This document shows positions 1-64,000 of a DNA stretch of 64,000 nt, one piece after another (positions within the stretch are counted from its first letter, which is position 1; the number at the start of each line of letters is the position of its first letter). This stretch comes from Fidelibacterota bacterium (lineage in GTDB: Bacteria; Fidelibacterota; UBA8477; JABMPR01): positions 1 to 64,000 of the forward strand of contig JAERTG010000162.1 of assembly GCA_016845065.1 (NCBI GenBank). The letters run 5' to 3'. A program made the position numbers and the translations under genes. The notes below the pieces were generated by a model that saw only the letters and a list, made by a program, of their open reading frames with translations, made no database searches and was not told the DNA's origin.

Positions 1-293
1 CCCTGACCGCCATAAGCTACTTTTGGAGTCCCCTGGACAGATATCCGAGAACCATCTGCTACATTTACCAGTAGCAAAACCCCAGGTTTTTCAGTTACCA
101 GGAGCTTACCATCAGGGAGAAAGGTCATGGCCCAGGGTTCATTGAAAGCTCCAAAGCTCTCATATAAAAGTGTTGAACCGGCATTTCCAGTTAACATGTT
201 TTCAGAAGGTTCAGCATTAACCTGACAGACAAAGAGAATTAATAGAAAACTGATTTTAAAGAGTTTTTTGTGCAAAAGGACTGTATCCCTCAT
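1..293 (-). CDS. PQQ-dependent sugar (aldose) dehydrogenase, N-terminal part, cut by window edge
   Basis: The reading frame starts at an ATG at 293 and runs off the left edge without a stop, giving about 97 residues. It has a Lys-containing start and a hydrophobic signal peptide (roughly residues 10-27, ending VNA), so the product is exported. The mature part reads [18 protein letters not shown] followed by YGGQG, the first propeller blade of the soluble glucose/sorbosone dehydrogenase family (YliI-like). These periplasmic PQQ enzymes oxidise aldose sugars. The catalytic His and PQQ-binding residues lie outside the window, so activity cannot be judged. It is separated by 18 nt from the small membrane protein gene upstream on the same strand. 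Confidence 0.8.
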
Positions 294-311
294 GTTGGCA
301 GTTAAAAAGTG

Positions 312-608
312 TTAGACAATCCCAACAGCCAGTTGAACCCAAACAATGAGTAGCAGAGCTAGAATGGCAATTCCCACCACCCATCGCGATTTTGAGTCAA
401 CAAACTTTCGGGAAGCCATTTCAAAGGTCATCGCAGCAAAAGAGAGGAGTGCTCCTGCAACGACAAAATCCATGAAATCCCAAGATACCTCTTCTGTGAA
501 CTGCATGGCAATAAGGGGTAATAGCAATACAAGCACAACTGCCCCCCAGACCATAACGTTCGGTTTGTTTCTGAGCGGGGCACTTTTCTTTTCTGTGCTT
601 TCGACCAT
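312..608 (-). CDS. small conserved membrane protein, three predicted membrane segments
   Basis: This is a 98-residue protein of unknown function. A short charged N-terminus (about residues 1-16) is followed by three hydrophobic stretches near 17-36, 46-64 and 75-97, so it is an inner-membrane protein with almost no soluble part. The start is supported by GAGGTG five bases before the ATG. It lies 18 nt upstream of the sugar dehydrogenase gene on the same strand, so the two may be cotranscribed. I do not recognise the family and no catalytic motif is visible. Confidence 0.6.
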   Translation of the reverse strand: MVESTEKKSAPLRNKPNVMVWGAVVLVLLLPLIAMQFTEEVSWDFMDFVVAGALLSFAAMTFEMASRKFVDSKSRWVVGIAILALLLIVWVQLAVGIV

Positions 609-706
609 ATTTTCACCTCATCAGTTTGATAATAGGACACTTCATATACTGTGAGGAGCTTCTGTAGTTCCATGGCGCTGAAGTGCCAGGTTGCCCTTGG
701 TGGTGA

Positions 707-1222
707 TTATTTCCCCATTTCCCAATTCTGATGCTGAATAAAAGCAGGTTGAGACTTTTCGGGGCGATGCTCCTCCAGCCTCTCAGCCAACCATTGATAC
801 CATTCCAGGAAAAGCTCTTCTGATTGATCATCGCGAACACTTTTCACCCAGGGTTTAAGTCTTTTCCAGAGGGTGATAGCAACCCCACCTATCTATTCCT
901 GGACAGCATCCGTTGGGACAACACCTCGAAATACTAGCAAACCCATTGTCTCATACTTTATACCTATTAATAAAGCCGCATCAATGTAATCATCTCCCTT
1001 AGCCAAAAATTCAGAGGCAGGTATATCTTCAGGCAGTGCGTGAATCATACGAAAGGCAGCAGTAAACTCACTGTCCTGAAATGATCGCACTAACTCGATA
1101 GAAGCCAAATCATGCCTCTGACGTTGTGTGTCCCGAATCTGAATCATACCAAAAATGATTGCTGCACCTACAGCAATAAACCCTCCAATTTCAGCTATTT
1201 GTGAAAGTGTCTGTAAATCCAT
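707..1222 (-). pseudogene. conserved hypothetical protein (DUF4760-like) interrupted by an in-frame TAG
   Basis: A frame starting at ATG 1222 (GAGG Shine-Dalgarno, five bases away) encodes an N-terminal membrane segment (about residues 5-24) and then a helical region. It meets a TAG at 893-895 after ...VPTDAVQE. The same frame then continues without shift for 61 more codons (IGGVAITLWKRLKPW ... QHQNWEMGK) to a TAA at 707-709. The downstream part has normal amino-acid composition and matches my recollection of the C-terminal half of a family of about 170 residues, where the TAG position holds a Leu-like residue. A single T-to-A change in TTG would create it. Either the gene is recently inactivated, or only the first 109 residues are made. 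TAG is a normal stop for neighbouring genes, so recoding is unlikely. Confidence 0.65.
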
Positions 1223-1366
1223 AATCACCTCAAGATGTTGTATTTAGCGCCTCAGACATCACGAGGCGTTATTGTCTTATTTACTTAGTTCCTATTTTAA
1301 GCGTGAAAATATAGAAGGAATGTGGTATTAATTTGCCTGAGTACAACCAATAATTCTATTCTGTGA

Positions 1367-1882
1367 CTATCTGTTATCGACTAAGATTTCATAGATATAG
1401 CTATCATTTCCGTTGGCGTCAGGTCGCTGACCAACTCGGACTGCACCAATTTTTTCAGTTGCCTTCTGTGACCTCAGGTTATCCGGGGCGATCAGAAAGA
1501 TGACTCGATCTACGTATCCAAAGGCATGGTTCAGCATCAACTGCTTTATCTCCTGATTATACGTGCCGCCCCAGTATGATCTAGCCAGGAATGTCCAGCC
1601 AATCTCCACCTCACTTCGTTCCTGATGGTAACCATGGAATCGTGATGAACCAATGGGACGTTGTGTAGTTGCATCTAGGATGAGCAGCGCACCACCGGAT
1701 TTCAGTGACTCATCGAAGAAATTGCGAAAGCCCTGTTTATCCGACCGGGTTTTTACAGGGTGCTGTTCCCAAATCAGGGGATCTTGTGCAACGGCGTACA
1801 AATCTGAGTAGTCCTCAGCTCGCAGAGGTCGCAGGTCTACCAACTTTCCATTTAGAACAGGTTGATACTCGAAGATACTCAT
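1367..1882 (-). CDS. GNAT-family N-acetyltransferase (RimJ/RimL-like)
   Basis: The product has 171 residues from ATG 1882, or 178 from a GTG at 1903. It shows the RimJ/RimL pattern: LVDLRPLRAEDYSDLYAVAQDP at the N-terminus, then PIGSSRFHGY, EIGWTFLARSYWG (the motif A acetyl-CoA loop region) and VIFLIAPDNLRSQKATEKIGA near the C-terminus, where Asn-Xaa-Xaa-Ser-Gln-Xaa-Ala is the usual helix of the family. Such enzymes transfer acetyl from acetyl-CoA to an amine on a protein N-terminus, amino acid or drug; the substrate is not predictable here. The ATG at 1882 aligns better with family members, although the AAAGGGG in front of it is unusually close, so the GTG start remains possible. Confidence 0.85.
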   Translation of the reverse strand: MSIFEYQPVLNGKLVDLRPLRAEDYSDLYAVAQDPLIWEQHPVKTRSDKQGFRNFFDESLKSGGALLILDATTQRPIGSSRFHGYHQERSEVEIGWTFLARSYWGGTYNQEIKQLMLNHAFGYVDRVIFLIAPDNLRSQKATEKIGAVRVGQRPDANGNDSYIYEILVDNR

Positions 1883-1895
1883 CCCCTTTCGTTGT

Positions 1896-1979
1896 TTAAG
1901 CACTATGGTCGGCAGCTGACAGGTTGACAGTTGTAGGTAATACTACCACGATTGTTGTAACCCACATTTTCTTTTTCAT
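1896..1979 (-). CDS. possible 27-residue signal-peptide-like peptide (leader or gene remnant)
   Basis: A short frame starts at ATG 1979 with AGGA eight bases upstream. It encodes MKKKM followed by a hydrophobic run and ends ...LSAADHSA at a TAA overlapping the alternative GTG start of the acetyltransferase. It looks like a signal peptide without a mature protein. It could be the remnant of an exported protein gene, or a translated leader that delivers ribosomes to the acetyltransferase start. The evidence is only the ribosome-binding site and the composition. Confidence 0.25.
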   Translation of the reverse strand: MKKKMWVTTIVVVLPTTVNLSAADHSA

Positions 1980-2062
1980 TCGGAGATTCCTGTTGTTTCT
2001 GTTATGTCCTTTTTGATTCAGACTATTTCTGTAAATGTTCAACAAGCAATCCTCAGGAAGAC

Positions 2063-2920
2063 CTAAAAATAATACTTAACAATGAGGCTATGATTCTGGA
2101 TGATATCGGTTGATAAGTTATCCCATAAAATCTTTGAAAAGTGCAAGGTATAGATTATTGACTGCTCAGCAACCTTGGCATCAAATAAAAATTCAACACC
2201 CAGGCCCAGACCCATCTTTGTCCCTTGTCCATCAAAGTCATATTTTTCATCACTCTCGATTAAAGCAGGAAAGGCATACTGATTAAGATGACCAGTCAAC
2301 GAGAAGGTCTCATAGAACGCGCCACCAAACCCCAGGACACTTTTGTGGATTCGATATCCATAAAGAAGATTGGTGCGAAAGGAATGCATCCGCCAATCGT
2401 ATTCGGCTAATATGAAATCTGTACCGGGCCTGTCGGACTCATAGAGTTCGTTGGAGTCGGAGTTAAAGTTGTATCCAATTGAAAGGGTGGTGCTTTTATT
2501 CCCCACTTTCGACGCCTCCCGATCCTGGCCTAACAACTGCGCCCGCAGCATGAGCCCACTGTAGATATCGTATGACAGCTCAAAGCGATTTTTTACAGGC
2601 AAAGCCATATGGGGCGAAAGATTGGGGTAAGCACTTCTATTACTCAGCCGTGGAGCATTAAATATTGGAGGGTCAGCCTTACCATCTGGGATGACAATAA
2701 TTTCATTGGGGCGCATGACATTAAACCCCAGGCTCACCCCATTGGGTTGGGTGGACAACTCTGGCGGATCCAGCCTGGATGAGGTCAGGGGTACTGTTAC
2801 TGGGGCGTGGTGGCTACATGTAAGGAGTGATAATACCAAAATGCCCCAGACAATAAATCCTGTTATATAGCGAGGACGTATTGTTTTTCTAAAATTAATT
2901 ACACCAGATTTAAGTTTCAT
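2063..2920 (-). CDS. lipobox-containing outer-membrane beta-barrel protein, unknown function
   Basis: The 285-residue product begins with a positively charged segment (RKTIRPR) and a hydrophobic stretch ending LSLLTC, a plausible lipobox with Cys35 as the lipidated residue. The mature protein is rich in alternating polar and aromatic strands (for example YDIYSGLMLRAQLLG, ILAEYDWRMHSFRTNLLYGYR) and ends in ...LIVKYYF, with the C-terminal Phe typical of outer-membrane barrels. No family is recognised. A lipidated barrel is slightly odd, so the Cys may simply follow an ordinary signal peptide. It sits alone on the minus strand, downstream of an oxidoreductase/thioesterase pair. Confidence 0.6.
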   Translation of the reverse strand: MKLKSGVINFRKTIRPRYITGFIVWGILVLSLLTCSHHAPVTVPLTSSRLDPPELSTQPNGVSLGFNVMRPNEIIVIPDGKADPPIFNAPRLSNRSAYPNLSPHMALPVKNRFELSYDIYSGLMLRAQLLGQDREASKVGNKSTTLSIGYNFNSDSNELYESDRPGTDFILAEYDWRMHSFRTNLLYGYRIHKSVLGFGGAFYETFSLTGHLNQYAFPALIESDEKYDFDGQGTKMGLGLGVEFLFDAKVAEQSIIYTLHFSKILWDNLSTDIIQNHSLIVKYYF

Positions 2921-2996
2921 TTTGTAACCCCCCTTGTTTCGATAACCCCACCCTAAGGTAACACTGGATGTGGGGATTTGTCAGCGAAGACCTGGT

Positions 2997-3932
2997 CTAC
3001 GATGATACCGTGACAACTACATTGCCCTTTTTATGTCCTTGATCGACGTATTGGTGTGCTTCAACAATTTGATCCAGAGAAAAACGTCTATCAATGACAG
3101 ATGTAAACTCACCTTTTTCCATGAGGGTCCGGAGAAATATGAGTTCCTCAAGTTTCAATTTCAAACCCCCAGATGATTTGAGAACATTGAGATACACCCC
3201 CCCAGGCTTTAACACACGCTTGCATGCGGATGGTGTCGCCTTACCTACAGCATCAAAAACAACATCATACTTCTCTGAGTCTCTGGAAAAATCCTCCTGG
3301 GTATAATCAATCACCTTGTCCGCCCCCAGAGAACGCACCAGATTCAGATTTGCTGTACTACAAACGCCCGTTATAACAGCTCCCATGGTTTTGGCCAGCT
3401 GAACAGTAAAGCTTCCCACGCTACCTGAGGCACCATAAATGAGAATCTTTTGGTTTTTCTGAAGCTTGGCAGTTCTCAAAAAGCGCAGGGCTGTTATACC
3501 GCCATTGGATATTGGTGCTGTCTCTTCATATGACATCCCTTCTGGTATGGGTGCGATGACACTGTTTTCTGATAGACAGGTATACTCGGCATAGGCCCCA
3601 AAATTCATTTCGGTGGCAGCGAAGACCTTATCTCCTGGTTTGAAAAGGGTGACGTTATTGCCAATAGCTTCAATTTCACCTGACAGTTCCATCCCCAGTA
3701 TCTTTTTACGGGGACCTCTGAAACCAATCATAAAGCGCATGATGGGTTTGAAAAGCGCATCTTGAACTTTGCCCATGCCAGGCCGAAAGCCTCGAAGCTT
3801 TGTATCGCCGACATGTACTGTAGTCGCATGAACTTTAATCAAGACCTCATTGTTCTTTGGAGAGGGTTTTTGAATGTCGTGAATTTCAAGCACTTCAGGG
3901 GTTCCATATTTGGTACAGATGATGGCTTTCAT
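2997..3932 (-). CDS. zinc-independent MDR-superfamily NAD(P)H oxidoreductase (quinone reductase-like)
   Basis: This is a medium-chain dehydrogenase/reductase of 311 residues from ATG 3932 (an in-frame GTG lies at 3950). The N-terminal GroES-like domain reads MKAIICTKYGTPEVLEI ... KPGDKVFA. The Rossmann domain follows, with ILIYGASGSVGSFTVQLAK as the dinucleotide loop and GADKVIDY, KYDVVFDAVG as the usual later motifs. The structural-zinc cysteines are absent, which places it with quinone oxidoreductase/enoyl reductase-like members. Expected activity is NAD(P)H-dependent reduction of an activated double bond or quinone; the substrate is unknown. A hot-dog thioesterase gene lies 40 nt upstream on the same strand, so they probably form a two-gene operon. 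Confidence 0.85.
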   Translation of the reverse strand: MKAIICTKYGTPEVLEIHDIQKPSPKNNEVLIKVHATTVHVGDTKLRGFRPGMGKVQDALFKPIMRFMIGFRGPRKKILGMELSGEIEAIGNNVTLFKPGDKVFAATEMNFGAYAEYTCLSENSVIAPIPEGMSYEETAPISNGGITALRFLRTAKLQKNQKILIYGASGSVGSFTVQLAKTMGAVITGVCSTANLNLVRSLGADKVIDYTQEDFSRDSEKYDVVFDAVGKATPSACKRVLKPGGVYLNVLKSSGGLKLKLEELIFLRTLMEKGEFTSVIDRRFSLDQIVEAHQYVDQGHKKGNVVVTVSS

Positions 3933-3972
3933 AGTTGCTTTCTTTCGCACTTCACGGGTGGTGGATTCGGTC

Positions 3973-4392
3973 TCAAGTCAGCAGCCAGTTTTGGAGTGTC
4001 TTTCGAGCAGATTGTAAAAGGGGACTGCTTTTGCCAGTTTGGTTGAGTACCTGTACACTGACTGTCTCGGCTCTGGCTACGCAGACATCATTTTGAAAAA
4101 TCTGCTGATAGAAATGGATGGAAGTATTACCCACCTTGACAACACCTGTACCAATTTCAACCGTTCCGGGCCAGGTGATTTCCTTGAGGTAGTCCACTTT
4201 TAATGAAGCGACAACAAAGCTGCAGTTTTCTGCCAGGACAGGGTGCTCAACCCCATAAAGGATTCCCACCCGACCGGTTTCAAGAAAAGTTGCCATGCTG
4301 GCATTGTTGACGTGTCCCTGTCGGTCAGTATCCCCATAGCGGATCTTATCATAGGTTTGAACGGGGAATGCTTCGTATAACAGTTGATTCAT
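3973..4392 (-). CDS. acyl-CoA thioesterase, 4HBT hot-dog fold (YbgC/FadM-like)
   Basis: The protein has 139 residues, the normal length for the family. The N-terminus shows IRYGDTDRQGHVNNASMATFLETGR: the Asp (DTDRQGHVNN) is the catalytic residue position of the 4-hydroxybenzoyl-CoA thioesterase family, followed by the HVNN helix start. Later strands (VVASLKVDYLKEI, VGNTSIHFYQQIF) complete the fold. Family members hydrolyse acyl-CoA thioesters in the cytoplasm, and the chain specificity cannot be read from sequence. It is the first gene of a probable pair with the MDR oxidoreductase. Confidence 0.88.
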   Translation of the reverse strand: MNQLLYEAFPVQTYDKIRYGDTDRQGHVNNASMATFLETGRVGILYGVEHPVLAENCSFVVASLKVDYLKEITWPGTVEIGTGVVKVGNTSIHFYQQIFQNDVCVARAETVSVQVLNQTGKSSPLLQSARKTLQNWLLT

Positions 4393-4467
4393 CTCAGTCC
4401 TCTATTTTAATACGTGTGCTGAAATCTAGAATTTCTGTCAATTTTCACAAGTACTTCGATCTATGCT

Positions 4468-4493
4468 TCACATTTCGACAAGCTCAATGACCA
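4468..4493. repeat. degenerate dispersed repeat, TGAGC-N-TCGAA type, copy 1
   Basis: On the minus strand this intergenic stretch reads GGTCATTGAGCTTGTCGAAA. It shares the pattern TGAG followed after four or five bases by TCGAA with two other intergenic spots in the window (20859-20882 and 28229-28255). The core resembles an intergenic repeat common in environmental bacterial genomes. Copies are short and imperfect, so this is a suggestion rather than a proven family. Confidence 0.4.
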
Positions 4494-4558
4494 GCTTGGG
4501 CTGTCGCTTCATGATTTTCCAGTTTCCAAATTCAAACTCGCCATTAAATTGATTTTCT

Positions 4559-6637
4559 ATGCGACATGATGCCCTCATATCCAGCATTAAAGGTGTTGGC
4601 GCTCGAAAAGTTGAAGCTCTCAATGATGCCGGTCTATTTTCTGTAAACGATCTCCTCGAGCACTTCCCCCGACGCTATCTGGATCGTTCAACGGTTTCCT
4701 ATACCACAGAGCTGCAAAAAGACAAACAGGCCACAGTGGTGGGTAAAGTGACAGGAACACAAATGCGTCGCGGTAGACGTCGTTCCTATTTTGAAATGGT
4801 GGTGGCTGATGAGCGAGGTTTTCTCAAGTGCCGCTGGTTTAATGGAGCTAACTGGATACAGAAGCGCTTCAAAAAAGGCGATGTGGTAGCCGTCAGCGGT
4901 AAGATCGATTTTTATGGTGGCTTTCAGATGGTCCACCCCGACTTTGATATCCTCAACGAAGAAGGTACCAACCCCATCAATACCGGTATTGTAGTGCCCC
5001 TTTATCCTTCAGGACAGAAACTGCAGTCTGCTGGTCTGGATAGTCGAGGATTCAGGCGACTCCTAAGACCCCTGGTTGATGGAATTGAATCCAGGGTCAT
5101 GGATTTTCTACCCCAGGTTATACGTCAGCAAAATGAACTCATGGATCTTGGTGATGCCATCAGGGATATCCATTTCCCCGAGGACATGGAAAGTCTGAAG
5201 CATGCCCAGCATCGGCTCAAATTCAACGAGCTCTTTCTCATGCAACTGTTTCTGGCTATTCGACGTCAATCCATGGTTGAAAAGGTCAAGATCAATCGCT
5301 TCGAAAGCTATGGTGAATATCTTGAACCACAGTACAAAAAATTACCCTATGAACTCACGGGTGCTCAGAAACGGGTCATGAAGGAAATCTGGGAGGATCT
5401 AAAATCGGCCCATCCCATGAACCGTCTGCTCCAGGGTGATGTGGGCTCGGGAAAAACAGTAATCAGTCTCCTTGCTGCTGCCATTACAACAGGTAATGGG
5501 TATCAGTCAGCCATTATGGCACCAACAGAGATTTTGGCAGAACAACACTATAAGAATGCCACTAACTTTTTTGAGGGAACACCCATTCGAGTGGTTCTGC
5601 TTACAGGATCCCAAACTGCAGCTCAGAAACGGGATTTGGTCAAGGCCTTGAAGGAGGGTTATTACCATGTGGCTATTGGAACCCACGCTCTGATTCAGGG
5701 CAAGGTTCATTTTAAAAATCTCCAGCTTGTGGTTATTGACGAACAGCACCGTTTTGGCGTGATCCAGCGTGGTGAACTCCTGGAAAAGGCTGCTGAGGCT
5801 GATGTGCTTGTCATGACAGCTACCCCCATCCCCCGCACCCTGTCCATGACTCTGTTTGGTGACCTGGCAGTCTCCATTATAGATGAACTACCCGCTGGCC
5901 GTCAAAAAATAATTACCCGCAAAGTTGATGTTCATGCTTTGCCCAAGGTTTATGCCTTTATAGAAGACGAACTCAAGGCAGGTCGACAGGCCTTTGTGGT
6001 TTTTCCTCTGATTGAGGAATCAGAAAAGATTGATCTTGAAGCAGCCACGGAGGGATTTGAAAAGCTACAACACCAGTTTAAAGGCATTAAAGCCGCTCTG
6101 CTTCACGGTCGCATGAAAGCTGATGAGAAAGACAACATTATGGGTGCTTTCTCCCGGAATGAGACCCAGCTGCTGGTGAGCACCACGGTGATTGAGGTAG
6201 GAATTGATATTCCCAATGCAACAGTGATGATGATAGAGAATGCTGAGCGATTTGGCCTGGCTCAGCTGCATCAGTTACGGGGACGTATTGGTCGTGGTGA
6301 GCATCGAGGGGTTTGTGTACTGGTGCATCGCAACATGAACGCGGATTCCCTGGACCGGTTGTCTATTATGGTGGAAACCACAGATGGATTCCGAATTGCA
6401 GAAGAGGATCTCCGACTCCGGGGAGCAGGCGATATTTTTGGAACGAGGCAATCTGGTTTACCAGCCCTTAAAATCGCCAACATTCTCTATGATGGAGATA
6501 TTCTGAAGCAGGCCCGTAAGGCGGCCTTTGCGCTGATCCATGATGATCCGCATCTTAGAAAGGGCTCTCATGATGATCTTCGGAATATTGTCCAGGAAAG
6601 ATTTTCAGAACTATCAAACATGGCAGGAATAGGTTGA
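4559..6637 (+). CDS. recG: ATP-dependent DNA helicase RecG
   Basis: The 692-residue product is full length for RecG, which remodels stalled replication forks and Holliday junctions. The N-terminal wedge begins with a helix-hairpin region ([33 protein letters not shown]) followed by the OB-fold ([12 protein letters not shown] ... [13 protein letters not shown]). Superfamily 2 motifs are intact: Walker A GDVGSGKT near residue 293, [19 protein letters not shown] near 394, TATPIPRT, then the second RecA domain with [17 protein letters not shown] and QLRGRIGRG. The C-terminal [17 protein letters not shown] is the RecG/Mfd TRG-type region. There is no clear Shine-Dalgarno before ATG 4559, but the N-terminus aligns with the family. 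Confidence 0.97.
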
Positions 6638-6842
6638 GACAAAGACCTGAAGTGAGTCAAGAAGTGAAGAACTCTTGACGTACGCGAAATCCAATTAGGA
6701 TTGTTCGAGCTCTTAGATGGACATTCCAAAAGTATCCATGCTTTTAGGTGTGATTGACCCGTATCACTCCATATATGACAAAGATGGTATTTTTCGCTGC
6801 AAGGCTTATCTTTTTTGGAATTTATCCGTAAAAGGGGAAGTA

Positions 6843-7244
6843 GTGTTTAAATGGACCGATGACATGTCTATTGATCATGGCTTTATTGATGAAGACCATA
6901 AGAAGCTCATAGATATCGCAAATCGAGTAGTTCAGCTTAACCACCCCAATCGTCATGCCGAAGAACTTAAGCAAACCATTCGCGAACTATACGACTATGT
7001 AAAATACCACTTCGAGCGAGAAGAAGCTTTCATGGAGGAAATACAATATCCTAATGCAGGTGCCCATCATGAAAAGCATGAGTCTATTGTCAAAGAAATG
7101 AATCATTATCTTACTACCTCGCACCATATGGGTGAAATGCTGGAGAATTTTCGTTTGCTCATGAATAAATGGGTACTCCATCATATCATGGATGAAGACA
7201 TGCAACTCCACGATTTTATTGGATCCGGAAAACCCCCTCAGTAA
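6843..7244 (+). CDS. bacteriohemerythrin
   Basis: This is a di-iron oxygen-binding protein. From the GTG at 6843 it has 133 residues, the normal length. A longer frame open from ATG 6717 adds 42 residues that do not belong to the family and has no ribosome-binding site, whereas AAAAGGGG lies five bases before the GTG. All iron-ligand segments are present in order: WTDDMSIDHGFIDEDHKKL (first His), HFEREEAFM (His and Glu), HHEKHESIV (two His) and HIMDEDMQLHDF (His and Asp). Such proteins store or sense O2 or deliver it to oxidases. This fits the cbb3 oxidase found elsewhere in the window, although the genes are far apart. Confidence 0.9.
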   Translation: MFKWTDDMSIDHGFIDEDHKKLIDIANRVVQLNHPNRHAEELKQTIRELYDYVKYHFEREEAFMEEIQYPNAGAHHEKHESIVKEMNHYLTTSHHMGEMLENFRLLMNKWVLHHIMDEDMQLHDFIGSGKPPQ

Positions 7245-7266
7245 TCCCCCACATTAGGAATCCCGC

Positions 7267-8055
7267 ATGATTTTATCACCTCAACTCCAGGCAGAGCTGG
7301 ATACCCGAAAATTGAAACTTATTCAAGCAACCGAGATGAATGGTTTTCTAGATGCAACTGATATGGTAAGCGTGCCCTCCTGGCCTGAGTTTATGATGAA
7401 TGATACCGTAGCCAATGCCAACTGGTATCCCATGCATGACAAGTATCCAGAATTTCAGTTCGCACTAATTGAAAAAGACACGGAGAAATGGATTGCAGTT
7501 GGGAATTCTATCCCAGTGTTCTTTGAAGGTCCTCTTGATACACTACCTGATACTGGGTGGGACTGGGCTATCCTCAACGGTATGGCTGCGGAGAATCCCG
7601 CCAATCTTTTATCAGCTCTTGCCATCCAAATTTTACCGGACTATCGCGGTGGCCGGCTCAGCGCTGTAATGATTAGAATCATGCAGGAAATCGGTTTGAG
7701 ACACGGATTGGATAAATTAATAGCGCCTGTTCGACCGAACAAAAAAAGTGATTATCCTCTCATCCCCATGGAAACATATATTGAATGGTCAAAGGATGGT
7801 CAACCCTTTGATCCCTGGTTGCGAGTACATCATCGGCTGGGGGCCAGAATTTTAAAGGTTTGTCCAGAGGCTATGCACATATCGGGGACGATCAAAACCT
7901 GGCAGGAATGGACCGGTTTAAGTTTCCAGTCTGGTGGTGATTACATCGTGCCAGGTGCATTGTCACCTGTGAAGATTGATTTTGAAAATGATCGTGGCGT
8001 ATATATTGAAGCCAACGTTTGGATGCTTCATGATTATAGTAAAAAAAGAGAATAA
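7267..8055 (+). CDS. GNAT-like acyltransferase, uncharacterised
   Basis: This is a 262-residue cytoplasmic protein with no signal peptide. Central features resemble a GNAT fold: WDWAILNGMA, then AIQILPDYRGGRLSAVMIRIMQEIGLRHGLDKLIAPVRPNKKSDYPLIPM. RGGRLSAVMI fits the acetyl-CoA pyrophosphate loop (R/Q-x-x-G-x-G/A) and the helix after it, and the IAPVRPNKK segment resembles strand beta-5 with the following Asn. The C-terminal part is probably specific to this subfamily. The gene is 22 nt after bacteriohemerythrin and 43 nt before an ABC exporter on the same strand. The substrate is unknown. Confidence 0.65.
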   Translation: MILSPQLQAELDTRKLKLIQATEMNGFLDATDMVSVPSWPEFMMNDTVANANWYPMHDKYPEFQFALIEKDTEKWIAVGNSIPVFFEGPLDTLPDTGWDWAILNGMAAENPANLLSALAIQILPDYRGGRLSAVMIRIMQEIGLRHGLDKLIAPVRPNKKSDYPLIPMETYIEWSKDGQPFDPWLRVHHRLGARILKVCPEAMHISGTIKTWQEWTGLSFQSGGDYIVPGALSPVKIDFENDRGVYIEANVWMLHDYSKKRE

Positions 8056-8098
8056 AGCGATAAAAGCTACGAAACAGCAGTAAAAGAGAATAGAACTC

Positions 8099-8857
8099 AT
8101 GATAAAAGTAGAAAACCTCTCAAAACAATTTGCCACGACTCTGGCTGTAAATAAGCTGAACCTGCATATTGAAAAAGGGGAACTGTTTAGCTTTCTGGGT
8201 CCCAATGGGGCTGGAAAAACCACGACTATAAAGATGATGGTTGGCTTAATGACACCGACTCAGGGCACGATTCACATGGGTGGATTTCATGTTGAGAAGG
8301 AGCCACAAAAGGCCAAGTTTATCACGGGTTATGTACCTGACTCAGCCTTTCTGTATCAACATCTCTCTGGCTTGGAGCTGTTGATGATGGTGGGTCAACT
8401 CTACTCTATGGAAAACAAAGACATCCAGGCTGAATTGGGTGGTCTTAGTGAGCGTCTGTTTATGAAGGAGTGGATTGGTGATCGGATATCAGGATATTCA
8501 CAGGGGATGAAACAGCGCCTGGCCTTTGCATCAGCGTTTCTGCATAGCCCTGAAATTTTAATTATTGATGAGCCAATGGTTGGACTGGATCCTAAAACAG
8601 CCCGCATTATCAAAGACATGCTTAAAGAGCGGAGTGAAAGCGGGGTCACTGTTTTTGTCTCCACCCACAACTTGAATGTTGCTGAAGAGCTTTCTGATCG
8701 GATTGCCATTATAAACAGGGGAAAACTCCTGGGTATTGGCACGGTTGACTCATTCCAGTCCATGTCCGGGGAAGAGGAAAACCTGGAAGAGCGATTCCTG
8801 CGAATCGTGGAAGAAGAAGAGCTTACTGAAGGTCACAGCGGGATTGAAGATGAGTAG
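8099..8857 (+). CDS. ABC transporter ATP-binding protein (ABC-2 exporter type)
   Basis: This 252-residue nucleotide-binding subunit has all motifs: Walker A GPNGAGKTT, Q-loop region ITGYVPDSAFLYQHLSG, signature YSQGMKQRL (a Y-S-Q-G-M variant of LSGGQ), Walker B LIIDEPMVGLD and switch His in FVSTHNL. The short C-terminal tail is acidic. The NatA/CcmA-like pattern indicates an exporter partner for an ABC-2 permease. The permease gene starts 24 nt downstream, and the pair probably forms one complex in the inner membrane. The substrate cannot be inferred. Confidence 0.92.
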   Translation: MIKVENLSKQFATTLAVNKLNLHIEKGELFSFLGPNGAGKTTTIKMMVGLMTPTQGTIHMGGFHVEKEPQKAKFITGYVPDSAFLYQHLSGLELLMMVGQLYSMENKDIQAELGGLSERLFMKEWIGDRISGYSQGMKQRLAFASAFLHSPEILIIDEPMVGLDPKTARIIKDMLKERSESGVTVFVSTHNLNVAEELSDRIAIINRGKLLGIGTVDSFQSMSGEEENLEERFLRIVEEEELTEGHSGIEDE

Positions 8858-8881
8858 GTCTATCAATTTATTACAATATAG

Positions 8882-10573
8882 ATGGGAGATAGGGTCATCG
8901 TAAGTCAACAAGCTCAACTCCTCTTCCGGGTAAAGCGTCAAAGCCTGAGGGGTTTTCTCACGGGGGTCTTTGTTCAGAAACGTCTTGAGATATTTGTCTC
9001 CAGCCTCATCGTCCTCGGGCTCATTTTTGGCGGATATAAGTTATTTATCTCCGGGGGTAACTTCCTGTTAAGGCAGGGAGAGCTTGGTGGAGTATTTTTG
9101 GATCGACTGTTTTACCTGGGATGGTCCATTATTTTTTATCTCCTGGTTTTATCAAACCTGGTGACTGGATTTTCAACCTTTTATAGGTCTCCAGAAGTGG
9201 CTTTTCTTATGACGCTGCCTGTGGATAACAAGCAGATATTCAGAGTAAAATTTATCGAGAATCTGGTCTATAGCTCCTGGGCTATTCTGATCCTGGGAAT
9301 TCCCCTCACACTAGGGTACGGTTCCCTTCAGGGGCTGGTAATTTGGCAGTATGCTCTGGTCTTTATTATGGGGATTCTACCCTTCCTTTTTATTGCTACG
9401 GTTTCGGCCAGTCTGTTACTCATGCTCCTGGTCTTTCTCAGTCGCTTCTTTAAAATGCGCACCGTTTTTATTTTTCTGGGTGTCATTTTCACAGGCATCT
9501 TTTATCTGTATTTCAGCGTGAGTCAGCAGGACACCATGTTGACAGGTAACATGGGTAACTTCCGCGCTTTAGGTCGTTATTTAGCCAACCTGTCAAACAC
9601 CTCTTTCCCCTTTATACCCAGCTACTGGTTGAGCCGATTGTTTATGGGTAGCGAGACCCTGGTCTTACTGGAGAGATTGTTCTTTTCGGCACTCTTCATA
9701 AGCACAGCAGCTGTGGGCTGGGAGATAATCAACTGGGCTGCGGATCATTTCTATTTCCACACATATCAAGTAATGGAAGGCCAGGGGCAGAAGACCAAGC
9801 GGACTCCACTGAGTCGGATTTTCAAGTTTGGATGGGGTGGTTTACGTCCACCGATCAAAGCGCTGGCATCCAAGGATCTGGTCCAGTTTTTACGAACCCC
9901 TCAACAATGGGTCCAGTTTTTACTCCTGGGGTTCTTCATTGCTGTTTACTTGATCAATTTATCCCGAGGACATCTCCACTTTGATGAGCTTTCCTCCTTC
10001 TGGCGTAACACAATTTATATTTTCAACTTTGGATTTACCGGTTTCATTCTGGCAGCTCTCACTGCCCGCTTTGTCTACCCGATGATCAGCATGGAAGGCC
10101 GCAGCCTCTGGATTCTGCAGATGGCCCCTTTCTCCATGAAGCGTGTTTTTGTGGAGAAGTTCTGGTTCGCCTTTTTTGTCCTGTTTACAATGACAGAATT
10201 TGTGGCTCTCATTTCAAATTTCTTTCTTGGCCAGCGTGTGGAGGTATCTCTACTTGCAAGTGGCTTCCTGCTGCTCACCAGCTTGTCGCTTATCAGCCTG
10301 TCGCTTGGTCTCGGGGCGGTATATGCCCAGTTCAATGAAACCAACCCCATGAAAATCAGTAGTGGGTATGGCGGAATCATTACTGTAGTGCTAAGTCTAA
10401 TCTATGTGGCTTTTTCGGTGACGTCTCTGGTTTTTGTGATCAACCTGTATCAGAACCAGGGGTCCGGTCTGGTGATTGGAATTATTGTAAGCTTTGTGTT
10501 GGTGTTGACAATTCTGTATACCTGGCTGCCTTTAAAGTGGGGTATCCGGGCAATTAGTACTTACGAGCGTTAA
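8882..10573 (+). CDS. ABC-2 type transporter permease, about 12 membrane segments
   Basis: The 563-residue protein is highly hydrophobic, with about a dozen membrane segments starting at LEIFVSSLIVLGLIF and ending at FVLVLTILYTWLPL. A cytoplasmic amphipathic region lies near the middle (about residues 300-345, KTKRTPLSRIFK ... ALASKDLVQFLRTPQQW). This DL-x-x-x-R-x-P element is common in large ABC-2 permeases that carry two repeated halves in one chain. It follows its ATPase gene by 24 nt. The ATG at 8882 follows an unusual but acceptable purine stretch. A strong hairpin lies immediately after the stop. The substrate is unknown. Confidence 0.82.
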   Translation: MGDRVIVSQQAQLLFRVKRQSLRGFLTGVFVQKRLEIFVSSLIVLGLIFGGYKLFISGGNFLLRQGELGGVFLDRLFYLGWSIIFYLLVLSNLVTGFSTFYRSPEVAFLMTLPVDNKQIFRVKFIENLVYSSWAILILGIPLTLGYGSLQGLVIWQYALVFIMGILPFLFIATVSASLLLMLLVFLSRFFKMRTVFIFLGVIFTGIFYLYFSVSQQDTMLTGNMGNFRALGRYLANLSNTSFPFIPSYWLSRLFMGSETLVLLERLFFSALFISTAAVGWEIINWAADHFYFHTYQVMEGQGQKTKRTPLSRIFKFGWGGLRPPIKALASKDLVQFLRTPQQWVQFLLLGFFIAVYLINLSRGHLHFDELSSFWRNTIYIFNFGFTGFILAALTARFVYPMISMEGRSLWILQMAPFSMKRVFVEKFWFAFFVLFTMTEFVALISNFFLGQRVEVSLLASGFLLLTSLSLISLSLGLGAVYAQFNETNPMKISSGYGGIITVVLSLIYVAFSVTSLVFVINLYQNQGSGLVIGIIVSFVLVLTILYTWLPLKWGIRAISTYER

Positions 10574-10608
10574 AAAAAGCACCTGACTTCAATCAGGTGC
10601 TTGTAATA
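10572..10608 (-). terminator. intrinsic terminator shared by convergent genes
   Basis: A perfect 10-bp stem (10577-10586 with 10593-10602) encloses a six-base loop. On the minus strand it is followed by seven T residues, so it is a textbook terminator for the cyclophilin gene ending at 10635. The plus-strand side has only a weak T tract, so it may also stop the ABC permease transcript, less efficiently. Confidence 0.9.
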
Positions 10609-10634
10609 TATCATAACCTGGCTGGGAGCCGGGA

Positions 10635-11117
10635 TTATCCCTCAGTAATAATCACCTTTTCCATGACATCACCCTGTTGAATGCTGTTGAGGACATCAAC
10701 TCCCTCTGTGAGCTTTCCAAAAACCGTGTGACGACCATCCAGGTGGGGCTGGGAATCATGTGTGATAAAGAATTGACTACCATTGGTACCGGGGCCTGCA
10801 TTGGCCATGGAAATCACATTGTCAATATGACGGTTTGGATTACCGGCAAATTCATCTTCAAATTTGTAGCCTGGTCCACCCATTCCAGTTCCAGTGGGAT
10901 CGCCACCTTGAACCATGAAGTTGGGAATGACTCTGTGAAAGGTGACACCATCATAATATCCCTCTCTGGCGAGAAAAGTAAAATTGTTCACTGTTTTTGG
11001 GGCATGGGCTGGATCCAGGTCCAATTTCATGCTGCCTTTATTGGTAACTATTTCTACTGAGTAGTTTTTTGTGGTATTGATCTGCAATTCGGGTGGGTTG
11101 TTCCATTGTTGTGACAT
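10635..11117 (-). CDS. cyclophilin-type peptidyl-prolyl cis-trans isomerase
   Basis: The 160-residue protein catalyses proline cis-trans isomerisation during folding. Active-site segments are complete: FHRVIPNFMVQGGDPTGTG (with the catalytic Arg), ISMANAGPGTNGSQFFIT (Ala-Asn-Ala, Gln-Phe-Phe) and HLDGRHTVFGKL (Leu-Asp-Gly, His). There is no signal peptide, so it is cytoplasmic. The Trp that confers cyclosporin sensitivity in eukaryotes is replaced by His (PHLDGRHTVFG), as in most bacterial members. It stands alone between a convergent ABC permease, separated by a shared terminator, and a divergent YwaF-type gene. Confidence 0.95.
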   Translation of the reverse strand: MSQQWNNPPELQINTTKNYSVEIVTNKGSMKLDLDPAHAPKTVNNFTFLAREGYYDGVTFHRVIPNFMVQGGDPTGTGMGGPGYKFEDEFAGNPNRHIDNVISMANAGPGTNGSQFFITHDSQPHLDGRHTVFGKLTEGVDVLNSIQQGDVMEKVIITEG

Positions 11118-11309
11118 GTCTATATTTCCTTATTAATTCATAGATACAATTTTCTGGTCACAAAATATATCCAGCAAACCATTCCCCAACCAAATAAGCT
11201 CTTCCTTCTCAGGTTATCGGATTCACGGTCTATCGTTTTAACTTTTACTGTGAAATTTATATTCTAATGATAACTATTTCCAAAATCAGGTTTAAAAAGG
11301 GGATGACTA

Positions 11310-12026
11310 ATGGCTAGTTCATTTGTGTTATTTGGATATGATCATTTGATGGCATTGGCGGTCATCTTAACCATGGCTGTTGGACCATCCCTCGTTTTAC
11401 GATCAATGAATAACCAAAAATTAAACCAGGGCTTTGCCAAATGGTTGGGCTGGGTCATGTTGATTTACTTTGTGTTTAAACACCTCTATGGTCCGCTTGG
11501 TTTAGGTGAGTCCTGGAAAATCTGGTTGCCCCTGCATATGTGTCAGCTTGGCCATATGCTCATCGTTTACTGTTTACTTACCGGTAAGCGAGGTTTTTAC
11601 ATTTCCATACTCTACTTTTGGACCTTTGCCGGTGCGACCATGGCACTGATAACTCCTGATTTAATGTATGGCTGGCCGGACCCCAATTATATCATGTATA
11701 TGCTAACCCACGGGAGTCTTTTACTTGGGGCGCTGTATTTTACTGTGGTAGAGCGATTGCGGCCCACAGTGGAATCCATCTGGAAAGTACTCAAGGTTTC
11801 CATTTATGTCATGTTTATCATATTTCCGTTGAATTATATCATCGGAGGTGAAGCCAATTACCTGTATCTGCGCTTTCCGCCAGTGGTGGGTTCTCTCATG
11901 GATTTCTTGCCTGCACCCCCCCTGCACATTCCCTTCTTTGTTCTCCTGGCCTACATCCTGTTTTGGGTGGTCTATCTGCCTTACCTGACCAGGGACACAA
12001 TACAGGGGAAACAGATCCCTGCATGA
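11310..12026 (+). CDS. YwaF-type integral membrane protein (TIGR02206 family)
   Basis: The protein has 238 residues and about seven membrane segments. It carries the family's characteristic pattern: FGYDHLMALAVILT at the N-terminus, LPLHMCQLGHMLI, FWTFAGATMALITPDL and LTHGSLLLGALYFTVVERLRPT. The His-containing positions (PLHMCQLGH, THGSLL) sit at membrane borders in all members I recall. Function is unknown; no enzymatic role has been established for the family. It is divergent from the cyclophilin gene, with 192 nt between them that hold no other gene. Confidence 0.8.
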   Translation: MASSFVLFGYDHLMALAVILTMAVGPSLVLRSMNNQKLNQGFAKWLGWVMLIYFVFKHLYGPLGLGESWKIWLPLHMCQLGHMLIVYCLLTGKRGFYISILYFWTFAGATMALITPDLMYGWPDPNYIMYMLTHGSLLLGALYFTVVERLRPTVESIWKVLKVSIYVMFIIFPLNYIIGGEANYLYLRFPPVVGSLMDFLPAPPLHIPFFVLLAYILFWVVYLPYLTRDTIQGKQIPA

Positions 12027-12149
12027 TGAAATCGGGGCAGAAAGAGTCCCCGGTCAACGCTACTGGAGTTGCGACTGCCAGACAGGTTGACGAGTTTTAA
12101 CAGCCCGTGGCGTGACACCTCAATAGTCGGAAACGCTCCGCCCCAAAAG

Positions 12150-12183
12150 CGTCATACCCCCTGCAGAAGCAAGGAGTATGGCG
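12150..12183. repeat. intergenic imperfect hairpin between convergent genes
   Basis: A 15-bp imperfect stem with an AGAA loop lies 31 nt downstream of the RND transporter stop on the minus strand. Read on that strand two plus-strand mismatches become G-U pairs, so the structure is more stable there and may help end the transcript. The T tract after it is poor (CTTTTGGGG), so I do not call it a standard terminator. Confidence 0.4.
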
Positions 12184-12213
12184 TAATCGACAGATTTTGT
12201 GGGGAGTTCTAGC

Positions 12214-14943
12214 CTACTTCTTTTTATCCAGTAATCCCATAAAGGCTGGCAGGATGATCATGGTGGTAAGAAAGCATGCTCCCACACCAAAGATCAGTGC
12301 CCAGGACAGGCTGGCATAACCCCTGAAGGGTGAGAACATCATGGACCCAAAGGCCAGTATGGTTGTCAGTGATGTCAGCAGTACAGCCTTGCCTGTACTT
12401 GAGAGTACGATAGCAGCAGACCTGGGACCTTCCAGGCGCCAGCGATGTACCACATGCACCCCGTCATCAATCCCAATTCCCAAGATCAAGGGCAATGCCA
12501 TGACATTCATCAGATCAAGCTGAAAGCCAAAGATCTGCATGAGTCCAACCATCCAAATAGCACCCGTTGCCAGTGGCAGCATGGCGATCAGGGCATCCTT
12601 GAAACTGCGGAAATCGATGAGCAGGATGAGGTATACCAGAATCAAGGTGAGATAGGCAGCATTGCGACCATCTCGTCCGATAATATCAAAAAGAGCCCGC
12701 ATGATCACTGGCATTCCAGTGGTGCGCTCACTAACGGTTTCCAGCTCTGAGCTGAATTGTTCCATGAAGAGCTTGTCTTGCCAGATGTTGCCAGAGGGCA
12801 GGACTGTTGTGAGGAATAATGATCGGTCTTTACTGGCATAGCGATCCACAATAGACTCAGGCAGCATTTCCAGGGTGATAGGATCAGTGTTTGCCATTCT
12901 TAAAACACTTGATTTGAAGTATTCAGCGTAACTATCCTGGAATACACCCAATTTTGAAGCTACGATACTGGGACCCTGATCATGAAGCCCATAGATTCGT
13001 GTGAAGATGGTGTTTTCTGGAGGGGCTTCCTCGCTACCAACGATCTCTGTACAGCGGCTATAGACCTTATCCTGTCCACCAAGGAAAGCCATGGACTGGA
13101 ACTCCATGATATTCATTTCCAGTCTTTCGATTTCCTGTCGTATCAGATCAAGATCTGCCTGTCTAATAGGTGCTGCATCAGCACTTTCCATAAGCGCATG
13201 TATCTCACTTATATAGGGTACCCTTCTGGCTTGCTGTTCATCAGAGGGAATGAAGGTTGAAATATCTTCCACAGAAGCTACAGTAGGTAGTTCCTTTGCC
13301 TTGTTTTTTAATTCCCGGGATTCATCGACACTCTCTGAAACGAGGTAGGCGAAATCCATGCTCAGGTCGAATTTATCCTGAACCGTATCCTGGAGCATGA
13401 TGCTGGGCAGGCCCTCGGCTTCCATGTCCATCATGTTGTGATTGAAGGTGATCTCACGGGCACTGAAGGCCAGGAGAACGGTAACAACCACAACACTAAT
13501 CAGACTGATCCAGGGATTGTTCTGAATAAACACACCGACATTTCCCAATGGCTTGAGGGTCAGGTCACGTGGAGCAGCCCTCTTAGTAAGACCTTTTTTG
13601 ATGCGTTTTTTTGCGTATCGACGTTCTCTTACCACCAGGAAAACAGGCAATAAGACAAAGCTTGAAACCATAACAGCCAAAAGACCAATGGCTGTGACGA
13701 GACCCAATTCACTCATGGCGCGTGAATCACCTACCATGAGAGCCAGAAAGGCGACTGATGTTGTTACAGCCCCCGTTGAGACGCCACCACCACTTTTCTT
13801 GAGGCCAGCCTGAGTAGCATCAAGCAACGGTAGGCCCTTGGCCCTCATCTCGGTAAAAGTAGATATAATGTGAATGGAAAAATCTATCCCCAGGCCAATA
13901 AGTATGACCATGAACATGGCAGTCATGATGTTCAGGACAGGAACCACAACGGCAACAATGCCGGCGGCCCAGATCAGGCCAACGATGAGGTTGAGTAGAG
14001 CCAGTGCTGGAGCCATGGCCATTCTGAAGGCCATATAGAGCAGACCGCCAATTAAAAAGAAGGAAAGCCCCATAGAGATCTCAAGACCTTTAGAGCTGTA
14101 AACCATCTCATCACGACCAACTGCAATAGCACCAGAGAGTCCCGCCTGGACGTTGGGGTGATCCAGAAGCACTTCATTCAAGACAGCTTGAACGGCGTCG
14201 GTTCCATCCACGATCATAAATGCATCAATCATACTAAAGGTTGGAATCAAATTCATGATCAGTGCTTCTCTGTCATAGGAAAGGAAGTATGGTTCACCGA
14301 GTAAAAGCTTGTCAACGGCAGCCTCAGCAGTGGGTGCTGGGATATTGCCGGTTTTTAGTGTTAGCTCCATGGCTTCCAGCCAACTGTTGATGCCATTCAG
14401 GAAAATCAGAGCACCATCTTCCTCTTCTCTCGTGGAAATGGATTCTTCGGGCTGGATGAACTCCTTCTCAAATGAGTTGTTCATATTGGTCAACAATCCT
14501 GCCAGACAGGGCTCCTGGAAAACATCCTTCAGGTTCTTAAGGTCATCTTCTTTCATAAGCATGAAGGCATGCTCTTTTAAAAAATCCAGGTCAGCCTTGT
14601 AATCAACTCGTCGCACATAGATTGCAGGGTCAATATCCTTCCCTGGAATGGTGAGGGAGTCCAGGACACGTGGAGCGAGATCGTCAGCGAAGGCTTTGAT
14701 ATCCGTCTCGGCGCCCTGGGCGACCACAATGATACTGGAGGCGGATTGAAACTCCTCGAGAATCCGGTCAAATTCGATGGTTCGTTTATCACCCTCGGGA
14801 AGCATGTCTGACCATTTGGGGGTCATAGACATACCACCAGAGAGTATCATGGTTACCAGCGTCACCCCGGCAACGATCCAAAGCATGGTTCTGGTTTTAT
14901 TAACTGCCAGGTCGGCTAGTTTTTCGATCAATCGTTGTCTCAT
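12214..14943 (-). CDS. MMPL/RND-superfamily exporter, two-half transporter
   Basis: The 909-residue inner-membrane protein has about 12 membrane segments in two homologous halves, each with one helix, a large periplasmic domain and five more helices. The proton-relay region of half 1 reads GLGIDFSIHIIS and that of half 2 GIGIDDGVHVVHR, the usual G-x-x-x-D signature of MMPL proteins. It probably exports lipids or other hydrophobic molecules using the proton gradient. It is the last gene of a minus-strand operon, 27 nt after a porin-like gene, and behind LolA-like and TetR genes, which suggests substrate hand-over from the inner membrane through the periplasm to the outer membrane. Confidence 0.9.
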   Translation of the reverse strand: MRQRLIEKLADLAVNKTRTMLWIVAGVTLVTMILSGGMSMTPKWSDMLPEGDKRTIEFDRILEEFQSASSIIVVAQGAETDIKAFADDLAPRVLDSLTIPGKDIDPAIYVRRVDYKADLDFLKEHAFMLMKEDDLKNLKDVFQEPCLAGLLTNMNNSFEKEFIQPEESISTREEEDGALIFLNGINSWLEAMELTLKTGNIPAPTAEAAVDKLLLGEPYFLSYDREALIMNLIPTFSMIDAFMIVDGTDAVQAVLNEVLLDHPNVQAGLSGAIAVGRDEMVYSSKGLEISMGLSFFLIGGLLYMAFRMAMAPALALLNLIVGLIWAAGIVAVVVPVLNIMTAMFMVILIGLGIDFSIHIISTFTEMRAKGLPLLDATQAGLKKSGGGVSTGAVTTSVAFLALMVGDSRAMSELGLVTAIGLLAVMVSSFVLLPVFLVVRERRYAKKRIKKGLTKRAAPRDLTLKPLGNVGVFIQNNPWISLISVVVVTVLLAFSAREITFNHNMMDMEAEGLPSIMLQDTVQDKFDLSMDFAYLVSESVDESRELKNKAKELPTVASVEDISTFIPSDEQQARRVPYISEIHALMESADAAPIRQADLDLIRQEIERLEMNIMEFQSMAFLGGQDKVYSRCTEIVGSEEAPPENTIFTRIYGLHDQGPSIVASKLGVFQDSYAEYFKSSVLRMANTDPITLEMLPESIVDRYASKDRSLFLTTVLPSGNIWQDKLFMEQFSSELETVSERTTGMPVIMRALFDIIGRDGRNAAYLTLILVYLILLIDFRSFKDALIAMLPLATGAIWMVGLMQIFGFQLDLMNVMALPLILGIGIDDGVHVVHRWRLEGPRSAAIVLSSTGKAVLLTSLTTILAFGSMMFSPFRGYASLSWALIFGVGACFLTTMIILPAFMGLLDKKK

Positions 14944-14970
14944 GATCTGTTTCCTTATCGAAGGTGGTTG

Positions 14971-16143
14971 TTAAAAAGTGCTTGTGATATTCATGATCAA
15001 ACCCCAGTCCTGAAGTCCGAATTCCGTGTCACTGTCTCCCCAGTTGAGGCTTCCTTGAAAGGAAAGGTTGGTGTCCTCATAAACATTCCAATCTATGATG
15101 GGGCTAAAGACGCCGCTGGTGTCATTAAGGTTGGAAAAGACAATGGCGCTGAGTGTCACATAATCAAAAGTGGGATGCATGGCATAGAAGAAAGTATAAT
15201 CCTGCATGAGGCTGTTGACTTCGCCTTCGAGGGCAAAGATATAATGATTCAAGCTCAGGTTTTCCTGCTTCTTCACACCAAGCTCATTATGTAGATATTC
15301 TACTAGCATATAGAGAGAGTTATCAAAGGTATGGTCAATTCCAACCACGTACTCTGCATAGGTCTCTTCTGAATCTGGAGGCAAAAAAGAAGACCAAGGC
15401 GGGATATCTATTTTAAGCGTGTTATAGGCTCCTTCGACCCAAACACCCCAGCCAAGCATTTCCCCAATAACACTCCCGCCAATAAGATTTCGTTCAGAGA
15501 CATCATACCTGCCCAGCAGGGGAGTTTGCCAATCCTTCTCAGATTCATATGCTGCTGTTGCGGTAAGATCAAAACTACCTATCCCACTTTTTAGTGTGAA
15601 TTGATGAGTGCTTTCATCAAGAACATCCTTGGGAAGAATAATTGATGAGACTGTGGAACGATCCCCTAGAGGAATGTCAACCCTGAGGGCGTTGACACCA
15701 GGTTGTTCATAGCTAGGATCCATCAGTGATTTTGAATTGAATATGTCAACAGGATTCCAGGCATATCCCACACCAGGACTTACCTGTTGTCGTCCAACGG
15801 TAAGGTCGGCAAGTTTGAAAGAAAGCTTCATGTAAAAATTATCAAGAAGTATGGTATCTGGAATTGTGAAAATGAGTCCTTGTCCCGTTGGATGATCCAC
15901 AGGGATGAAATCATAAACATCCCAGGAGGTCTTTCCCCAGTATTGCTGAATATTGATATTGGCACCGATTTGAACATGGTCGTTGGGTCTGGCTTCTACA
16001 TCCAATCGAAATTTGTTAAAGCCAAAGTTGTAATTGGTGCTACCAAGTTGCATGGTGCTTGCTTCTGATTCGAAGTATCCAAAAAATTCAGGCTGTGCGA
16101 ACAAGAGTGATGGTAGCAGTAAAAGTGTCCCCCAGTATTTCAT
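14971..16143 (-). CDS. outer-membrane porin-like beta-barrel protein
   Basis: From ATG 16143 the protein has 390 residues, with signal peptide MKYWGTLLLLPSLLFAQ and a mature N-terminus PEFFGYFESEAS typical of beta-barrels. The rest alternates polar and hydrophobic residues in strands such as HVQIGANINIQQYWG, NFYMKLSFKLADLTVGRQQVSP (here given in part) and LSFQGSLNWGDS. The R-Q-Q-V-S-P-G element resembles the first barrel strands of DUF1302/alginate-export-like proteins. The start overlaps the stop of the LolA-like gene in an ATGA, so translation is coupled. It may be the outer-membrane partner of the adjoining RND exporter. Confidence 0.75.
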   Translation of the reverse strand: MKYWGTLLLLPSLLFAQPEFFGYFESEASTMQLGSTNYNFGFNKFRLDVEARPNDHVQIGANINIQQYWGKTSWDVYDFIPVDHPTGQGLIFTIPDTILLDNFYMKLSFKLADLTVGRQQVSPGVGYAWNPVDIFNSKSLMDPSYEQPGVNALRVDIPLGDRSTVSSIILPKDVLDESTHQFTLKSGIGSFDLTATAAYESEKDWQTPLLGRYDVSERNLIGGSVIGEMLGWGVWVEGAYNTLKIDIPPWSSFLPPDSEETYAEYVVGIDHTFDNSLYMLVEYLHNELGVKKQENLSLNHYIFALEGEVNSLMQDYTFFYAMHPTFDYVTLSAIVFSNLNDTSGVFSPIIDWNVYEDTNLSFQGSLNWGDSDTEFGLQDWGLIMNITSTF

Positions 16144-16889
16144 TTCTTTAGATTCCTTTCTGAGAAGAAGCCTTTGGGTGGTTCCCAAGCATAAGTGATT
16201 TCAAGGGTTCTCATGGTTGTGCTAGACCGCTCTTTGTTGTCGGTCATAACCATTTCCATGGCGGTTGGGTATTCCTCGATTAGCTGGATATCAGACAAAA
16301 CCAGGGACTTGGTGTTAAAATCCTTTTCGTTATAGTAGTCAAGAGCTATGGGGTAGTAGTCGGACTGACGAACCCACATAATAATTTTGGGATAGGGCGG
16401 ATCCTCTTCTGGGATACCACTCATCTCAATCTTCCAGGTGGGTGCACCATCTCGGGTTTCTTCCGTTAAAATGCGGGATTTAAATTTTTTCTGAAAGACA
16501 TCACCCCCACCCATGTCTTCGTATGTAAAGTCTGAACCCTGCATTTTTTGCTTTTTGGCGTGGGAAGCAAGTTTGCGAATTCGTTTTGTGCGGGGGAAAT
16601 AACTCCAGATGTCGTCGGCATTATTAAGCATGAGGAAAGCCTGGCCTCTGATGGCGGCAGGTTTGGTATATCGAGTTAACGTGCTTTTCCCTTTTTCTGC
16701 TGCCCAGGATTCAAACTCGAAGACACGCTCCTTGCCTGAACTAGTAATAATGGTTTGGGACCCTTTGGAGTGGGAGTTTTCGGGAGACATGATATTTGTT
16801 ACCCTGTCAACGATTTGATCGGCGGTAGGTCCCTGTGCATGAGCAATTAATAAAAGGAAAGGTGAAAGCAGGAGAAGTTTTAATTTCAT
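16140..16889 (-). CDS. outer-membrane lipoprotein-sorting-like periplasmic protein (LolA-like fold)
   Basis: This 249-residue exported protein has signal peptide MKLKLLLLSPFLLLIAHAQ. The mature sequence matches the LolA-like family that accompanies MMPL exporters: GSQTIITSSGKERVFEFESWAAEKGKS, RGQAFLMLNNADDIWSYFP, KRIRKLASHAKKQKMQGSDFTYEDM. That last region, with its S-x-x-x-K-x-Q-x-x-x-G-S-D-F-T-Y-E-D pattern, is diagnostic of the family. It probably binds a hydrophobic substrate in the periplasm. Both its start (ATGA with tetR) and its stop (ATGA with the porin-like gene) overlap neighbours, so the operon is tightly coupled. Confidence 0.85.
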   Translation of the reverse strand: MKLKLLLLSPFLLLIAHAQGPTADQIVDRVTNIMSPENSHSKGSQTIITSSGKERVFEFESWAAEKGKSTLTRYTKPAAIRGQAFLMLNNADDIWSYFPRTKRIRKLASHAKKQKMQGSDFTYEDMGGGDVFQKKFKSRILTEETRDGAPTWKIEMSGIPEEDPPYPKIIMWVRQSDYYPIALDYYNEKDFNTKSLVLSDIQLIEEYPTAMEMVMTDNKERSSTTMRTLEITYAWEPPKGFFSERNLKK

Positions 16890-17491
16890 CGTTCCAGTCC
16901 TTTCATAAAACTTTCAATGCCTTCGGCAAGCGCTCTATCAAATGCAGGGCGATTGGTAGATACCATGAACTGCCAGACAAAGCCATCAATGAATGCTAGT
17001 GCAAGAGTGGCCACCCCGTCATAATTCATTTCACGAAATTCTTGAGCCATCACACCGGCCCTGAGGATATTAATAACCAGCTGCTTCATGGATTGTGAGG
17101 CATGATAAAGCGTCGTATCGGGGTGCTCGCCATGCTTTATAGCTCTGGCACCTTGAGCCCAGATTTCCGTCATAATGAGCATGGCATCTTCCATTTCAAA
17201 GATGATCTCAATATTCATCCGCATGAAGGTTCTGAGCTTGTCATGAGGGCTTAGATCCATGGAGTAGAGTTTTTCAGAAGCATCAATCATATCAGACATG
17301 ATGGTATCGCCCATGGCATGAAAAATCTCATCCTTGCTTCTAAAGTATTCATAAACAGTACCTTTGCCAATGCCGGCTTCGTTAGCAATATCAGCAATCT
17401 TGCCTTTATCAAGCCCATCGCGGGCAAAAATATGGATAGCGGCACGAATAATAGCCTCTGATTTGGCGGGATCTTTTTGTAGGGGACTCAT
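16886..17491 (-). CDS. TetR/AcrR-family transcriptional repressor
   Basis: The 201-residue regulator has the TetR DNA-binding domain at residues about 10-57: AIIRAAIHIFARDGLDKGKIADIANEAGIG then GTVYEYFRSKDEIF (given in part). The C-terminal ligand-binding domain is helical and variable. It is the first gene of the exporter operon, has a strong AAAGGAGG ribosome-binding site, and is preceded by a perfect palindrome inside its own promoter. It therefore very likely represses itself and the three downstream export genes until an inducer, perhaps the exported molecule, binds. Confidence 0.93.
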   Translation of the reverse strand: MSPLQKDPAKSEAIIRAAIHIFARDGLDKGKIADIANEAGIGKGTVYEYFRSKDEIFHAMGDTIMSDMIDASEKLYSMDLSPHDKLRTFMRMNIEIIFEMEDAMLIMTEIWAQGARAIKHGEHPDTTLYHASQSMKQLVINILRAGVMAQEFREMNYDGVATLALAFIDGFVWQFMVSTNRPAFDRALAEGIESFMKGLER

Positions 17492-17523
17492 GGTGAATTA
17501 CCTCCTTTTATTGAGCGGGGGTT

Positions 17524-17552
17524 AAAATATGACCGAACAGTCGGTCAGTCAA
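17524..17552 (-). promoter_or_regulatory. sigma70-like promoter with TetR operator in the spacer
   Basis: On the minus strand TTGACT (17552-17547) and TATTTT (17529-17524) are separated by exactly 17 bases. The spacer contains the arms of the perfect inverted repeat TGACCGA-ACAG-TCGGTCA (17530-17547), which also overlaps the -35. The predicted start of transcription is about 25 nt before the tetR ATG. The geometry implies repression by steric block of RNA polymerase. Confidence 0.85.
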
Positions 17553-17677
17553 GTATTTTCTTAGGTTTAAACATTTTTTTTCAAAAGAAGTCAATCCTGT
17601 ATATCTTAAACCATTACTAAGGACAGTTATTTCCATTCTACACGGAAAGAGAGCTTTGAGACCTGCGGGATTAATTC

Positions 17678-19264
17678 ATGAAACGACCTGATGGACTTGT
17701 GCACAAGTTGGCACCAGCAGCAATGTTTACCCTTCTCCTTCTTGGGCTTGGATCGTGTTGTCCTGAAGATCCGTACAGGAATTATCTAAAAATGGTAATT
17801 TTAACGGAACCTAAATCAATGGATCCAACAATGGCCAATGATATCACCACTGGTGTGATAGCTGGTCTCATGTATGATAACCTCCTTCAGTTTGGTGTTG
17901 GCAATGATTTAAAACCAGGACTTGCCCATTCATGGGAAATATCAGATGATGGATTAGTTTATACCTTTGACTTGAGAGATGATGTTTATTTCTGGGATGG
18001 AAGACAACTCACTGCGCGAGATGTGGTCTATTCATTTCAGAGGGTATTGCATCCCGGTACCCGTAGTTCTATGACTTGGCTGCTAGACCCAATTTTGGGT
18101 GCGAACGATTATATGCAGGGAAATGCAAATGAAGTGCGCGGTATAAGGAGGGTAGATACCTTGAAGGTAGAGCTTGTTTTGGAAAAACCTTTTGCCCCAT
18201 TTATCGGTTTTCTCGCTGTACCTCCAACTGCAATCGTGCCCTACAAGAAGGATGATCCTGTTCAATCCGAACTCAAGCGTAGACCAATGGGTACAGGAGC
18301 ATGGATTTTCGATGAATGGCAAGCAGACCGCATAATAAGTTTTAAGAAAAATCCAAACTACTTTAACGGTTCAGCTAAACTTGATGGCATATTGTTAAAC
18401 AATATGCCTGAGACATTAACTCAGGCTGTTGAGTTTGAAGCAGGCAACCTTGACATTATGGTAGTACCAAACTCTGAGTTTAAATATTGGACGAGAAGTG
18501 CTGCCTGGCAGCCATACATCCAGAAGATGGATGAACTTGGCATCTACTATCTAGCTATGAATGTAGATAGACCCCCTTTCAATGATAAACGTGTGAGGCA
18601 GGCCGTAACATTAGCTATTGACAGAGAAAAGATCGTTCATCGCATTCTACATAATAGCGCTACGCTTGCTCACGGCCCCATTCCCCCTGGCCTAGTGGGG
18701 TATGATAGCTCGCGTGTACATCTACCATATGACCCAGAAAAAGCTAAACAGCTCTTGATCGAGGCTGGTTATCCAGAGCAATGTGAGTTTGACCTCTGGG
18801 TTGATCCGGGTGCAGCCGTCTCGCAAACAGTGGAAGCAATCCACCACTACCTCAGTGAGTCAGGGTTTAAGGTAAATCTTGTGCGGAATGATTGGAATAT
18901 GATGCGTGATGCCATGCGCAAAGGTGTTACGGATGCATATTGGGGAAACTGGTGGGCAGATTATGCAGATGCTGAAAACTTCCTCGCACCTCTTTTTCAT
19001 TCAAAAAACTCAGCTCGACGAAATCGCTATAACAATCCAGTTGTTGATAAAAACATTGAGGCACTTCAGCAAAGCCTAGATCCGAAAGAACGAGAGCGCT
19101 TAGCCATGAACATAGATAGCACTCTCATCGAAGAAGCTCCCTATTCCTTCTTTTGGTATCCCACTTCTTATACTGTTTTTCAGCCGCACCTTAAGAACTT
19201 TACTGTTCACCAAATGTATTTTGCAAACAAATACACCTCAGTGTATTTCGAAGATCAGGAATAA
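17678..19264 (+). CDS. ABC transporter substrate-binding lipoprotein, peptide type (SBP_bac_5, OppA/DppA-like)
   Basis: The 528-residue protein has a signal peptide ending LLGLGSC, with Cys27 in a lipobox. The mature part follows the family 5 plan: ILTEPKSMDPTMANDITTG at the start of lobe I, GLAHSWEISDDGLVYTFDLR, then DVVYSFQRVLHPG, MGTGAWIF(D)EW and NDKRVRQAVTLAIDREKIV. Such proteins deliver oligopeptides or similar ligands to an ABC importer. No permease or ATPase gene for import lies nearby, so its partners are encoded elsewhere, or it acts in signalling. The next gene follows after 3 nt. Confidence 0.88.
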   Translation: MKRPDGLVHKLAPAAMFTLLLLGLGSCCPEDPYRNYLKMVILTEPKSMDPTMANDITTGVIAGLMYDNLLQFGVGNDLKPGLAHSWEISDDGLVYTFDLRDDVYFWDGRQLTARDVVYSFQRVLHPGTRSSMTWLLDPILGANDYMQGNANEVRGIRRVDTLKVELVLEKPFAPFIGFLAVPPTAIVPYKKDDPVQSELKRRPMGTGAWIFDEWQADRIISFKKNPNYFNGSAKLDGILLNNMPETLTQAVEFEAGNLDIMVVPNSEFKYWTRSAAWQPYIQKMDELGIYYLAMNVDRPPFNDKRVRQAVTLAIDREKIVHRILHNSATLAHGPIPPGLVGYDSSRVHLPYDPEKAKQLLIEAGYPEQCEFDLWVDPGAAVSQTVEAIHHYLSESGFKVNLVRNDWNMMRDAMRKGVTDAYWGNWWADYADAENFLAPLFHSKNSARRNRYNNPVVDKNIEALQQSLDPKERERLAMNIDSTLIEEAPYSFFWYPTSYTVFQPHLKNFTVHQMYFANKYTSVYFEDQE

Positions 19265-19267
19265 GTC

Positions 19268-19585
19268 ATGACGAAAATTGATGAGCACCCCATTCTGGGT
19301 CAACTAAATGAAACCCAAAGACGCTTGACAGACGTTTCCAAACTTCAGGATGCTCTGGTGGAAAGAAGACATGTGATGGAGCGTGATGGGAAAATCACTA
19401 CCGTTGTGGCGGGGGTTATAGGCATCACAGGATTGTTCTTTATGAACCCCCTGCCCTTTTATCTTGTTCTAGGTCTCCTGGTGGTTGGTCTTCCTCTGGT
19501 ATGGAGACATCTGGTGAAGGAAGCCCGTGAATTCGCCATGACTGATGATGAAATACAGGCTGTACTAAATGATAACAACTCTTGA
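19268..19585 (+). CDS. small membrane-anchored protein of unknown function
   Basis: The protein has 105 residues. An N-terminal helical, charged region (about residues 1-40, with Gln/Glu/Arg heptad-like spacing) is followed by two closely spaced hydrophobic segments near 44-58 and 62-79, and an acidic C-terminus. It follows the substrate-binding lipoprotein gene by only 3 nt and precedes a DUF819 permease by 24 nt, so all three may be one transcript. I do not recognise the family. Confidence 0.55.
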   Translation: MTKIDEHPILGQLNETQRRLTDVSKLQDALVERRHVMERDGKITTVVAGVIGITGLFFMNPLPFYLVLGLLVVGLPLVWRHLVKEAREFAMTDDEIQAVLNDNNS

Positions 19586-19609
19586 TCCCTAACTCTCAGG
19601 AATATAACT

Positions 19610-20788
19610 ATGCCTCTTATTAATGACCCAACCGCTGTACTGGTTTATCTAATTTCCCTGATCGGGTTGATCTATTATGTAAAAGAACAACCCTGGGCAT
19701 CAAAAATATTCGACATTATCCCACCGGTAATCTGGGTCTACTTCCTACCCATGATATCAACAACACTGGGGATCACCCCTGAACAATCAGATCTGTTCTC
19801 CTGGGTAAAATCGTATCTCCTTCCAGCAGCATTGCTCCTCCTGCTTTTGTCAGCTGATGTTAAAGCCATTACAAAACTTGGTCCTAAAGCGCTAGGAACT
19901 ATGTTCGCGGGAACCCTGGGAATTGTGCTTGGTGGAGTGATAAGTCTCGCCTTGTTTGGAGCATGGCTACCCGAGGACGCCTGGCAAGGTATGGGCGCAC
20001 TCTCTGGAAGCTGGATAGGTGGATCTACCAACATGGTTGGGATAGGTACTTCTATTGGTGTGCGAGACGAGCTGTTTGGTGTTATGATCATTGTGGATAC
20101 CATCGTCGGCTATGGTTGGATGGGTATTGTCATTTTTATATCAGCTTTCCAATCTCGCCTGGATAAGTGGAATGGTGTAACCAGCTCACCTGTTGATGAG
20201 CTAAGTGCACACATTGCCAGCTCAGATAAGAGTAAACCAGAGCCTCTAAATTTTCACTCTCTCATATTCATGCTGGTGATTGGACTGGGTCTTGGATACT
20301 TCAGCCTGGAAGCTGGCAAATTTTTACCCGATCTGGGGAAAGTGGTCACCAGTTTTGGCTGGACCGTGATTCTGGTGTCAGTCATTGGTTTGGGTTTATC
20401 TTTCACACCATTGGCACGTCTTGAAAAACAGGGTGCCTCACATCTGGGTAACTTCTTTCTTTACCTATTGCTGGCGACAATCGGAGCCAAGGCAGATCTC
20501 AGGGCAATTACAGAAGCACCGATGTTTCTCGTCGTTGGCGTGGTGTGGATAGCTGTCCATGCCACCGTCTTGTTTAGTGTAGGTCGCATGTTAAAAGCGC
20601 CCATGTTTCTCATCGCCACCAGTTCACAGGCCAATATTGGTGGTGTTGTGAGCGCTCCAATTGTTGCCTCTGTCTACCAGAAGGGGATGGCACCTGTTGG
20701 ATTGCTCATGGGTGTGATGGGTAATATTCTTGGGTTGTACTTTGGATTTCTGACCGCCCAGCTCATGGAGTGGGTGAGCCGGATTTAA
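19610..20788 (+). CDS. DUF819-family membrane transporter-like protein
   Basis: This 392-residue protein has about 10-11 membrane segments and matches the DUF819 (YjcL-like) pattern: WVYFLPMISTTLG, LLPAALLLLLLSADVKAI, GALSGSWIGGSTNMVGIG, and in the second half SSQANIGGVVSAPIVASVYQKG (given in part). The paired G-S-W-I-G-G-S-x-N and S-Q-A-N-I-G-G motifs in the two halves indicate an inverted-repeat transporter fold similar to that of gluconate/citrate-type carriers. The substrate is unknown. It is the last gene of a possible three-gene unit with the peptide-binding lipoprotein. Confidence 0.85.
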   Translation: MPLINDPTAVLVYLISLIGLIYYVKEQPWASKIFDIIPPVIWVYFLPMISTTLGITPEQSDLFSWVKSYLLPAALLLLLLSADVKAITKLGPKALGTMFAGTLGIVLGGVISLALFGAWLPEDAWQGMGALSGSWIGGSTNMVGIGTSIGVRDELFGVMIIVDTIVGYGWMGIVIFISAFQSRLDKWNGVTSSPVDELSAHIASSDKSKPEPLNFHSLIFMLVIGLGLGYFSLEAGKFLPDLGKVVTSFGWTVILVSVIGLGLSFTPLARLEKQGASHLGNFFLYLLLATIGAKADLRAITEAPMFLVVGVVWIAVHATVLFSVGRMLKAPMFLIATSSQANIGGVVSAPIVASVYQKGMAPVGLLMGVMGNILGLYFGFLTAQLMEWVSRI

Positions 20789-20858
20789 AAAAGTCCCCAG
20801 GTAAAACGAATCTGTTATCAAGAGCTATGATACAGGTAACTATAATGGATATTGAGGT

Positions 20859-20882
20859 TTCTCGCTGAGTTAGTCGAAGTGT
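20859..20882. repeat. degenerate dispersed repeat, copy 2
   Basis: The intergenic sequence TCGCTGAGTTAGTCGAAGTG has the same TGAG-N-TCGAA core as the copies at 4468-4493 and 28229-28255. It lies between the DUF819 gene and the rhomboid gene, in a 187-nt gap without other features. Confidence 0.4.
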
Positions 20883-20975
20883 TACTTGCACGTTCTTAAT
20901 CACTCGCATATAAACTTTCCAATTCCACACTCAATCCCTGTCTTTCAATTCCATTTAAAAATCTTATACTAATTC

Positions 20976-21887
20976 ATGAATCAGTGGGATTTCCAACAAG
21001 GCACGCCGCGTATGAAATTCGGCCCTAATAAAATGGGTGATGGCGTGCGGCAACTCCTTATCGCCAACGTGGCAGTCTTCATGCTCAGCCAGATTATGGG
21101 TATGGGAATATGGGCGGGCTGGTTCGGCCTGAACCCTCACGATGTTATTTTTGGGCTCCGTATCTGGCAGCCCTTTACCTATATGTTTTTGCATGGTGGT
21201 TTCTGGCACATCGCCATGAATATGCTCATGCTATGGATGTTTGGTTCAGAGTTGGAAGGGATCTGGGGACGAAAAGAGTTTCTCAGATTTTATGTCGTCA
21301 CAGGCGCAGGTGCCGGTGTTTTTTCTCTGGTTCCATATTTCATTGGTGTTCTCTCGGGATACAGAGGCACAATCCCATCCATTATTGGAGCAAGTGGAGC
21401 AGTCTACGCCATATTGCTGGCCTATGCTGTGACATATCCAGATCGCAAAGTTCTGGTATATATGCTGGTTCCCATCAAAGTAAAATATCTCATGCTCATC
21501 ATGGGATTTATGACTTTTGCTTCAGTTGGGAATGGAGATGGCATAAGCCATATTACGCATCTCGGTGGGCTGGTGGTAGGCTGGTTTTATCTAAGGAAAA
21601 ATGGTCGCTACCGAGGTTTGAATATTCCATGGAGACAGTGGCTTAGAAGATTCACCAAAATTCGCATTGTGAATGATGATACGCAACATCATTCTCGACC
21701 CACAGCTACACGACCTCAACAACAGGGGTGGCATCGTGTTCGGAGTGAAACGGAATTAAGGAAAGAAATGGACTCACTTCTGGATAAGATCACCAGAGTC
21801 GGATATGAGAACCTTAGCAACACCGAAAAAGAACGCTTGTTGGAATTGTCTTCCCAGCTATCCAGCGATGGAGACGGTCGAAACTAA
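20976..21887 (+). CDS. rhomboid-family intramembrane serine protease
   Basis: The 303-residue protein has six predicted membrane helices and the rhomboid catalytic dyad: Ser140 in GASGAVYA and His195 in HITHLGGLVVG. The upstream HGGFWHIAMNM segment supplies the oxyanion-site His and Asn, and WGRKEFLRFY is the conserved loop after helix 2. A soluble C-terminal region of about 90 residues contains a helical segment (ETELRKEMDSLLDKI, then YENLSNTEKERLLEL) like the C-terminal extension seen in FCB rhomboids. It cleaves membrane proteins within the bilayer; targets are unknown. It stands alone. Confidence 0.93.
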   Translation: MNQWDFQQGTPRMKFGPNKMGDGVRQLLIANVAVFMLSQIMGMGIWAGWFGLNPHDVIFGLRIWQPFTYMFLHGGFWHIAMNMLMLWMFGSELEGIWGRKEFLRFYVVTGAGAGVFSLVPYFIGVLSGYRGTIPSIIGASGAVYAILLAYAVTYPDRKVLVYMLVPIKVKYLMLIMGFMTFASVGNGDGISHITHLGGLVVGWFYLRKNGRYRGLNIPWRQWLRRFTKIRIVNDDTQHHSRPTATRPQQQGWHRVRSETELRKEMDSLLDKITRVGYENLSNTEKERLLELSSQLSSDGDGRN

Positions 21888-21911
21888 ATCTAGTGGTTTA
21901 TACCAGCTCTG

Positions 21912-23186
21912 CTATTGAACCACAATATCTATAAGCGCAGTTACATCACTTACATTGATATCAAAATCATGATTAATGTCTGATAGATAAAAGGTCACTG
22001 GGTCAATAACATCTGCTTCAAGTATACCCTCGATTAGCACCACCACATCCAGAATGTTGACGGAGCTATCATCGTTAACATCTGGCGGCTCAGGTAGGGG
22101 AGTTGCATATATCGGTTCAAATAGAATTTCCCCACCACCTTCTTCATCATCATAAAGCGTGGCATCTACTTCAGAAATATCTATGCCCAACCAATAATTG
22201 TTCTGGGCCATTAAGGTGGAGGGTGTAGCGTTCCAAATGTGCCAGGTCTGCCCATCAAAGGTGTTGTCATAAAATAGATTGAGACCATCATCGCCGGGGT
22301 AATCATTAACCATGTCACCCAGATTGGGTGAGGCTCCATTAATTACGGAAACACCATAGTAATTACCGCCAATATAATTCCCCATGACGATACCAACTGA
22401 AGAACCATAGCCTGCATAGATACCTGCACCGGAATTATAATTGCCTTCCTGATAGTTGGCGACGATCACATTATCCAGGATATATGCAGGAGAGTTCACC
22501 ACGGTGATGCCAGTAAAATTACCTCGAATTAAATTGCCCCTTATTACAGGAGCAGCGATGGAAGTCAGGGTCCAGATACCAACACCCTGACCATGGTTGT
22601 TCTCGATGGTATTATTCTCGATAATTTCTGGTGAACAGGAGTCGATGAATAGGGCGGGATGGTTGAAATCATTTACAGAATTTCCTGATAATATGTTTCC
22701 ACTTACTTCCACATGGTCAGATTGAAATATCTTGATGCCATAATCCCCATTGTACAAAACTTGTGAATCCCGAATGTAGGAAGTGTCTGAATTTGAGAAA
22801 GAGATCCCAGTTCCAGTTGCGGACTGGATGAGACAATTATCTACTTTTGCACCACCACTGATAATATTAATGCCATTTTCCAATTCGGTGAATGAACACC
22901 CTAGAAATTCAAGTTCACCACTATCTCCACGGAGGCTGGAGCCTCCATGAAAGATTGCGCGATTGGCTGATAAGAAACCCTGGACTCGCAGCTCAAAGGT
23001 TGAGTCCATATCCACTCGAACCTGTGGCTCAATAATTAATGAATCTCCAAATCCGACTACACAATCAGAAGTAAGTAGGTATGGACTTCCATCAGCATCC
23101 CAGACGCCACTCACATTGCCACCAACCGAAGTTTGTGAGATCAGGCTGCCAACCAATAAAAACAGCAGAAATATTTTAACACGCAT
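21912..23186 (-). CDS. secreted parallel beta-helix protein with C-terminal dockerin-like repeats
   Basis: The 424-residue protein has signal peptide MRVKIFLLFLLVGSLISQ. Residues about 80-330 form right-handed beta-helix turns rich in Asn/Gly/Ile (SGNILSGNS, ENNTIENNHGQGVGIW, RGNLIRGNFTGITVVN), as in pectate-lyase-like or NosD-like proteins. The last 60 residues hold two EF-hand-like calcium loops, DVNDDSSVNILDV and DINHDFDINVSDV, each followed by a hydrophobic helix, as in type I dockerins and similar tails common in FCB bacteria. No catalytic residues are evident. It may bind or cleave polysaccharide, and the tail may anchor it to a cohesin-like partner or to calcium. Confidence 0.8.
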   Translation of the reverse strand: MRVKIFLLFLLVGSLISQTSVGGNVSGVWDADGSPYLLTSDCVVGFGDSLIIEPQVRVDMDSTFELRVQGFLSANRAIFHGGSSLRGDSGELEFLGCSFTELENGINIISGGAKVDNCLIQSATGTGISFSNSDTSYIRDSQVLYNGDYGIKIFQSDHVEVSGNILSGNSVNDFNHPALFIDSCSPEIIENNTIENNHGQGVGIWTLTSIAAPVIRGNLIRGNFTGITVVNSPAYILDNVIVANYQEGNYNSGAGIYAGYGSSVGIVMGNYIGGNYYGVSVINGASPNLGDMVNDYPGDDGLNLFYDNTFDGQTWHIWNATPSTLMAQNNYWLGIDISEVDATLYDDEEGGGEILFEPIYATPLPEPPDVNDDSSVNILDVVVLIEGILEADVIDPVTFYLSDINHDFDINVSDVTALIDIVVQ

Positions 23187-23293
23187 AGCTTGAATCCTTC
23201 ATAGTTGAGGGAAGATAAATCAATTCAATTACTTTTAATCAATCAAATGGATAATAATTTGAGCACGTAACAAAACACATCATGGAGCGGTAG

Positions 23294-24082
23294 ATGATTG
23301 ATATCAGTTTGAAAATGCAGCAACAATATCGCCGGGATGGGTATATCAGGATACCCAATGGGGTCGATGTGAAAAGTCTGGGAGAACTTGCCGTTGAACT
23401 CCGTGACCTCATGGCAGCACTCAATCCTAACAAAACACCCCTGGAATTGCGTTCTACTTACAAGAAGGCGTTTACCCAGGTCACCAATCTGTGGCAGAAA
23501 TCTGAAATAGTCCGGAATTTTGTTTTAAGAAAAGATCTGGCAGAGATGGCAGCAAAAATAATGGGGGTTAGTGGCGTACGTCTGTATCATGACCAGGCCT
23601 TGTTTAAGGAAGCTGGGGGAGGGGCAACACCCTGGCATGTGGATCAGGTCTACTGGCCTCTGGATACTCCCAACACCTGCACTTTCTGGATTCCTCTACA
23701 GACCACACCTTCAGAAATGGGTACCCTGACCTTTGCCAAAGGAAGTCACTTACATAGCGAGGGAAGAGAAATGGTTATTTCTGATGCCAGCGAGACCTTC
23801 TTTTCTCAGTACATCAAAGATACTGGATTTGACGTGAGTTCAGATGAGTTTGAACTGGGTGATATCAGTATTCATGCCGGTTGGACTGTCCACCATGCTG
23901 GTCCCAACATTACCCATCAAGTGCGAGAAGTCATGACGATAATATATATGGCTGACGACACCCATCTTGTGAAATCACCCAGCAAAACACAACTGGTGGA
24001 TAGAGATGCGTTTACACCAGATATCTCACCGGGAGAACTTATTGACACCCCCCTTAATCCAGCTCTGTTTAAGGGAGACTAG
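23294..24082 (+). CDS. phytanoyl-CoA dioxygenase (PhyH) family protein
   Basis: The 262-residue enzyme belongs to the Fe(II)/2-oxoglutarate-dependent PhyH family. The iron-binding facial triad is visible as His115 and Asp117 (WHVDQ) with a distal His at 200-201 (HHAGPN), and Arg211 (REVMTIIY) is positioned to bind 2-oxoglutarate. The N-terminal FRRDGY-like element (QQYRRDGYIRIP) is typical. Family members hydroxylate a wide range of lipids and small molecules; the substrate is not predictable. The gene stands alone, divergent from the beta-helix gene. Confidence 0.88.
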   Translation: MIDISLKMQQQYRRDGYIRIPNGVDVKSLGELAVELRDLMAALNPNKTPLELRSTYKKAFTQVTNLWQKSEIVRNFVLRKDLAEMAAKIMGVSGVRLYHDQALFKEAGGGATPWHVDQVYWPLDTPNTCTFWIPLQTTPSEMGTLTFAKGSHLHSEGREMVISDASETFFSQYIKDTGFDVSSDEFELGDISIHAGWTVHHAGPNITHQVREVMTIIYMADDTHLVKSPSKTQLVDRDAFTPDISPGELIDTPLNPALFKGD

Positions 24083-24117
24083 ACTCCGTCTTTATCGGCT
24101 TTGTTGCTGGGAACTGT

Positions 24118-24228
24118 CTACTGAAGCGTAGAGTACCAATCCACTTTTCGGGTTAAATACATAACCAGACGTAGGATGATAAAAAGTCCAATACTACCAA
24201 TCATCAGAGCCAGATCCTGCAATTGCAT
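24118..24228 (-). CDS. possible 36-residue single-span membrane peptide
   Basis: This frame fills part of an otherwise empty 332-nt gap (24083-24414). It encodes MQLQDLALMIGSIGLFII followed by LRLVMYLTRKVDWY and a TAG. One membrane helix is followed by a positively charged segment, a topology common in small regulatory membrane peptides. No Shine-Dalgarno is seen in front of the ATG, which weakens the call. The remaining sequence of the gap (24229-24374) shows nothing I can identify. Confidence 0.3.
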   Translation of the reverse strand: MQLQDLALMIGSIGLFIILRLVMYLTRKVDWYSTLQ

Positions 24229-24374
24229 AACGATGTACAATTAAGCATATAGCAAAATCAGAATAAGCAGAATAATTCAAGTCTGAAATGTATCCTTCAA
24301 AACGCCTTGGGATAACTTGTAATCAAACCAATGCTTATTCATCAGGAAAGGAGTGGAGAATGTCTATACGGCTT

Positions 24375-24747
24375 TTACTTTAACGAGCCATGAAGGGCGA
24401 GTTTGTATTTGAGGTCATCCAGATACCCAGCTCAGGCGTTCACCCTCACCATGTATTCCGCAACAACCCAATAACTCTCTATTAGTTCTGATTGTAATAG
24501 CCAGAGTAAGATTCCATCCATCTCGCATGCCATGAAAAGATTCGTTAATAAATGTCATGGTCTCTTCAATTCTCCTGGCTGGTTTGGGAAGGATGTATTT
24601 ATTTATGTCATCATTGAATTCTCTGAAGATTTCACCCTTATAATCATTGAGATTGGCGGTGAGAATGAGTCGCTCTGACTCGATTGTTGTAGATGTAAAA
24701 TCCAAGGATTCTGTTGTTTTGAGATCAAATGGCTTCATGCATTTCAT
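24375..24747 (-). pseudogene. GNAT acetyltransferase remnant: N-terminal half, frameshifted and truncated
   Basis: The first 110-codon frame (stop at 24415) contains the N-terminal half of a RimJ/RimL-type acetyltransferase (TIESERLILTANLNDY ... ELLGCCGIHGEGE). It then departs from the family. In the neighbouring frame, immediately after this point, TPELGIWM appears, which is the expected continuation of the motif. One base has thus been lost near 24443. After GIWM the sequence again diverges, and the acetyl-CoA-binding loop is absent. In the third frame DDLKYKLALHG precedes a TAA at 24375, possibly the tail of another gene. The locus is therefore a doubly damaged relic, not a working enzyme. 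Confidence 0.75.
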
Positions 24748-24764
24748 CCGCTTATTTTAGCCTC

Positions 24765-25559
24765 CTAATCCCAGAGGAGGGCAGATACCTTGACGCCTAA
24801 AACCTCACCATTAAAAACTAACTCCGCAGGCGGAGCAACATCACCGGCAGCCCCATAACAGACATGCAGGGGGATTAAATGCTCCTCTCGGGGATGACAA
24901 TATCGAGCAGCTGGTGCTTGTTCCCAGTTGATCAATTCGTGGTCTCGCTCTAGGGAAGTAAAGTTGTCTGAACAGCAGACCTTTGTAAGCCATTGATCAA
25001 AAATTTCATCAGGTTGATCGGGATGTTCACTTCGACTAAAAAAAGCCCGCATATTGTGAAATGACATGCCTGATCCAATGATCAGGACATTTAGCCCATT
25101 GAGATAGGAGAGGGCCCTTCCAAGTTCGATATGCCTGGCTGGATCAAGCCCCCTGATGAGTGAGATCTGAAAACATGGGATATCCGCATCAGGGAAGATC
25201 AGTTTCAGTGGCACAAAAACACCATGATCAAACCCACGTTCCCCATCCAATACAGGCTTGAATCCCACTTTACCAAGCTCACTGTGAATCTCCTTTGCCA
25301 GGCTGGGTTGACCTGGGGCAGGATAGGTGATCTCGTAAGTCTCAGGAGGAAAGCCGGAATAGTCATACAACATATCAGGGGACTTGGCCGATTGAATGGT
25401 TGGTTGTGCTTCTTCCCAGTGAGCGCTGATGATTAAAATAGCAGCGGGCTGCCCAAGCCGGGATCGAATATTTTTAAGAAACTCCGTGAGATTCTTGTGA
25501 CCAGCATCACCCATAAGAGGTAGCGGGCCACCACCGTGTGGTAGATAGAGCACTGACAT
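24765..25559 (-). CDS. class III extradiol ring-cleavage dioxygenase (DODA/YgiD-like)
   Basis: The 264-residue cytoplasmic protein has the ligand set of the LigB/DODA family: His8 in LPHGGGPLP, His47 in ISAHWE, His112 in FDHGVFVPL and His227 in REEHLIPLHV. The first, second and last are expected metal ligands (Zn or Fe) and His112 the active-site base. Homologues cleave catechol-type rings, DOPA in the best-known case. The length is typical. It is followed, 17 nt on, by the decayed acetyltransferase on the same strand. The natural substrate is unknown. Confidence 0.9.
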   Translation of the reverse strand: MSVLYLPHGGGPLPLMGDAGHKNLTEFLKNIRSRLGQPAAILIISAHWEEAQPTIQSAKSPDMLYDYSGFPPETYEITYPAPGQPSLAKEIHSELGKVGFKPVLDGERGFDHGVFVPLKLIFPDADIPCFQISLIRGLDPARHIELGRALSYLNGLNVLIIGSGMSFHNMRAFFSRSEHPDQPDEIFDQWLTKVCCSDNFTSLERDHELINWEQAPAARYCHPREEHLIPLHVCYGAAGDVAPPAELVFNGEVLGVKVSALLWD

Positions 25560-25621
25560 TGTGGATATTTCCTGAGTACTAGGTTATGATTCAGAACTTG
25601 TTGGACTGGAGGAGCGTAATA

Positions 25622-25753
25622 TTAGTCTGCAGAAGAGCGGCCCTTTTTCTCTCTGGCCTTCTCTTTTTTTAACTGCCGCTTTTCCTTGATTGAATGCTTC
25701 GCTTGTTTTTTAACTTTTTTTTCGCCCTTATCTTTACTACCTCTGTCACCCAT
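25622..25753 (-). CDS. 43-residue lysine-rich conserved small protein
   Basis: This short frame starts at ATG 25753 with AAGGAG eight bases upstream, an excellent ribosome-binding site. The peptide begins MGDRGSKDKGEKKVKKQAKH and continues SIKEKRQLKKEKAREKKG, with about 40 percent Lys/Arg. I recall similar M-G-(D/N)-R-G-x-K-D-K-G peptides annotated as hypothetical proteins in diverse bacteria. The charge suggests binding to nucleic acid or ribosomes, but this is inference. It occupies the middle of a 332-nt gap (25560-25891), the rest of which shows nothing else recognisable. Confidence 0.7.
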   Translation of the reverse strand: MGDRGSKDKGEKKVKKQAKHSIKEKRQLKKEKAREKKGRSSAD

Positions 25754-25891
25754 AAAAAATACTCCTTATAAGAAATGATTCAGCCCAGCGCCTTTATTGA
25801 ATAAGGGGGTCAGCAAACCTGGGCTGTTCTTTTGCTGTTAATATGCATTAATGTAAATATAGTGAAAATGTTTGGATAGGACTGTATGGTA

Positions 25892-26215
25892 TTAATCTTC
25901 GTTAAAATAATCCGGCATGACGGGTTTATGCCTGGCCTGGAATAAGCTCACAAAGAATCGTCCCGTAATAGCGTAAATTAATATCATTGCCAGTGCCCCA
26001 AGTAGAATACCATCTTGCTTAATGGATGCGATGTCGTATTGATGGTGATAAATGGCCCCTGCAGCACCTACATTAACCAGGGCATAGAGTAGGTTTCCCA
26101 CTGCAGAAAACCCGAATAAACTCAAAAACCTCAATCGAATTATCCCAAATATCAGGTGAGGCATAGCATTCATTAAAAAGAAACCAGTTAAGAAATCAAG
26201 TGGATTAAGGTTCAT
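25892..26215 (-). CDS. small four-helix membrane protein of unknown function
   Basis: From ATG 26215 the protein has 107 residues with about four membrane segments (FLTGFFLMNAMPHLIFGI, FSAVGNLLYALVNVGAAGAIY, GILLGALAMILIYAITGRFF). The frame is open back to 26341, but that extension would overlap the next gene, and GGAGAG lies five bases before ATG 26215, which decides the start. Family unknown. It is 88 nt downstream of the DUF6530-like gene on the same strand. Confidence 0.65.
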   Translation of the reverse strand: MNLNPLDFLTGFFLMNAMPHLIFGIIRLRFLSLFGFSAVGNLLYALVNVGAAGAIYHHQYDIASIKQDGILLGALAMILIYAITGRFFVSLFQARHKPVMPDYFNED

Positions 26216-26303
26216 TTTATCTCTCCCAGACAATTCATGTTTCATGATTTGAAAACATCCTGCAGGGAGTATAGCCTGCAGAAATTCAAGAAAGGTAAAA
26301 AAA

Positions 26304-26783
26304 TTATGTGGCCAGTTCCTTGAGTAAGCCCCCCAGAACATTTAATCGCTCACTGATTATTTCATCATCCTTGGCCAGAGTGGCCTCGAAAAGATCAAGG
26401 TCCTCCTCAATAAACTCATTGTCAGTACAGACCTCCACATTCATTGCACCACCCTGAAGCCCTATACGATCCAGCGTAGGATAGTTTGGATAGTCTTTTT
26501 CATTTTGATGATAGCGCTCCTTGAAGACTTTTTTGGCTTTGATGATGAGAATGGCCAGGTCTAGAACACGATGCAGGGGTAACTCTTCTGACTGTCTCGA
26601 CCACTTGCCGCCAGTATGGCGCCATACTTTGGCTGAAATGTCCACGTTTCCTCTTTCATTCCACTGAGCCAGTCCCAGGGATAAACCTTTTGCGTCTGAC
26701 TTATGGGCTTTACGACCATCAATGCGATCATAATCTTCTGAAACAATGACAGGTTTATGTTTGAGTTCACTGGGGATTTTCAT
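26304..26783 (-). CDS. DUF6530-like conserved cytoplasmic protein
   Basis: The protein has 159 residues. Its N-terminal half is strikingly conserved-looking: KHKPVIVSEDYDRIDGRKAHK then SDAKGLSLGLAQWNERG and ISAKVWRHTGGKWSRQSEELP. This matches my memory of the DUF6530 family, whose function is unknown. There is no signal peptide or membrane segment. The C-terminal part is helical and acidic. A 27-bp near-palindrome lies 25 nt upstream of the start and may be the site of a regulator. Confidence 0.65.
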   Translation of the reverse strand: MKIPSELKHKPVIVSEDYDRIDGRKAHKSDAKGLSLGLAQWNERGNVDISAKVWRHTGGKWSRQSEELPLHRVLDLAILIIKAKKVFKERYHQNEKDYPNYPTLDRIGLQGGAMNVEVCTDNEFIEEDLDLFEATLAKDDEIISERLNVLGGLLKELAT

Positions 26784-26808
26784 TTCAAGTTATCCTTATC
26801 TGTTGTTT

Positions 26809-26835
26809 ACTAAATTACTACGCTACTAGATTAGT
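26809..26835. promoter_or_regulatory. imperfect palindrome, possible operator between divergent genes
   Basis: The 27-base sequence has dyad symmetry ACTAAnnTAnTA-nnn-TAnTAnnTTAGT (18 of 27 positions symmetric). It sits immediately upstream of the DUF6530-like gene and in the same gap as the potassium channel gene. It could bind a dimeric regulator, but no such gene adjoins it. Confidence 0.4.
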
Positions 26836-26992
26836 AATATTGTAAAGAGAGTCAAGCCCTCTTTACAGCCTCATTTGGTGGTTGAGTGTGGTTCATATTA
26901 CCAACAGATCCAAGGATTCGGGGAGCATGATGTCGCAGGATTTCTTAAACATATTCCTTCAAGTCTCCAGCTTTTGACTTAGTTTAAGGCGA

Positions 26993-28147
26993 ATGAAGAC
27001 CATCCATAACATGATAGCCTGGGCAAAAAGACTCCGTGAGGAAGGTGTCCTGGACCTTCTCCTGATCCTCTGGATCATTCTTTTTGTTGGAGGGATTGCT
27101 GTATTTCTCTTGGACTATAGTTCTGACAATCGCCTGATCACTAACCTGTTTGATGCTTTTTACTGGGCCTGGGTAACGATGACTACAGTAGGGTTTGGTG
27201 ATCTGACTCCTGTGACTCCGGCAGCGCGTATAGCAGCATCTATCATGATGTTTTTCTCTATGGCATTGATCTCATTCTTTACGGCTACCATTTCATCTAT
27301 TTTTGTAGCCAGGAAAATCAGAGAGGGTAAGGGTTTGGAAAAAATTAAATATAGTGACCACTATATCATCTGCGGCTGGAATGACCTGGCAGATGAATTG
27401 TTGGAATCACTACTCAAACAGGACAAGAAACACAACACACCGATTGTTCTGGTCAATGAATTGTCTGAAGAAGAGGTAGACGCCTGGCGTGCGACGCTCA
27501 ATGCCAGTCATCTCGGTTTTGTAAGAGGTGATTTTACCCAGGATGTTGTCCTCGAAAAAGCCAATGTCTCACGGGCCAAGGCAGTGCTTATTCTGCCGAA
27601 CCTCATCAAGGCAGGAAAGGCAGAAGCTGATGAAAAAACAGCTTTGGCCACATATTCGATAAAAGCACTGGCACCCAAGGCAAAGGTCTATGCCTATATC
27701 TTGCACTATGAGAACAAATCCAAACTCCGTCGCGCAAAAGCCGATGGAATTATCATCGCAGATGAATTCGGACCCTATCTGGGAGCCACCCAACTCCACA
27801 ACCCCGGTATCCCCGCCTTTTTGTCTGAAGTATTAAATACTGACCATTCGCGACTGGAGTCAAAGGAAGTGCCGGACCGCATGATTGGGAAAACCTATTC
27901 CGAGCTATTTACTCAATCTTTTGAAGAGTACAATATGACCCTTCTCGGTGTCTATCAGGAAGAGGGGAGCGCTGGAATTGGAGATTTTCTCAGTGCCGAT
28001 TCAGGAGACTATCTTGATCAATTTATAGCCGCCAAACTCAAGGCCGCTGGTCGCGGTGTCAATGAAGAACAGAAAATAAAAGTTCGAATCAACCCGGAGA
28101 AGGACTATGTCCTGAAATCGGGAGAACAAATGATCTTATTGAAATAG
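26993..28147 (+). CDS. potassium channel with C-terminal RCK (TrkA-N/TrkA-C) domains
   Basis: The 384-residue protein has two membrane helices (about 20-41 and 78-105) around a pore loop with the selectivity filter TTVGFGD at residues 64-70. A cytosolic RCK domain follows: YIICGWNDLADELLESLL is the nucleotide-binding Rossmann start, FVRGDFTQDVVLEKANVSRAKAV its continuation, and a TrkA-C-like part lies at the end. This is the MthK/Kch plan, giving a ligand-gated K+ channel. Typical Gly-x-Gly of the Rossmann loop is replaced by C-G-W-N-D, a variant seen in related channels. The next gene encodes a free cyclic-nucleotide-binding domain, hinting at control in trans. Confidence 0.92.
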   Translation: MKTIHNMIAWAKRLREEGVLDLLLILWIILFVGGIAVFLLDYSSDNRLITNLFDAFYWAWVTMTTVGFGDLTPVTPAARIAASIMMFFSMALISFFTATISSIFVARKIREGKGLEKIKYSDHYIICGWNDLADELLESLLKQDKKHNTPIVLVNELSEEEVDAWRATLNASHLGFVRGDFTQDVVLEKANVSRAKAVLILPNLIKAGKAEADEKTALATYSIKALAPKAKVYAYILHYENKSKLRRAKADGIIIADEFGPYLGATQLHNPGIPAFLSEVLNTDHSRLESKEVPDRMIGKTYSELFTQSFEEYNMTLLGVYQEEGSAGIGDFLSADSGDYLDQFIAAKLKAAGRGVNEEQKIKVRINPEKDYVLKSGEQMILLK

Positions 28148-28228
28148 TACGGTAGTATGATTAGATCATATAAAACAGCCTGCCTTGGAACCCTTAGACA
28201 GGCTCAGGGAGACAGATCTGTCGGTCGC

Positions 28229-28255
28229 GTCATGCTGAGGCCCTCGAAGTATGAT
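28229..28255. repeat. degenerate dispersed repeat, copy 3
   Basis: GTCATGCTGAGGCCCTCGAA in the channel/CNBD gap is the best-preserved of three intergenic copies sharing the TGAG-N-TCGAA core (others at 4468-4493 and 20859-20882). An imperfect hairpin built on AGCCTG/CAGGCT (28174-28202) lies just before it and may mark the end of the channel transcript. Confidence 0.45.
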
Positions 28256-28306
28256 ACGACATATGCTTTTATTAGAATTAATAAACAAATAGAAACCGAG
28301 TAGCCT

Positions 28307-28810
28307 ATGCCTCATATTCAACATCTCAAAAATTGTCCCCTGTTTAAGGGCATGACTGAAGAGGAAATAGCAGTCTATCGACCTGCCACCAAGCAGGTTT
28401 CCTATAAAGCAGGCGAAGCCATTATGACTGAAGGTGAAGCGGGAGATACCCTGGTCATTCTGATCAAGGGAGAGGTGACCATCAGCAAAAAATTAACCCT
28501 CCTGGGAGATGAAGCAGCTGATGCGAAAGACAAAACATTTATCACGCTTTCAGATGAGTTCAAACCATTCTTTGGAGAGATGGCAATGCTTATGGAGCAT
28601 TCTATCCGTACCGCCTCGGTCATTGCTTCATCAGATTGTGAAATCGTAATTATGGGAAAAAATGCCTTTCAGGCGGCAAGCATAAAACATCCTTCAGTAG
28701 GATTGCAGGTCATGGAAAACATTGCCCAAAAGCTGGCTACCAATCTGGAACGAGAAAGCAAAAACGTATTAAAGCTTACCACAGCTTTTAGTCTGATTTT
28801 AGAAGAATAA
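28307..28810 (+). CDS. free-standing cyclic nucleotide-binding domain (Crp/CNB fold) protein
   Basis: The protein has 167 residues. It is a single beta-roll: LKNCPLFKGMTEEEIAVY, AGEAIMTEGEAGDTLVILIKGEVTIS, then FFGEMAMLMEHSIRTASVIAS, where G-E-M-A-x-L and the Arg in SIRTASV are the phosphate-binding-cassette positions (normally R-x-A/S). There is no helix-turn-helix, so it is not a Crp-type DNA-binding regulator. A C-terminal helix ends the chain. It lies between the K+ channel and slyD on the same strand, and could sense cAMP/cGMP as a separate subunit. Confidence 0.85.
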   Translation: MPHIQHLKNCPLFKGMTEEEIAVYRPATKQVSYKAGEAIMTEGEAGDTLVILIKGEVTISKKLTLLGDEAADAKDKTFITLSDEFKPFFGEMAMLMEHSIRTASVIASSDCEIVIMGKNAFQAASIKHPSVGLQVMENIAQKLATNLERESKNVLKLTTAFSLILEE

Positions 28811-28832
28811 AAAAAACAAAGAAAGATCACAA

Positions 28833-29315
28833 ATGAAGATAGAACAGAACAAAGTTGCGAGTATTGACTATACACTCACCAACGACAATGGTGAGGTTTT
28901 GGATAGCAGCTCCGGTCGTGAACCACTTGCCTATTTACATGGTAATGGCGGTCTGATCCCCGGATTGGAAAAGGAGCTTGAGGGCAAGGTTAAGGGCGAC
29001 AAACTGGTTGCGATTATTGCTCCAGATCAGGCCTATGGTGTTCGCACTGAAGAACTGGTTCAGGAAATTCCCATGGAAAATTTTCAGGATGCCAGTGAAG
29101 TCAAAGTGGGTGCACAATTTCAGGTTCAGAATGGTGAACATGTACATATTGCAACTGTTACAGCCATTGGCGATAAATCAGCCACTGTAGATATGAATCA
29201 CCCCCTGGCTGATGAAACCCTGCATTTTGATGTTGAGGTCATGGAAGTCCGTGAACCAACCAAAGAAGAACTAGAGCATGGACATGTTCATGGTCCAGGT
29301 GGGCATCATCATTAA
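28833..29315 (+). CDS. slyD: FKBP-type peptidyl-prolyl isomerase SlyD
   Basis: The 160-residue protein has the SlyD layout: an FKBP domain split by an insert-in-flap domain. MKIEQNKVASIDYTLTNDNGEVLDSS and PLAYLHGNGGLIPGLEKELEG form the first FKBP part. AYGVRTEELVQEIPMENF starts the flap insert, and VDMNHPLADETLHFDVEVMEV returns to the FKBP core. The C-terminus is His-rich (HGHVHGPGGHHH), matching the nickel-binding tail. It acts as a folding catalyst/chaperone and metal store in the cytoplasm. It follows the CNB protein by 22 nt. Confidence 0.95.
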   Translation: MKIEQNKVASIDYTLTNDNGEVLDSSSGREPLAYLHGNGGLIPGLEKELEGKVKGDKLVAIIAPDQAYGVRTEELVQEIPMENFQDASEVKVGAQFQVQNGEHVHIATVTAIGDKSATVDMNHPLADETLHFDVEVMEVREPTKEELEHGHVHGPGGHHH

Positions 29316-29398
29316 ATAGTTTGATTAATTGATAGCAAAACAGTCTTTTGTAACCCTTGGTCTCTCGAGGTGCGAAAGACGAAACAAGCTTAAATGAA

Positions 29399-29450
29399 AA
29401 AGCATCCTGTCTTCATGAGATTTTCGAAGGACATGATGCTTCTTCTTGTT
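29399..29450. terminator. bidirectional intrinsic terminator between slyD and redoxin genes
   Basis: A long imperfect stem (29400-29414 with 29426-29441) has an 11-base loop. It is flanked by TTCTTCTT on the plus strand and by a T-run (GCTTTTTCATTT) on the minus strand. It can therefore end the slyD transcript and the oppositely directed redoxin transcript. Confidence 0.75.
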
Positions 29451-29544
29451 ATGAGCGCTAAAAAATGCGCCCGTGGAACTGTTCAATACTCAGATTCGAC
29501 CTGTGACAACGGAGAGAGGATAAACTCACCCGCTGCAGAGCATC

Positions 29545-30153
29545 CTAATACTTAACAGAACACCCATAAGGCTTGGTCATCGTTGTTTCAATGGCCTCTC
29601 CAGCCAGTACAGCATCCAGAGCAGCACTCACATAATTTGAAGCCTTCTTTATATCGGCAACATTGGTGGATTTGATATCATCAATGGCACCAGCATATAC
29701 GACCTTCCCTTCTGGATTAATAATAAACATGTGGGGTGTTGTCTTGGCTCCATACCATTTGCCAACCTGACCCTCGGCATCTATAAGGTAGGCAGAAAAG
29801 GATGCGCCATGGTCTGTGGAGCGTTTTAATATTTCCTCAGTAGAAAAATTACCCTGTTTACCAGGAGCCGAGGAGTTAATCGCCAGCCAGACCACATCCT
29901 TGGCAGTATACTTCTTTTGAAGCGACTGCATATTGCCGCTGTTATAGTGTTTTTTAACAAATGGACAATCATAGTTGATCCACTCCAACACCACGTATTT
30001 TCCGCGATAATCCTTTAAATTATGAACAGCACCATTTACATCGTTTAAACTGAAAGTTGGGGCTGTTTTACCGATTTTTATCTCTTTCGCATAACCCAGG
30101 TTTATAAGAAGAGAGAAAACCAATAAACTGAATATCAACTGTCTCATGCGCAT
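29545..30153 (-). CDS. exported redoxin (AhpC/TSA, thioredoxin-like)
   Basis: The 202-residue protein has a signal peptide (RQLIFSLLVFSLLINLGYA) and a thioredoxin-fold domain: IGKTAPTFSLNDVNG, GKYVVLEWINYDCPFVKKHYN with Cys63, AINSSAPG and TTPHMFIINPEGKVVYAGAID with the cis-Pro (TTP). The usual CxxC is reduced to a single Cys (D-C-P-F-V), and a second Cys (Cys198) lies at the C-terminus in YGCSVKY. This pattern is known in a redoxin family of many marine bacteria. It may be a periplasmic thiol peroxidase-like or disulfide-relay protein. It follows a DsbD-alpha-like gene by 11 nt, supporting a thiol role. Confidence 0.85.
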   Translation of the reverse strand: MRMRQLIFSLLVFSLLINLGYAKEIKIGKTAPTFSLNDVNGAVHNLKDYRGKYVVLEWINYDCPFVKKHYNSGNMQSLQKKYTAKDVVWLAINSSAPGKQGNFSTEEILKRSTDHGASFSAYLIDAEGQVGKWYGAKTTPHMFIINPEGKVVYAGAIDDIKSTNVADIKKASNYVSAALDAVLAGEAIETTMTKPYGCSVKY

Positions 30154-30164
30154 ATTTTACTCCT

Positions 30165-30929
30165 TTATGGTAGTATGATTTGATTGATTAATGTGTTCAC
30201 TATAATATCCCCATCAGATGTAGCGAATCTTTGAACAAGCACTCCATCAAGTGTTGCTGGATCCTCAACCCTTGTACCCAATAGGGGTATTTGCACTGAA
30301 TCATATCGAAAACCCCTTTTTCTTCGCACAGCCCCTTGCGTATCAAAAATCATCTCAGCATAGGGGAAGAAATCCACTTCAACGAGTCTTGAGTATTTTG
30401 AGCGGGGTGTTTGGCGCTTCAGCTCAACCCGGTCCTTTTTAAGAAAAGCTTTCCACGCATCAGCTGGACTCGCTTGAGGATAGCTAGAGAGGGCTCTCGC
30501 AACAAGGTCTTCCCAGGCGGTGGAAACAGATGGCTGGGGGAGGGAGAAACGGTGTTGACTCATGCCTGCCTGACAAATTGATTTGCACTCAAGCCAATCC
30601 ACCAGAAGTGAGAAATCTGATGTATCAGGAATAGAGTTGGGGGCTTGAATGCTAAACAAATAGATGGCTTCCTCTTCATGAATAAAGGTTGTGATACCCT
30701 CCTCAACATGTCTGGTGGGAACAGGCTCCTGCTTTCCCACAATTTTAAATCCTGGGGGTAAAGACCATTCAAATGTGCTGGGGATTCCTGCATCACCTGG
30801 ATTTCTCCAATAGGTATGCCAGCCAGCTTCCATATGAAAAACCACGGCAACATCAAAGGTATCCCCCCGAGGTATACTTTTAACCAGAGGAATCACTTCA
30901 ACTGAAACCATACCTTTCTCTTCCGCCAT
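30165..30929 (-). CDS. DsbD-alpha-like (DsbC-domain) periplasmic thiol protein; signal peptide lies upstream of first ATG
   Basis: From ATG 30929 the protein has 254 residues. It matches the N-terminal DsbD periplasmic domain family: VFHMEAGWHTYWRNPGDAGIPS, FEWSLPPGFKIVG, GITTFIHEEEAIYLF, and the redox Cys pair in DWLECKSICQAG. No membrane part follows, so it is a stand-alone domain. The frame is open upstream to 30980 and encodes SCRILIVCFLLFSTHSMA, a clear signal peptide, but the only initiator-like codons there are ATT/ATC. Either translation starts at the ATT at 30980 (AGAGG nine bases upstream) or an ATG has mutated. It likely exchanges electrons with the adjoining redoxin. Confidence 0.8.
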   Translation of the reverse strand: MAEEKGMVSVEVIPLVKSIPRGDTFDVAVVFHMEAGWHTYWRNPGDAGIPSTFEWSLPPGFKIVGKQEPVPTRHVEEGITTFIHEEEAIYLFSIQAPNSIPDTSDFSLLVDWLECKSICQAGMSQHRFSLPQPSVSTAWEDLVARALSSYPQASPADAWKAFLKKDRVELKRQTPRSKYSRLVEVDFFPYAEMIFDTQGAVRRKRGFRYDSVQIPLLGTRVEDPATLDGVLVQRFATSDGDIIVNTLINQIILP

Positions 30930-31186
30930 GGAATGGGTGCTAAAGAGTAAAAAGCAAACAATAAGGATTCGACAAGAAATATTGATTTACCTCTGGCTGT
31001 AAACAATTAATAGTGACAATAAATGTAACGATAGCTCTTATCCCAATGTTCCGCAAGGTAAAGTTGAGAAGGGCAAAACTCATTTTCCATCCTGAAATAC
31101 CACGGAGTATTAGCCCGAGGCGATGTCCTCCACTATATTGCCTCGAACCCAATGTTTTGGATCAACAAATACCAGGAAAAAGTCTC

Positions 31187-32713
31187 ATGAAAACTTCCAT
31201 CTTACCTATAGTACTCGTTATCTTGATTGCAGCCTGTGCCGCACCCCAGCCACCAATAGTCCAAGAGCCCTTGAAACCTCAGGTTCCTGCAACCAAACAT
31301 GAGATAGAAATCCCGCGTGAATTCCGTGCTGCCTGGGTGGCTACGGTGGCAAATATTGATTGGCCTAGCAAACCAGGTTTAAGCACAGCAGAGCAAAAAG
31401 CTGAGGCCCTTAGTCTCCTGGATAGTGCAGTAATCCTCAATCTGAATGCTATTGTGTTTCAGGTACGGCCACAATGTGATGCCCTCTATCAAAGTGAATT
31501 AGAGCCCTGGTCTTACTACCTCACAGGTGAACAGGGTAAAGCGCCTGAGCCTTTTTATGATCCACTTGCATTTTGGGTAGAGGAATCGCACAAACGAGGC
31601 CTAGAGCTCCACACCTGGTTTAATCCATACCGGGCCCATCATCCCAATGGAAAGAAAAATGAGAGCTCTGTTGTTTCCACTCGCCCTGAAATTGTCCGTG
31701 AAATTGATAATGGTTATTTCTGGCTGGATCCCGCCATGCAAGCCACCCAGGACTACTCCTACGATGTGGTAATGGATGTTGTCAGACGCTACAACATCGA
31801 TGGGGTTCATTTTGACGATTATTTCTACCCCTACAGCAATATTGAATTCCCAGACAGTACCAGCTGGCAGATATATAAGGCAGAGGGAGGAAGCCTGGAG
31901 AGAAATGATTGGCGTCGCGAAGCAGTAAATGTTTTTATCAAGAGAGTCTATGATGGCATCAAGGCTGAGAAAAGCTGGGTCAAATTTGGTCTCAGTCCAT
32001 TTGGGATATGGCGACCTGGTAACCCACCGTCAATACAGGGGTATGACCAATACGATAAACTTTACGCCGATGCCAAACTCTGGCTCAACGAAGGCTGGGT
32101 AGATTATTGGACCCCTCAGCTCTATTGGCCTACACGGAAAATCCCTCAGAGCTATCCTGTCTTACTGGGTTGGTGGGTTGCACAAAACACCCACAATAGA
32201 AATCTCTGGCCGGGCTTATTCACCAGCAAGATCAAAGATGAAGCTTCTGCCCTGGAAAATTTCAGTCAGATCATGATAACACGGGGAATGGTCCCAAATG
32301 GTCCTGGCAACGTCCACTTCTCAATGAAAGCACTTCAACGTAACTATGGAGGTGTTTCAGACATTCTTCTAGAAGGTCCCTACACACAACCAGTATTAAT
32401 TCCTCCTTCCCCCTGGCTGGACAATCAACCCCCGGCAGCCCCCCTGGTTGAAATTGAACCAAAGGATGGTAATGTTCACATCAATTGGTTTCATGAGGAT
32501 GTAAGTGACGTCAATCAATGGGTCGTTTATTTCCAGAGAGGCAAAGAGTGGGATTACAAAATTTTGACCTCAGTTAATGAAGCCTACGTCCTGCCACTGG
32601 TCGTCCGCTCAGAGGACGGTATGACACCACCAAAAGTATTGGATACCATCGCTGTAACTTCAGTAGATCGTCTGGGGAACGAGAGCGAGAGAGTTTATAT
32701 CCCTGTAAGATAG
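31187..32713 (+). CDS. glycosyl hydrolase-like GHL10 family lipoprotein (YngK/YddW-like)
   Basis: The start at ATG 31187 (AGGA nine bases upstream) gives 508 residues with signal peptide MKTSILPIVLVILIAAC and a lipobox Cys17; the frame is open further upstream but that part is not protein-like. The GHL10 domain is plain: EFRAAWVATVANIDWPSKPG, NLNAIVFQVRPQCDALY, LHTWFNPYRAHH, YNIDGVHFDDYFYPY (catalytic Asp region) and WVDYWTPQLYWP. A C-terminal fibronectin-like domain follows (about 420-508). Homologues cleave glycans, some of them peptidoglycan-related. It is a cell-envelope lipoprotein and ends at a strong terminator. Confidence 0.92.
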   Translation: MKTSILPIVLVILIAACAAPQPPIVQEPLKPQVPATKHEIEIPREFRAAWVATVANIDWPSKPGLSTAEQKAEALSLLDSAVILNLNAIVFQVRPQCDALYQSELEPWSYYLTGEQGKAPEPFYDPLAFWVEESHKRGLELHTWFNPYRAHHPNGKKNESSVVSTRPEIVREIDNGYFWLDPAMQATQDYSYDVVMDVVRRYNIDGVHFDDYFYPYSNIEFPDSTSWQIYKAEGGSLERNDWRREAVNVFIKRVYDGIKAEKSWVKFGLSPFGIWRPGNPPSIQGYDQYDKLYADAKLWLNEGWVDYWTPQLYWPTRKIPQSYPVLLGWWVAQNTHNRNLWPGLFTSKIKDEASALENFSQIMITRGMVPNGPGNVHFSMKALQRNYGGVSDILLEGPYTQPVLIPPSPWLDNQPPAAPLVEIEPKDGNVHINWFHEDVSDVNQWVVYFQRGKEWDYKILTSVNEAYVLPLVVRSEDGMTPPKVLDTIAVTSVDRLGNESERVYIPVR

Positions 32714-32750
32714 AAGCGATACTTTTCCTGATAGATTAAACTAGACCCAT

Positions 32751-32785
32751 AAAAAACCCTCAGTACTGCTGAGGGTTTCTTTTTG
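32751..32785 (+). terminator. intrinsic terminator after the GHL10 gene
   Basis: A perfect 10-bp stem (AAACCCTCAG with CTGAGGGTTT, 32754-32763 and 32769-32778) with a five-base loop is followed by CTTTTTG. This ends the glycosidase transcript and separates it from the Por-tailed gene 84 nt further on. Confidence 0.92.
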
Positions 32786-32868
32786 TATCCAGTTATTCGT
32801 AATCTCCAGTTCATTTCTTATATTTCTTGACCAAACTTGTGCATAATATTTAGCGGAAGGAATCCATT

Positions 32869-35037
32869 ATGAAACATTGGCTTCTCATAGCATTTATGGC
32901 TCTCGCTGTAAGAGGAGAATGGTCCAGTGATCCAGGTAATCCCGTCAACCTGGGCATAGGTATTCAACCACAAATAGCCAGCACCAGTGATGGTGGAGCT
33001 TATGTCACCTGGTTAACCAGTGGTGATTTTCATATATATATCCAACGACTTGACATCAATGGCGACCCCCAATGGAATCCTGGAGGCATATTGGTAAGCA
33101 ATGCTGCTAATAGTAGTTGGATCGCAGTTTACCATTTGAACCTGGCTGTTGATGCCGAGGACAATGCCATTATTACTAGTGTGGATACCCGAACAGGTAA
33201 CTGGGAAGTGTACGCATACAAAATCGATACAGCGGGAAGCCATGTTTGGGGTGAAGACGGTTTAACACTCTCAACCAATGGGAGAGATAACATTTCCCCA
33301 CGTCTGGTGGTAGCCCCTTCAGATAGTTCTGTAATAGTGACATGGTGTGATGATTTTACCTCACTTCGATTGCAGAGAATCAGTTCAGATGGTCAGCTAC
33401 TATGGGGAGCCGATGGGATCGGTGCTTCAACTTTTAATGCGAACCTGGTCAGCCCACAACCTGACCTGAGTTCGGATGGTAACATTCTGGTGCAGGCCAT
33501 TAAGCAGACCGGGTCATTTCCAGCCCAGAATAGTCAAGTCATTTTGCAGAAATATGACCTTGATGGTTCTGCCCAATGGACCTCCTGGCTTCCCATGGCC
33601 AATGCTGTGGGTTTTCCTTTGGGCAATTGGCTACAGGACCTCCAACCCGACCCAGAAGGAGGGGCCTTCTCATCCTGGACTGAAATGACGACACAAAATC
33701 AAACAGGCATGATTCAATCTGTAAATGCTGCTGGTACGCTTGATTGGACCAGCGCTGTGGAAGCTTCCACGACTGCTGATAATTTCAGGGTAAGTCCAAT
33801 ATTGACCCTGGCCACTGATATCTCCGGGGTTTACGCCGTCTGGGGTGAAGCTGATGCTGCCCAAATCAATCGGGGCATTCTGGTTCAGAAAATAGATCCA
33901 GCAGGGGCTCGTTTGTGGGGAGAGGGTGGTCTCGCTGTAGAACCCATGGATCTTTCATCATTCCTTGATATCAGGACAGACCATATAGATGATGACCTAC
34001 TAGTCAGCTACATCAAGCAATACAGTTTTGGGACCACGGATATTTTTGCCATCAGACTGGAAATGGATGGTTCCTTTGCCTGGCCAGTGGAGAGGGTTCC
34101 TGTCACAAATTCAGCTGCTGCTAAATCTGATTTGAGCATGACCAGAGGATCAGATTGGAGCATTTTGACCTGGTCTGAAGCTGGCAGCATCAAAGCTCAT
34201 TGTTTACTGGATGATGGAACACTCGGAACTCCAGGATATACACCGCCTGACACCCTGAATTACTTTCCAATGACTGTTGGTCAGCGCTGGTCATATGCAG
34301 GTACATTTGATTCTACTCATATCACCGTTCTCGATTCTCATTTAATTGGTGATGAAGTTTACTATGATTTTGATGCCTGGTATCCCAATGAATCCATCAA
34401 CTCCTTTCATCTTGAAGGCTATGAAGTGGTGGTTAATTCAGGTGCAGCTGATCAGTTGCTCTATGATTTTGGGGCGAACCTAGAGGAATCATGGGGTTTT
34501 GATTTCGCCGGGACATATAACTCACAAATCACTCTGGCAAGTATTGGAGATACCATTGTAACAAGCCTGGACACCTACACTGATTGCATCGGCTTTCACC
34601 GCCATATTGGTGCAGATTATGAATATTATGATTGGTTTGCACCCGATGTTGGCCTGGTCCAGAGAGATGTGGTGACTATTGTAGGACCACAACGATATAG
34701 GTTATATGATATTCAACATGTCGCAGTTGGAATCGATGAAGCTGAACAAAATTTACCCCATCATTTCATGCTGAATCAAAACTATCCCAATCCATTTAAT
34801 CCAAGCACACGAATTCAATATGCAATACCTGCCAGTGGGGAGGTTTCAGTCATCGTATATGATGTGCATGGAAATCAGATTTCAGAGCTTCACAAGGGTT
34901 TTCAGGAGGCTGGGAATTACACCATAGAATGGTCTGGTATCAATGATACAGGAATGATGATTCCGTCAGGACTATATTTTTGCCAACTTAAGCAAGCAGG
35001 TTTTGCTCAGACCATACGAATGGTCTATTTGAAGTAG
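32869..35037 (+). CDS. large secreted protein with C-terminal type IX (Por) sorting tail
   Basis: The 722-residue protein has signal peptide MKHWLLIAFMALAVRG. Residues about 25-455 contain repeated segments such as YIQRLDINGDPQWNPGG, YKIDTAGSHVWGEDG and LQRISSDGQLLWGADG, a beta-propeller-like repeat of about 55-60 residues. A second domain follows (FPMTVGQRWSYAG ... DVGLVQRDV). The last 85 residues are a classic tail: NYPNPFNPSTRIQYAIP, VSVIVYDVHGNQI, AGNYTIEWSG, SGLYFCQLK. Such tails direct export through the type IX system. The GldL/GldM-like genes at 47-49 kb may serve it. The function of the mature protein is unknown. Confidence 0.85.
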   Translation: MKHWLLIAFMALAVRGEWSSDPGNPVNLGIGIQPQIASTSDGGAYVTWLTSGDFHIYIQRLDINGDPQWNPGGILVSNAANSSWIAVYHLNLAVDAEDNAIITSVDTRTGNWEVYAYKIDTAGSHVWGEDGLTLSTNGRDNISPRLVVAPSDSSVIVTWCDDFTSLRLQRISSDGQLLWGADGIGASTFNANLVSPQPDLSSDGNILVQAIKQTGSFPAQNSQVILQKYDLDGSAQWTSWLPMANAVGFPLGNWLQDLQPDPEGGAFSSWTEMTTQNQTGMIQSVNAAGTLDWTSAVEASTTADNFRVSPILTLATDISGVYAVWGEADAAQINRGILVQKIDPAGARLWGEGGLAVEPMDLSSFLDIRTDHIDDDLLVSYIKQYSFGTTDIFAIRLEMDGSFAWPVERVPVTNSAAAKSDLSMTRGSDWSILTWSEAGSIKAHCLLDDGTLGTPGYTPPDTLNYFPMTVGQRWSYAGTFDSTHITVLDSHLIGDEVYYDFDAWYPNESINSFHLEGYEVVVNSGAADQLLYDFGANLEESWGFDFAGTYNSQITLASIGDTIVTSLDTYTDCIGFHRHIGADYEYYDWFAPDVGLVQRDVVTIVGPQRYRLYDIQHVAVGIDEAEQNLPHHFMLNQNYPNPFNPSTRIQYAIPASGEVSVIVYDVHGNQISELHKGFQEAGNYTIEWSGINDTGMMIPSGLYFCQLKQAGFAQTIRMVYLK

Positions 35038-35071
35038 TCAGATCGGGTATATTCCAGGCACGGGGAAATTC

Positions 35072-36019
35072 ATGATCACGATCTCACACCTCACAAAAAA
35101 CTTTGGCAACCTGGTTGCCGTAGATGACTTGTCCCTATCTATTCGTAAAGGGGAGGTTCTGGGGTTATTGGGTCCAAACGGTGCAGGAAAAACAACAACT
35201 ATCCGTATGCTTTGTGCCCTCCTGGAGCCTGACAGGGGAGATATTTTTTGGGAATCATCTGCAGACCTGTCAGATCTCATAGGTTTCTGTTCTCAGGAAA
35301 ATCTGTATTGGCCGCGTCTTACCTGCTTTGAACAGCTTGTCTTTCTGGGCAAAATGCACAAAATGCCCCAAATAGAAGCTCAGACCCGCGCTCATGAGTT
35401 ACTCAAGACACTGGGATTGTCTGGTAAGACCCATGTCCATGCCTCCAAGCTTTCTGGCGGAATGCAGCGCCGACTCAATATTGCCCTTGCCCTGATTCAT
35501 GATCCACCCGTCCTCATACTGGATGAGCCAGAAGCTGGTCTGGATCCCCAGAGCCGCATTTTAGTTCGGGATCTTATTCGTTCTCTGGCCAAACAGAAAA
35601 CAGTTATTATCACCACCCACAATATGGATGAAGCTGAACGGCTATCTGATCGGGTGGCCATTATCGATCATGGTAAATTGCTGCAAATCGGCAGTGTCGA
35701 CTCGCTTAAGGAAATCCTGGGTACAGGTGATTGTCTGGAATGTCGGGTTGAGTCAGATCTGGAATTCATGCTGTTGGAAAAATCGCAGCATGCAACACAG
35801 TTCATAGCGGATATTTGCAAAGCCTTGGGTTTAGCCTCTGAAGCCATATCTGTGGTGCAGCACAAGTTGATTATCAGGCCCTTCCAACACCTGGAAAAGC
35901 TATCGGTTCTAGCCAGTCATGCAAAAGAACACGGTCTGGAAATTAGGGATATCCAGCTTCGAAAAACGACCTTGGAAGATGTCTTCATCCACCTCACAGG
36001 AAGGGCTCTGAGAGAATGA
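35072..36019 (+). CDS. ABC transporter ATP-binding protein (NatA-like)
   Basis: The 315-residue protein has Walker A LLGPNGAGKTTTI, Q-loop IGFCSQENLYWPRLT, signature LSGGMQRRL, Walker B LILDEPEAGLD and switch His ITTHNM. A C-terminal extension of about 100 residues (from about 215) ends in LRKTTLEDVFIHLTGRALRE, the usual tail of NatA/drug exporter ATPases. It starts 34 nt after the Por-tailed gene. Its permease gene lies 139 nt downstream, beyond a REP-like repeat. Confidence 0.93.
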   Translation: MITISHLTKNFGNLVAVDDLSLSIRKGEVLGLLGPNGAGKTTTIRMLCALLEPDRGDIFWESSADLSDLIGFCSQENLYWPRLTCFEQLVFLGKMHKMPQIEAQTRAHELLKTLGLSGKTHVHASKLSGGMQRRLNIALALIHDPPVLILDEPEAGLDPQSRILVRDLIRSLAKQKTVIITTHNMDEAERLSDRVAIIDHGKLLQIGSVDSLKEILGTGDCLECRVESDLEFMLLEKSQHATQFIADICKALGLASEAISVVQHKLIIRPFQHLEKLSVLASHAKEHGLEIRDIQLRKTTLEDVFIHLTGRALRE

Positions 36020-36026
36020 ATGATGT

Positions 36027-36113
36027 GTCATTGCGAGGGAGTGAAACTACCGTGGCAATCTCCATTTTTTTCTGTGCCAGAAAGCCCGAGATCGCATCAC
36101 GTTGCTCACGAAG
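36027..36113. repeat. REP-like imperfect palindromic repeat inside an ABC operon
   Basis: The stretch starts GTCATTGCGAGGGAGTGAAA and ends with a degenerate inverted copy (GAGATCGCATCACGTTGCTC). It resembles the widespread CATTGCGAG...GCAATCTC intergenic palindromes seen in many bacterial genomes. It fills most of the gap between the ATPase and permease genes. Only one copy is in the window. Confidence 0.6.
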
Positions 36114-36158
36114 ACCTCTACCAGTCAAGCCTGATGATATAAAGAGAGTTTTAAGCCA

Positions 36159-37310
36159 ATGATTTGGGCCGTTTTCACAAAAAGCGTGAAAGAACAAATC
36201 CGTAATTTCTGGATACTCATCCTCACCGTGTCCATGGCACCCTTCTTTGTCTTTGTTTACTTCCTGATCAATGAAGCAAGCCAGCCTCATTACCGAGCAC
36301 TTATTCTCAATCAGGACGAAGGGTTTAAGCTTGAGGATAAAACGATCAACCAGGGTGAGGACCTGCTCCCTGTTTTTGAGGAATACATCAACGAGATGGA
36401 GAACATTCCCCTCAGTATTCGGTCAGTGAGTACTCGCGAGGCTGCTATCAAGAAGCTTGAAAACAGAAAAGCCAGTGTTTTACTGGTAATTCCACCTCAC
36501 TTCACACAATCCTATTTTTCTGAAACCCAAACCGTACCTGAAATTGAGATCGTCGGTGATTTGACCAATGTGGGTTACCTGATCTCGGCCGTTTTCCTGG
36601 GAGAAATGTTTAGCGATTTCATGGCAGTCAGCTCAGGTCAAAAGCACACCTTCAAGGTGAAAGAAACTGCATTGGGACAATCGGGTCAGATTGATGAGTT
36701 TGAACTCTGGATGCCAGGTATGCTTATCCTGTCAATCATCATGCTTATGTTTTCAGCCACCATTGCTATTATCGTTGAAGTGGATCAAGGCACGATACTC
36801 AGATTGAAATTGTCCGGGATGAAAGCCTGGCAGTTTCTGGCAGGAGTAGGGTCCAGTCAGGTATTGGTAGGGATCCTCGCCATATTTCTCACACTGGGAG
36901 CAGCAACAGCCCTGGGATTTGAAATGCGGGGAGCGTTCTCGTCCTTTTTGCTCATCACTGTGCTTACCAGCATCAGCATGATCGCTTTTAGCTTGAGTTT
37001 GGCTGCTGTCACACGATCCGTAACAGATGTTCTGGTGGTAGGGAATTTTCCACTATTTCTGTTCATGTTTTTCTCCGGTGCAGCCTTCCCTATATCCACA
37101 AAAGCCTGGTTTTATCTTGGAGATTATGGTGTGAGTTGGCAAACCTTCATGTCAGCAGCTCCAGCCATCTCTGCGCTTCAGAAAATCAGTATTATGGGTG
37201 TTGGTCTTACCGATGTGGGTGGAGAACTTTTGGCCCTGACCTTGATGACCATCATATATTTTATGATAGGTTTATGGGGTTTTCAGCGAAGACACCTCAA
37301 CACAAACTAG
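36159..37310 (+). CDS. ABC-2 type transporter permease (YhaP/NatB-like)
   Basis: The 383-residue protein has one N-terminal membrane helix (ILILTVSMAPFFVFVYFL), a large extracytoplasmic domain (about residues 45-170, with LVIPPHFTQSYF) and five or six C-terminal helices starting at MLILSIIMLMFSATIAIIV, with the conserved LKLSGMKAWQFLAGVG cytoplasmic element typical of NatB-like permeases. It pairs with the ATPase gene at 35072. The two are probably exporting drug, ion or lipid, but no direct evidence is present. Confidence 0.88.
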   Translation: MIWAVFTKSVKEQIRNFWILILTVSMAPFFVFVYFLINEASQPHYRALILNQDEGFKLEDKTINQGEDLLPVFEEYINEMENIPLSIRSVSTREAAIKKLENRKASVLLVIPPHFTQSYFSETQTVPEIEIVGDLTNVGYLISAVFLGEMFSDFMAVSSGQKHTFKVKETALGQSGQIDEFELWMPGMLILSIIMLMFSATIAIIVEVDQGTILRLKLSGMKAWQFLAGVGSSQVLVGILAIFLTLGAATALGFEMRGAFSSFLLITVLTSISMIAFSLSLAAVTRSVTDVLVVGNFPLFLFMFFSGAAFPISTKAWFYLGDYGVSWQTFMSAAPAISALQKISIMGVGLTDVGGELLALTLMTIIYFMIGLWGFQRRHLNTN

Positions 37311-37321
37311 ATTGTTTCCAT

Positions 37322-38002
37322 TTACTTTTGATGTGCCAAAGCTGAGGGAGTTTGGCATCCTACTATTGCAGGTGCTTCTTGTATCAAATCATCTTTTACC
37401 AGGGCATCCACCATGAATAAGGCAAAATCTATACGACGGGTTTTATTGCTCTTCAGGATAGGATCTTGAACATGATGACTCCAGACCGGCAGACCCTGGC
37501 TCTCACCTTCTTCCAGATCACTGCCACGAACGACAGTCCACCTGGTATCACTTTTAAAAATACGGTCACAGGCCTCAACTTGATCGTCTAGTTCTACTGC
37601 ACGGAAAAGGCGCCCGATTCCTCCAAAAACACTCAACATGATTTTGAAGAAAGCTGAATAGACATCTTTTCCATCCCTGGAAATATGCCAGCCACAGGAA
37701 AAAATGAGACGGGCATCAGGTTTTGCGTAATCCATTACAGCCTGAGCAGTTCCTGACGAGTACTGTTGAATCCCCCAGGGAGCCAGAACGGTAAGAACAC
37801 CATCACAACCTTCAACAGCCCGTTTTATGAGTTCACGATCATTGGTTGGACCCGGGAGGATGGTAATTTTATCCTTGTATTCATCCAATTTTTCCACACT
37901 CTTTTCGCGACAGACCCCTACAACTTCATAACCAAGAGCCAGACAATGCTGGACCATATATTTTCCAAGCTTTCCAGATGCCCCCACGACACAGACTTTC
38001 AT
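37322..38002 (-). CDS. NmrA/SDR-a-type NAD(P)-binding protein
   Basis: The 226-residue protein starts MKVCVVGASGKLGKYMV, the Rossmann G-A-S-G-x-L-G of atypical extended SDR proteins. DRELIKRAVEGCDGVLTVLAPWG, LIFSCGWHIS and RWTVVRGSDL follow the family pattern. The Tyr-x-x-x-Lys catalytic motif is not present, so it may bind NAD(P) as a sensor or catalyse an unusual reaction. The 3' end lies only 11 nt from the convergent ABC permease gene. Confidence 0.83.
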   Translation of the reverse strand: MKVCVVGASGKLGKYMVQHCLALGYEVVGVCREKSVEKLDEYKDKITILPGPTNDRELIKRAVEGCDGVLTVLAPWGIQQYSSGTAQAVMDYAKPDARLIFSCGWHISRDGKDVYSAFFKIMLSVFGGIGRLFRAVELDDQVEACDRIFKSDTRWTVVRGSDLEEGESQGLPVWSHHVQDPILKSNKTRRIDFALFMVDALVKDDLIQEAPAIVGCQTPSALAHQK

Positions 38003-38084
38003 ATATTCCTCCTACTAATAATTGTTGATGATAATAAGTGCGTGAAAGCTAGACGAAGACTAGCAATTGAGAACAATAAACATT

Positions 38085-38882
38085 TCAGAGTTTTAAACTT
38101 GTTTTGAAGGAGTCCAGAATGGTATTGAGGTCTAAACCATACACGACGCTGAACAGTTCTTGATAATTATCGGGCTCATTGATGTAGAGCTTCATGTATT
38201 CCTGCAATAATTGCAAGCCATGTTGATTTACCAGATATTCAACGAAAAGTTGGTAATAGGTATAATTCAGTTTGAGGTTTGGAAAAGACATCTCAAGTGG
38301 GTTTTGCTCTCTTAAACTGTTGAAACGAATCTGGTTTGATTTGCAGATTTCGATGAATTCTGCCCTGGAGTAGAAGTAGTGACCGCTATAATATTGGGCC
38401 AGACCTTCCAGGAACCAGCCTTGCTCATGCATCGTCAGCGCTTTTCTGAAGCCAGTGTTCTGATCCATGAGCATATGAGATAATTCGTGCTTCAAATATG
38501 TACTGATACCAAAGGGAGAGTTTCTTGCTGTTGGACCGATATAAATCAGGTTCAGCAAGCTCAATGAAACGGAATATCCAGAACCTTTCAACCAGGGAGC
38601 AAACCGTTTCATGTTGGTTTTTGGGTCGACAATTATAATGGTAACCCTGTCCACATAGTTGAGTTGATGAAAGACCTGTTCATCTTCCAGAATTTGATCT
38701 ATCAAATAAACAATGGAGTCTGATGACAGCATGTTCTGTATATAGACATTGGCTTTTGAGGATGGAATTTTTTGAAAGCCTGGCTTGATAGGACTCCAAG
38801 GGAAGAGGGGTCCCCAAAACAAATAGATTAACAAGCCAAGCGTACAGGCAGCAATGATATATGTAATCTTTTTCTTAAACAT
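38085..38882 (-). CDS. membrane-anchored HExxH zinc-peptidase-like protein (peptidase MA type)
   Basis: From ATG 38882 the protein has 265 residues. An N-terminal membrane anchor (ITYIIAACTLGLLIYLFW) is followed by a domain with HELSH (His132-Glu133-x-x-His136) and, about 25 residues later, WFLEGLAQYYSG, where Glu159 would be the third zinc ligand of a gluzincin. This W-(L/F)-x-E-G-x-A pattern is typical of peptidase-MA-like proteins. Substrate unknown. It lies 50 nt before a small secreted protein gene on the same strand, in a probable three-gene unit with a DUF4386 gene. Confidence 0.72.
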   Translation of the reverse strand: MFKKKITYIIAACTLGLLIYLFWGPLFPWSPIKPGFQKIPSSKANVYIQNMLSSDSIVYLIDQILEDEQVFHQLNYVDRVTIIIVDPKTNMKRFAPWLKGSGYSVSLSLLNLIYIGPTARNSPFGISTYLKHELSHMLMDQNTGFRKALTMHEQGWFLEGLAQYYSGHYFYSRAEFIEICKSNQIRFNSLREQNPLEMSFPNLKLNYTYYQLFVEYLVNQHGLQLLQEYMKLYINEPDNYQELFSVVYGLDLNTILDSFKTSLKL

Positions 38883-38932
38883 AGTTCCAGACGCATGAAT
38901 ACAACTTGACACGGGATGGCTTCAAGTTGTTT

Positions 38933-39406
38933 CTATGGCATAACGTGAGTTCCAATCCGGGGGAACGCAAGCCCCAGATAACTTCCAACAAAAGGCTTCT
39001 CTTCTTTATTGGCTATTAGAACAGGTGTTTCATAACTGAACCCTGCAATCAGAAATCCGCCATAGATTTTAGCTCTTAAAGTTGGTCCAAACTCGGAAAA
39101 GACCGATCCGACACCAACACCACCCCACAAACCATTAAACCAGGTCAATTGAAGGTCAGAGTAGGAATAGGTTGTCTTGTGAGAGAAGGACCTTCTTATC
39201 CCCACAGCAATCCCTGGCAGCAAATATGGTCCTACCCCAGGTTCGCCAACGGATGTCAATGCTACACCATAGGAAATCTGTGCACCAAGTGTTTTATCCG
39301 TACCATAGTGGATTCCGAATCCAAGGTACCCACCTGAGCCTTTTGCAAAACAATTTGTCAAGGCAAAGAACATGACAATCATGGTGAAACAGATGGAATA
39401 CCTCAT
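38933..39406 (-). CDS. small secreted beta-rich protein, unknown
   Basis: The 157-residue protein has a signal peptide (ICFTMIVMFFALTNCFAK); a Cys near the cleavage site (TNC) could make it a lipoprotein, but the context F-A-L-T-N-C is not a good lipobox. The mature sequence is Gly/aromatic-rich in strands (GGYLGFGIHYGTD, LGAQISYGVAL, AKIYGGFLIAGFSYE), as in small outer-membrane or surface beta proteins. The start overlaps the stop of the upstream DUF4386 gene in an ATGA, so translation is coupled. Confidence 0.6.
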   Translation of the reverse strand: MRYSICFTMIVMFFALTNCFAKGSGGYLGFGIHYGTDKTLGAQISYGVALTSVGEPGVGPYLLPGIAVGIRRSFSHKTTYSYSDLQLTWFNGLWGGVGVGSVFSEFGPTLRAKIYGGFLIAGFSYETPVLIANKEEKPFVGSYLGLAFPRIGTHVMP

Positions 39407-40104
39407 TTTTCCTCCAGGTCGGATTTAATTGCTAACTTGTATAAATTAAAACTCATCATGGGATACCAGATCAGGTAGGCCACCATTCCTATGGATAAGT
39501 ATTCAGTTACTCCAGGCAGGAATGGAGCAAGTAGGTGTTGAGTCAAATCAAAGCCATTCCCCATAATTCCTGCAACAGCTGTTATTTTATGAAAATCCCT
39601 TGAACTTAACATAGCTACAGAGATCATTATCCCACCAACTTGTAGCAAAACTCCTGTGACGTATGATCCAGTACTGTTCCACCAGCCACTAGCCAGTAGT
39701 GCTTCTCCAGCTGCGATAAGCTGAGAGCGTTCATTTTCTGAAGAAGCCTTGATAAAGTTCTCGCCGAGATGAATCATGGCAAAAGTGGCTTCACCAGCAA
39801 AACTCAAAATGACAGCCATGATTGTAAAGCCAGTGGCAAATATGCTTAGCAGAGGTTTATGATTCCACAAATTCACGAGAAGCGCTGGAAAATTTCCTAG
39901 ATACATACCCACTAATAACATCATCATGAGATCAAGTCTGAGTAAACTGGTCCAGAAATTGGTCTGTTGGGCGTGGAAGAAGGCTTCGGGAGTGGTTACT
40001 CGTGGTCCGATGGTAAAAGTGACAATCATGTAAGCCACAATAAGGATTAATTGCATCAGTGAACAGATTGCACCAATGCGATATAGTTTAGAATGCATGT
40101 ACAT
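39403..40104 (-). CDS. DUF4386-family integral membrane protein
   Basis: The 233-residue protein has six predicted membrane segments. The pattern of the DUF4386 family is visible: KLYRIGAICSLMQLILIVAY, SLLRLDLMMMLLVGMYLGNF and later GNGFDLTQHLLAPFLPG with YLIWYPMMSFNLYKL. Function is unknown for the family. It is the first gene of a minus-strand unit coupled by ATGA to the small secreted protein gene. The upstream gap (40105-40401) holds no further gene. Confidence 0.78.
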   Translation of the reverse strand: MYMHSKLYRIGAICSLMQLILIVAYMIVTFTIGPRVTTPEAFFHAQQTNFWTSLLRLDLMMMLLVGMYLGNFPALLVNLWNHKPLLSIFATGFTIMAVILSFAGEATFAMIHLGENFIKASSENERSQLIAAGEALLASGWWNSTGSYVTGVLLQVGGIMISVAMLSSRDFHKITAVAGIMGNGFDLTQHLLAPFLPGVTEYLSIGMVAYLIWYPMMSFNLYKLAIKSDLEEK

Positions 40105-40371
40105 CTCCTCGCTGTTTACTCTATAACATAGTAATTGTCTGATATCAGCAGAATCATCTATTACTCATAGGGTGCAGATGTGTTTACTGTAATGGAGGTG
40201 GAAACCACCATTCATAAAATCTAGTTATGAGGGCTACATATACAACAAAGCACTTTTCATAGTTGGCATCCCAGAAACTAAATACAAGGTCATAAGTCCG
40301 AGAAAAATCAGAGATATGCTCTAGATTATTGAGCATCATCTGAATATCTTGTAGGCCGTATACGAATGTTA

Positions 40372-40385
40372 TTCAAGCGCTTGAA
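40372..40385. promoter_or_regulatory. 14-bp perfect palindrome before the J-domain gene
   Basis: TTCAAGCGCTTGAA is a perfect dyad located 16 nt upstream of the ATG at 40402, immediately before the AAAGGGTAAGAG ribosome-binding region. It could be an operator or an RNA hairpin affecting translation. A second weak stem (ATGCTC/GAGCAT around 40316-40336) lies upstream. Confidence 0.35.
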
Positions 40386-40401
40386 AGGGTAAGAGACATC
40401 C

Positions 40402-41478
40402 ATGGCCAGTAAAGGCATGAAAATAGCTGAAGCACTCAAACATCTGGGACTTGAGAAATCTGCTGACGCCAATGATGTCAAACAAGCCTATCGTGATCTG
40501 GCTAAAATCTGGCATCCCGATCGCTTCCAAAATGACGAGAGGGTGGGAGCCAAGGCAGAAGCCCAGATCAAAATTATCAATGAAGCCAAAACTGTTGCTC
40601 TTGCCTATGTGGAGAAATACGGCCATTTCCGTCACGTAAAAGACGAGAATGTCGGTGCAGGTATGGGGTTTGAACCCCCCAAGCCACCACCACGATACAG
40701 ACAGGAACAGGCCAGACCACGACCACGTCCTGAACCCAAACCACCGCCAAAAAAAGAACCCCCAAAACCGCCACCTAAAAAGGAGCGGCCTAAGCCACCA
40801 CCCCGACCCAAGAAGAAACCAGAACCAGAGCCAGATCTATTTGAAGAAAGTATGTCCATTGGTGATTATTTGCCTGGTTCTACAGCCTTCTTCGTGGTAG
40901 CTATTTTGATTGTACTTGTGGGATTTTTCTTCATGCTTGGGTCATCACTATTTGATTCACCAAAGGACCGCTACAAACAATTTACCGAGAAGACGAACCT
41001 CGAGACGACAGCCAAAATAGAAGCCCTTCAAAGAAAGGAAGCTGAACAAGCCAGAGCGAAGGCAGCTGCCAAAAAAGAAGAACCCGTGGCTGAAGTGGTT
41101 GTTCGTGATACCTTTTTTACCCTGGGCTCAGACAAGGAGTGGGTGTCTACCGTGCAGGGACCTCCCCTGCAAATCAGGGGTCCGGAATGGCGATATGGTT
41201 TCTCTACCATTCAGTTTGATGGCAATAAAGTCATTTCATGGACAAACTCCGAATTGAACCCCCTGAAAGTAGGGATGATTCTGGATCCAAATCGATTCTA
41301 TTCCGAGCGATATTTTGGTGTAGGATCTCGACGCGATGAAGTAGCAGCCATTCAGGGTGCCCCAGACATTGTTGAGGCCAATAAGTGGATATATGGAGAC
41401 GCCTGGGTAGAATTCGAGGCAGATTCTGTCATTGACTGGCAGAATGATGCATCTATCCGTTTGGCCATCCGTTACTAA
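40402..41478 (+). CDS. membrane-anchored J-domain protein with Pro-rich linker and duplicated C-terminal domain
   Basis: The 358-residue protein starts with a J-domain (about residues 7-72) carrying the His38-Pro-Asp40 motif in IWHPDRF, which stimulates Hsp70 ATPase. Residues 91-144 are a Pro/Lys-rich linker (repeated K-P-P-P-K-K-E). A membrane helix follows at about 160-180, then a charged coiled coil (about 186-228). The C-terminus holds two copies of a unit of about 45 residues (239-283 and 305-348), each with F-x-(L/V)-G-S-x-x-x-(W/E)-V-x-x-(V/I)-Q-G-x-P and W-x-Y-G ending in V-I-x-W. The architecture places the J-domain in the cytoplasm and the repeats in the periplasm. Confidence 0.82.
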   Translation: MASKGMKIAEALKHLGLEKSADANDVKQAYRDLAKIWHPDRFQNDERVGAKAEAQIKIINEAKTVALAYVEKYGHFRHVKDENVGAGMGFEPPKPPPRYRQEQARPRPRPEPKPPPKKEPPKPPPKKERPKPPPRPKKKPEPEPDLFEESMSIGDYLPGSTAFFVVAILIVLVGFFFMLGSSLFDSPKDRYKQFTEKTNLETTAKIEALQRKEAEQARAKAAAKKEEPVAEVVVRDTFFTLGSDKEWVSTVQGPPLQIRGPEWRYGFSTIQFDGNKVISWTNSELNPLKVGMILDPNRFYSERYFGVGSRRDEVAAIQGAPDIVEANKWIYGDAWVEFEADSVIDWQNDASIRLAIRY

Positions 41479-41664
41479 ACCTGCTCCAAAACATAAACTG
41501 AATAACGCAACTCTATTAGAATTTCCCCTTACACCACCGTATCATGGCGTCTAAATTCATAGCTTGAAAATTTGGAGTTAAGCAGGGGGAGCTATTGTAG
41601 AGAACGGTTGATATCTCTGAGCCCATTGCACACTTCATAGTTATAAAAAAGGTTGATACACAGC

Positions 41665-44325
41665 ATGACACAAGAACTCAGCAAACGATACGACGCCTCG
41701 CTTATTGAGGATAAATGGTACCAGCACTGGATGGAGCAAAATTATTTCCACTCGGAACCAGACGAAAATAAAGAACCTTATACGATTGTTATTCCACCAC
41801 CCAATGTGACAGGGATACTGACGCTGGGTCATGTTCTGAACAATACCATGCAGGATATTCTCATGCGCTGGCGCCGTATGCAAGGTCGTGAAGCCTGTTG
41901 GATTCCCGGTACAGACCATGCCTCAATCGCCACAGAAACAAAAGTAGTGAACATGCTCCGTGAAAAAGGTATCACCAAACACGAAATCGGTCGAGATGCC
42001 TTTCTGGAACATGCCTGGGAATGGAAAGAAAAATACGGTGGGATAATCATCGAACAGCTCAAGAAGCTGGGCGCATCGTGTGATTGGAAACGGGAACGTT
42101 TCACCATGGATGATGATTACTATAAGGCTGTCCTCCATTCCTTTGTTGAGCTCTATAATGCTGGATACATCTATCGTGGGAAACGCCTGGTTAATTGGTG
42201 TCCCAAAACCAAGTCTGCTATCTCAGATGAAGAAGTGATTTACCAGGAACGCAATAGTCACCTCTGGCACATGCGATACCCCATCAAAGATTCAAGTGAC
42301 TACCTTATCGTAGCCACAACCCGTCCTGAGACGATGCTGGGTGATAGTGGTGTAGCGGTCCATCCTGATGATGAACGCTACCAACACCTCATTGGCAAAC
42401 ACGTCCTCTTGCCATTGGTTGGTCGCGAGATTCCCATTTTTGCAGATGAATATGTTGACAAGGAGTTTGGTACTGGCTGTGTTAAAGTGACACCTTCACA
42501 TGACCCCAATGACTGGGAAATGGGCAAACGTCATGACCTAGAATTCATTAACATTTTCAATGAAGATGCAACACTTAATAAGAATGTACCTGGAAAATTT
42601 ATTGGCCTGGATCGTTTTGAAGCACGTGAAGTTGTGATAGAGCAGCTTAATGAACTCAATCTCATGGAAAAGATTGAAGAGCATATCCACAAAGTGGGAT
42701 ACTCGGAACGTGGCAATGTACCAATCGAACCCTACGAGTCAGAACAGTGGTTCATGAATATGACGGAGCTGGTTAAACCAGCTCTCCAGGCGGTTCGTGA
42801 CGACAAAATAAAATTTCACCCCACTCATTGGACAAAGACCTATGAGCATTGGATGACCAATATCAAAGACTGGTGTATTAGTCGTCAGTTATGGTGGGGT
42901 CATCGGATTCCAGTCTATACCTGTCAGGATTGTAACGAGGTAATGGTTCAGGTTGAAAGTCCTAAAGCTTGTAGTAAATGTGGATCAGATACCCTGCACC
43001 AGGATGAAGACGTCCTGGATACCTGGTCATCATCCTGGTTATGGCCCTTTGCCGTTCATCAGTGGCCTGGAGACAGCAAGGATCTAGACTATTATTATCC
43101 AACCAATGACCTGGTGACTGGTCCAGATATCATCTTTTTCTGGGTGGCGCGAATGATCATGGCAGGCAATCAATTCAAAGGAGACATACCTTTTGAGAAT
43201 GTCTATTTCACAAGCATTATTCGGGATGCCGATGGTCGTAAAATGTCCAAATCCCTGGGGAACTCCCCTGACCCACTTGACTTAATTGAAAAATATGGAG
43301 CCGACGCTCTCCGCTTTGGTGTCATGCTCATCGCACCTAAGGGTCAGGATATCCTTTTTGCTGAGGAACGATTGGATGTAGCCCGAAACTTTATGAACAA
43401 GGTCTGGAATGCCAGTCGTTTTGTCCTGATGAACAAGGATTTTGAACTCACTTCTGATCACCTCAACCCCGATAAATGGCAGGAACTGGAGCTACCGGAT
43501 CGCTGGATTCTTCATCGTCTCAATTTGACTATCTCCAGAGTCACCAAACAACTCGAGAACTTCTCTTTTGATGAAACCGCCCGATCACTTTGGGACTTCA
43601 TCTGGAATGATTTCTGTGACTGGTACATCGAAATGATTAAAATGCGTTTGTATGATGGAACAGAAACCCAGAAACAGACTGCTATGTCTGTCGCGATATA
43701 TGTATTACGTGACATTATGAAAATGCTGCACCCCTATGCTCCCTTCATGAGTGAAGAAATCTGGCAGCAAGTCAAACTTGCTGATGAGCCCGACCTCATC
43801 GTGGCTGAGTGGCCTTCTGTAAATAAGTCATTTGATGCGCCTTCTGAAGCCAAGGAAACTGACTTCTTAAAGAAAGTGATAACAGCAGTTAGAACAATTC
43901 GCGCAGAAATGAATGTACCACCATCTCAAAAGATAGATGTTTACGGCAGGGTTCATTCTGAGGAACAAGCTGATATTCTAGCAAAAGTGATGAAAACGAT
44001 TAAGAAGCTGACAAACTCAGACAGAGTGAATATTGGGTTATCTGTTGCAAAACCAAAATTTGCAGCCTCGGCTATGGTTGAGAAAATGGAACTATTCATT
44101 CCCCTGGAAGACATCATTGATCTTGATAAAGAGATTGAACGCCTGGAAAAAGAAATAGCCACAACCGAAGGTCTATTGAAATCAGTTCAGGGTAAGCTGG
44201 CCAATAAAAATTTCCTAGATCGTGCTCCAGAAGCAGTTGTAGCGAAGGAACACGACAAACTGGATCATTATACCCAGTCCCTGGAAAAACTTCGCGAACA
44301 TATTGAAACCATGAAAGCGCTGTAA
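41665..44325 (+). CDS. valS: valyl-tRNA synthetase
   Basis: This class I enzyme charges tRNA-Val. From ATG 41665 it has 886 residues, normal for ValS; a TTG at 41653 is in frame. HIGH signature: PPPNVTGILTLGHVLNN. The CP1 editing domain includes TTRPETMLGDSGVAVHP. A zinc-ribbon-like C-x2-C...C-x2-C (CQDCNEVMV ... CSKCGSDTL) sits after SRQLWWGHRIP. KMSKS: DGRKMSKSLGNSPDPLD. The anticodon-binding domain and the C-terminal coiled coil typical of ValS (DIIDLDKEIERLEKEI) complete it. No T-box or other leader structure is evident upstream. Confidence 0.98.
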   Translation: MTQELSKRYDASLIEDKWYQHWMEQNYFHSEPDENKEPYTIVIPPPNVTGILTLGHVLNNTMQDILMRWRRMQGREACWIPGTDHASIATETKVVNMLREKGITKHEIGRDAFLEHAWEWKEKYGGIIIEQLKKLGASCDWKRERFTMDDDYYKAVLHSFVELYNAGYIYRGKRLVNWCPKTKSAISDEEVIYQERNSHLWHMRYPIKDSSDYLIVATTRPETMLGDSGVAVHPDDERYQHLIGKHVLLPLVGREIPIFADEYVDKEFGTGCVKVTPSHDPNDWEMGKRHDLEFINIFNEDATLNKNVPGKFIGLDRFEAREVVIEQLNELNLMEKIEEHIHKVGYSERGNVPIEPYESEQWFMNMTELVKPALQAVRDDKIKFHPTHWTKTYEHWMTNIKDWCISRQLWWGHRIPVYTCQDCNEVMVQVESPKACSKCGSDTLHQDEDVLDTWSSSWLWPFAVHQWPGDSKDLDYYYPTNDLVTGPDIIFFWVARMIMAGNQFKGDIPFENVYFTSIIRDADGRKMSKSLGNSPDPLDLIEKYGADALRFGVMLIAPKGQDILFAEERLDVARNFMNKVWNASRFVLMNKDFELTSDHLNPDKWQELELPDRWILHRLNLTISRVTKQLENFSFDETARSLWDFIWNDFCDWYIEMIKMRLYDGTETQKQTAMSVAIYVLRDIMKMLHPYAPFMSEEIWQQVKLADEPDLIVAEWPSVNKSFDAPSEAKETDFLKKVITAVRTIRAEMNVPPSQKIDVYGRVHSEEQADILAKVMKTIKKLTNSDRVNIGLSVAKPKFAASAMVEKMELFIPLEDIIDLDKEIERLEKEIATTEGLLKSVQGKLANKNFLDRAPEAVVAKEHDKLDHYTQSLEKLREHIETMKAL

Positions 44326-44372
44326 GCTGACACAGACAAGCTATTTTCACATTAATACAGAATAAAGTTACC

Positions 44373-46016
44373 ATGAACGCCCTGAAAAAGATCCTCGCAC
44401 TCCTTCCCTTATTGCTCCTCATGACCTGCAAGACAGGGCAGAAGCCACGTCTCGTGGTTGTGATTGCAGTCGACCATTTGGCTTATTATACCTACGATCA
44501 CTACCGGCCAGCTTTTACAGGTGGATTTAAATGGTTAGATGATCATGGAATCAGTTTTGAAAATGCCCATCATGAACATGGCTATTGCGCAACGGGCCCA
44601 GGTCACTTTGTAATCGGGTCTGGGAAGCACCCGGGACCTGCAGGTGTTTTGGGAAACTATTGGTATGACCGGGTCAAAAAGAAAGATGTATACTGTGTTG
44701 AAGATCCAGATGCAAATGCTTTAAGCATACCATCTTACAGTGTGTCATATGACAAGATCAACGGCACGTCCTATGGTGACTGGCTTAAAGCTGTCGACCC
44801 TGAGACCAAAGTATTCGGGGTAGCTTGCAAGGACAGGGCATCGATCATGATGTCAGGAAAAAATCCTGATCTAGCAGTGTGGTATAACTGGAGAGGTTCG
44901 TTTACAACCACGGATTACTACACGGATGCCATTCCTGACTGGCTGAAAAACTTTAATGATAGTCTCAATGTGTTGAGCTATCGTGATTCCGTCTGGACCA
45001 AAGAGGTAGATCCTGCTCTTCTGGCAGAGTACACCCATGGTGACTCCTTTTATGGTGAGACAGACCGATTTGAAAGCTCCACTTACAGCCCTGTTTTTCC
45101 GATAGGGTTCGAACCGGAATGGGATGATGCTAAGGTCAAGAATGAAATCGCCAGCAGACCCTGGATGGATCGTATGACCCTGGATCTTGCGGCAACCGTT
45201 GTACGGGAAGCTGAGATGGGACAGGATAAAACGCCTGACATCCTTAATATCGGTCTCTCCACACAGGATTTGCTAGCCCACTATTATGGACCTTTTTCAC
45301 ATGAAGTCATGGATCACCTCGTCAAGGTGGATGGGTATCTCATGGATTTCATTGACTTTCTCAACAATCAGGTCGGTCTGGAAAACGTGGTCTTTGTCAT
45401 GACTTCAGATCATGGTGGTCTGCCTTTGCCTGAACATTGGACTCACATCCAACATAAATATGGGGGGCGGGTTGACGAAAAAGTCTATCTGGAGACACGA
45501 GCCAGAGCCTATGCAGAATTGGACTCCCTTTATGGAGCTCATGATTTCATCCACCGCAAAGGATCAAGCTATTACTATAAATATTCCATGATGGATTCCC
45601 TGGGCGTGGAACAATCCGTGGTAGATTCAATACTGCAGACCTATATGGAGTCAGTTGAAGGTGTCTATCGTCTATACACAAAGGCAGAACTTTTGGCAGC
45701 AACACCTGATGATTATCGCTCCTATCGGTTGAGAAACTTCATGCACCCCGAATTGAGTCCAGATTTGTATACTCTGATTGAGGAGGGATGGCTTTTTAGA
45801 AATCCCTTTGGGACCTCACACAGTACACCCTACGAGTATGATAGTCATGTCCCCCTGGTCTTCAGCTCATTGCATATGCAGCCAGTCCACTTGATGGATT
45901 CAGTTGCCACCATAGACTTATCTGTTACCCTCGGTGATATGCTGGGAGCAGCGCCCCTGAACGATGTGGACGGGAAGAGCCTACTGTCACTCCTGAATAT
46001 CAAATCTACGGACTAG
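44373..46016 (+). CDS. alkaline phosphatase-superfamily lipoprotein (PafA / nucleotide pyrophosphatase type)
   Basis: The 547-residue protein has a signal peptide ending LLLLMTC (Cys19, lipobox). It belongs to the PafA-like branch: VVVIAVDHLAYY with metal-ligand Asp34, HEHGYCATGPGHFVIGSGKHP with nucleophile Thr74, LNIGLSTQDLLAHYYGP and VFVMTSDHGGLPLP with the later Asp/His ligands, and HSTPYEYDSHVPLVF with the last His. All ligands of the two-zinc site appear intact. It is expected to hydrolyse phosphate mono- or diesters in the periplasm. No phosphate regulon genes adjoin it. Confidence 0.92.
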   Translation: MNALKKILALLPLLLLMTCKTGQKPRLVVVIAVDHLAYYTYDHYRPAFTGGFKWLDDHGISFENAHHEHGYCATGPGHFVIGSGKHPGPAGVLGNYWYDRVKKKDVYCVEDPDANALSIPSYSVSYDKINGTSYGDWLKAVDPETKVFGVACKDRASIMMSGKNPDLAVWYNWRGSFTTTDYYTDAIPDWLKNFNDSLNVLSYRDSVWTKEVDPALLAEYTHGDSFYGETDRFESSTYSPVFPIGFEPEWDDAKVKNEIASRPWMDRMTLDLAATVVREAEMGQDKTPDILNIGLSTQDLLAHYYGPFSHEVMDHLVKVDGYLMDFIDFLNNQVGLENVVFVMTSDHGGLPLPEHWTHIQHKYGGRVDEKVYLETRARAYAELDSLYGAHDFIHRKGSSYYYKYSMMDSLGVEQSVVDSILQTYMESVEGVYRLYTKAELLAATPDDYRSYRLRNFMHPELSPDLYTLIEEGWLFRNPFGTSHSTPYEYDSHVPLVFSSLHMQPVHLMDSVATIDLSVTLGDMLGAAPLNDVDGKSLLSLLNIKSTD

Positions 46017-46140
46017 CAAGAACACCCAAGGCATAGCTTAATCTATCTTTGCACAGGTGTTCTCTGTGCCCTAAATCATTGTTATTAACAGCCTGTGATG
46101 TATATTTGTTATTATCCAACAATGGACAGGGAGGTGTGTT

Positions 46141-47031
46141 ATGCAGGCACAAAAATATCGATTCCCCATAGCGGTGATCCAGTCAATTTGTCTGCTATTG
46201 CTTCTCCAACAATGTGCCTGGCTTTTTGGTGAAAAGGATCCAGAAGACCTTGTTAAACCGGTGCCAGTTGGTGGCTATGAAACACTAAGTACCCGGATTC
46301 ACTATCCCAGGGAAATCAGGGCGGCTGGCATTGAAGGATCCGTCATTGTGAATGCCCTCATTTCAGTGGAGGGATTAGTCAAACAGACCCGTGTAATAGA
46401 GCCTCTACATCCTGAGCTGGACCAGATCGTCACTAATGCTATCAAACGAACTCCCTTTGAGCCTGCCACCCGACAGGGCAAACCAGATGAAGTCTGGATT
46501 TCCATTCCCTTTATTTTTTCATTGAGTGACTGGTCATCAAGAAATACCCCCTTCAGTTCTTTCACGATGACCATTTATCCTGACCCTGCATATAAAAATT
46601 TTGATGTTGAAATTCAGGGACCCCTAATGGATGGCCTGAAATGGCCCCAGCGTTTTGAGTGTCTACTACCATTTAATGCCGCAAACTACTGGGCGAAAGA
46701 CGGGGATGGGAAGCCACTACACACCAGCATCGTGAAGGACGATAAAGGCGAATGGTTGGTCTTTCAAACATCAGCCAGAGATCTGACATTCGGTTTTACA
46801 TACAAGTCCATTGACAAAGTGCTTGACCAGAAATTTCTATATGAGTTCACCATGAATCATGCGCTCCCAGAGTGGGCATTGAGGGTGGTCTATGGTAGTC
46901 AGATAGTCAACTTTATTCAAAGCCCTGACCGGGTCGTTACCCTGGATGATGGTGAAACTCAATTTGAATATGACTTTGAAGCTCAGGATCCATATGAGTC
47001 GAGATATCTGGATATTGAACTTCAAAAGTAG
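46141..47031 (+). CDS. lipoprotein with TonB C-terminal domain
   Basis: The 296-residue protein has a signal peptide ending LLLQQC (Cys25). Residues about 50-128 form a TonB C-terminal domain: IHYPREIRAAGIEGSVIVNALIS, then GLVKQTRVIEPLHPELDQ and AIKRTPFEPATRQGKPDEVWISIPF. True TonB has an inner-membrane helix; here the domain is lipidated, so it cannot contact ExbB/ExbD directly in the usual way. The remaining 170 residues are beta-rich and unknown. It stands 158 nt before the GldL-like gene. Confidence 0.78.
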   Translation: MQAQKYRFPIAVIQSICLLLLLQQCAWLFGEKDPEDLVKPVPVGGYETLSTRIHYPREIRAAGIEGSVIVNALISVEGLVKQTRVIEPLHPELDQIVTNAIKRTPFEPATRQGKPDEVWISIPFIFSLSDWSSRNTPFSSFTMTIYPDPAYKNFDVEIQGPLMDGLKWPQRFECLLPFNAANYWAKDGDGKPLHTSIVKDDKGEWLVFQTSARDLTFGFTYKSIDKVLDQKFLYEFTMNHALPEWALRVVYGSQIVNFIQSPDRVVTLDDGETQFEYDFEAQDPYESRYLDIELQK

Positions 47032-47189
47032 AATCAAGGCGAGCTAGATGAGAAGAATCCTCCTTGACAAAGCAAGCCTGACAGGCAACATTTAGAGACT
47101 TATTTAAAACTCGCAAAAATTTGTGTCAAGTACATAAGATTTACTGCTAGTTTAGTCATTTAAAACTGAATAGAACGGAAGAAAAAGCT

Positions 47190-47726
47190 ATGGCAAAATC
47201 ACAGGAATATACCAGGAAAAAGACAGTAATGGAGCAATACCCAAGCCGGCAAGCGCTGGTGTATTCAGGTGCTGCGTTTCTTATTTTAGTAACCGGTCTC
47301 CGAACAGTTCTTTCTGTAGCAGAAGAGGGTATGGGATTTGTTGAGTATGTCACCATTGGTGCCCTCGCCGTTGAGTTTAGTCTTTTGCTATTATATGCTT
47401 TGACCATTTATCAGGCAGGAAAAGAAACCTTTCTCATGACACTTGAAGAAGAAGCTGCTGAGATGGAAGGTGGTGGTGAATCCGCAGATGGCAGTTCAGC
47501 TCCTGTAAAAGAATTTGCGGTACAGTCTGCTGATGTCCCTGAAGTTGCCAAGGAGATTAACAAGTTTACTAAACAGGCCAGTGTCCTTATAGATAAGCTG
47601 GCAAAAAATGCAGAACAAAGCGAGAACTTGAACCAGCATTTAAAAGAGCTGGCAGATGAGCAAATTAATATTCGAGTCCGCGATGAGATACAACGATTGT
47701 TAAGCGCTAATATGAGTGCCAAATAA
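47190..47726 (+). CDS. GldL/PorL-like inner-membrane motor protein
   Basis: The 178-residue protein has two membrane helices (about 21-43 and 50-75) and a cytosolic C-terminal coiled-coil region (about 114-175). The second helix carries a Glu (Glu62) in VTIGALAVEFSLLLLYAL, corresponding to the essential membrane Glu of GldL in type IX systems (T-I-G-x-x-x-E). Size, topology and the following gene fit GldL, which with GldM converts the proton gradient into rotation to drive type IX secretion and gliding. Sequence identity outside the helices looks low, so this is a divergent homologue. Confidence 0.75.
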   Translation: MAKSQEYTRKKTVMEQYPSRQALVYSGAAFLILVTGLRTVLSVAEEGMGFVEYVTIGALAVEFSLLLLYALTIYQAGKETFLMTLEEEAAEMEGGGESADGSSAPVKEFAVQSADVPEVAKEINKFTKQASVLIDKLAKNAEQSENLNQHLKELADEQINIRVRDEIQRLLSANMSAK

Positions 47727-47744
47727 ACCGACAGGAGTAGCCGC

Positions 47745-49157
47745 ATGGCTCGCAAGAAAAAGTTCCAAGCTCGTGTCGAAGTTTATTTTATCATTTATAT
47801 CGCCACGATTGTCAGCTTCTTCGCTATCGAAGGTGAAGTAAAACATTTCAAGGACAACCAGAAGAAGATCCTTCTGGAAGTTTCAAAAGATAAAATCCAG
47901 AACCTAGTAACGATCCGAAATGCTACGGATATCCATGGCAAGGATACCATCAGCTTAAAAGTCTCCCTCGATGGGGCTTTTTCAAAAGATTCCTTTGAAG
48001 GAACCGTTCAACTCAATCCCATCGATGCACCTGAGGAATTGAATCTTCAAGAGCTGTCATATGATCTTGCTCCGAAGAATCAAGATCCGGACAACAAGAT
48101 TTTCATTGCCACAATCCCGAAATCAGATTTTGATCTAAAAGCTGAGATACTCTATCGCATGTCAGCAGATATCAGTGTCATGCCTGACGAACAACTGGTT
48201 CAGGCAGAGCTGGAGAAATCCTATACTGACAAAACCATTGTGCACAAGATCATGGATGCCATGACGGATGTAGGTGAAATATCCCTGGAAAAACAATTCC
48301 AGAACACTCTGGATCCCGCTGGCGGAGCCATTCAGGCTCCGTTCACTATTACCGTGGACAGACCAAAGGTTAGTATCGTAGAAGGGTTGCCATGGGAAGT
48401 TCGGGTGATCATTGGTGGTATCGTGGATGCAGATGATCTTGAGCTGACTGCTACTAAGGGTGCCAATCTGGTAGGCAAACTGGATGCTGGTACGCCAGTA
48501 ACAGTTGTATCCGGTCGAGGTCGAAAGGATGGTCGTATTACCCTTAAGGGAACCAGACTTTCAGATGAAGAAACATCACTGGTGGAATTCCAGCTTCAGG
48601 TAAGACCACCCCTCTGGCAGAAAGCGCCTTCCATCTCTGAAGCTTATGTCGGTGATCCCTTTATTTTTGAGGGGGCTCTCCGCGATATTCCTTCATCAGA
48701 AACTTCAATTAGAGTTGGTGGAACCGCAGTTCGTGGTGGTATCATGCCGGGAACCATTGCCCAATTACCGGATCTGGCTGAAGAAGGCAATATCACCTTC
48801 CAGGTATTGGTAGATGGCCGTGAAGTAAAGGGGATGAGTCACTCAATTACTGTGATAAAGCCACCAGCACCCAAGGTCTCAATCAATCCTGTGGGTCGAG
48901 ATGGAAATTACCTGACATTTGAAATCACCACTTACGGCAAAAACAATAGTATCCGGCGCTTTAGGAAAAAGGGTGGTATTGGATCACATCGTCAGCTGGG
49001 CGAAGCTCAGATTCTAGGTAGCCGCAAGGTCTATCGTTGGGAGGTTGAGTTGGAGGAACCCTTCGATAATGTTGAATCTCAGGAGATCAAATTCAGCGTA
49101 GATGATCAGAACAAATCTGCTACCTCATATCGCAAAATATTTATCTATAACTACTAA
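47745..49157 (+). CDS. GldM/PorM-like periplasmic motor protein
   Basis: The 470-residue protein has a short cytosolic tail (MARKKKFQAR), one membrane helix (about 11-29) and a long periplasmic region. This is the GldM plan. Several beta domains can be traced: about 60-150, a helical link (about 155-195), then VDRPKVSIVEGLPWEVRVI, an Ig-like region (VVSGRGRKDGRITLKG), PPLWQKAPSISEAYVGDPF and a C-terminal domain PAPKVSINPVGRDGNYL. The extended helical D1 domain of Bacteroidetes GldM is not obvious. It is 18 nt after the GldL-like gene, so the two form the core motor. Confidence 0.72.
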   Translation: MARKKKFQARVEVYFIIYIATIVSFFAIEGEVKHFKDNQKKILLEVSKDKIQNLVTIRNATDIHGKDTISLKVSLDGAFSKDSFEGTVQLNPIDAPEELNLQELSYDLAPKNQDPDNKIFIATIPKSDFDLKAEILYRMSADISVMPDEQLVQAELEKSYTDKTIVHKIMDAMTDVGEISLEKQFQNTLDPAGGAIQAPFTITVDRPKVSIVEGLPWEVRVIIGGIVDADDLELTATKGANLVGKLDAGTPVTVVSGRGRKDGRITLKGTRLSDEETSLVEFQLQVRPPLWQKAPSISEAYVGDPFIFEGALRDIPSSETSIRVGGTAVRGGIMPGTIAQLPDLAEEGNITFQVLVDGREVKGMSHSITVIKPPAPKVSINPVGRDGNYLTFEITTYGKNNSIRRFRKKGGIGSHRQLGEAQILGSRKVYRWEVELEEPFDNVESQEIKFSVDDQNKSATSYRKIFIYNY

Positions 49158-49207
49158 ACGAAAGATACAGAATATAATATGTTTGAAATGATAAGAAGGA
49201 GGGACCA

Positions 49208-50512
49208 GTGAAATTACGAAACCTCATAACTTCATTTATAATGCTTGTCTTTGTATCCACAATATGGGCACAGGGATTTCAGGAAACTGGCAAGTTGGAA
49301 TGGGTTGTTAAAGATCGTGAATTTAGTCGCAGCTTTATGGAAGCCTATATCGATACCCTCATGGAAATCGATGATATGGCCGAGCTTGAAGTACAGGAAA
49401 CCGATGAACTACGCGTAATTGTGGGAATCGATGTGGAAGGCGAAGCCAGCCTGGAAAGCATTTATGCCAAAGGTCGTAGCGGTGTCTTGAATAAGCTGGT
49501 CACCGCTGTGCTGGACAGCATGGACGTCGAAATGGTGGGGCGCATCCAAAGTCGTAAATACAACTGGGATTATCTAGCTGCTGTTGATGTTGGTGGCGGC
49601 CGTGGTGATGTAGTGAATGTCTTTGAAGAACGAAGCAATAAGCAGGTTCGCGATGCCTTCTGGTGGACCCATCGTCGAGTGGATATTTCAGTTTTCCCCA
49701 GGATGTTTATTCGTGTAAATCCCAATTTTGCCTTTGCTACTGAGTTTGGTCGACAGGATCTGGGATTTCCTGCAGCTGCATCCAGAACACTAAACATGGG
49801 CCTGGCAACCGAGGTGCTAAAGTTTTATGTCACCCTGCCTGCGTCCTATCTCAATCTGTTAAAGAGTAGTAACTCCCCACTGGAGGGGACATTCGGTGGT
49901 GTACTGAAATTTGACTCACCGAGTTTTGGTGGCAGTCTGTCCTTTCAGGATATGAACTTCCTGGGAAACACAGATACGACCTCATTTTTAAATCCTTCAA
50001 ATGTGATCTATAACCCAGCCTCAGGACAATTCTACTATAGCTTCACCAGTCGTATTGGAACCACAGCTGATCAGCCTGGTTTTGTACCGCTGGGGTCTCT
50101 GAGACTTCAAATCGGCTTTAGCTATATGCAGTTTGCATATGGTGATGCGCTGGATACTGAAGCAGGTGTTTCGGATGGTCTCGGTAGTTTTCGACTTCTG
50201 GACAAGAGTGATCCTCTGGAGTCAATGTTTGGTTTGTTCAGAGCAGAATATGCTTCAGATATGAACAATCGATTTTTCAATAGAATCAAGATGGCTGCTC
50301 AGCTAAACATCGGTTTAAACGGCTTTGGTGGCTTTGATTTTACCACAGCCTACACGATAACAGAGTGGCTGGGTGTCAATTTGAACATGACCTATTTCTG
50401 GAGTCCGATGACCTTCAACTATATTGATCCCACGCCGGGTTCGACCACGCCACTTGAATATGAATGGGAGCCAGGTTTCTATATTGTCCCATCCGTAGCA
50501 TTGTACTTCTAG
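49208..50512 (+). CDS. outer-membrane beta-barrel with periplasmic N-domain, motor-associated
   Basis: The 434-residue protein has signal peptide MKLRNLITSFIMLVFVSTIWAQ. Residues about 25-130 form a soluble domain (KLEWVVKDREFSRSFMEAYI, VIVGIDVEGEASLESIYAK) with helix-strand character. The remainder is a beta-barrel with alternating strands (RMFIRVNPNFAFATEFGRQD, GLGSFRLLD, FFNRIKMAAQLNIG) and ends ...YIVPSVALYF with a C-terminal Phe. It follows the GldM-like gene by 50 nt and precedes a second barrel gene by 11 nt. I do not recognise the family. The N-domain could contact the GldM-like protein. Confidence 0.7.
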   Translation: MKLRNLITSFIMLVFVSTIWAQGFQETGKLEWVVKDREFSRSFMEAYIDTLMEIDDMAELEVQETDELRVIVGIDVEGEASLESIYAKGRSGVLNKLVTAVLDSMDVEMVGRIQSRKYNWDYLAAVDVGGGRGDVVNVFEERSNKQVRDAFWWTHRRVDISVFPRMFIRVNPNFAFATEFGRQDLGFPAAASRTLNMGLATEVLKFYVTLPASYLNLLKSSNSPLEGTFGGVLKFDSPSFGGSLSFQDMNFLGNTDTTSFLNPSNVIYNPASGQFYYSFTSRIGTTADQPGFVPLGSLRLQIGFSYMQFAYGDALDTEAGVSDGLGSFRLLDKSDPLESMFGLFRAEYASDMNNRFFNRIKMAAQLNIGLNGFGGFDFTTAYTITEWLGVNLNMTYFWSPMTFNYIDPTPGSTTPLEYEWEPGFYIVPSVALYF

Positions 50513-50523
50513 GAGGATTGAAG

Positions 50524-51792
50524 ATGAATACATCAATTCGCAAAGCACTCCTGATATCACTTACTCTGATTATCTCACTCTCAACAGTTTGGGCACAGCC
50601 CAAGGCTCCGCCCATGCTGGATCCTCGCCGCTTTGACGCCTGGACTGTGGAGTATGAACCCTTCCGCCTTCTTATTGAAAATGCAGTGGAAGAATACATC
50701 ACTTTAAATGAAACGGAACTACCGCCCATTGCGTCAACGGACAATGTGATTGCAGTCAGATCCAAATCAGGTCAGAGACAGCTTTATCAAATTCGTTATG
50801 GAACTGTATCAGAAGGCTATAACGTGATTGACAATATGGAAGTGAAGTGGGTGCTGGGCACTACCCTGGCTCAGACTATTTCCGAAAAGGAAACCTATTA
50901 TCACCTGGATACATCTGAACCTTATGAATCTACCAAACATAGACCAGAAATTGACTATCTCGAAGTTGAGTCATTTTGGACTCATACTGATTTACAGATT
51001 GGTACTGATCGACTGGTTTACCTCTTTGGAAAATCTGGAGGTATTACAGTTGAGTGGGGCAATGAGCTTTTTGGTCGCCCCTATGGCGAAGCCGGCTTTG
51101 CCCGTTTTGGAGTGATTACACCCATATTCAAAATGGGTATTCAGGTTCCCTCACCCTCCATTCCTTTAGGCTATCGAGCTGGTACCGATGATACGGAGGA
51201 CCACCTCACTGGAGGTATTGGTGGTTTTGGTGCCTTTAAGTACAAGGTTCTGTATGGGGAGTTATTTTTTCAATCCCTTGAGGCTGCTTTAGCCAGCGGT
51301 ACACATATCAATAGCTATGACCTGGGTGGTTTAATGAACCTTAGTTTTAATACCACGCTTTCTGGTATTCCCATGGGAAAAGAGAAGCGTCTATTTGCAG
51401 GAGCTTTGCAAATCCGACTTGGTGCAGTAATAGCCAGGGTTGATCACAGTCAGATCATTGATGATCGAGTCAGTTTCCAGAATGAGAAACGCAGCTATAG
51501 TGTAGCGGATGGTGATACAACCGAAGAGTTTACCAATGGCGAAGCTGCTTCTCTGGATGAATCAGGTCTTTTCTTTCGCCTGGATTATGCCTCTCCGCTT
51601 ATTGAAAAAAGTTATCCGCGTCATGAAGCGGTCTTCCAGGTTTCTGGACCCAGCATTATGACCAAATATACATACAACATAAACAAGACTTTGGGTTTAC
51701 CGCTCAGCGTGCTTGTATATACCAAGGATAATGAGTGGACACCAAGTGCTGCCATTCTGGTTGGTTTTAAATTGAGGCTTGATCAGAATTAA
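50524..51792 (+). CDS. second outer-membrane beta-barrel-like protein of the motor operon
   Basis: From ATG 50524 (AGGAGGA at normal spacing) the product has 422 residues with signal peptide MNTSIRKALLISLTLIISLSTVWAQ in part (cleaved after A-Q). A soluble region (about 25-150, with AWTVEYEPFRLLIENAVEEYI) precedes barrel-like strands (GEAGFARFGVITPIFKMGIQ, FGAFKYKVLYGELFFQS, GALQIRLGAVIARVD) and the end AAILVGFKLRLDQN. Family unknown. The frame is open upstream to 50464 but overlaps the previous gene. The last gene of the operon; a terminator follows. Confidence 0.7.
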   Translation: MNTSIRKALLISLTLIISLSTVWAQPKAPPMLDPRRFDAWTVEYEPFRLLIENAVEEYITLNETELPPIASTDNVIAVRSKSGQRQLYQIRYGTVSEGYNVIDNMEVKWVLGTTLAQTISEKETYYHLDTSEPYESTKHRPEIDYLEVESFWTHTDLQIGTDRLVYLFGKSGGITVEWGNELFGRPYGEAGFARFGVITPIFKMGIQVPSPSIPLGYRAGTDDTEDHLTGGIGGFGAFKYKVLYGELFFQSLEAALASGTHINSYDLGGLMNLSFNTTLSGIPMGKEKRLFAGALQIRLGAVIARVDHSQIIDDRVSFQNEKRSYSVADGDTTEEFTNGEAASLDESGLFFRLDYASPLIEKSYPRHEAVFQVSGPSIMTKYTYNINKTLGLPLSVLVYTKDNEWTPSAAILVGFKLRLDQN

Positions 51793-51811
51793 CTGGTCTC
51801 ACATTTAGCAT

Positions 51812-51842
51812 AAAAGGGTAGGCTTTTGTCTGCCCTTTTTTA
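51812..51842 (+). terminator. intrinsic terminator after the motor operon
   Basis: A stem AAAGGGTAG/CTGCCCTTT (one G-U pair) with a short loop is followed by six T residues. It ends the GldL-GldM-barrel-barrel transcript and isolates it from the cbb3 locus. Confidence 0.85.
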
Positions 51843-51998
51843 TTTGAAAGATTTACCAGAGTCAGAGATTTTTTCTCAAATATCACTAATTACATGGCAT
51901 TTGAGGTGTTCATTATTATTTTGTGCTGAAATCATGCTTAACAGATCAACATATTTTACTCAAAATCAAAATTATCCGTTTATAGAAACGAGGGCAGT

Positions 51999-52502
51999 TT
52001 GCCATTTCGGTTAACTAATGAAGGTGAATATGCCGTTCGACTCATGGTTTATCTGGCTGGTAGAGACCGTGAACGACTTGTCTCAGCCCGAGAGATAGCA
52101 GACAACCAGGACATCCCTCAGCGATTTCTCAGAACCATCGTTTCGCAGTTTGCTAAGCTGGGATTCATTAACTCCTTTCAAGGCAATGGTGGTGGAGTAC
52201 GCCTGGCAGAAGGGGCTGAGAATAAAACTTTACTGGAAGTGATCGAAGCCGTTGAAGGCCCTATATATTTGAATGTCTGTATGCAGGGGGAAGTGGCCTG
52301 TCAATTCTCAAATCAATGTGCAGTTCATCTGGTCTGGCACGAAGCCCAGGATGCCATTCAGAAAATTCTGGGGAGCAAGAAAATCAAAGAATTGGCACAG
52401 GTGAATTTTGATCTGGCAGCAAGTGGCTTTGGTACAGGGTCTGATGCCATGTGTGGTATACCAGTAAACACAGATGATACCGAGGCTCCCCGTGGCAATT
52501 AA
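51999..52502 (+). CDS. Rrf2-family transcriptional regulator with three Fe-S-type cysteines
   Basis: The 167-residue protein starts at a TTG (51999) with GAGGG in front. A winged helix-turn-helix occupies residues about 1-80 (LTNEGEYAVRLMVYLAG, ISQRFLR-like IPQRFLRTIVSQFAKLGF, GNGGGVRLA). Cys94, Cys101 and Cys107 follow, the pattern expected for an Fe-S cluster in IscR/NsrR/RsrR-type sensors. Being first in the cbb3 locus and overlapping ccoI, it probably controls oxidase genes in response to O2, NO or redox state. The exact spacing (C-x6-C-x5-C) differs slightly from IscR, so the signal is uncertain. Confidence 0.88.
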   Translation: MPFRLTNEGEYAVRLMVYLAGRDRERLVSAREIADNQDIPQRFLRTIVSQFAKLGFINSFQGNGGGVRLAEGAENKTLLEVIEAVEGPIYLNVCMQGEVACQFSNQCAVHLVWHEAQDAIQKILGSKKIKELAQVNFDLAASGFGTGSDAMCGIPVNTDDTEAPRGN

Positions 52503-54939
52503 TTTCGGCAAATACGAGGCTGGCCAGATACCAGCTGATCAGCAAAAAGCTATGATCTGTTTCCATTGTGGCGAGCCTTGTCCTGATGACAACATATCTA
52601 TCGGCGATAAGAGCTTTTGTTGTCACGGCTGCAAGACGGTTTTCGAAATCCTCAATGCCAACGAGATGTGTGATTATTATACCATTGAGGACACACCGGG
52701 AATTACACCAAAACAGGATTTGATTTCAGATCGTTTTGAATATCTCGATGATGAGACCGTGAAACCCCAGGTTGTCGATTTCTCAGATGGAAAAACTGAA
52801 AGAGTTACTTTTCACAGCCCAACGATGCATTGCGCCTCATGTATCTGGCTTTTGGAAAAACTACACGAGATGGACTCACGGATATATAGTTCGGTTGTCA
52901 ATTTTCCGCGTAAACAGGTAACTATCACCTATAACCGAGAGGAAATGAAGCTCAGCGAGACAGCTGCACTGCTTTCATCTCTTGGTTATGAACCATTGGT
53001 GAACCTGGATACAGTAGGTAAACGTGAACAGTCCTCTGCGGAGAAGAAACTCTATCTGAAAATTGGGCTGGCCGGCTTTGCCTTCGGCAATGTCATGATT
53101 TTAAGTTTTCCTGAATACCTCTCGCGAGTTGGTTCAGTTGACCCCACCTTTAAAACGGTGTTTGGCTATCTCAGTCTGTTGCTATCCATACCAATACTTC
53201 TCTTTGCTTCGAAGGATTATTATCAATCAGCCTGGGCTGGGATCAAGAGCCGGACCGTCAATATTGATGTTCCCATCACCCTGGGTATTGGGATGCTCTT
53301 TTTTAGATCACTTTGGGAAATTCTCACCCAAACTGGAGTAGGGTATCTGGATTCATTCACCGGTCTGGTTTTCTTTTTACTGGTGGGCCGACTTTTCCAA
53401 CAAAAAACTTACGAAGTCCTCTCATTTGAAAGAGATTACAAGTCATTTTTCCCACTCTCTGTAACTCGGATGATCAACAATATTGAAGCAGTAGTCACCG
53501 TATTAAAGCAGAAGCCAGGTGATAGAATCGTTGTGAGAAACCAGGAGTTGATTCCAGCTGATTCCGTCCTCCTCAAGACAGAGGCCTTTATAGATTATAG
53601 TTTTGTAAGTGGAGAGTCCACCCCTGTGACAAAAAACGCAGGAGATTTCATTTATGCCGGGGGTCGTCAGGCTGGAACCACCATTGAGCTGGAGGTAATC
53701 AAGGAACCTTCACAAAGCTATCTTACCCAACTCTGGAACAATGATGTCTTCAACAAACCGCGTTTTTCCAGACTAAATGTCATGGTAAATCAAGTAAGTC
53801 ATTATTTTACCTTTGGCGTGTTGGCTATTGCGATAATTGCCTCTCTGTATTGGCTGCAATTTGATACGGCCACAGGGATTAAAGTATTCACAGCAGTATT
53901 AATTGTGGCTTGCCCCTGTGCGCTGGCATTATCCTCCCCATTTGCCCTCGGGACTGCCATGCGGATTTTTGGTCGCAAAGGCTTTTATGTGAAAAATACT
54001 GATACGGTTGAAGCCCTTTCAAAAATCAATACGATTGTTATGGATAAAACAGGCACGTTGACTGAGTCCGGACAGGAAACTATTGAGTTTTCAGGAGACA
54101 GGCTTGCCCACGAGGATCAGGAAATAATTAAATCCCTGGTTCAACATTCAACACATCCCCTGAGTCAGAAAATCTTCCAGGCTCTTGATGTTGATGCTAT
54201 CCATCCAGTAGCAAAATTTGAAGAGATATCCGGCAAGGGAATTCAGGGCCATGTTAGTGGACGCGAGATTAAACTCGGATCTACGAAATGGCTGGGACTC
54301 CAGGAAGATGCAACTGATGCGGAGGATATGAAAACCCGGGTATTCCTCAGTATAAATGAGGAAGTTATAGGTTCATTTCTTATTGCAAATGTATTTCGCA
54401 AGGGTTTGCGCCCATTGCTCTCGGATTTAAAAAAGCAGTTTAGTATGTTTCTTTTATCTGGGGATACTGAGCGAGAGAAAGCGACCCTGGTTAACCTGTT
54501 TGGAAGTGAAGAAAACCTACAGTTTCGTCAAACCCCTGAAAACAAACTGGATTTTGTCTCCAGGGTTCAAGGAGAAGGTGCCCATGTACTTATGGTGGGT
54601 GATGGTCTCAATGATGCAGGGGCTTTACGGGCCAGTGAAGTAGGTATCGCTATCACTGATGATGTATCAGCCTTTTCGCCTGCCAGTGATGGAATTCTCA
54701 CCGGCAAGAATCTTCATTTATTGGGAACCTTTATTAAAATGTCAAAGGCGACCACCTCGGTAATTGTGGCCAGTTTTGTGATCTCAATTATATACAATGT
54801 GGTTGGAGTTAGCTTTGCTGTAGCTGGGAAATTAAGTCCCTTGGTTTCGGCAATTCTCATGCCTGCCAGTTCAATTTCCGTCGTGGCCTTTACCACATTT
54901 ACTACGAGCTTGCGAGCCAGGATGATGAAATTAACTTGA
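52492..54939 (+). CDS. ccoI: heavy-metal P1B-type ATPase, CcoI/FixI-like copper exporter
   Basis: The protein delivers or exports copper needed for cbb3 oxidase assembly. With the GTG at 52492 (GAGG six bases away) it has 815 residues; an in-frame ATG lies at 52474 and another at 52552. The N-terminal Cys cluster (CFHCGEPCPDD, CCHGCKTVF) and a heavy-metal domain with CASCIWLLE precede eight membrane helices. The membrane metal site is CPC (VACPCALAL). Phosphorylation motif DKTGTLT, HP (STHPLS) and hinge GDGLNDAGAL are intact. The start overlaps the Rrf2 gene, implying translational coupling. Confidence 0.93.
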   Translation: MAINFGKYEAGQIPADQQKAMICFHCGEPCPDDNISIGDKSFCCHGCKTVFEILNANEMCDYYTIEDTPGITPKQDLISDRFEYLDDETVKPQVVDFSDGKTERVTFHSPTMHCASCIWLLEKLHEMDSRIYSSVVNFPRKQVTITYNREEMKLSETAALLSSLGYEPLVNLDTVGKREQSSAEKKLYLKIGLAGFAFGNVMILSFPEYLSRVGSVDPTFKTVFGYLSLLLSIPILLFASKDYYQSAWAGIKSRTVNIDVPITLGIGMLFFRSLWEILTQTGVGYLDSFTGLVFFLLVGRLFQQKTYEVLSFERDYKSFFPLSVTRMINNIEAVVTVLKQKPGDRIVVRNQELIPADSVLLKTEAFIDYSFVSGESTPVTKNAGDFIYAGGRQAGTTIELEVIKEPSQSYLTQLWNNDVFNKPRFSRLNVMVNQVSHYFTFGVLAIAIIASLYWLQFDTATGIKVFTAVLIVACPCALALSSPFALGTAMRIFGRKGFYVKNTDTVEALSKINTIVMDKTGTLTESGQETIEFSGDRLAHEDQEIIKSLVQHSTHPLSQKIFQALDVDAIHPVAKFEEISGKGIQGHVSGREIKLGSTKWLGLQEDATDAEDMKTRVFLSINEEVIGSFLIANVFRKGLRPLLSDLKKQFSMFLLSGDTEREKATLVNLFGSEENLQFRQTPENKLDFVSRVQGEGAHVLMVGDGLNDAGALRASEVGIAITDDVSAFSPASDGILTGKNLHLLGTFIKMSKATTSVIVASFVISIIYNVVGVSFAVAGKLSPLVSAILMPASSISVVAFTTFTTSLRARMMKLT

Positions 54940-54958
54940 TGAAACGAGAGTATCAAAT

Positions 54959-55159
54959 TTGTACGTAATGTTTATCCTGATGGCTTTTAGTCTGACGGCA
55001 TCTCTGATTTTTTTGGGTGCCTATATCTGGTCGGTTAAGTCCGGACAGTTTGATGACAAATATACACCGTCAGTGAGAATGTTATTTGAAGATAAAAAAA
55101 CATCGAAGAAAACGGAACCCGGTCTTATTTCGGGAGAAAAAAACGAGGAGAATAAATAA
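54959..55159 (+). CDS. ccoS: cbb3 oxidase assembly protein CcoS
   Basis: The 66-residue protein has one N-terminal membrane helix (YVMFILMAFSLTASLIFLGAY) followed by WSVKSGQFDDKYTP, the diagnostic CcoS stretch (W-x-x-x-x-G-Q-F-D-D). The TTG at 54959 gives a start aligning with other CcoS proteins (M-x-V-x-F-x-x); an ATG lies at 54968. CcoS is needed for cofactor insertion into cbb3 oxidase. The stop overlaps the ATG of ccoNO in TAATG, so they are coupled. Confidence 0.93.
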   Translation: MYVMFILMAFSLTASLIFLGAYIWSVKSGQFDDKYTPSVRMLFEDKKTSKKTEPGLISGEKNEENK

Positions 55160-57276
55160 TGGAGATGGAAAAATTTCAGTACGATAATAAAATCGTGCGA
55201 ATGTTTTTCTGGGCCACCGTTGTATGGGGCGTGACAGCCTTTTTGGTTGGGCTCACTATTGCGCTTCAATTACCAGCACCGGCCTTTAATTTCAGCACCT
55301 CTTGGTTGACTTTTGGTCGCCTGCGTCCCCTGCATACCAATGCTGCAATTTTTGCATTTGTTGGCAATGGTATTTTTATGGGATATTACTATTCAGCTCA
55401 AAGACTACTCAAGGCCAGAAATTTTTCCGATGTGCTTAGCAAAGTGCATTTTTGGGGGTGGCAGGGTATCATTGTTTCAGCGGCATTAACATTACCTGCT
55501 GGTCTTACCTCAGCCAAAGAATATGCAGAACTGGAATGGCCAATTGATATCGCCATCGCCTTGATCTGGGTTGCCTGGGGTGTGAATATGATGGGGACTA
55601 TCCTTAAGCGACGTGAAAAACATCTCTATGTAGCGATCTGGTTTTATATCGCCACCTTTGTCACGGTGGCCATGCTCCATATTGTGAATTCACTTGCCAT
55701 TCCAGTAAGTTTCTGGAAAAGTTACTCACTATATGCAGGGGTACAGGACGCCCTGGTTCAATGGTGGTATGGACACAATGCTGTGGCCTTCTTCCTGACG
55801 ACTCCTTATCTGGGTCTGATGTACTATTTCATGCCGAAAGCCGCACAGAGACCAGTCTATTCATATAGACTTTCGATAATTCATTTCTGGGCGCTTATCT
55901 TTCTGTATATCTGGGCTGGTCCGCACCATTTGCTCTATACCTCAACACCGGATTGGGCTCAAACACTGGGAACTGTATTTTCTATCATGTTGATTGCCCC
56001 TTCCTGGGGTGGCATGCTTAACGGTCTACTCACCCTTCGTGGTGCCTGGGATCGAGTGCGTCAGGATCCGATTCTCAAGTTTATGGTTGTGGCTGTTTCT
56101 GCCTATGGAATGTCCACATTTGAAGGTCCCATGATGTCATTAAAAAATTATAATGCCATCTCGCACTTCACCGACTATACCATAGCCCATGTCCATATTG
56201 GGGCCCTGGGTTGGAACGGCCTGTTGACCTTTGGTATGCTGTATTGGTTGGCTCCACGTTTGTGGAATACCAAGCTATACTCAGTTAAGCTGGCCAATGT
56301 CCACTTCTGGCTAGCCACACTTGGAATCATTTTCTATGTCATCCCCATGTACTGGACCGGTATTACCCAGGCTTTGATCTGGAAACAGTTCACTCCTGAA
56401 GGGTTGCTCGTTTATCCAAACTTTCTAGAGACTGTATTACAGCTCGTACCCATGTACTGGACACGTGCATTTGGTGGTACCTTATATCTGGTTGGTTCGC
56501 TGATCATGGTTTACAACCTGGTTAAAACAGCCAGGGCTGGTGAACCTGTTCCTGATCAGGAGATGGAAGCTGCACCCTTGAAGCCCATTGTATCCGAGCC
56601 CGGTGAACACAAGCATCGCTGGCTTGAAGCCCGCCCCATGTACTTTTTGGCTGTAGCTCTGGTTGCTGTAGCTATAGGTGGAATTGTAGAATTTGTACCT
56701 ATGTTTGTAGTGAAGTCCAACATTCCCACAATCAGTACCGTAACACCTTATTCACCCCTGGAACTCGAAGGTCGTGATATCTATATCAAGGAGGGCTGTT
56801 TTAACTGTCACTCCCAGATGATCCGTCCCTTCCGAAGTGAGACTGAACGCTATGGTGAGTACTCCAAGGCTGGAGAGTTTGTTTACGATCATCCATTTCT
56901 CTGGGGGTCTAAACGTACTGGACCTGATCTCCATCGTGAAGGTGTAGGCAAGCTGAAGAAACCCGATGCCTGGCACTACAACCACATGGAAAATCCTCGC
57001 TCAATGAGTCCTGGTTCCATTATGCCGGTTTATCCATGGCTATTGAAAAGATCAAATAACTATGCTGATCTTCCTAAAAAGATTAGTGTCATGAGAACAC
57101 TGGGTGTTCCTTATCCAGAAGGGTATGAGGATGTAGCTCTGGATGATCTTAAGAAACAGGCTGATGGTATTGTGGCTAATCTTAATGAATCAGGTATTGA
57201 GACATCCTGGGATAAAGAGATTATCGCTCTTATTGCATATATGCAAAAACTGGGAACAGGAATCCTCCCTAACTAG
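55159..57276 (+). CDS. ccoNO: fused cbb3 oxidase subunits I and II (CcoN-CcoO)
   Basis: This 705-residue protein joins CcoN (about 1-470) and CcoO (about 480-705). The heme-copper ligands of CcoN are present: His59 (RPLHTNAA), His206 with Tyr204 (WWYGHNAV), His255-His256 (GPHHLLYT) and His344/His346 (AHVHIGALGW). CcoO has an N-terminal helix and one heme c site Cys547-x-x-Cys550-His551 (GCFNCHSQMIRPF). Fusion of N and O is known in Bacteroidetes and related FCB phyla. It reduces O2 at high affinity while pumping protons. Confidence 0.96.
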   Translation: MEMEKFQYDNKIVRMFFWATVVWGVTAFLVGLTIALQLPAPAFNFSTSWLTFGRLRPLHTNAAIFAFVGNGIFMGYYYSAQRLLKARNFSDVLSKVHFWGWQGIIVSAALTLPAGLTSAKEYAELEWPIDIAIALIWVAWGVNMMGTILKRREKHLYVAIWFYIATFVTVAMLHIVNSLAIPVSFWKSYSLYAGVQDALVQWWYGHNAVAFFLTTPYLGLMYYFMPKAAQRPVYSYRLSIIHFWALIFLYIWAGPHHLLYTSTPDWAQTLGTVFSIMLIAPSWGGMLNGLLTLRGAWDRVRQDPILKFMVVAVSAYGMSTFEGPMMSLKNYNAISHFTDYTIAHVHIGALGWNGLLTFGMLYWLAPRLWNTKLYSVKLANVHFWLATLGIIFYVIPMYWTGITQALIWKQFTPEGLLVYPNFLETVLQLVPMYWTRAFGGTLYLVGSLIMVYNLVKTARAGEPVPDQEMEAAPLKPIVSEPGEHKHRWLEARPMYFLAVALVAVAIGGIVEFVPMFVVKSNIPTISTVTPYSPLELEGRDIYIKEGCFNCHSQMIRPFRSETERYGEYSKAGEFVYDHPFLWGSKRTGPDLHREGVGKLKKPDAWHYNHMENPRSMSPGSIMPVYPWLLKRSNNYADLPKKISVMRTLGVPYPEGYEDVALDDLKKQADGIVANLNESGIETSWDKEIIALIAYMQKLGTGILPN

Positions 57277-57284
57277 GGCTGGAT

Positions 57285-57482
57285 TTGAAGCGTATGCTAA
57301 GTCGTATTTATCCGGGAGCAGATGGCCTTCAGTTCTTTCAAGGGCTATCCCTGGTTTTATTCTTTCTGGTTTTTGTGGGAGCAATCATTATGATTGTTAC
57401 CATGCGGAGAGGATACATTAGTAAAATGAGCAATATGCCCCTCGAGAGCGGGGATGATCAAAATAATGGAGGCCATTTATAA
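57285..57482 (+). CDS. ccoQ: CcoQ-like small subunit of cbb3 oxidase
   Basis: The 65-residue protein has one membrane helix (about residues 18-40, FFQGLSLVLFFLVFVGAIIMIV) and a short polar C-terminus, the usual CcoQ layout. Start at TTG 57285 or ATG 57294. The stop overlaps the next start in TAATG. Position between ccoNO and ccoP is the main evidence for identity; sequence is poorly conserved in this family. Confidence 0.8.
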   Translation: MKRMLSRIYPGADGLQFFQGLSLVLFFLVFVGAIIMIVTMRRGYISKMSNMPLESGDDQNNGGHL

Positions 57483-58267
57483 TGGGCAAAGTCACGAACG
57501 AACTCATTGATCACGATTATGATGGAATTCAGGAGTATGACAACGACCTACCGGGTTGGTGGAAAACTCTTTTTCTCATCACAATAATCTTTTCAGTCAT
57601 ATATGTACCATATTACCATCTCTTTGGTGATTTGCAGGATGCAGAATATCAAAAGGAAATGGGCACTTATGTTGAAGCAAGTGCCGGTCGCAGTGCCTTT
57701 ACAGCCTATTCATCTCCCTGGGCCAGTGATGGTGAAATCACCCCCGCCCTGAGGGCAGAGATGGATAAGATACTTGATGCTCCCTTTGATGAACAACTTA
57801 TGAGAGCCATGGCAAAGGCAGATGCTGATCAGTTAGCTAAACTAAAAGCTGCTTTTCCTGATGTAATTGCTGCTTATGGAAGCGGAGCCTCAGCTACCCC
57901 AACACCTGTTGAAAAGGAGGAGGTCGCTGCAGCCACTCCTGCCACAGAGATGGTTGCTCTCACCGATGAAGCCAGCCTAACCGCTGGTAAAAAGATCTGG
58001 GATACACAATGCTTTACCTGCCATCTCAACGATGGTGGTGGAAGTATTGGTCCCAACATGACTGACGCCTACTGGATTCACGGCGGTGATATGGCATCCA
58101 TTGTCAATATTATCAAAGTGGGTGTGCCTGCCAAAGGGATGATTCCATGGGAGACTACACTCAGCCCGGAGCAGATCATGCAGGTCTCAAGCTTTATCAA
58201 GGTGAAGTTGGTAGGAACAACTCCAGCGACGCCAAAAGATCCTCAGGGAGAGTTATTTGAGGGTTAG
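57482..58267 (+). CDS. ccoP: cbb3 oxidase subunit III (CcoP), single-heme type
   Basis: The 261-residue protein has the CcoP N-terminus DGIQEYDNDLPGWWKTLF and one membrane helix (about 27-48). A linker with helical segments (about 80-135) and an Ala/Thr/Pro/Glu-rich stretch (135-160) follows. Only one heme c site is present: Cys177-x-x-Cys180-His181 (CFTCH) with Met in PAKGMIPW as likely axial ligand. Proteobacterial CcoP has two; a single site is seen in some FCB relatives. It passes electrons to CcoNO. A strong terminator follows. Confidence 0.92.
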   Translation: MGKVTNELIDHDYDGIQEYDNDLPGWWKTLFLITIIFSVIYVPYYHLFGDLQDAEYQKEMGTYVEASAGRSAFTAYSSPWASDGEITPALRAEMDKILDAPFDEQLMRAMAKADADQLAKLKAAFPDVIAAYGSGASATPTPVEKEEVAAATPATEMVALTDEASLTAGKKIWDTQCFTCHLNDGGGSIGPNMTDAYWIHGGDMASIVNIIKVGVPAKGMIPWETTLSPEQIMQVSSFIKVKLVGTTPATPKDPQGELFEG

Positions 58268-58292
58268 ACCTCGAATAGGATAGAGTTAGGTG

Positions 58293-58323
58293 AAGGAACT
58301 CACGCATAGCGTGAGTTCCTTTT
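58293..58323 (+). terminator. strong intrinsic terminator between ccoP and ccoG
   Basis: A perfect 13-bp stem (58293-58305 with 58309-58321) with a three-base loop is followed by a short T tract. It splits the cbb3 locus into structural genes and ccoG-fixH, which may have a separate promoter or be expressed by read-through. Confidence 0.88.
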
Positions 58324-58368
58324 GCCATATTAGTTTGTAGTAAACAAATACTTGGAGATGGCAGGTAA

Positions 58369-59784
58369 ATGAGTCAGCCAGACAGAAATCTCACCAACAT
58401 AGATGCCCCCTCAGCATACAGAGATAGAATTGCATCCATAGATGAGGAAGGTAAACGAAAGTGGGTATTCCCGCGAAAACCTTCAGGTCGTTTTTACGAT
58501 GCCAGAACCTGGTTCTCATATCTCTTGCTCCTCATCATGTTCAGTGGTCCATTTATTACCATAAATGGTCGTCCCTTTCTCCTCCTCAATATCATTGAGC
58601 GCAAATTTATCATCCTGGGTATGGCCTTTTGGCCACAGGACAGCTTTATCTTTGTATTGGCGACCTTGACCTTTGTTGTAGGGATTCTTCTGTTTACCGT
58701 CATTTTCGGTCGACTTTTTTGTGGGTGGGCATGTCCCCAGACTATTTTCATGGAAATGGTCTTTCGCAAAATCGAATATTTTATCGATGGCAACGCCAAT
58801 AAACAGCGCAAACTAAAAGCTCAGAGCTGGAATGCGGAAAAGATTTTCAAGAGGGTTCTGAAGCATGGAGTATTCTGGGCACTATCTTTTATAATCGGCA
58901 ATACGTTTCTGGCATACATCATTGGGAAAGATGAGCTATTCAAAATTATCACTTCGCCAGTTTCAGAACATGCCTTTGGGTTTACCATCATGGTAATATT
59001 TACCAGCGTTTTCTACTACATCTATGCCTTTTTTCGGGAACAGATTTGTACACAGATCTGCCCATATGGTCGCTTCCAATCTGTGCTTCTTGATGATAAA
59101 TCCATTGTTGTTGCATATGATTACATCCGGGGTGAAAAACGTGGTCGGCCCAAAAAAAATAGCACAGAAGATCTTGGTGATTGTATTGATTGTAATCAGT
59201 GTGTAGAGGTTTGTCCTACTGGGATAGATATCCGTAACGGCACCCAGCTGGAATGCGTGAATTGCACGGCCTGTATTGATGCCTGCGATCATGTCATGGA
59301 TAAAGTAAAAAAACCACGCGGATTGATTCGCTATGATTCATTTAATGGGATTCGTACGGGAGAAACCTTAAATTTGAATTTCCGCAATATTGGCTACTCT
59401 GCTGTATTGGTCGCACTGGTAGTATTCTTCTTCATTCTGCTTGGAACCCGTTCCGATGTGGAATCCACTATCCTGCGATCATATGGTACCATGTATCAAG
59501 AAGTTGGAGATAACCACTTCACCAACCTGTATACCATAAAAGTTCTCAACAAAACATTTGATGATTTATTTATCCGACTTGAGTTACTGGAGCCTGAGGG
59601 TACCCTGACCATGGTGGGGAATGATTTAAAAATCAGTGGACAGGACAAAACTGAGGGAGCATTTTTTGTTGATTTGTCAGGTGATTTGCTAGACGGTACA
59701 GAAGCTAAGTTGAAAATTGCAGTATACAGCGGAGACCGCTTGCTGGAAAAAGTGAAAACATCATTTATGGGACCAAGGAAATAA
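58369..59784 (+). CDS. ccoG: cbb3 oxidase accessory ferredoxin protein CcoG (RdxA/FixG)
   Basis: The 471-residue protein has about five membrane helices and two ferredoxin-type 4Fe-4S motifs: CIDCNQCVEVCPTG and CVNCTACIDACD. N-terminal G-R-L-F-C-G-W-A-C-P-Q-T (FGRLFCGWACPQTIF) and REQICTQICPYGRFQS are typical of FixG/RdxA. The periplasmic C-terminal part is Ig-like (DDLFIRLELLEPEG). CcoG reduces Cu(II) for oxidase maturation. The stop overlaps the fixH start in TAATG. Confidence 0.95.
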   Translation: MSQPDRNLTNIDAPSAYRDRIASIDEEGKRKWVFPRKPSGRFYDARTWFSYLLLLIMFSGPFITINGRPFLLLNIIERKFIILGMAFWPQDSFIFVLATLTFVVGILLFTVIFGRLFCGWACPQTIFMEMVFRKIEYFIDGNANKQRKLKAQSWNAEKIFKRVLKHGVFWALSFIIGNTFLAYIIGKDELFKIITSPVSEHAFGFTIMVIFTSVFYYIYAFFREQICTQICPYGRFQSVLLDDKSIVVAYDYIRGEKRGRPKKNSTEDLGDCIDCNQCVEVCPTGIDIRNGTQLECVNCTACIDACDHVMDKVKKPRGLIRYDSFNGIRTGETLNLNFRNIGYSAVLVALVVFFFILLGTRSDVESTILRSYGTMYQEVGDNHFTNLYTIKVLNKTFDDLFIRLELLEPEGTLTMVGNDLKISGQDKTEGAFFVDLSGDLLDGTEAKLKIAVYSGDRLLEKVKTSFMGPRK

Positions 59785-60254
59785 TGCAAGAACAAGAGAA
59801 TTCTGGTGGATTGTGGATGTGGGGCCTCACTGCAGTTATTGTGGTCTTTATTGCTTTCTTTGTTGGATTTGCCATCTGGACTTTCCAAGATGATGTCGAA
59901 CTGGTTTATGACAATTACTACGATAAGGATGTTGTTTTTGAACAACAGATAAAGCGGATAGCCAGAACACAGGCTCTATCGGTAAAACCGATTTTAACCT
60001 ACCATCAAACTACTCAAAAGTTGGATCTGAAATTTCCACTGACTCTTGGGCATACGCCTTCAGAGGGAGAGGTGCTGCTCTTTCGTCCTGCTGACCTGCA
60101 CAAAGATCGATTGTTTAATCTGGATCTGGCTGGTGATAGCCTTCAGACAATTGAACTCCTGAATATGGATCCAGGATTATGGCGAATCAAGCTTGCCTGG
60201 ACCAGTGGTGGGGAAGAGTACTATCTGGAACAGTCTCTGATGGTGAACCAATGA
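59784..60254 (+). CDS. fixH: FixH-family membrane protein
   Basis: The 156-residue protein has one membrane helix (about 11-31) and a periplasmic domain with FixH features: VELVYDNYYDKDVVFEQQI after the helix (Y-x-x-D-Y/Y-x-K), then Ig-like strands ending PGLWRIKLAWTSGGEEYYLEQ. FixH helps assemble cbb3 oxidase. It overlaps ccoG by one base, closing the locus. A TauE/SafE-type CcoH gene is not present next to it. Confidence 0.88.
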   Translation: MQEQENSGGLWMWGLTAVIVVFIAFFVGFAIWTFQDDVELVYDNYYDKDVVFEQQIKRIARTQALSVKPILTYHQTTQKLDLKFPLTLGHTPSEGEVLLFRPADLHKDRLFNLDLAGDSLQTIELLNMDPGLWRIKLAWTSGGEEYYLEQSLMVNQ

Positions 60255-60383
60255 TTTTAGACTGGACGATGTAGCGATCTCAGGACTTGTTTGTCAGGCT
60301 TTCAAGTGATTGTCTTCAACAAATAACCCTTGCTGAACATGTAGCTCAAGTTAATTTTTTCCAATTGGCTTAGGAGAGATACC

Positions 60384-61436
60384 ATGAGGCTGAAACGCGG
60401 GCTCATTCTTACAATTGTTGGTATGTTTATTCTGACTGCATGCAGTGAGGATCCAGATGTACTCTTCTCAAAAGCCGAAACCGAAGCAGCCCTGGGTTCA
60501 CGTCAAAAAGCATTGAGCCTACTCCTTGTCATTCAACAATCCCATCCCGAGTATACTCCTGCATACTTGTTTGCTGCACGTCTGTTTTTTGAGGATAACA
60601 ATCTTACTGATGCTGTCAACCAGTGTAGGCGAGGGTTGGATGCACAGGCTGACTCATCTCAGATATATAGATATATCGGAGAAATTTACCATTTGAGTGG
60701 CAGCATGGACAATGCTTACCAGTATTATCGCTTGGCGGTCCAGGCGAACCCCAAAGATGTTGATGCGCAGATTAGTCTTGGTTATGTCCTCGATGAAAAA
60801 GATTTATATGAACAGGCAATGACTCACTTCGATAAAGCGCTTGAACTGGATTCAGCCAATTATCAGGCAACTGTTGGCAAGGCGAAAACACTAAGAAATT
60901 CTGGAAAGACAGCTGCTTCAATTGAGCTGCTGGAAGAAGCAGTTAAGAGTGAGCCAATGGAGGGTGCTGCATATGGTGCCCTGGCAATGGCTCAGGAAAA
61001 AACAGCTACGAAGGATAAAGATATTCTAGAAAATTATGCCCTGGCTGTAAAGCTGTCCTCCAAGGATAAATCAGTCTGGGAGGCCTACGTTGACTTCATG
61101 ATGCAGGATCAGGATCAAAAAGAGGCTGTCAAGGTTCTCCAAAACTATCTCTATCATTTTCCACAGGTCATCGAGGGCAGACATCGCCTTGCTGAACTAT
61201 ATATTGATCTGGCTAGGTCCGAAAGCCTCTCCTGGTTGGATGCTGCCAGACAACAGTGTGACCAGGCTTTAATCATAGACCAGAATGATCACTACAGCCA
61301 TGCCCTGCTGGCCAAAATTTACCTGCTTCAGGAAAAACCAAGATTGGCAATTCTAGAAGCGCAATTAGCGTTTGAAATTAATCCAAATACTGAGTATCGG
61401 GAATTGGTGGATCAGGCCAAGTTTTTCACGAACTGA
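60384..61436 (+). CDS. TPR-repeat lipoprotein
   Basis: The 350-residue protein has a lipoprotein signal (MFILTAC, Cys20). At least seven TPR-like helical pairs follow (AYLFAARLFFEDNNLTDAV, IYRYIGEIYHLSGSMDNAYQ, AQISLGYVLDEKDLYEQAM, ATVGKAKTLRNSGKTAAS), each near the 34-residue TPR pattern. It is probably a scaffold at the inner or outer membrane; partners are unknown. It is 129 nt after fixH and probably a separate unit. Confidence 0.82.
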   Translation: MRLKRGLILTIVGMFILTACSEDPDVLFSKAETEAALGSRQKALSLLLVIQQSHPEYTPAYLFAARLFFEDNNLTDAVNQCRRGLDAQADSSQIYRYIGEIYHLSGSMDNAYQYYRLAVQANPKDVDAQISLGYVLDEKDLYEQAMTHFDKALELDSANYQATVGKAKTLRNSGKTAASIELLEEAVKSEPMEGAAYGALAMAQEKTATKDKDILENYALAVKLSSKDKSVWEAYVDFMMQDQDQKEAVKVLQNYLYHFPQVIEGRHRLAELYIDLARSESLSWLDAARQQCDQALIIDQNDHYSHALLAKIYLLQEKPRLAILEAQLAFEINPNTEYRELVDQAKFFTN

Positions 61437-61575
61437 TTTTGCTTCCTTAAAAAGTTTCCCCAGTCGAACCAGACATTTGGATTCTCATTCCAAGGTCATC
61501 TACTCCCATACGATTCAGGTGGCATAATAATTCCCCGTTGGGGCACGCGCCGGGGCAAAAATACAGGATTTAGAC

Positions 61576-62709
61576 ATGGGAAAAAAGGTTGTCGTATTGG
61601 GTGCAGGCATGGTCGGACGAGCTATGGCTATTGATTTAAGCAAACAACATGACGTACTATCTGTAGATAGAGATGCAAGTGCGCTGGCACTTCTCAAGAA
61701 TCACCCAAACCTGGAAACTGAAATAGCAGATTTAGCTGATGCTAACGCTGTCACAAATGTGATTGCTGAAGCAGATGTTGTTGTCGGGGCTGTCCCCGGT
61801 TTTATGGGGTATCAAACCTTAAAAACTGTTATAGAAGCCGAAAAACACATCGTGGACATTTCATTTTTTCCAGAAGATCCCTTCGAGCTTGATCCACTGG
61901 CCAAATCCAAGGGGGTAATCGCTGTAATGGATGCTGGGGTAGCTCCTGGAATGAGTAACCTCATTTTAGGTTCATATAGGGATGAAATGGAAGTGACGGA
62001 TTTCACCTGTTTTGTAGGTGGTTTGCCAAAGGAGCGGACCTGGCCCTACGAATATAAAGCCCCCTTTTCACCAATCGACGTGATTGAAGAATACACACGT
62101 CCCTCCCGCATTGTTGAAAACAGTCAAATTATTGAAAAAGTTGCTCTGTCTGAACCAGAGCTGATCGACTTTCCCGGTGTGGGAACATTAGAAGCTTTTA
62201 ATACCGATGGTTTGAGAAGTTTGATTCATACCATGAAAATACCAAACATGAAAGAGAAGACCCTGCGTTATCCAGGCCACATAGAACTTATGCGTATCCT
62301 TCGAGAAACAGGCTTCTTCAGCGAGCAAAAGCTTCAAATCGGTGACCAAAGCGTCAAACCGATTGACCTGACAACCTCATTGCTGTTTCCTAAATGGAAA
62401 CTCGGGGAGGAGGAAGAGGAATTCACAATCATGAATATCCTGATTGATGGTTTGGATAAGGGCAAGCCATTCAAGCATAAGTATGAGTTACTGGATCGCT
62501 ATGACTCTTCTACAAGAACATCCTCTATGGCTAGGACTACTGGTTACACATGTACGGCTGTAACCCAGCTCGTGTTGGACGGTCGATATATTCGTGAAGG
62601 GATTAGCCCACCCGAGTTTGTGGGTGAAGTGCCAGGCTGTTTGGAAGCGGTTCTCACTTATCTCCAGGAGAGAGGTGTCATCTACAAGAAAATTTCGCAG
62701 GCGGGTTAA
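61576..62709 (+). CDS. saccharopine dehydrogenase-family oxidoreductase
   Basis: The 377-residue protein begins with a Rossmann motif VVVLGAGMVGRAMAIDL. Family segments follow: ADVVVGAVPGFMGYQTLKTVIEAEKHIVDISFFPED in parts, MDAGVAPGMSNLILG, and FTCFVGGLPKERTWPYEYKAPFSP in part. This is the saccharopine dehydrogenase/lysine 6-dehydrogenase-like group acting on amino acids with NAD(P). The next gene, 8 nt on, is an APC permease, suggesting coupled amino-acid uptake and catabolism. Exact substrate unknown. Confidence 0.87.
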   Translation: MGKKVVVLGAGMVGRAMAIDLSKQHDVLSVDRDASALALLKNHPNLETEIADLADANAVTNVIAEADVVVGAVPGFMGYQTLKTVIEAEKHIVDISFFPEDPFELDPLAKSKGVIAVMDAGVAPGMSNLILGSYRDEMEVTDFTCFVGGLPKERTWPYEYKAPFSPIDVIEEYTRPSRIVENSQIIEKVALSEPELIDFPGVGTLEAFNTDGLRSLIHTMKIPNMKEKTLRYPGHIELMRILRETGFFSEQKLQIGDQSVKPIDLTTSLLFPKWKLGEEEEEFTIMNILIDGLDKGKPFKHKYELLDRYDSSTRTSSMARTTGYTCTAVTQLVLDGRYIREGISPPEFVGEVPGCLEAVLTYLQERGVIYKKISQAG

Positions 62710-62717
62710 GCATCAGC

Positions 62718-64000
62718 TTGAAGCTGTCCAAAAATACAAAAGGACTTTCTCTCTGGACATTGGTCATGTTGATCTTTGTTCCCACCTTCGGCTTTAACAA
62801 TATCACGACCAATGGGGTCGCTCTGGGTCCAGCAGCCATCCCTTCATGGGTCATCGTCTGTATTTTTTATTTTCTTCCTCTCACCGCCATTATTGCAGAG
62901 CTGGCCTCGGTAAATGAGAATAAACGCGGTGGAATTTATAGCTGGATTGCATTCAGCCTGGGTCATAGATGGGCCTTTTTCGGTACCTGGTCATATTTCA
63001 TCTCGAACTTATTCTATTTACAATTCGTTTTTGCCCGCATTCCTGTCATGGCATCATGGGCACTGTTTGGTGAGAATCGATTTACAGATGCCAATGTGAA
63101 TCTACTGCCCTACTATTCCATTTTATTGTGTCTCATGCTGACTTGGATCGCCAGCCGGGGGGTTAAATCATTTTCGAAATTAAGCAACCTAGGCGGAAAA
63201 TTGACCATCGCTGTGACAGGAGGTTTTATTGTTTTTGCTTTTATTGCATATCTCAAAGGCACTCCCTCAGCGACAGAGTTTTCAATTGAGAGTATGATGC
63301 CGGATTTCTCTACTAGCTATTTCGCCACCTTCTCCTGGCTACTCCTGGCAGTATCCGGTGCTGAGGTTGCGGGTACATACATTGATAAGGTTGATAGTCC
63401 TCTCCGGAATTTCCCTCGAGGTGTAATCATGGCCACTATGTTGGTGGGTGTGGCTTACATCCTTGGTTCATTCGCCGTAAGTCTCGTGGCATCTCCAGCA
63501 GAATTGTCAGAAGCCGGTTTAAAAGATGCTGTTTTTGTTGTCCACAAGCTATTAGCTGAGAGTTGGGGTATGAGTGGAGACCTCGTCGTGCGATTGTTCG
63601 CGATGATTTTTCTTGTGACATCTGTGGCCGCCTATGTTGTCTGGATTGAATCTCCTTTGCGGGCGATGTTTTCAGAGGTGCCTGAGGGAACCTTCCCGGA
63701 ATTATTGACCCAAAAAAACGCTGATGGAGGCCTAACCCATGCCCTGTGGATCCAGGCTGGTGTGGTTATTATTCTCATTGCCATTCCTTTAATTGGGCTT
63801 GAATCCATAGATGCCTTTTTCCGATTAATTACCGACCTGACCGCTCTGAGTCTGGTTATTCCATACATGATTTTAGCTGCTGCATATCTGGTGTTTAGAT
63901 TAAACAATAGTCCTGGACCCTTTACCATGATGCGTTCCAATAAATTGTCTCATTCAGTCGCGCTGGGTACACTCATAATCAGTGTTGCTGCATTTTTTGG
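62718..64000 (+). CDS. APC-superfamily amino acid permease, cut by window edge
   Basis: The frame starts at a TTG (62718) and remains open to the right edge (about 427 residues seen). Membrane helices begin with TLVMLIFVPTFGFNNI. IAELASVNENKRGGIYSWIAFSLG in part matches APC helix 2 (E-L-A-x-x-x-P-x-x-G-G), and SGAEVAGTYIDKVDSPLRNFPRGV in part is the helix 6-7 region. The family transports amino acids or amines with a cation. It follows a saccharopine-dehydrogenase-type enzyme by 8 nt. No ATG is available near the TTG, which rests on homology. Confidence 0.87.
   Translation, partial: MKLSKNTKGLSLWTLVMLIFVPTFGFNNITTNGVALGPAAIPSWVIVCIFYFLPLTAIIAELASVNENKRGGIYSWIAFSLGHRWAFFGTWSYFISNLFYLQFVFARIPVMASWALFGENRFTDANVNLLPYYSILLCLMLTWIASRGVKSFSKLSNLGGKLTIAVTGGFIVFAFIAYLKGTPSATEFSIESMMPDFSTSYFATFSWLLLAVSGAEVAGTYIDKVDSPLRNFPRGVIMATMLVGVAYILGSFAVSLVASPAELSEAGLKDAVFVVHKLLAESWGMSGDLVVRLFAMIFLVTSVAAYVVWIESPLRAMFSEVPEGTFPELLTQKNADGGLTHALWIQAGVVIILIAIPLIGLESIDAFFRLITDLTALSLVIPYMILAAAYLVFRLNNSPGPFTMMRSNKLSHSVALGTLIISVAAFF

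Follow-up and report, generated by a model that had tools for sequence, protein, structure and literature searches.

The ion-driven envelope motors known so far are of few kinds. In the Bacteroidota, GldL and GldM (PorL/PorM) form the motor that drives type IX secretion and gliding, and the first periplasmic domain of GldM is helical. The AglRQS-Glt system of Myxococcus, ExbBD-TonB and TolQR-Pal likewise have an inner-membrane, ion-driven motor working across the periplasm, with ring subunits of the MotA/TolQ/ExbB family, and the Agl-Glt motor has outer-membrane partners. PorP/SprF and PorG are outer-membrane barrels that partner a GldLM-type motor. SprF and PorG are described as using a Cys-x-Cys tail (PMC12635249), and residue E49 of GldL is described as required for GldLM function in Flavobacterium (PMC8986121).

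The Marinimicrobia (Fidelibacterota) include uncultured marine bacteria. We analysed a stretch of 64,000 nucleotides from one of their genomes (the window), in which the original prediction had placed a GldL/GldM-like motor coupled to two outer-membrane barrels. The four genes concerned, here called gL, gM, B3 and B4, are a genuine accessory cassette that is inherited together. The function we infer for them, that of a single machine that spans the envelope, is driven by ions and works on a dedicated pair of barrels, has in our judgement about an even chance of being right.

Results

Gene content and predicted topology

All four genes lie on the plus strand, separated by gaps of 18, 50 and 11 bp and followed by a terminator-like hairpin, which agrees with the prediction of a closely spaced, terminated gene set:

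47190–47726, plus strand: gL, 178 aa, two transmembrane helices and a coiled-coil-like tail; candidate ring subunit (GldL-like as a working description)
47253–47315, plus strand: first transmembrane helix (TM1) of gL, residues ~22–42, with a conserved basic residue, R38 (R in 34/37 rows, K in 3/37)
47346–47408, plus strand: second transmembrane helix (TM2) of gL, residues ~53–73, with the invariant Glu62 (codon 47373–47375)
47745–49157, plus strand: gM, 470 aa, one transmembrane helix and, after it, Ig-like beta domains that make up a stalk; candidate axle or stalk (GldM-like as a working description)
49208–50512, plus strand: B3, 434 aa, signal peptide, conserved N-domain, outer-membrane barrel-like C-terminal part and a final Phe
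50524–51792, plus strand: B4, 422 aa, homologue of B3 with a signal peptide, an N-domain and a barrel-like region predicted from its homology to B3
51812–51839, plus strand: intrinsic terminator-like hairpin 3′ of B4, with a 12-pair stem and a T-rich tail

As listed, the B4 reading frame is 442 aa long and starts at 50464, within B3; a start at 50524 is suggested because close relatives are mostly 422–424 aa. A scan for hairpins with a T tail found 9 terminator-like sites, against 6.7 expected.

The hydropathy profiles bear out the two membrane helices predicted for the first gene and the single one predicted for the second, which in gM covers residues ~11–29 (codons ~47775–47831). Glu62 sits at the middle of TM2 and is a Glu in 37/37 aligned rows. 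Invariant positions are concentrated in the membrane, with 15/16 of the invariant gL columns falling in residues 24–73, the membrane core, and 10/13 of those of gM in residues 11–31. The coiled-coil assignment of the gL tail comes from the sequence and from coiled-coil matches in a profile search of PDB sequences. The predicted model of gM (mean pLDDT 82) consists of a helix (residues 2–52) and then about four beta regions, in agreement with the periplasmic beta domains predicted; the first periplasmic part is beta-rich. In Foldseek the gM model resembles tandem Ig/FN3 proteins, and its best 50 matches are mostly Ig-like, with no GldM among them.

B3 and B4 both begin with signal-peptide-like sequences, as judged by hydropathy, and are homologous by profile comparison (E 1.1e-7). 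The conserved N-domain of B3 carries an ERSxKxxRDxFWW-type motif. In the B3 model (mean pLDDT 65.5) this N-terminal part is poorly predicted and is followed by barrel-like strands, and a fold search returned outer-membrane barrels, including OmpT/porins and the alginate exporter AlgE. Whole-model TM-scores in the gM and B3 fold searches were at most 0.26 by query length among the matches listed. The earlier description of both proteins as exported and barrel-like is supported, the barrel by the model for B3 and through homology for B4. The final residue is Phe in the window B3 and Asn in the window B4, and neither protein contains a cysteine.

Distribution and co-inheritance

The order gL-gM-B3-B4 was kept in 38/38 loci in genome contigs, as far as each contig extends, so that the arrangement is not a matter of chance; recurrence in relatives had been proposed as a check. 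The count includes a KSB1 locus, whose gL was located by a separate search. Within the phylum, gM is present in 26/199 genomes, and B3 in 25/26 of these and in 0/173 of the others, the 26th gM genome being one in which gM is truncated at a contig end. In five cassette-free genomes of the same genus the flanks of the cassette adjoin each other, and one of the five retains a remnant of B4. Because the order is kept, gM and B3 co-occur and the flanks are closed where the cassette is absent, we regard it as a co-inherited unit. A TonB_C lipoprotein gene immediately upstream (46141–47031) was considered as a further member and rejected, as it is retained at 5/5 of the cassette-free sites in the same genus. 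Scans of viral contigs provided no lead.

Comparison with known motor proteins

The layout of the first two genes is that of GldL and GldM. The gene order is L then M, as at locus L107; gL has two transmembrane helices, a TM2 Glu, a TM1 basic residue and a cytoplasmic-type tail, the Glu and the basic residue being also present, as read by eye, in 7 aligned canonical GldL rows; and gM is bitopic, its one transmembrane helix ending in acidic residues and several domains following in the periplasm. However, the first periplasmic domain of gM is beta-rich in the model, in contrast to that of GldM, no GldN adjoins the pair, two homologous barrel-like proteins lie downstream instead, and the cassette is accessory and patchy in its distribution.

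Sequence comparison did not extend this likeness to kinship. Searches of Pfam, NCBIfam and PDB sequences, together with profile tests, gave no significant signal relating the window proteins to GldL, GldM, GldN or PorP/SprF; canonical GldL (L068; 3.5e-24), canonical GldM (all four domains) and PorP (6.8e-74) served as positive controls. For 26 gL rows, neither GldL_N (PF22827) nor any other GldL model was among the best 25 of 64 Pfam or the best 25 of 26 NCBIfam families, and each of the remaining Pfam families was matched by a single row, with E above 0.026. Column shuffles scored as high against the GldL profile as gL itself in 45/200 (local) and 121/200 (global) cases, which is chance level. 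Since coiled coils dominated the PDB sequences matched by the full-length gL profile (best 60 of 106), a profile of the transmembrane region only was built; it gave 6 matches at E ≤ 10, none of them GldL, in a set that contains 5 GldL sequences. A search of genome G193 with gL returned no GldL match at E ≤ 1. In 16/26 gL rows there was a faint resemblance to cation-efflux pumps of the FieF type (best E 0.0022; E 0.48 with the transmembrane-only profile), so the gL helices could have another role.

For gM, 32 rows gave no match to GldM_1st–4th or TIGR03517 at E ≤ 1, and no PDB GldM was matched. Profile comparison with GldM aligned domains 2–4 in the same order, a marginal result (E 0.0025, probability 11.8%) with a thin template of one to seven sequences, and a second test gave E 0.045, with 1/150 shuffles as high. 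The profile matches sought for genes 1 and 2 came out at shuffle level for gL and as marginal for gM. The alternative that these are ExbB/TolQ or MotA/MotB proteins found no match among the window proteins; MotA/TolQ/ExbB was also absent from the families listed for the gL rows, and gL, unlike the ring subunits of that family, has only two transmembrane helices.

The barrels are similarly set apart. B3 and B4 have a conserved N-domain that distinguishes them from PorP/SprF, whose model (PF11751) matched none of 23 B3 rows nor the window B4, and the comparison of B4 with one PorP was not significant. The window B3 and B4, being free of cysteine, lack the Cys-x-Cys tail described for SprF and PorG. 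The GldN model matched neither the 23 B3 rows at E ≤ 10 nor the window B4, and the reading of the N-domains as GldN, prompted by a similar motif noticed on inspection, was rejected (profile E 0.11 and 0.17 on thin templates; no Pfam match). Comparison of B3 and B4 with one GldK sequence, again a thin template, was not significant; negatives from such thin templates carry little weight by themselves.

Type IX secretion in the phylum

The source genome encodes an SprA-type protein (G000:C148, E 5.9e-179) and at least 85 sorting-domain matches, with no match to GldM (E up to 1) or GldN (E up to 0.01). SprA (E up to 0.001) was found in 25/26 genomes with the cassette and 168/173 without it, and sorting-domain matches in 55/55 genomes checked, which makes the expected link by co-occurrence weak. 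In G037 and G020, of the same genus, the cassette is absent while SprA is kept. Because SprA and sorting-domain cargo occur with or without the cassette, the latter is not the general type IX motor of the phylum, for which its distribution (26/199 genomes against 193/199 for SprA) is too narrow. Nor is the proposal that the barrels have replaced GldK and GldN supported, as GldM was recognised in 1/199 genomes and GldN above cut-off in 1/199, regardless of the cassette.

Discussion

In the scheme that we favour, several copies of gL would form an inner-membrane ring around a gM dimer, and ions passing the invariant Glu62 would move gM relative to gL, possibly by rotation. The Ig-like stalk of gM would span the periplasm and contact the periplasmic N-domains of B3 and B4, a putative outer-membrane pair, whose barrels it would move or gate. 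The load of such a machine is the least certain part of the scheme, and could be a surface adhesin carried on the barrels, the gating of transport, or an aid to these cells' own type IX translocon. Several observations count against this scheme: the lack of significant kinship to any known motor protein, the chance-level score of gL against GldL, the FieF likeness, the beta-rich first periplasmic part of gM, the poor model of the B3 N-domain and the low TM-scores. A compact cassette of this kind, with a motor-like pair always encoded beside its own barrel pair, would offer a system of only four proteins in which to study the transmission of torque or force to the outer membrane. A more doubtful proposition, which we put forward tentatively, is that the cassette, with its dedicated barrel pair, encodes an ion-driven envelope motor of a class of its own, with no detectable descent from GldLM or MotAB/ExbBD and gained or lost as a unit in Marinimicrobia.

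A static role is conceivable, if rather improbable. Here gL and gM would anchor and position B3 and B4 as a porin or exporter pair in an envelope-spanning conduit or scaffold, consistent with the porin and AlgE matches of B3, the FieF-like signal in gL and the absence of likeness to any known motor. However, an invariant Glu midway along a hydrophobic helix and the membrane-concentrated invariant residues of gL and gM are not easily reconciled with a passive anchor.

Returning to the ion-driven machine, one special case would be an energiser of the TonB or Agl-Glt kind, shifting paired adhesin-bearing barrels in surface motility or uptake. Two homologous barrel-like proteins adjoin the motor-like pair, 13/32 B4 proteins exceed 700 aa through ~300 additional N-terminal residues, and in one clade (16 loci) a lipoprotein gene with Ig/cadherin-like domains, as seen in the one representative scanned, lies 5′ of gL. 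No neighbour gene is constant across clades, however, and we consider this variant unlikely. It is also improbable that gL and gM are a truly divergent GldL/GldM powering the type IX secretion of these cells, with B3 and B4 in place of GldK/GldN/PorP, since the shared layout and gene order, the SprA-type protein and cargo of a genome with no GldM or GldN match, and the marginal gM-GldM alignment have to be set against the narrow distribution, the same-genus genomes that keep SprA alone and the lack of significant sequence kinship.

The cassette also points to a broader gap concerning what drives type IX secretion in the phylum: almost every Marinimicrobia genome examined encodes an SprA-type protein, and sorting-domain cargo is present in each one checked, almost always with no recognisable GldM or GldN. 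The one canonical GldKLMN cluster found in the phylum is that of G193 (L068); as this is 1/199 genomes, with 5% contamination, it was rejected as evidence for GldM in Marinimicrobia generally and may be foreign.

A co-inherited four-gene unit

The host genome comprises 4.05 Mb, with the window as contig C162, and the records of close relatives place them in Candidatus Neomarinimicrobiota, now Fidelibacterota. The cassette consists of gL (a candidate ring subunit with two TM helices), gM (a one-TM candidate stalk protein) and the exported, barrel-like B3 and B4, arranged as follows.

46141-47031, TonB_C-domain gene of lipoprotein type, immediately before the cassette
47190-51792, plus strand, gL, gM, B3 and B4, with successive gaps of 18, 50 and 11 bp
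51812-51839, terminator-like 12-pair hairpin after B4 (from a hairpin scan with 9 sites of this kind where chance predicts 6.7)

Also upstream are a gene with a sub-threshold match to a PafA-like phosphatase model and an ORF of 890 aa, presumably valS; downstream are an Rrf2 regulator gene and an ORF that is presumably copper-ATPase-like.

The four-gene cluster followed by a terminator-like hairpin was confirmed, and the gene order does recur in relatives, as the original prediction had proposed should be checked. Across 38 genome_contigs loci, some of them from the same genomes as those searched below, every contig shows, over the stretch it covers, the order gL-gM-B3-B4 on a single strand, with gM found in 38, gL in 36, B3 in 35 and B4 in 32. 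One of the two loci short of gL begins inside gM (L034), and in the other, from KSB1, gL is present outside the ORF overlap filter. Single-protein and profile searches recovered gM in the same 26 of 199 phylum genomes (9/94 of the better ones in the profile search), and B3 in 25, every one within those 26; the sole gM genome without B3, G013, has a gM truncated by a contig end. Among the 82 genomes of the group to which the KSB1 genome belongs, gM was found in that genome alone. The four genes are a co-inherited unit. One genome, G057, holds a second, diverged copy (G057:C48:34426-35820) beside the standard one, with 37% identity in gM and a gL that matches in two pieces.

B3 is homologous to B4 (E 1.1e-7, probability 94%). 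A tree built from the window and 16 of the 38 loci, with some long branches, splits them cleanly into a B3 and a B4 side, each of 17 rows (support 100/100), so the duplication predates the cassette's spread.

Neighbours differ between clades. One clade has a lipoprotein gene with Ig/cadherin-like domains just before gL (16 loci; domains scanned in L047 only), and another (7 loci) has a ParA-like gene and membrane genes before the cassette, one with weak secretion-system-like domain matches; in L042 (174-4552) and six sister loci these stand as a conserved five-gene block, including one ParA-like ATPase, immediately upstream. In KSB1, a peptidase C25 fragment and then a frame clustering with a sorting-domain protein lie upstream (L040 5516-7029), and the region looks interrupted. 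No neighbour common to all clades was found among the loci compared, and the four genes are therefore the unit.

Within the genus the cassette is accessory, being present in 13/19 genomes. At the cassette-free sites fetched from five of the other six (G020, G033, G037, G049 and G094) the TonB_C and Rrf2 genes adjoin, ~0.2-0.4 kb apart, with no tblastn match to gL, gM, B3 or B4; the sixth, G065, gave only a 43% Rrf2 match, and G003, which belongs to another genus, showed no TonB_C gene next to Rrf2. The TonB_C gene is kept with or without the cassette within the genus. The G037 site matches B4's last 37 bases and the terminator over 94 columns at 89% (window 51756-51847; L133 8565-8657), a remnant best read as the trace of a probable cassette deletion in the G037 lineage. 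Nothing similar is left at the remaining four sites.

A motor-like layout of its own

Hydropathy gives gL two hydrophobic segments and gM one, close to its start. Invariant columns cluster there (15/16 of those in gL within residues 24-73, 10/13 of those in gM within residues 11-31), so evolution has kept the membrane core constant. Mid-TM2 Glu62 of gL is Glu in 37/37 rows, and TM1 has a basic residue at position 38 (Arg in 34 rows, Lys in the other 3); seven aligned stretches of canonical GldL, read by eye, likewise pair a Lys in TM1 with a Glu in TM2. In Flavobacterium, GldL E49 is needed for secretion and motility, according to selected passages of PMC8986121.

The gM model (28 sequences; pLDDT 82, pTM 0.48) has a long N-helix and then a chain of beta-domains, and most of its listed Foldseek matches are proteins with tandem Ig/FN3 domains, at low TM-scores over the whole model. 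For B3 the model is less good (23 sequences; pLDDT 65.5), with a mostly unreliable N-domain and a barrel-like C-part; its Foldseek matches are OmpT, AlgE and other barrels (5 at E <= 0.001). B4 exceeds 700 aa in 13/32 proteins, the extra ~300 residues being N-terminal. A C-terminal Phe ends 32/35 B3 and 18/32 B4 proteins, some rows being truncated by contig ends; the window B4 ends in Asn, and neither window B3 nor window B4 contains cysteine.

The original prediction of a GldL/GldM-like motor is supported for layout and not for kinship. None of the four window proteins matched Pfam or NCBIfam above noise (the B4 query carried 20 extra N-terminal residues), and no helpful assignment came from 32 gM or 23 B3 alignment rows in Pfam, or among the matches listed for 26 gL rows in both. 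The recurring gL match was the FieF cation pump model (16/26 rows, best E 0.0022), and single rows matched families that tend to attract coiled coils, the strongest being one row's match to an MCE family model (E 4.2e-6). Canonical controls from loci L068 and L107 found their own models with best domain E-values of 3.5e-24 (GldL), 1.7e-28 (GldM), 3.4e-65 (GldN) and 6.8e-74 (PorP).

Against PDB, the gM profile reached none of the ten GldM/PorM sequences present there at E up to 10, and the gL TM profile matched six chains, GldL not among them. Run on G193, which holds canonical GldL, the gL profile had no match at E up to 1; in a small local search the top canonical GldL scored 3.0 bits, lower than unrelated ORFs, and canonical GldM was absent among the matches listed. 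Profile comparison of gL with GldL was not above shuffles (45/200 as high locally, 121/200 globally), and that of gM with GldM was marginal over domains 2-4 (1/150 as high; 24.8, against 16.2-18.1 for three unrelated proteins). The first 60 residues of gM scored above all 200 shuffles, a result we discount because its 19-column register does not overlay the TM helices. By layout, gL and gM would work like GldL and GldM; descent cannot be shown.

We favour, at roughly even odds, an ion-driven trans-envelope machine that would be built like GldLM and act with its own barrel pair. One main rival, a passive conduit, would accommodate the barrels and has to be set against the fixed membrane core. 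Selected passages of a review of 5:2 motors name MotAB, ExbBD, TolQR, AglRQS and GldLM (PMC9389320). No published description of the cassette was found in the open-licence literature, judged by title and selected passages.

Relation to type IX secretion

The other main rival is a truly divergent T9SS motor, for which the shared layout speaks and against which the kinship searches stand. The expected tie to T9SS genes proved weak. SprA matched at E up to 0.001 in 193/199 phylum genomes, above cut-off in 185 (for example G000:C148:34026-38429 in the host), and the two cassette genomes G191 and G192 gave no more than weak matches, G156 none. All 55 genomes checked have the sorting domain (26 cassette genomes, 28 cassette-free ones and one from KSB1); the abundance of such proteins in SAR406 is already published (PMC5596340, selected passages). 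Translocon and cargo, being present with or without the cassette, therefore do not track it, and the cassette either has its own job or assists only some strains.

Canonical GldM was recognised in 1/199 phylum genomes; that genome also has the sole GldN match above cut-off, those in three others being weak. Nearly all the Marinimicrobia searched thus have the SprA-type translocon protein, and a recognisable form of its usual motor is almost always missing. A canonical GldK-GldL-GldM-GldN cluster occurs in one Marinimicrobia bin (L068, contig C9 of G193), on a contig that is possibly foreign.
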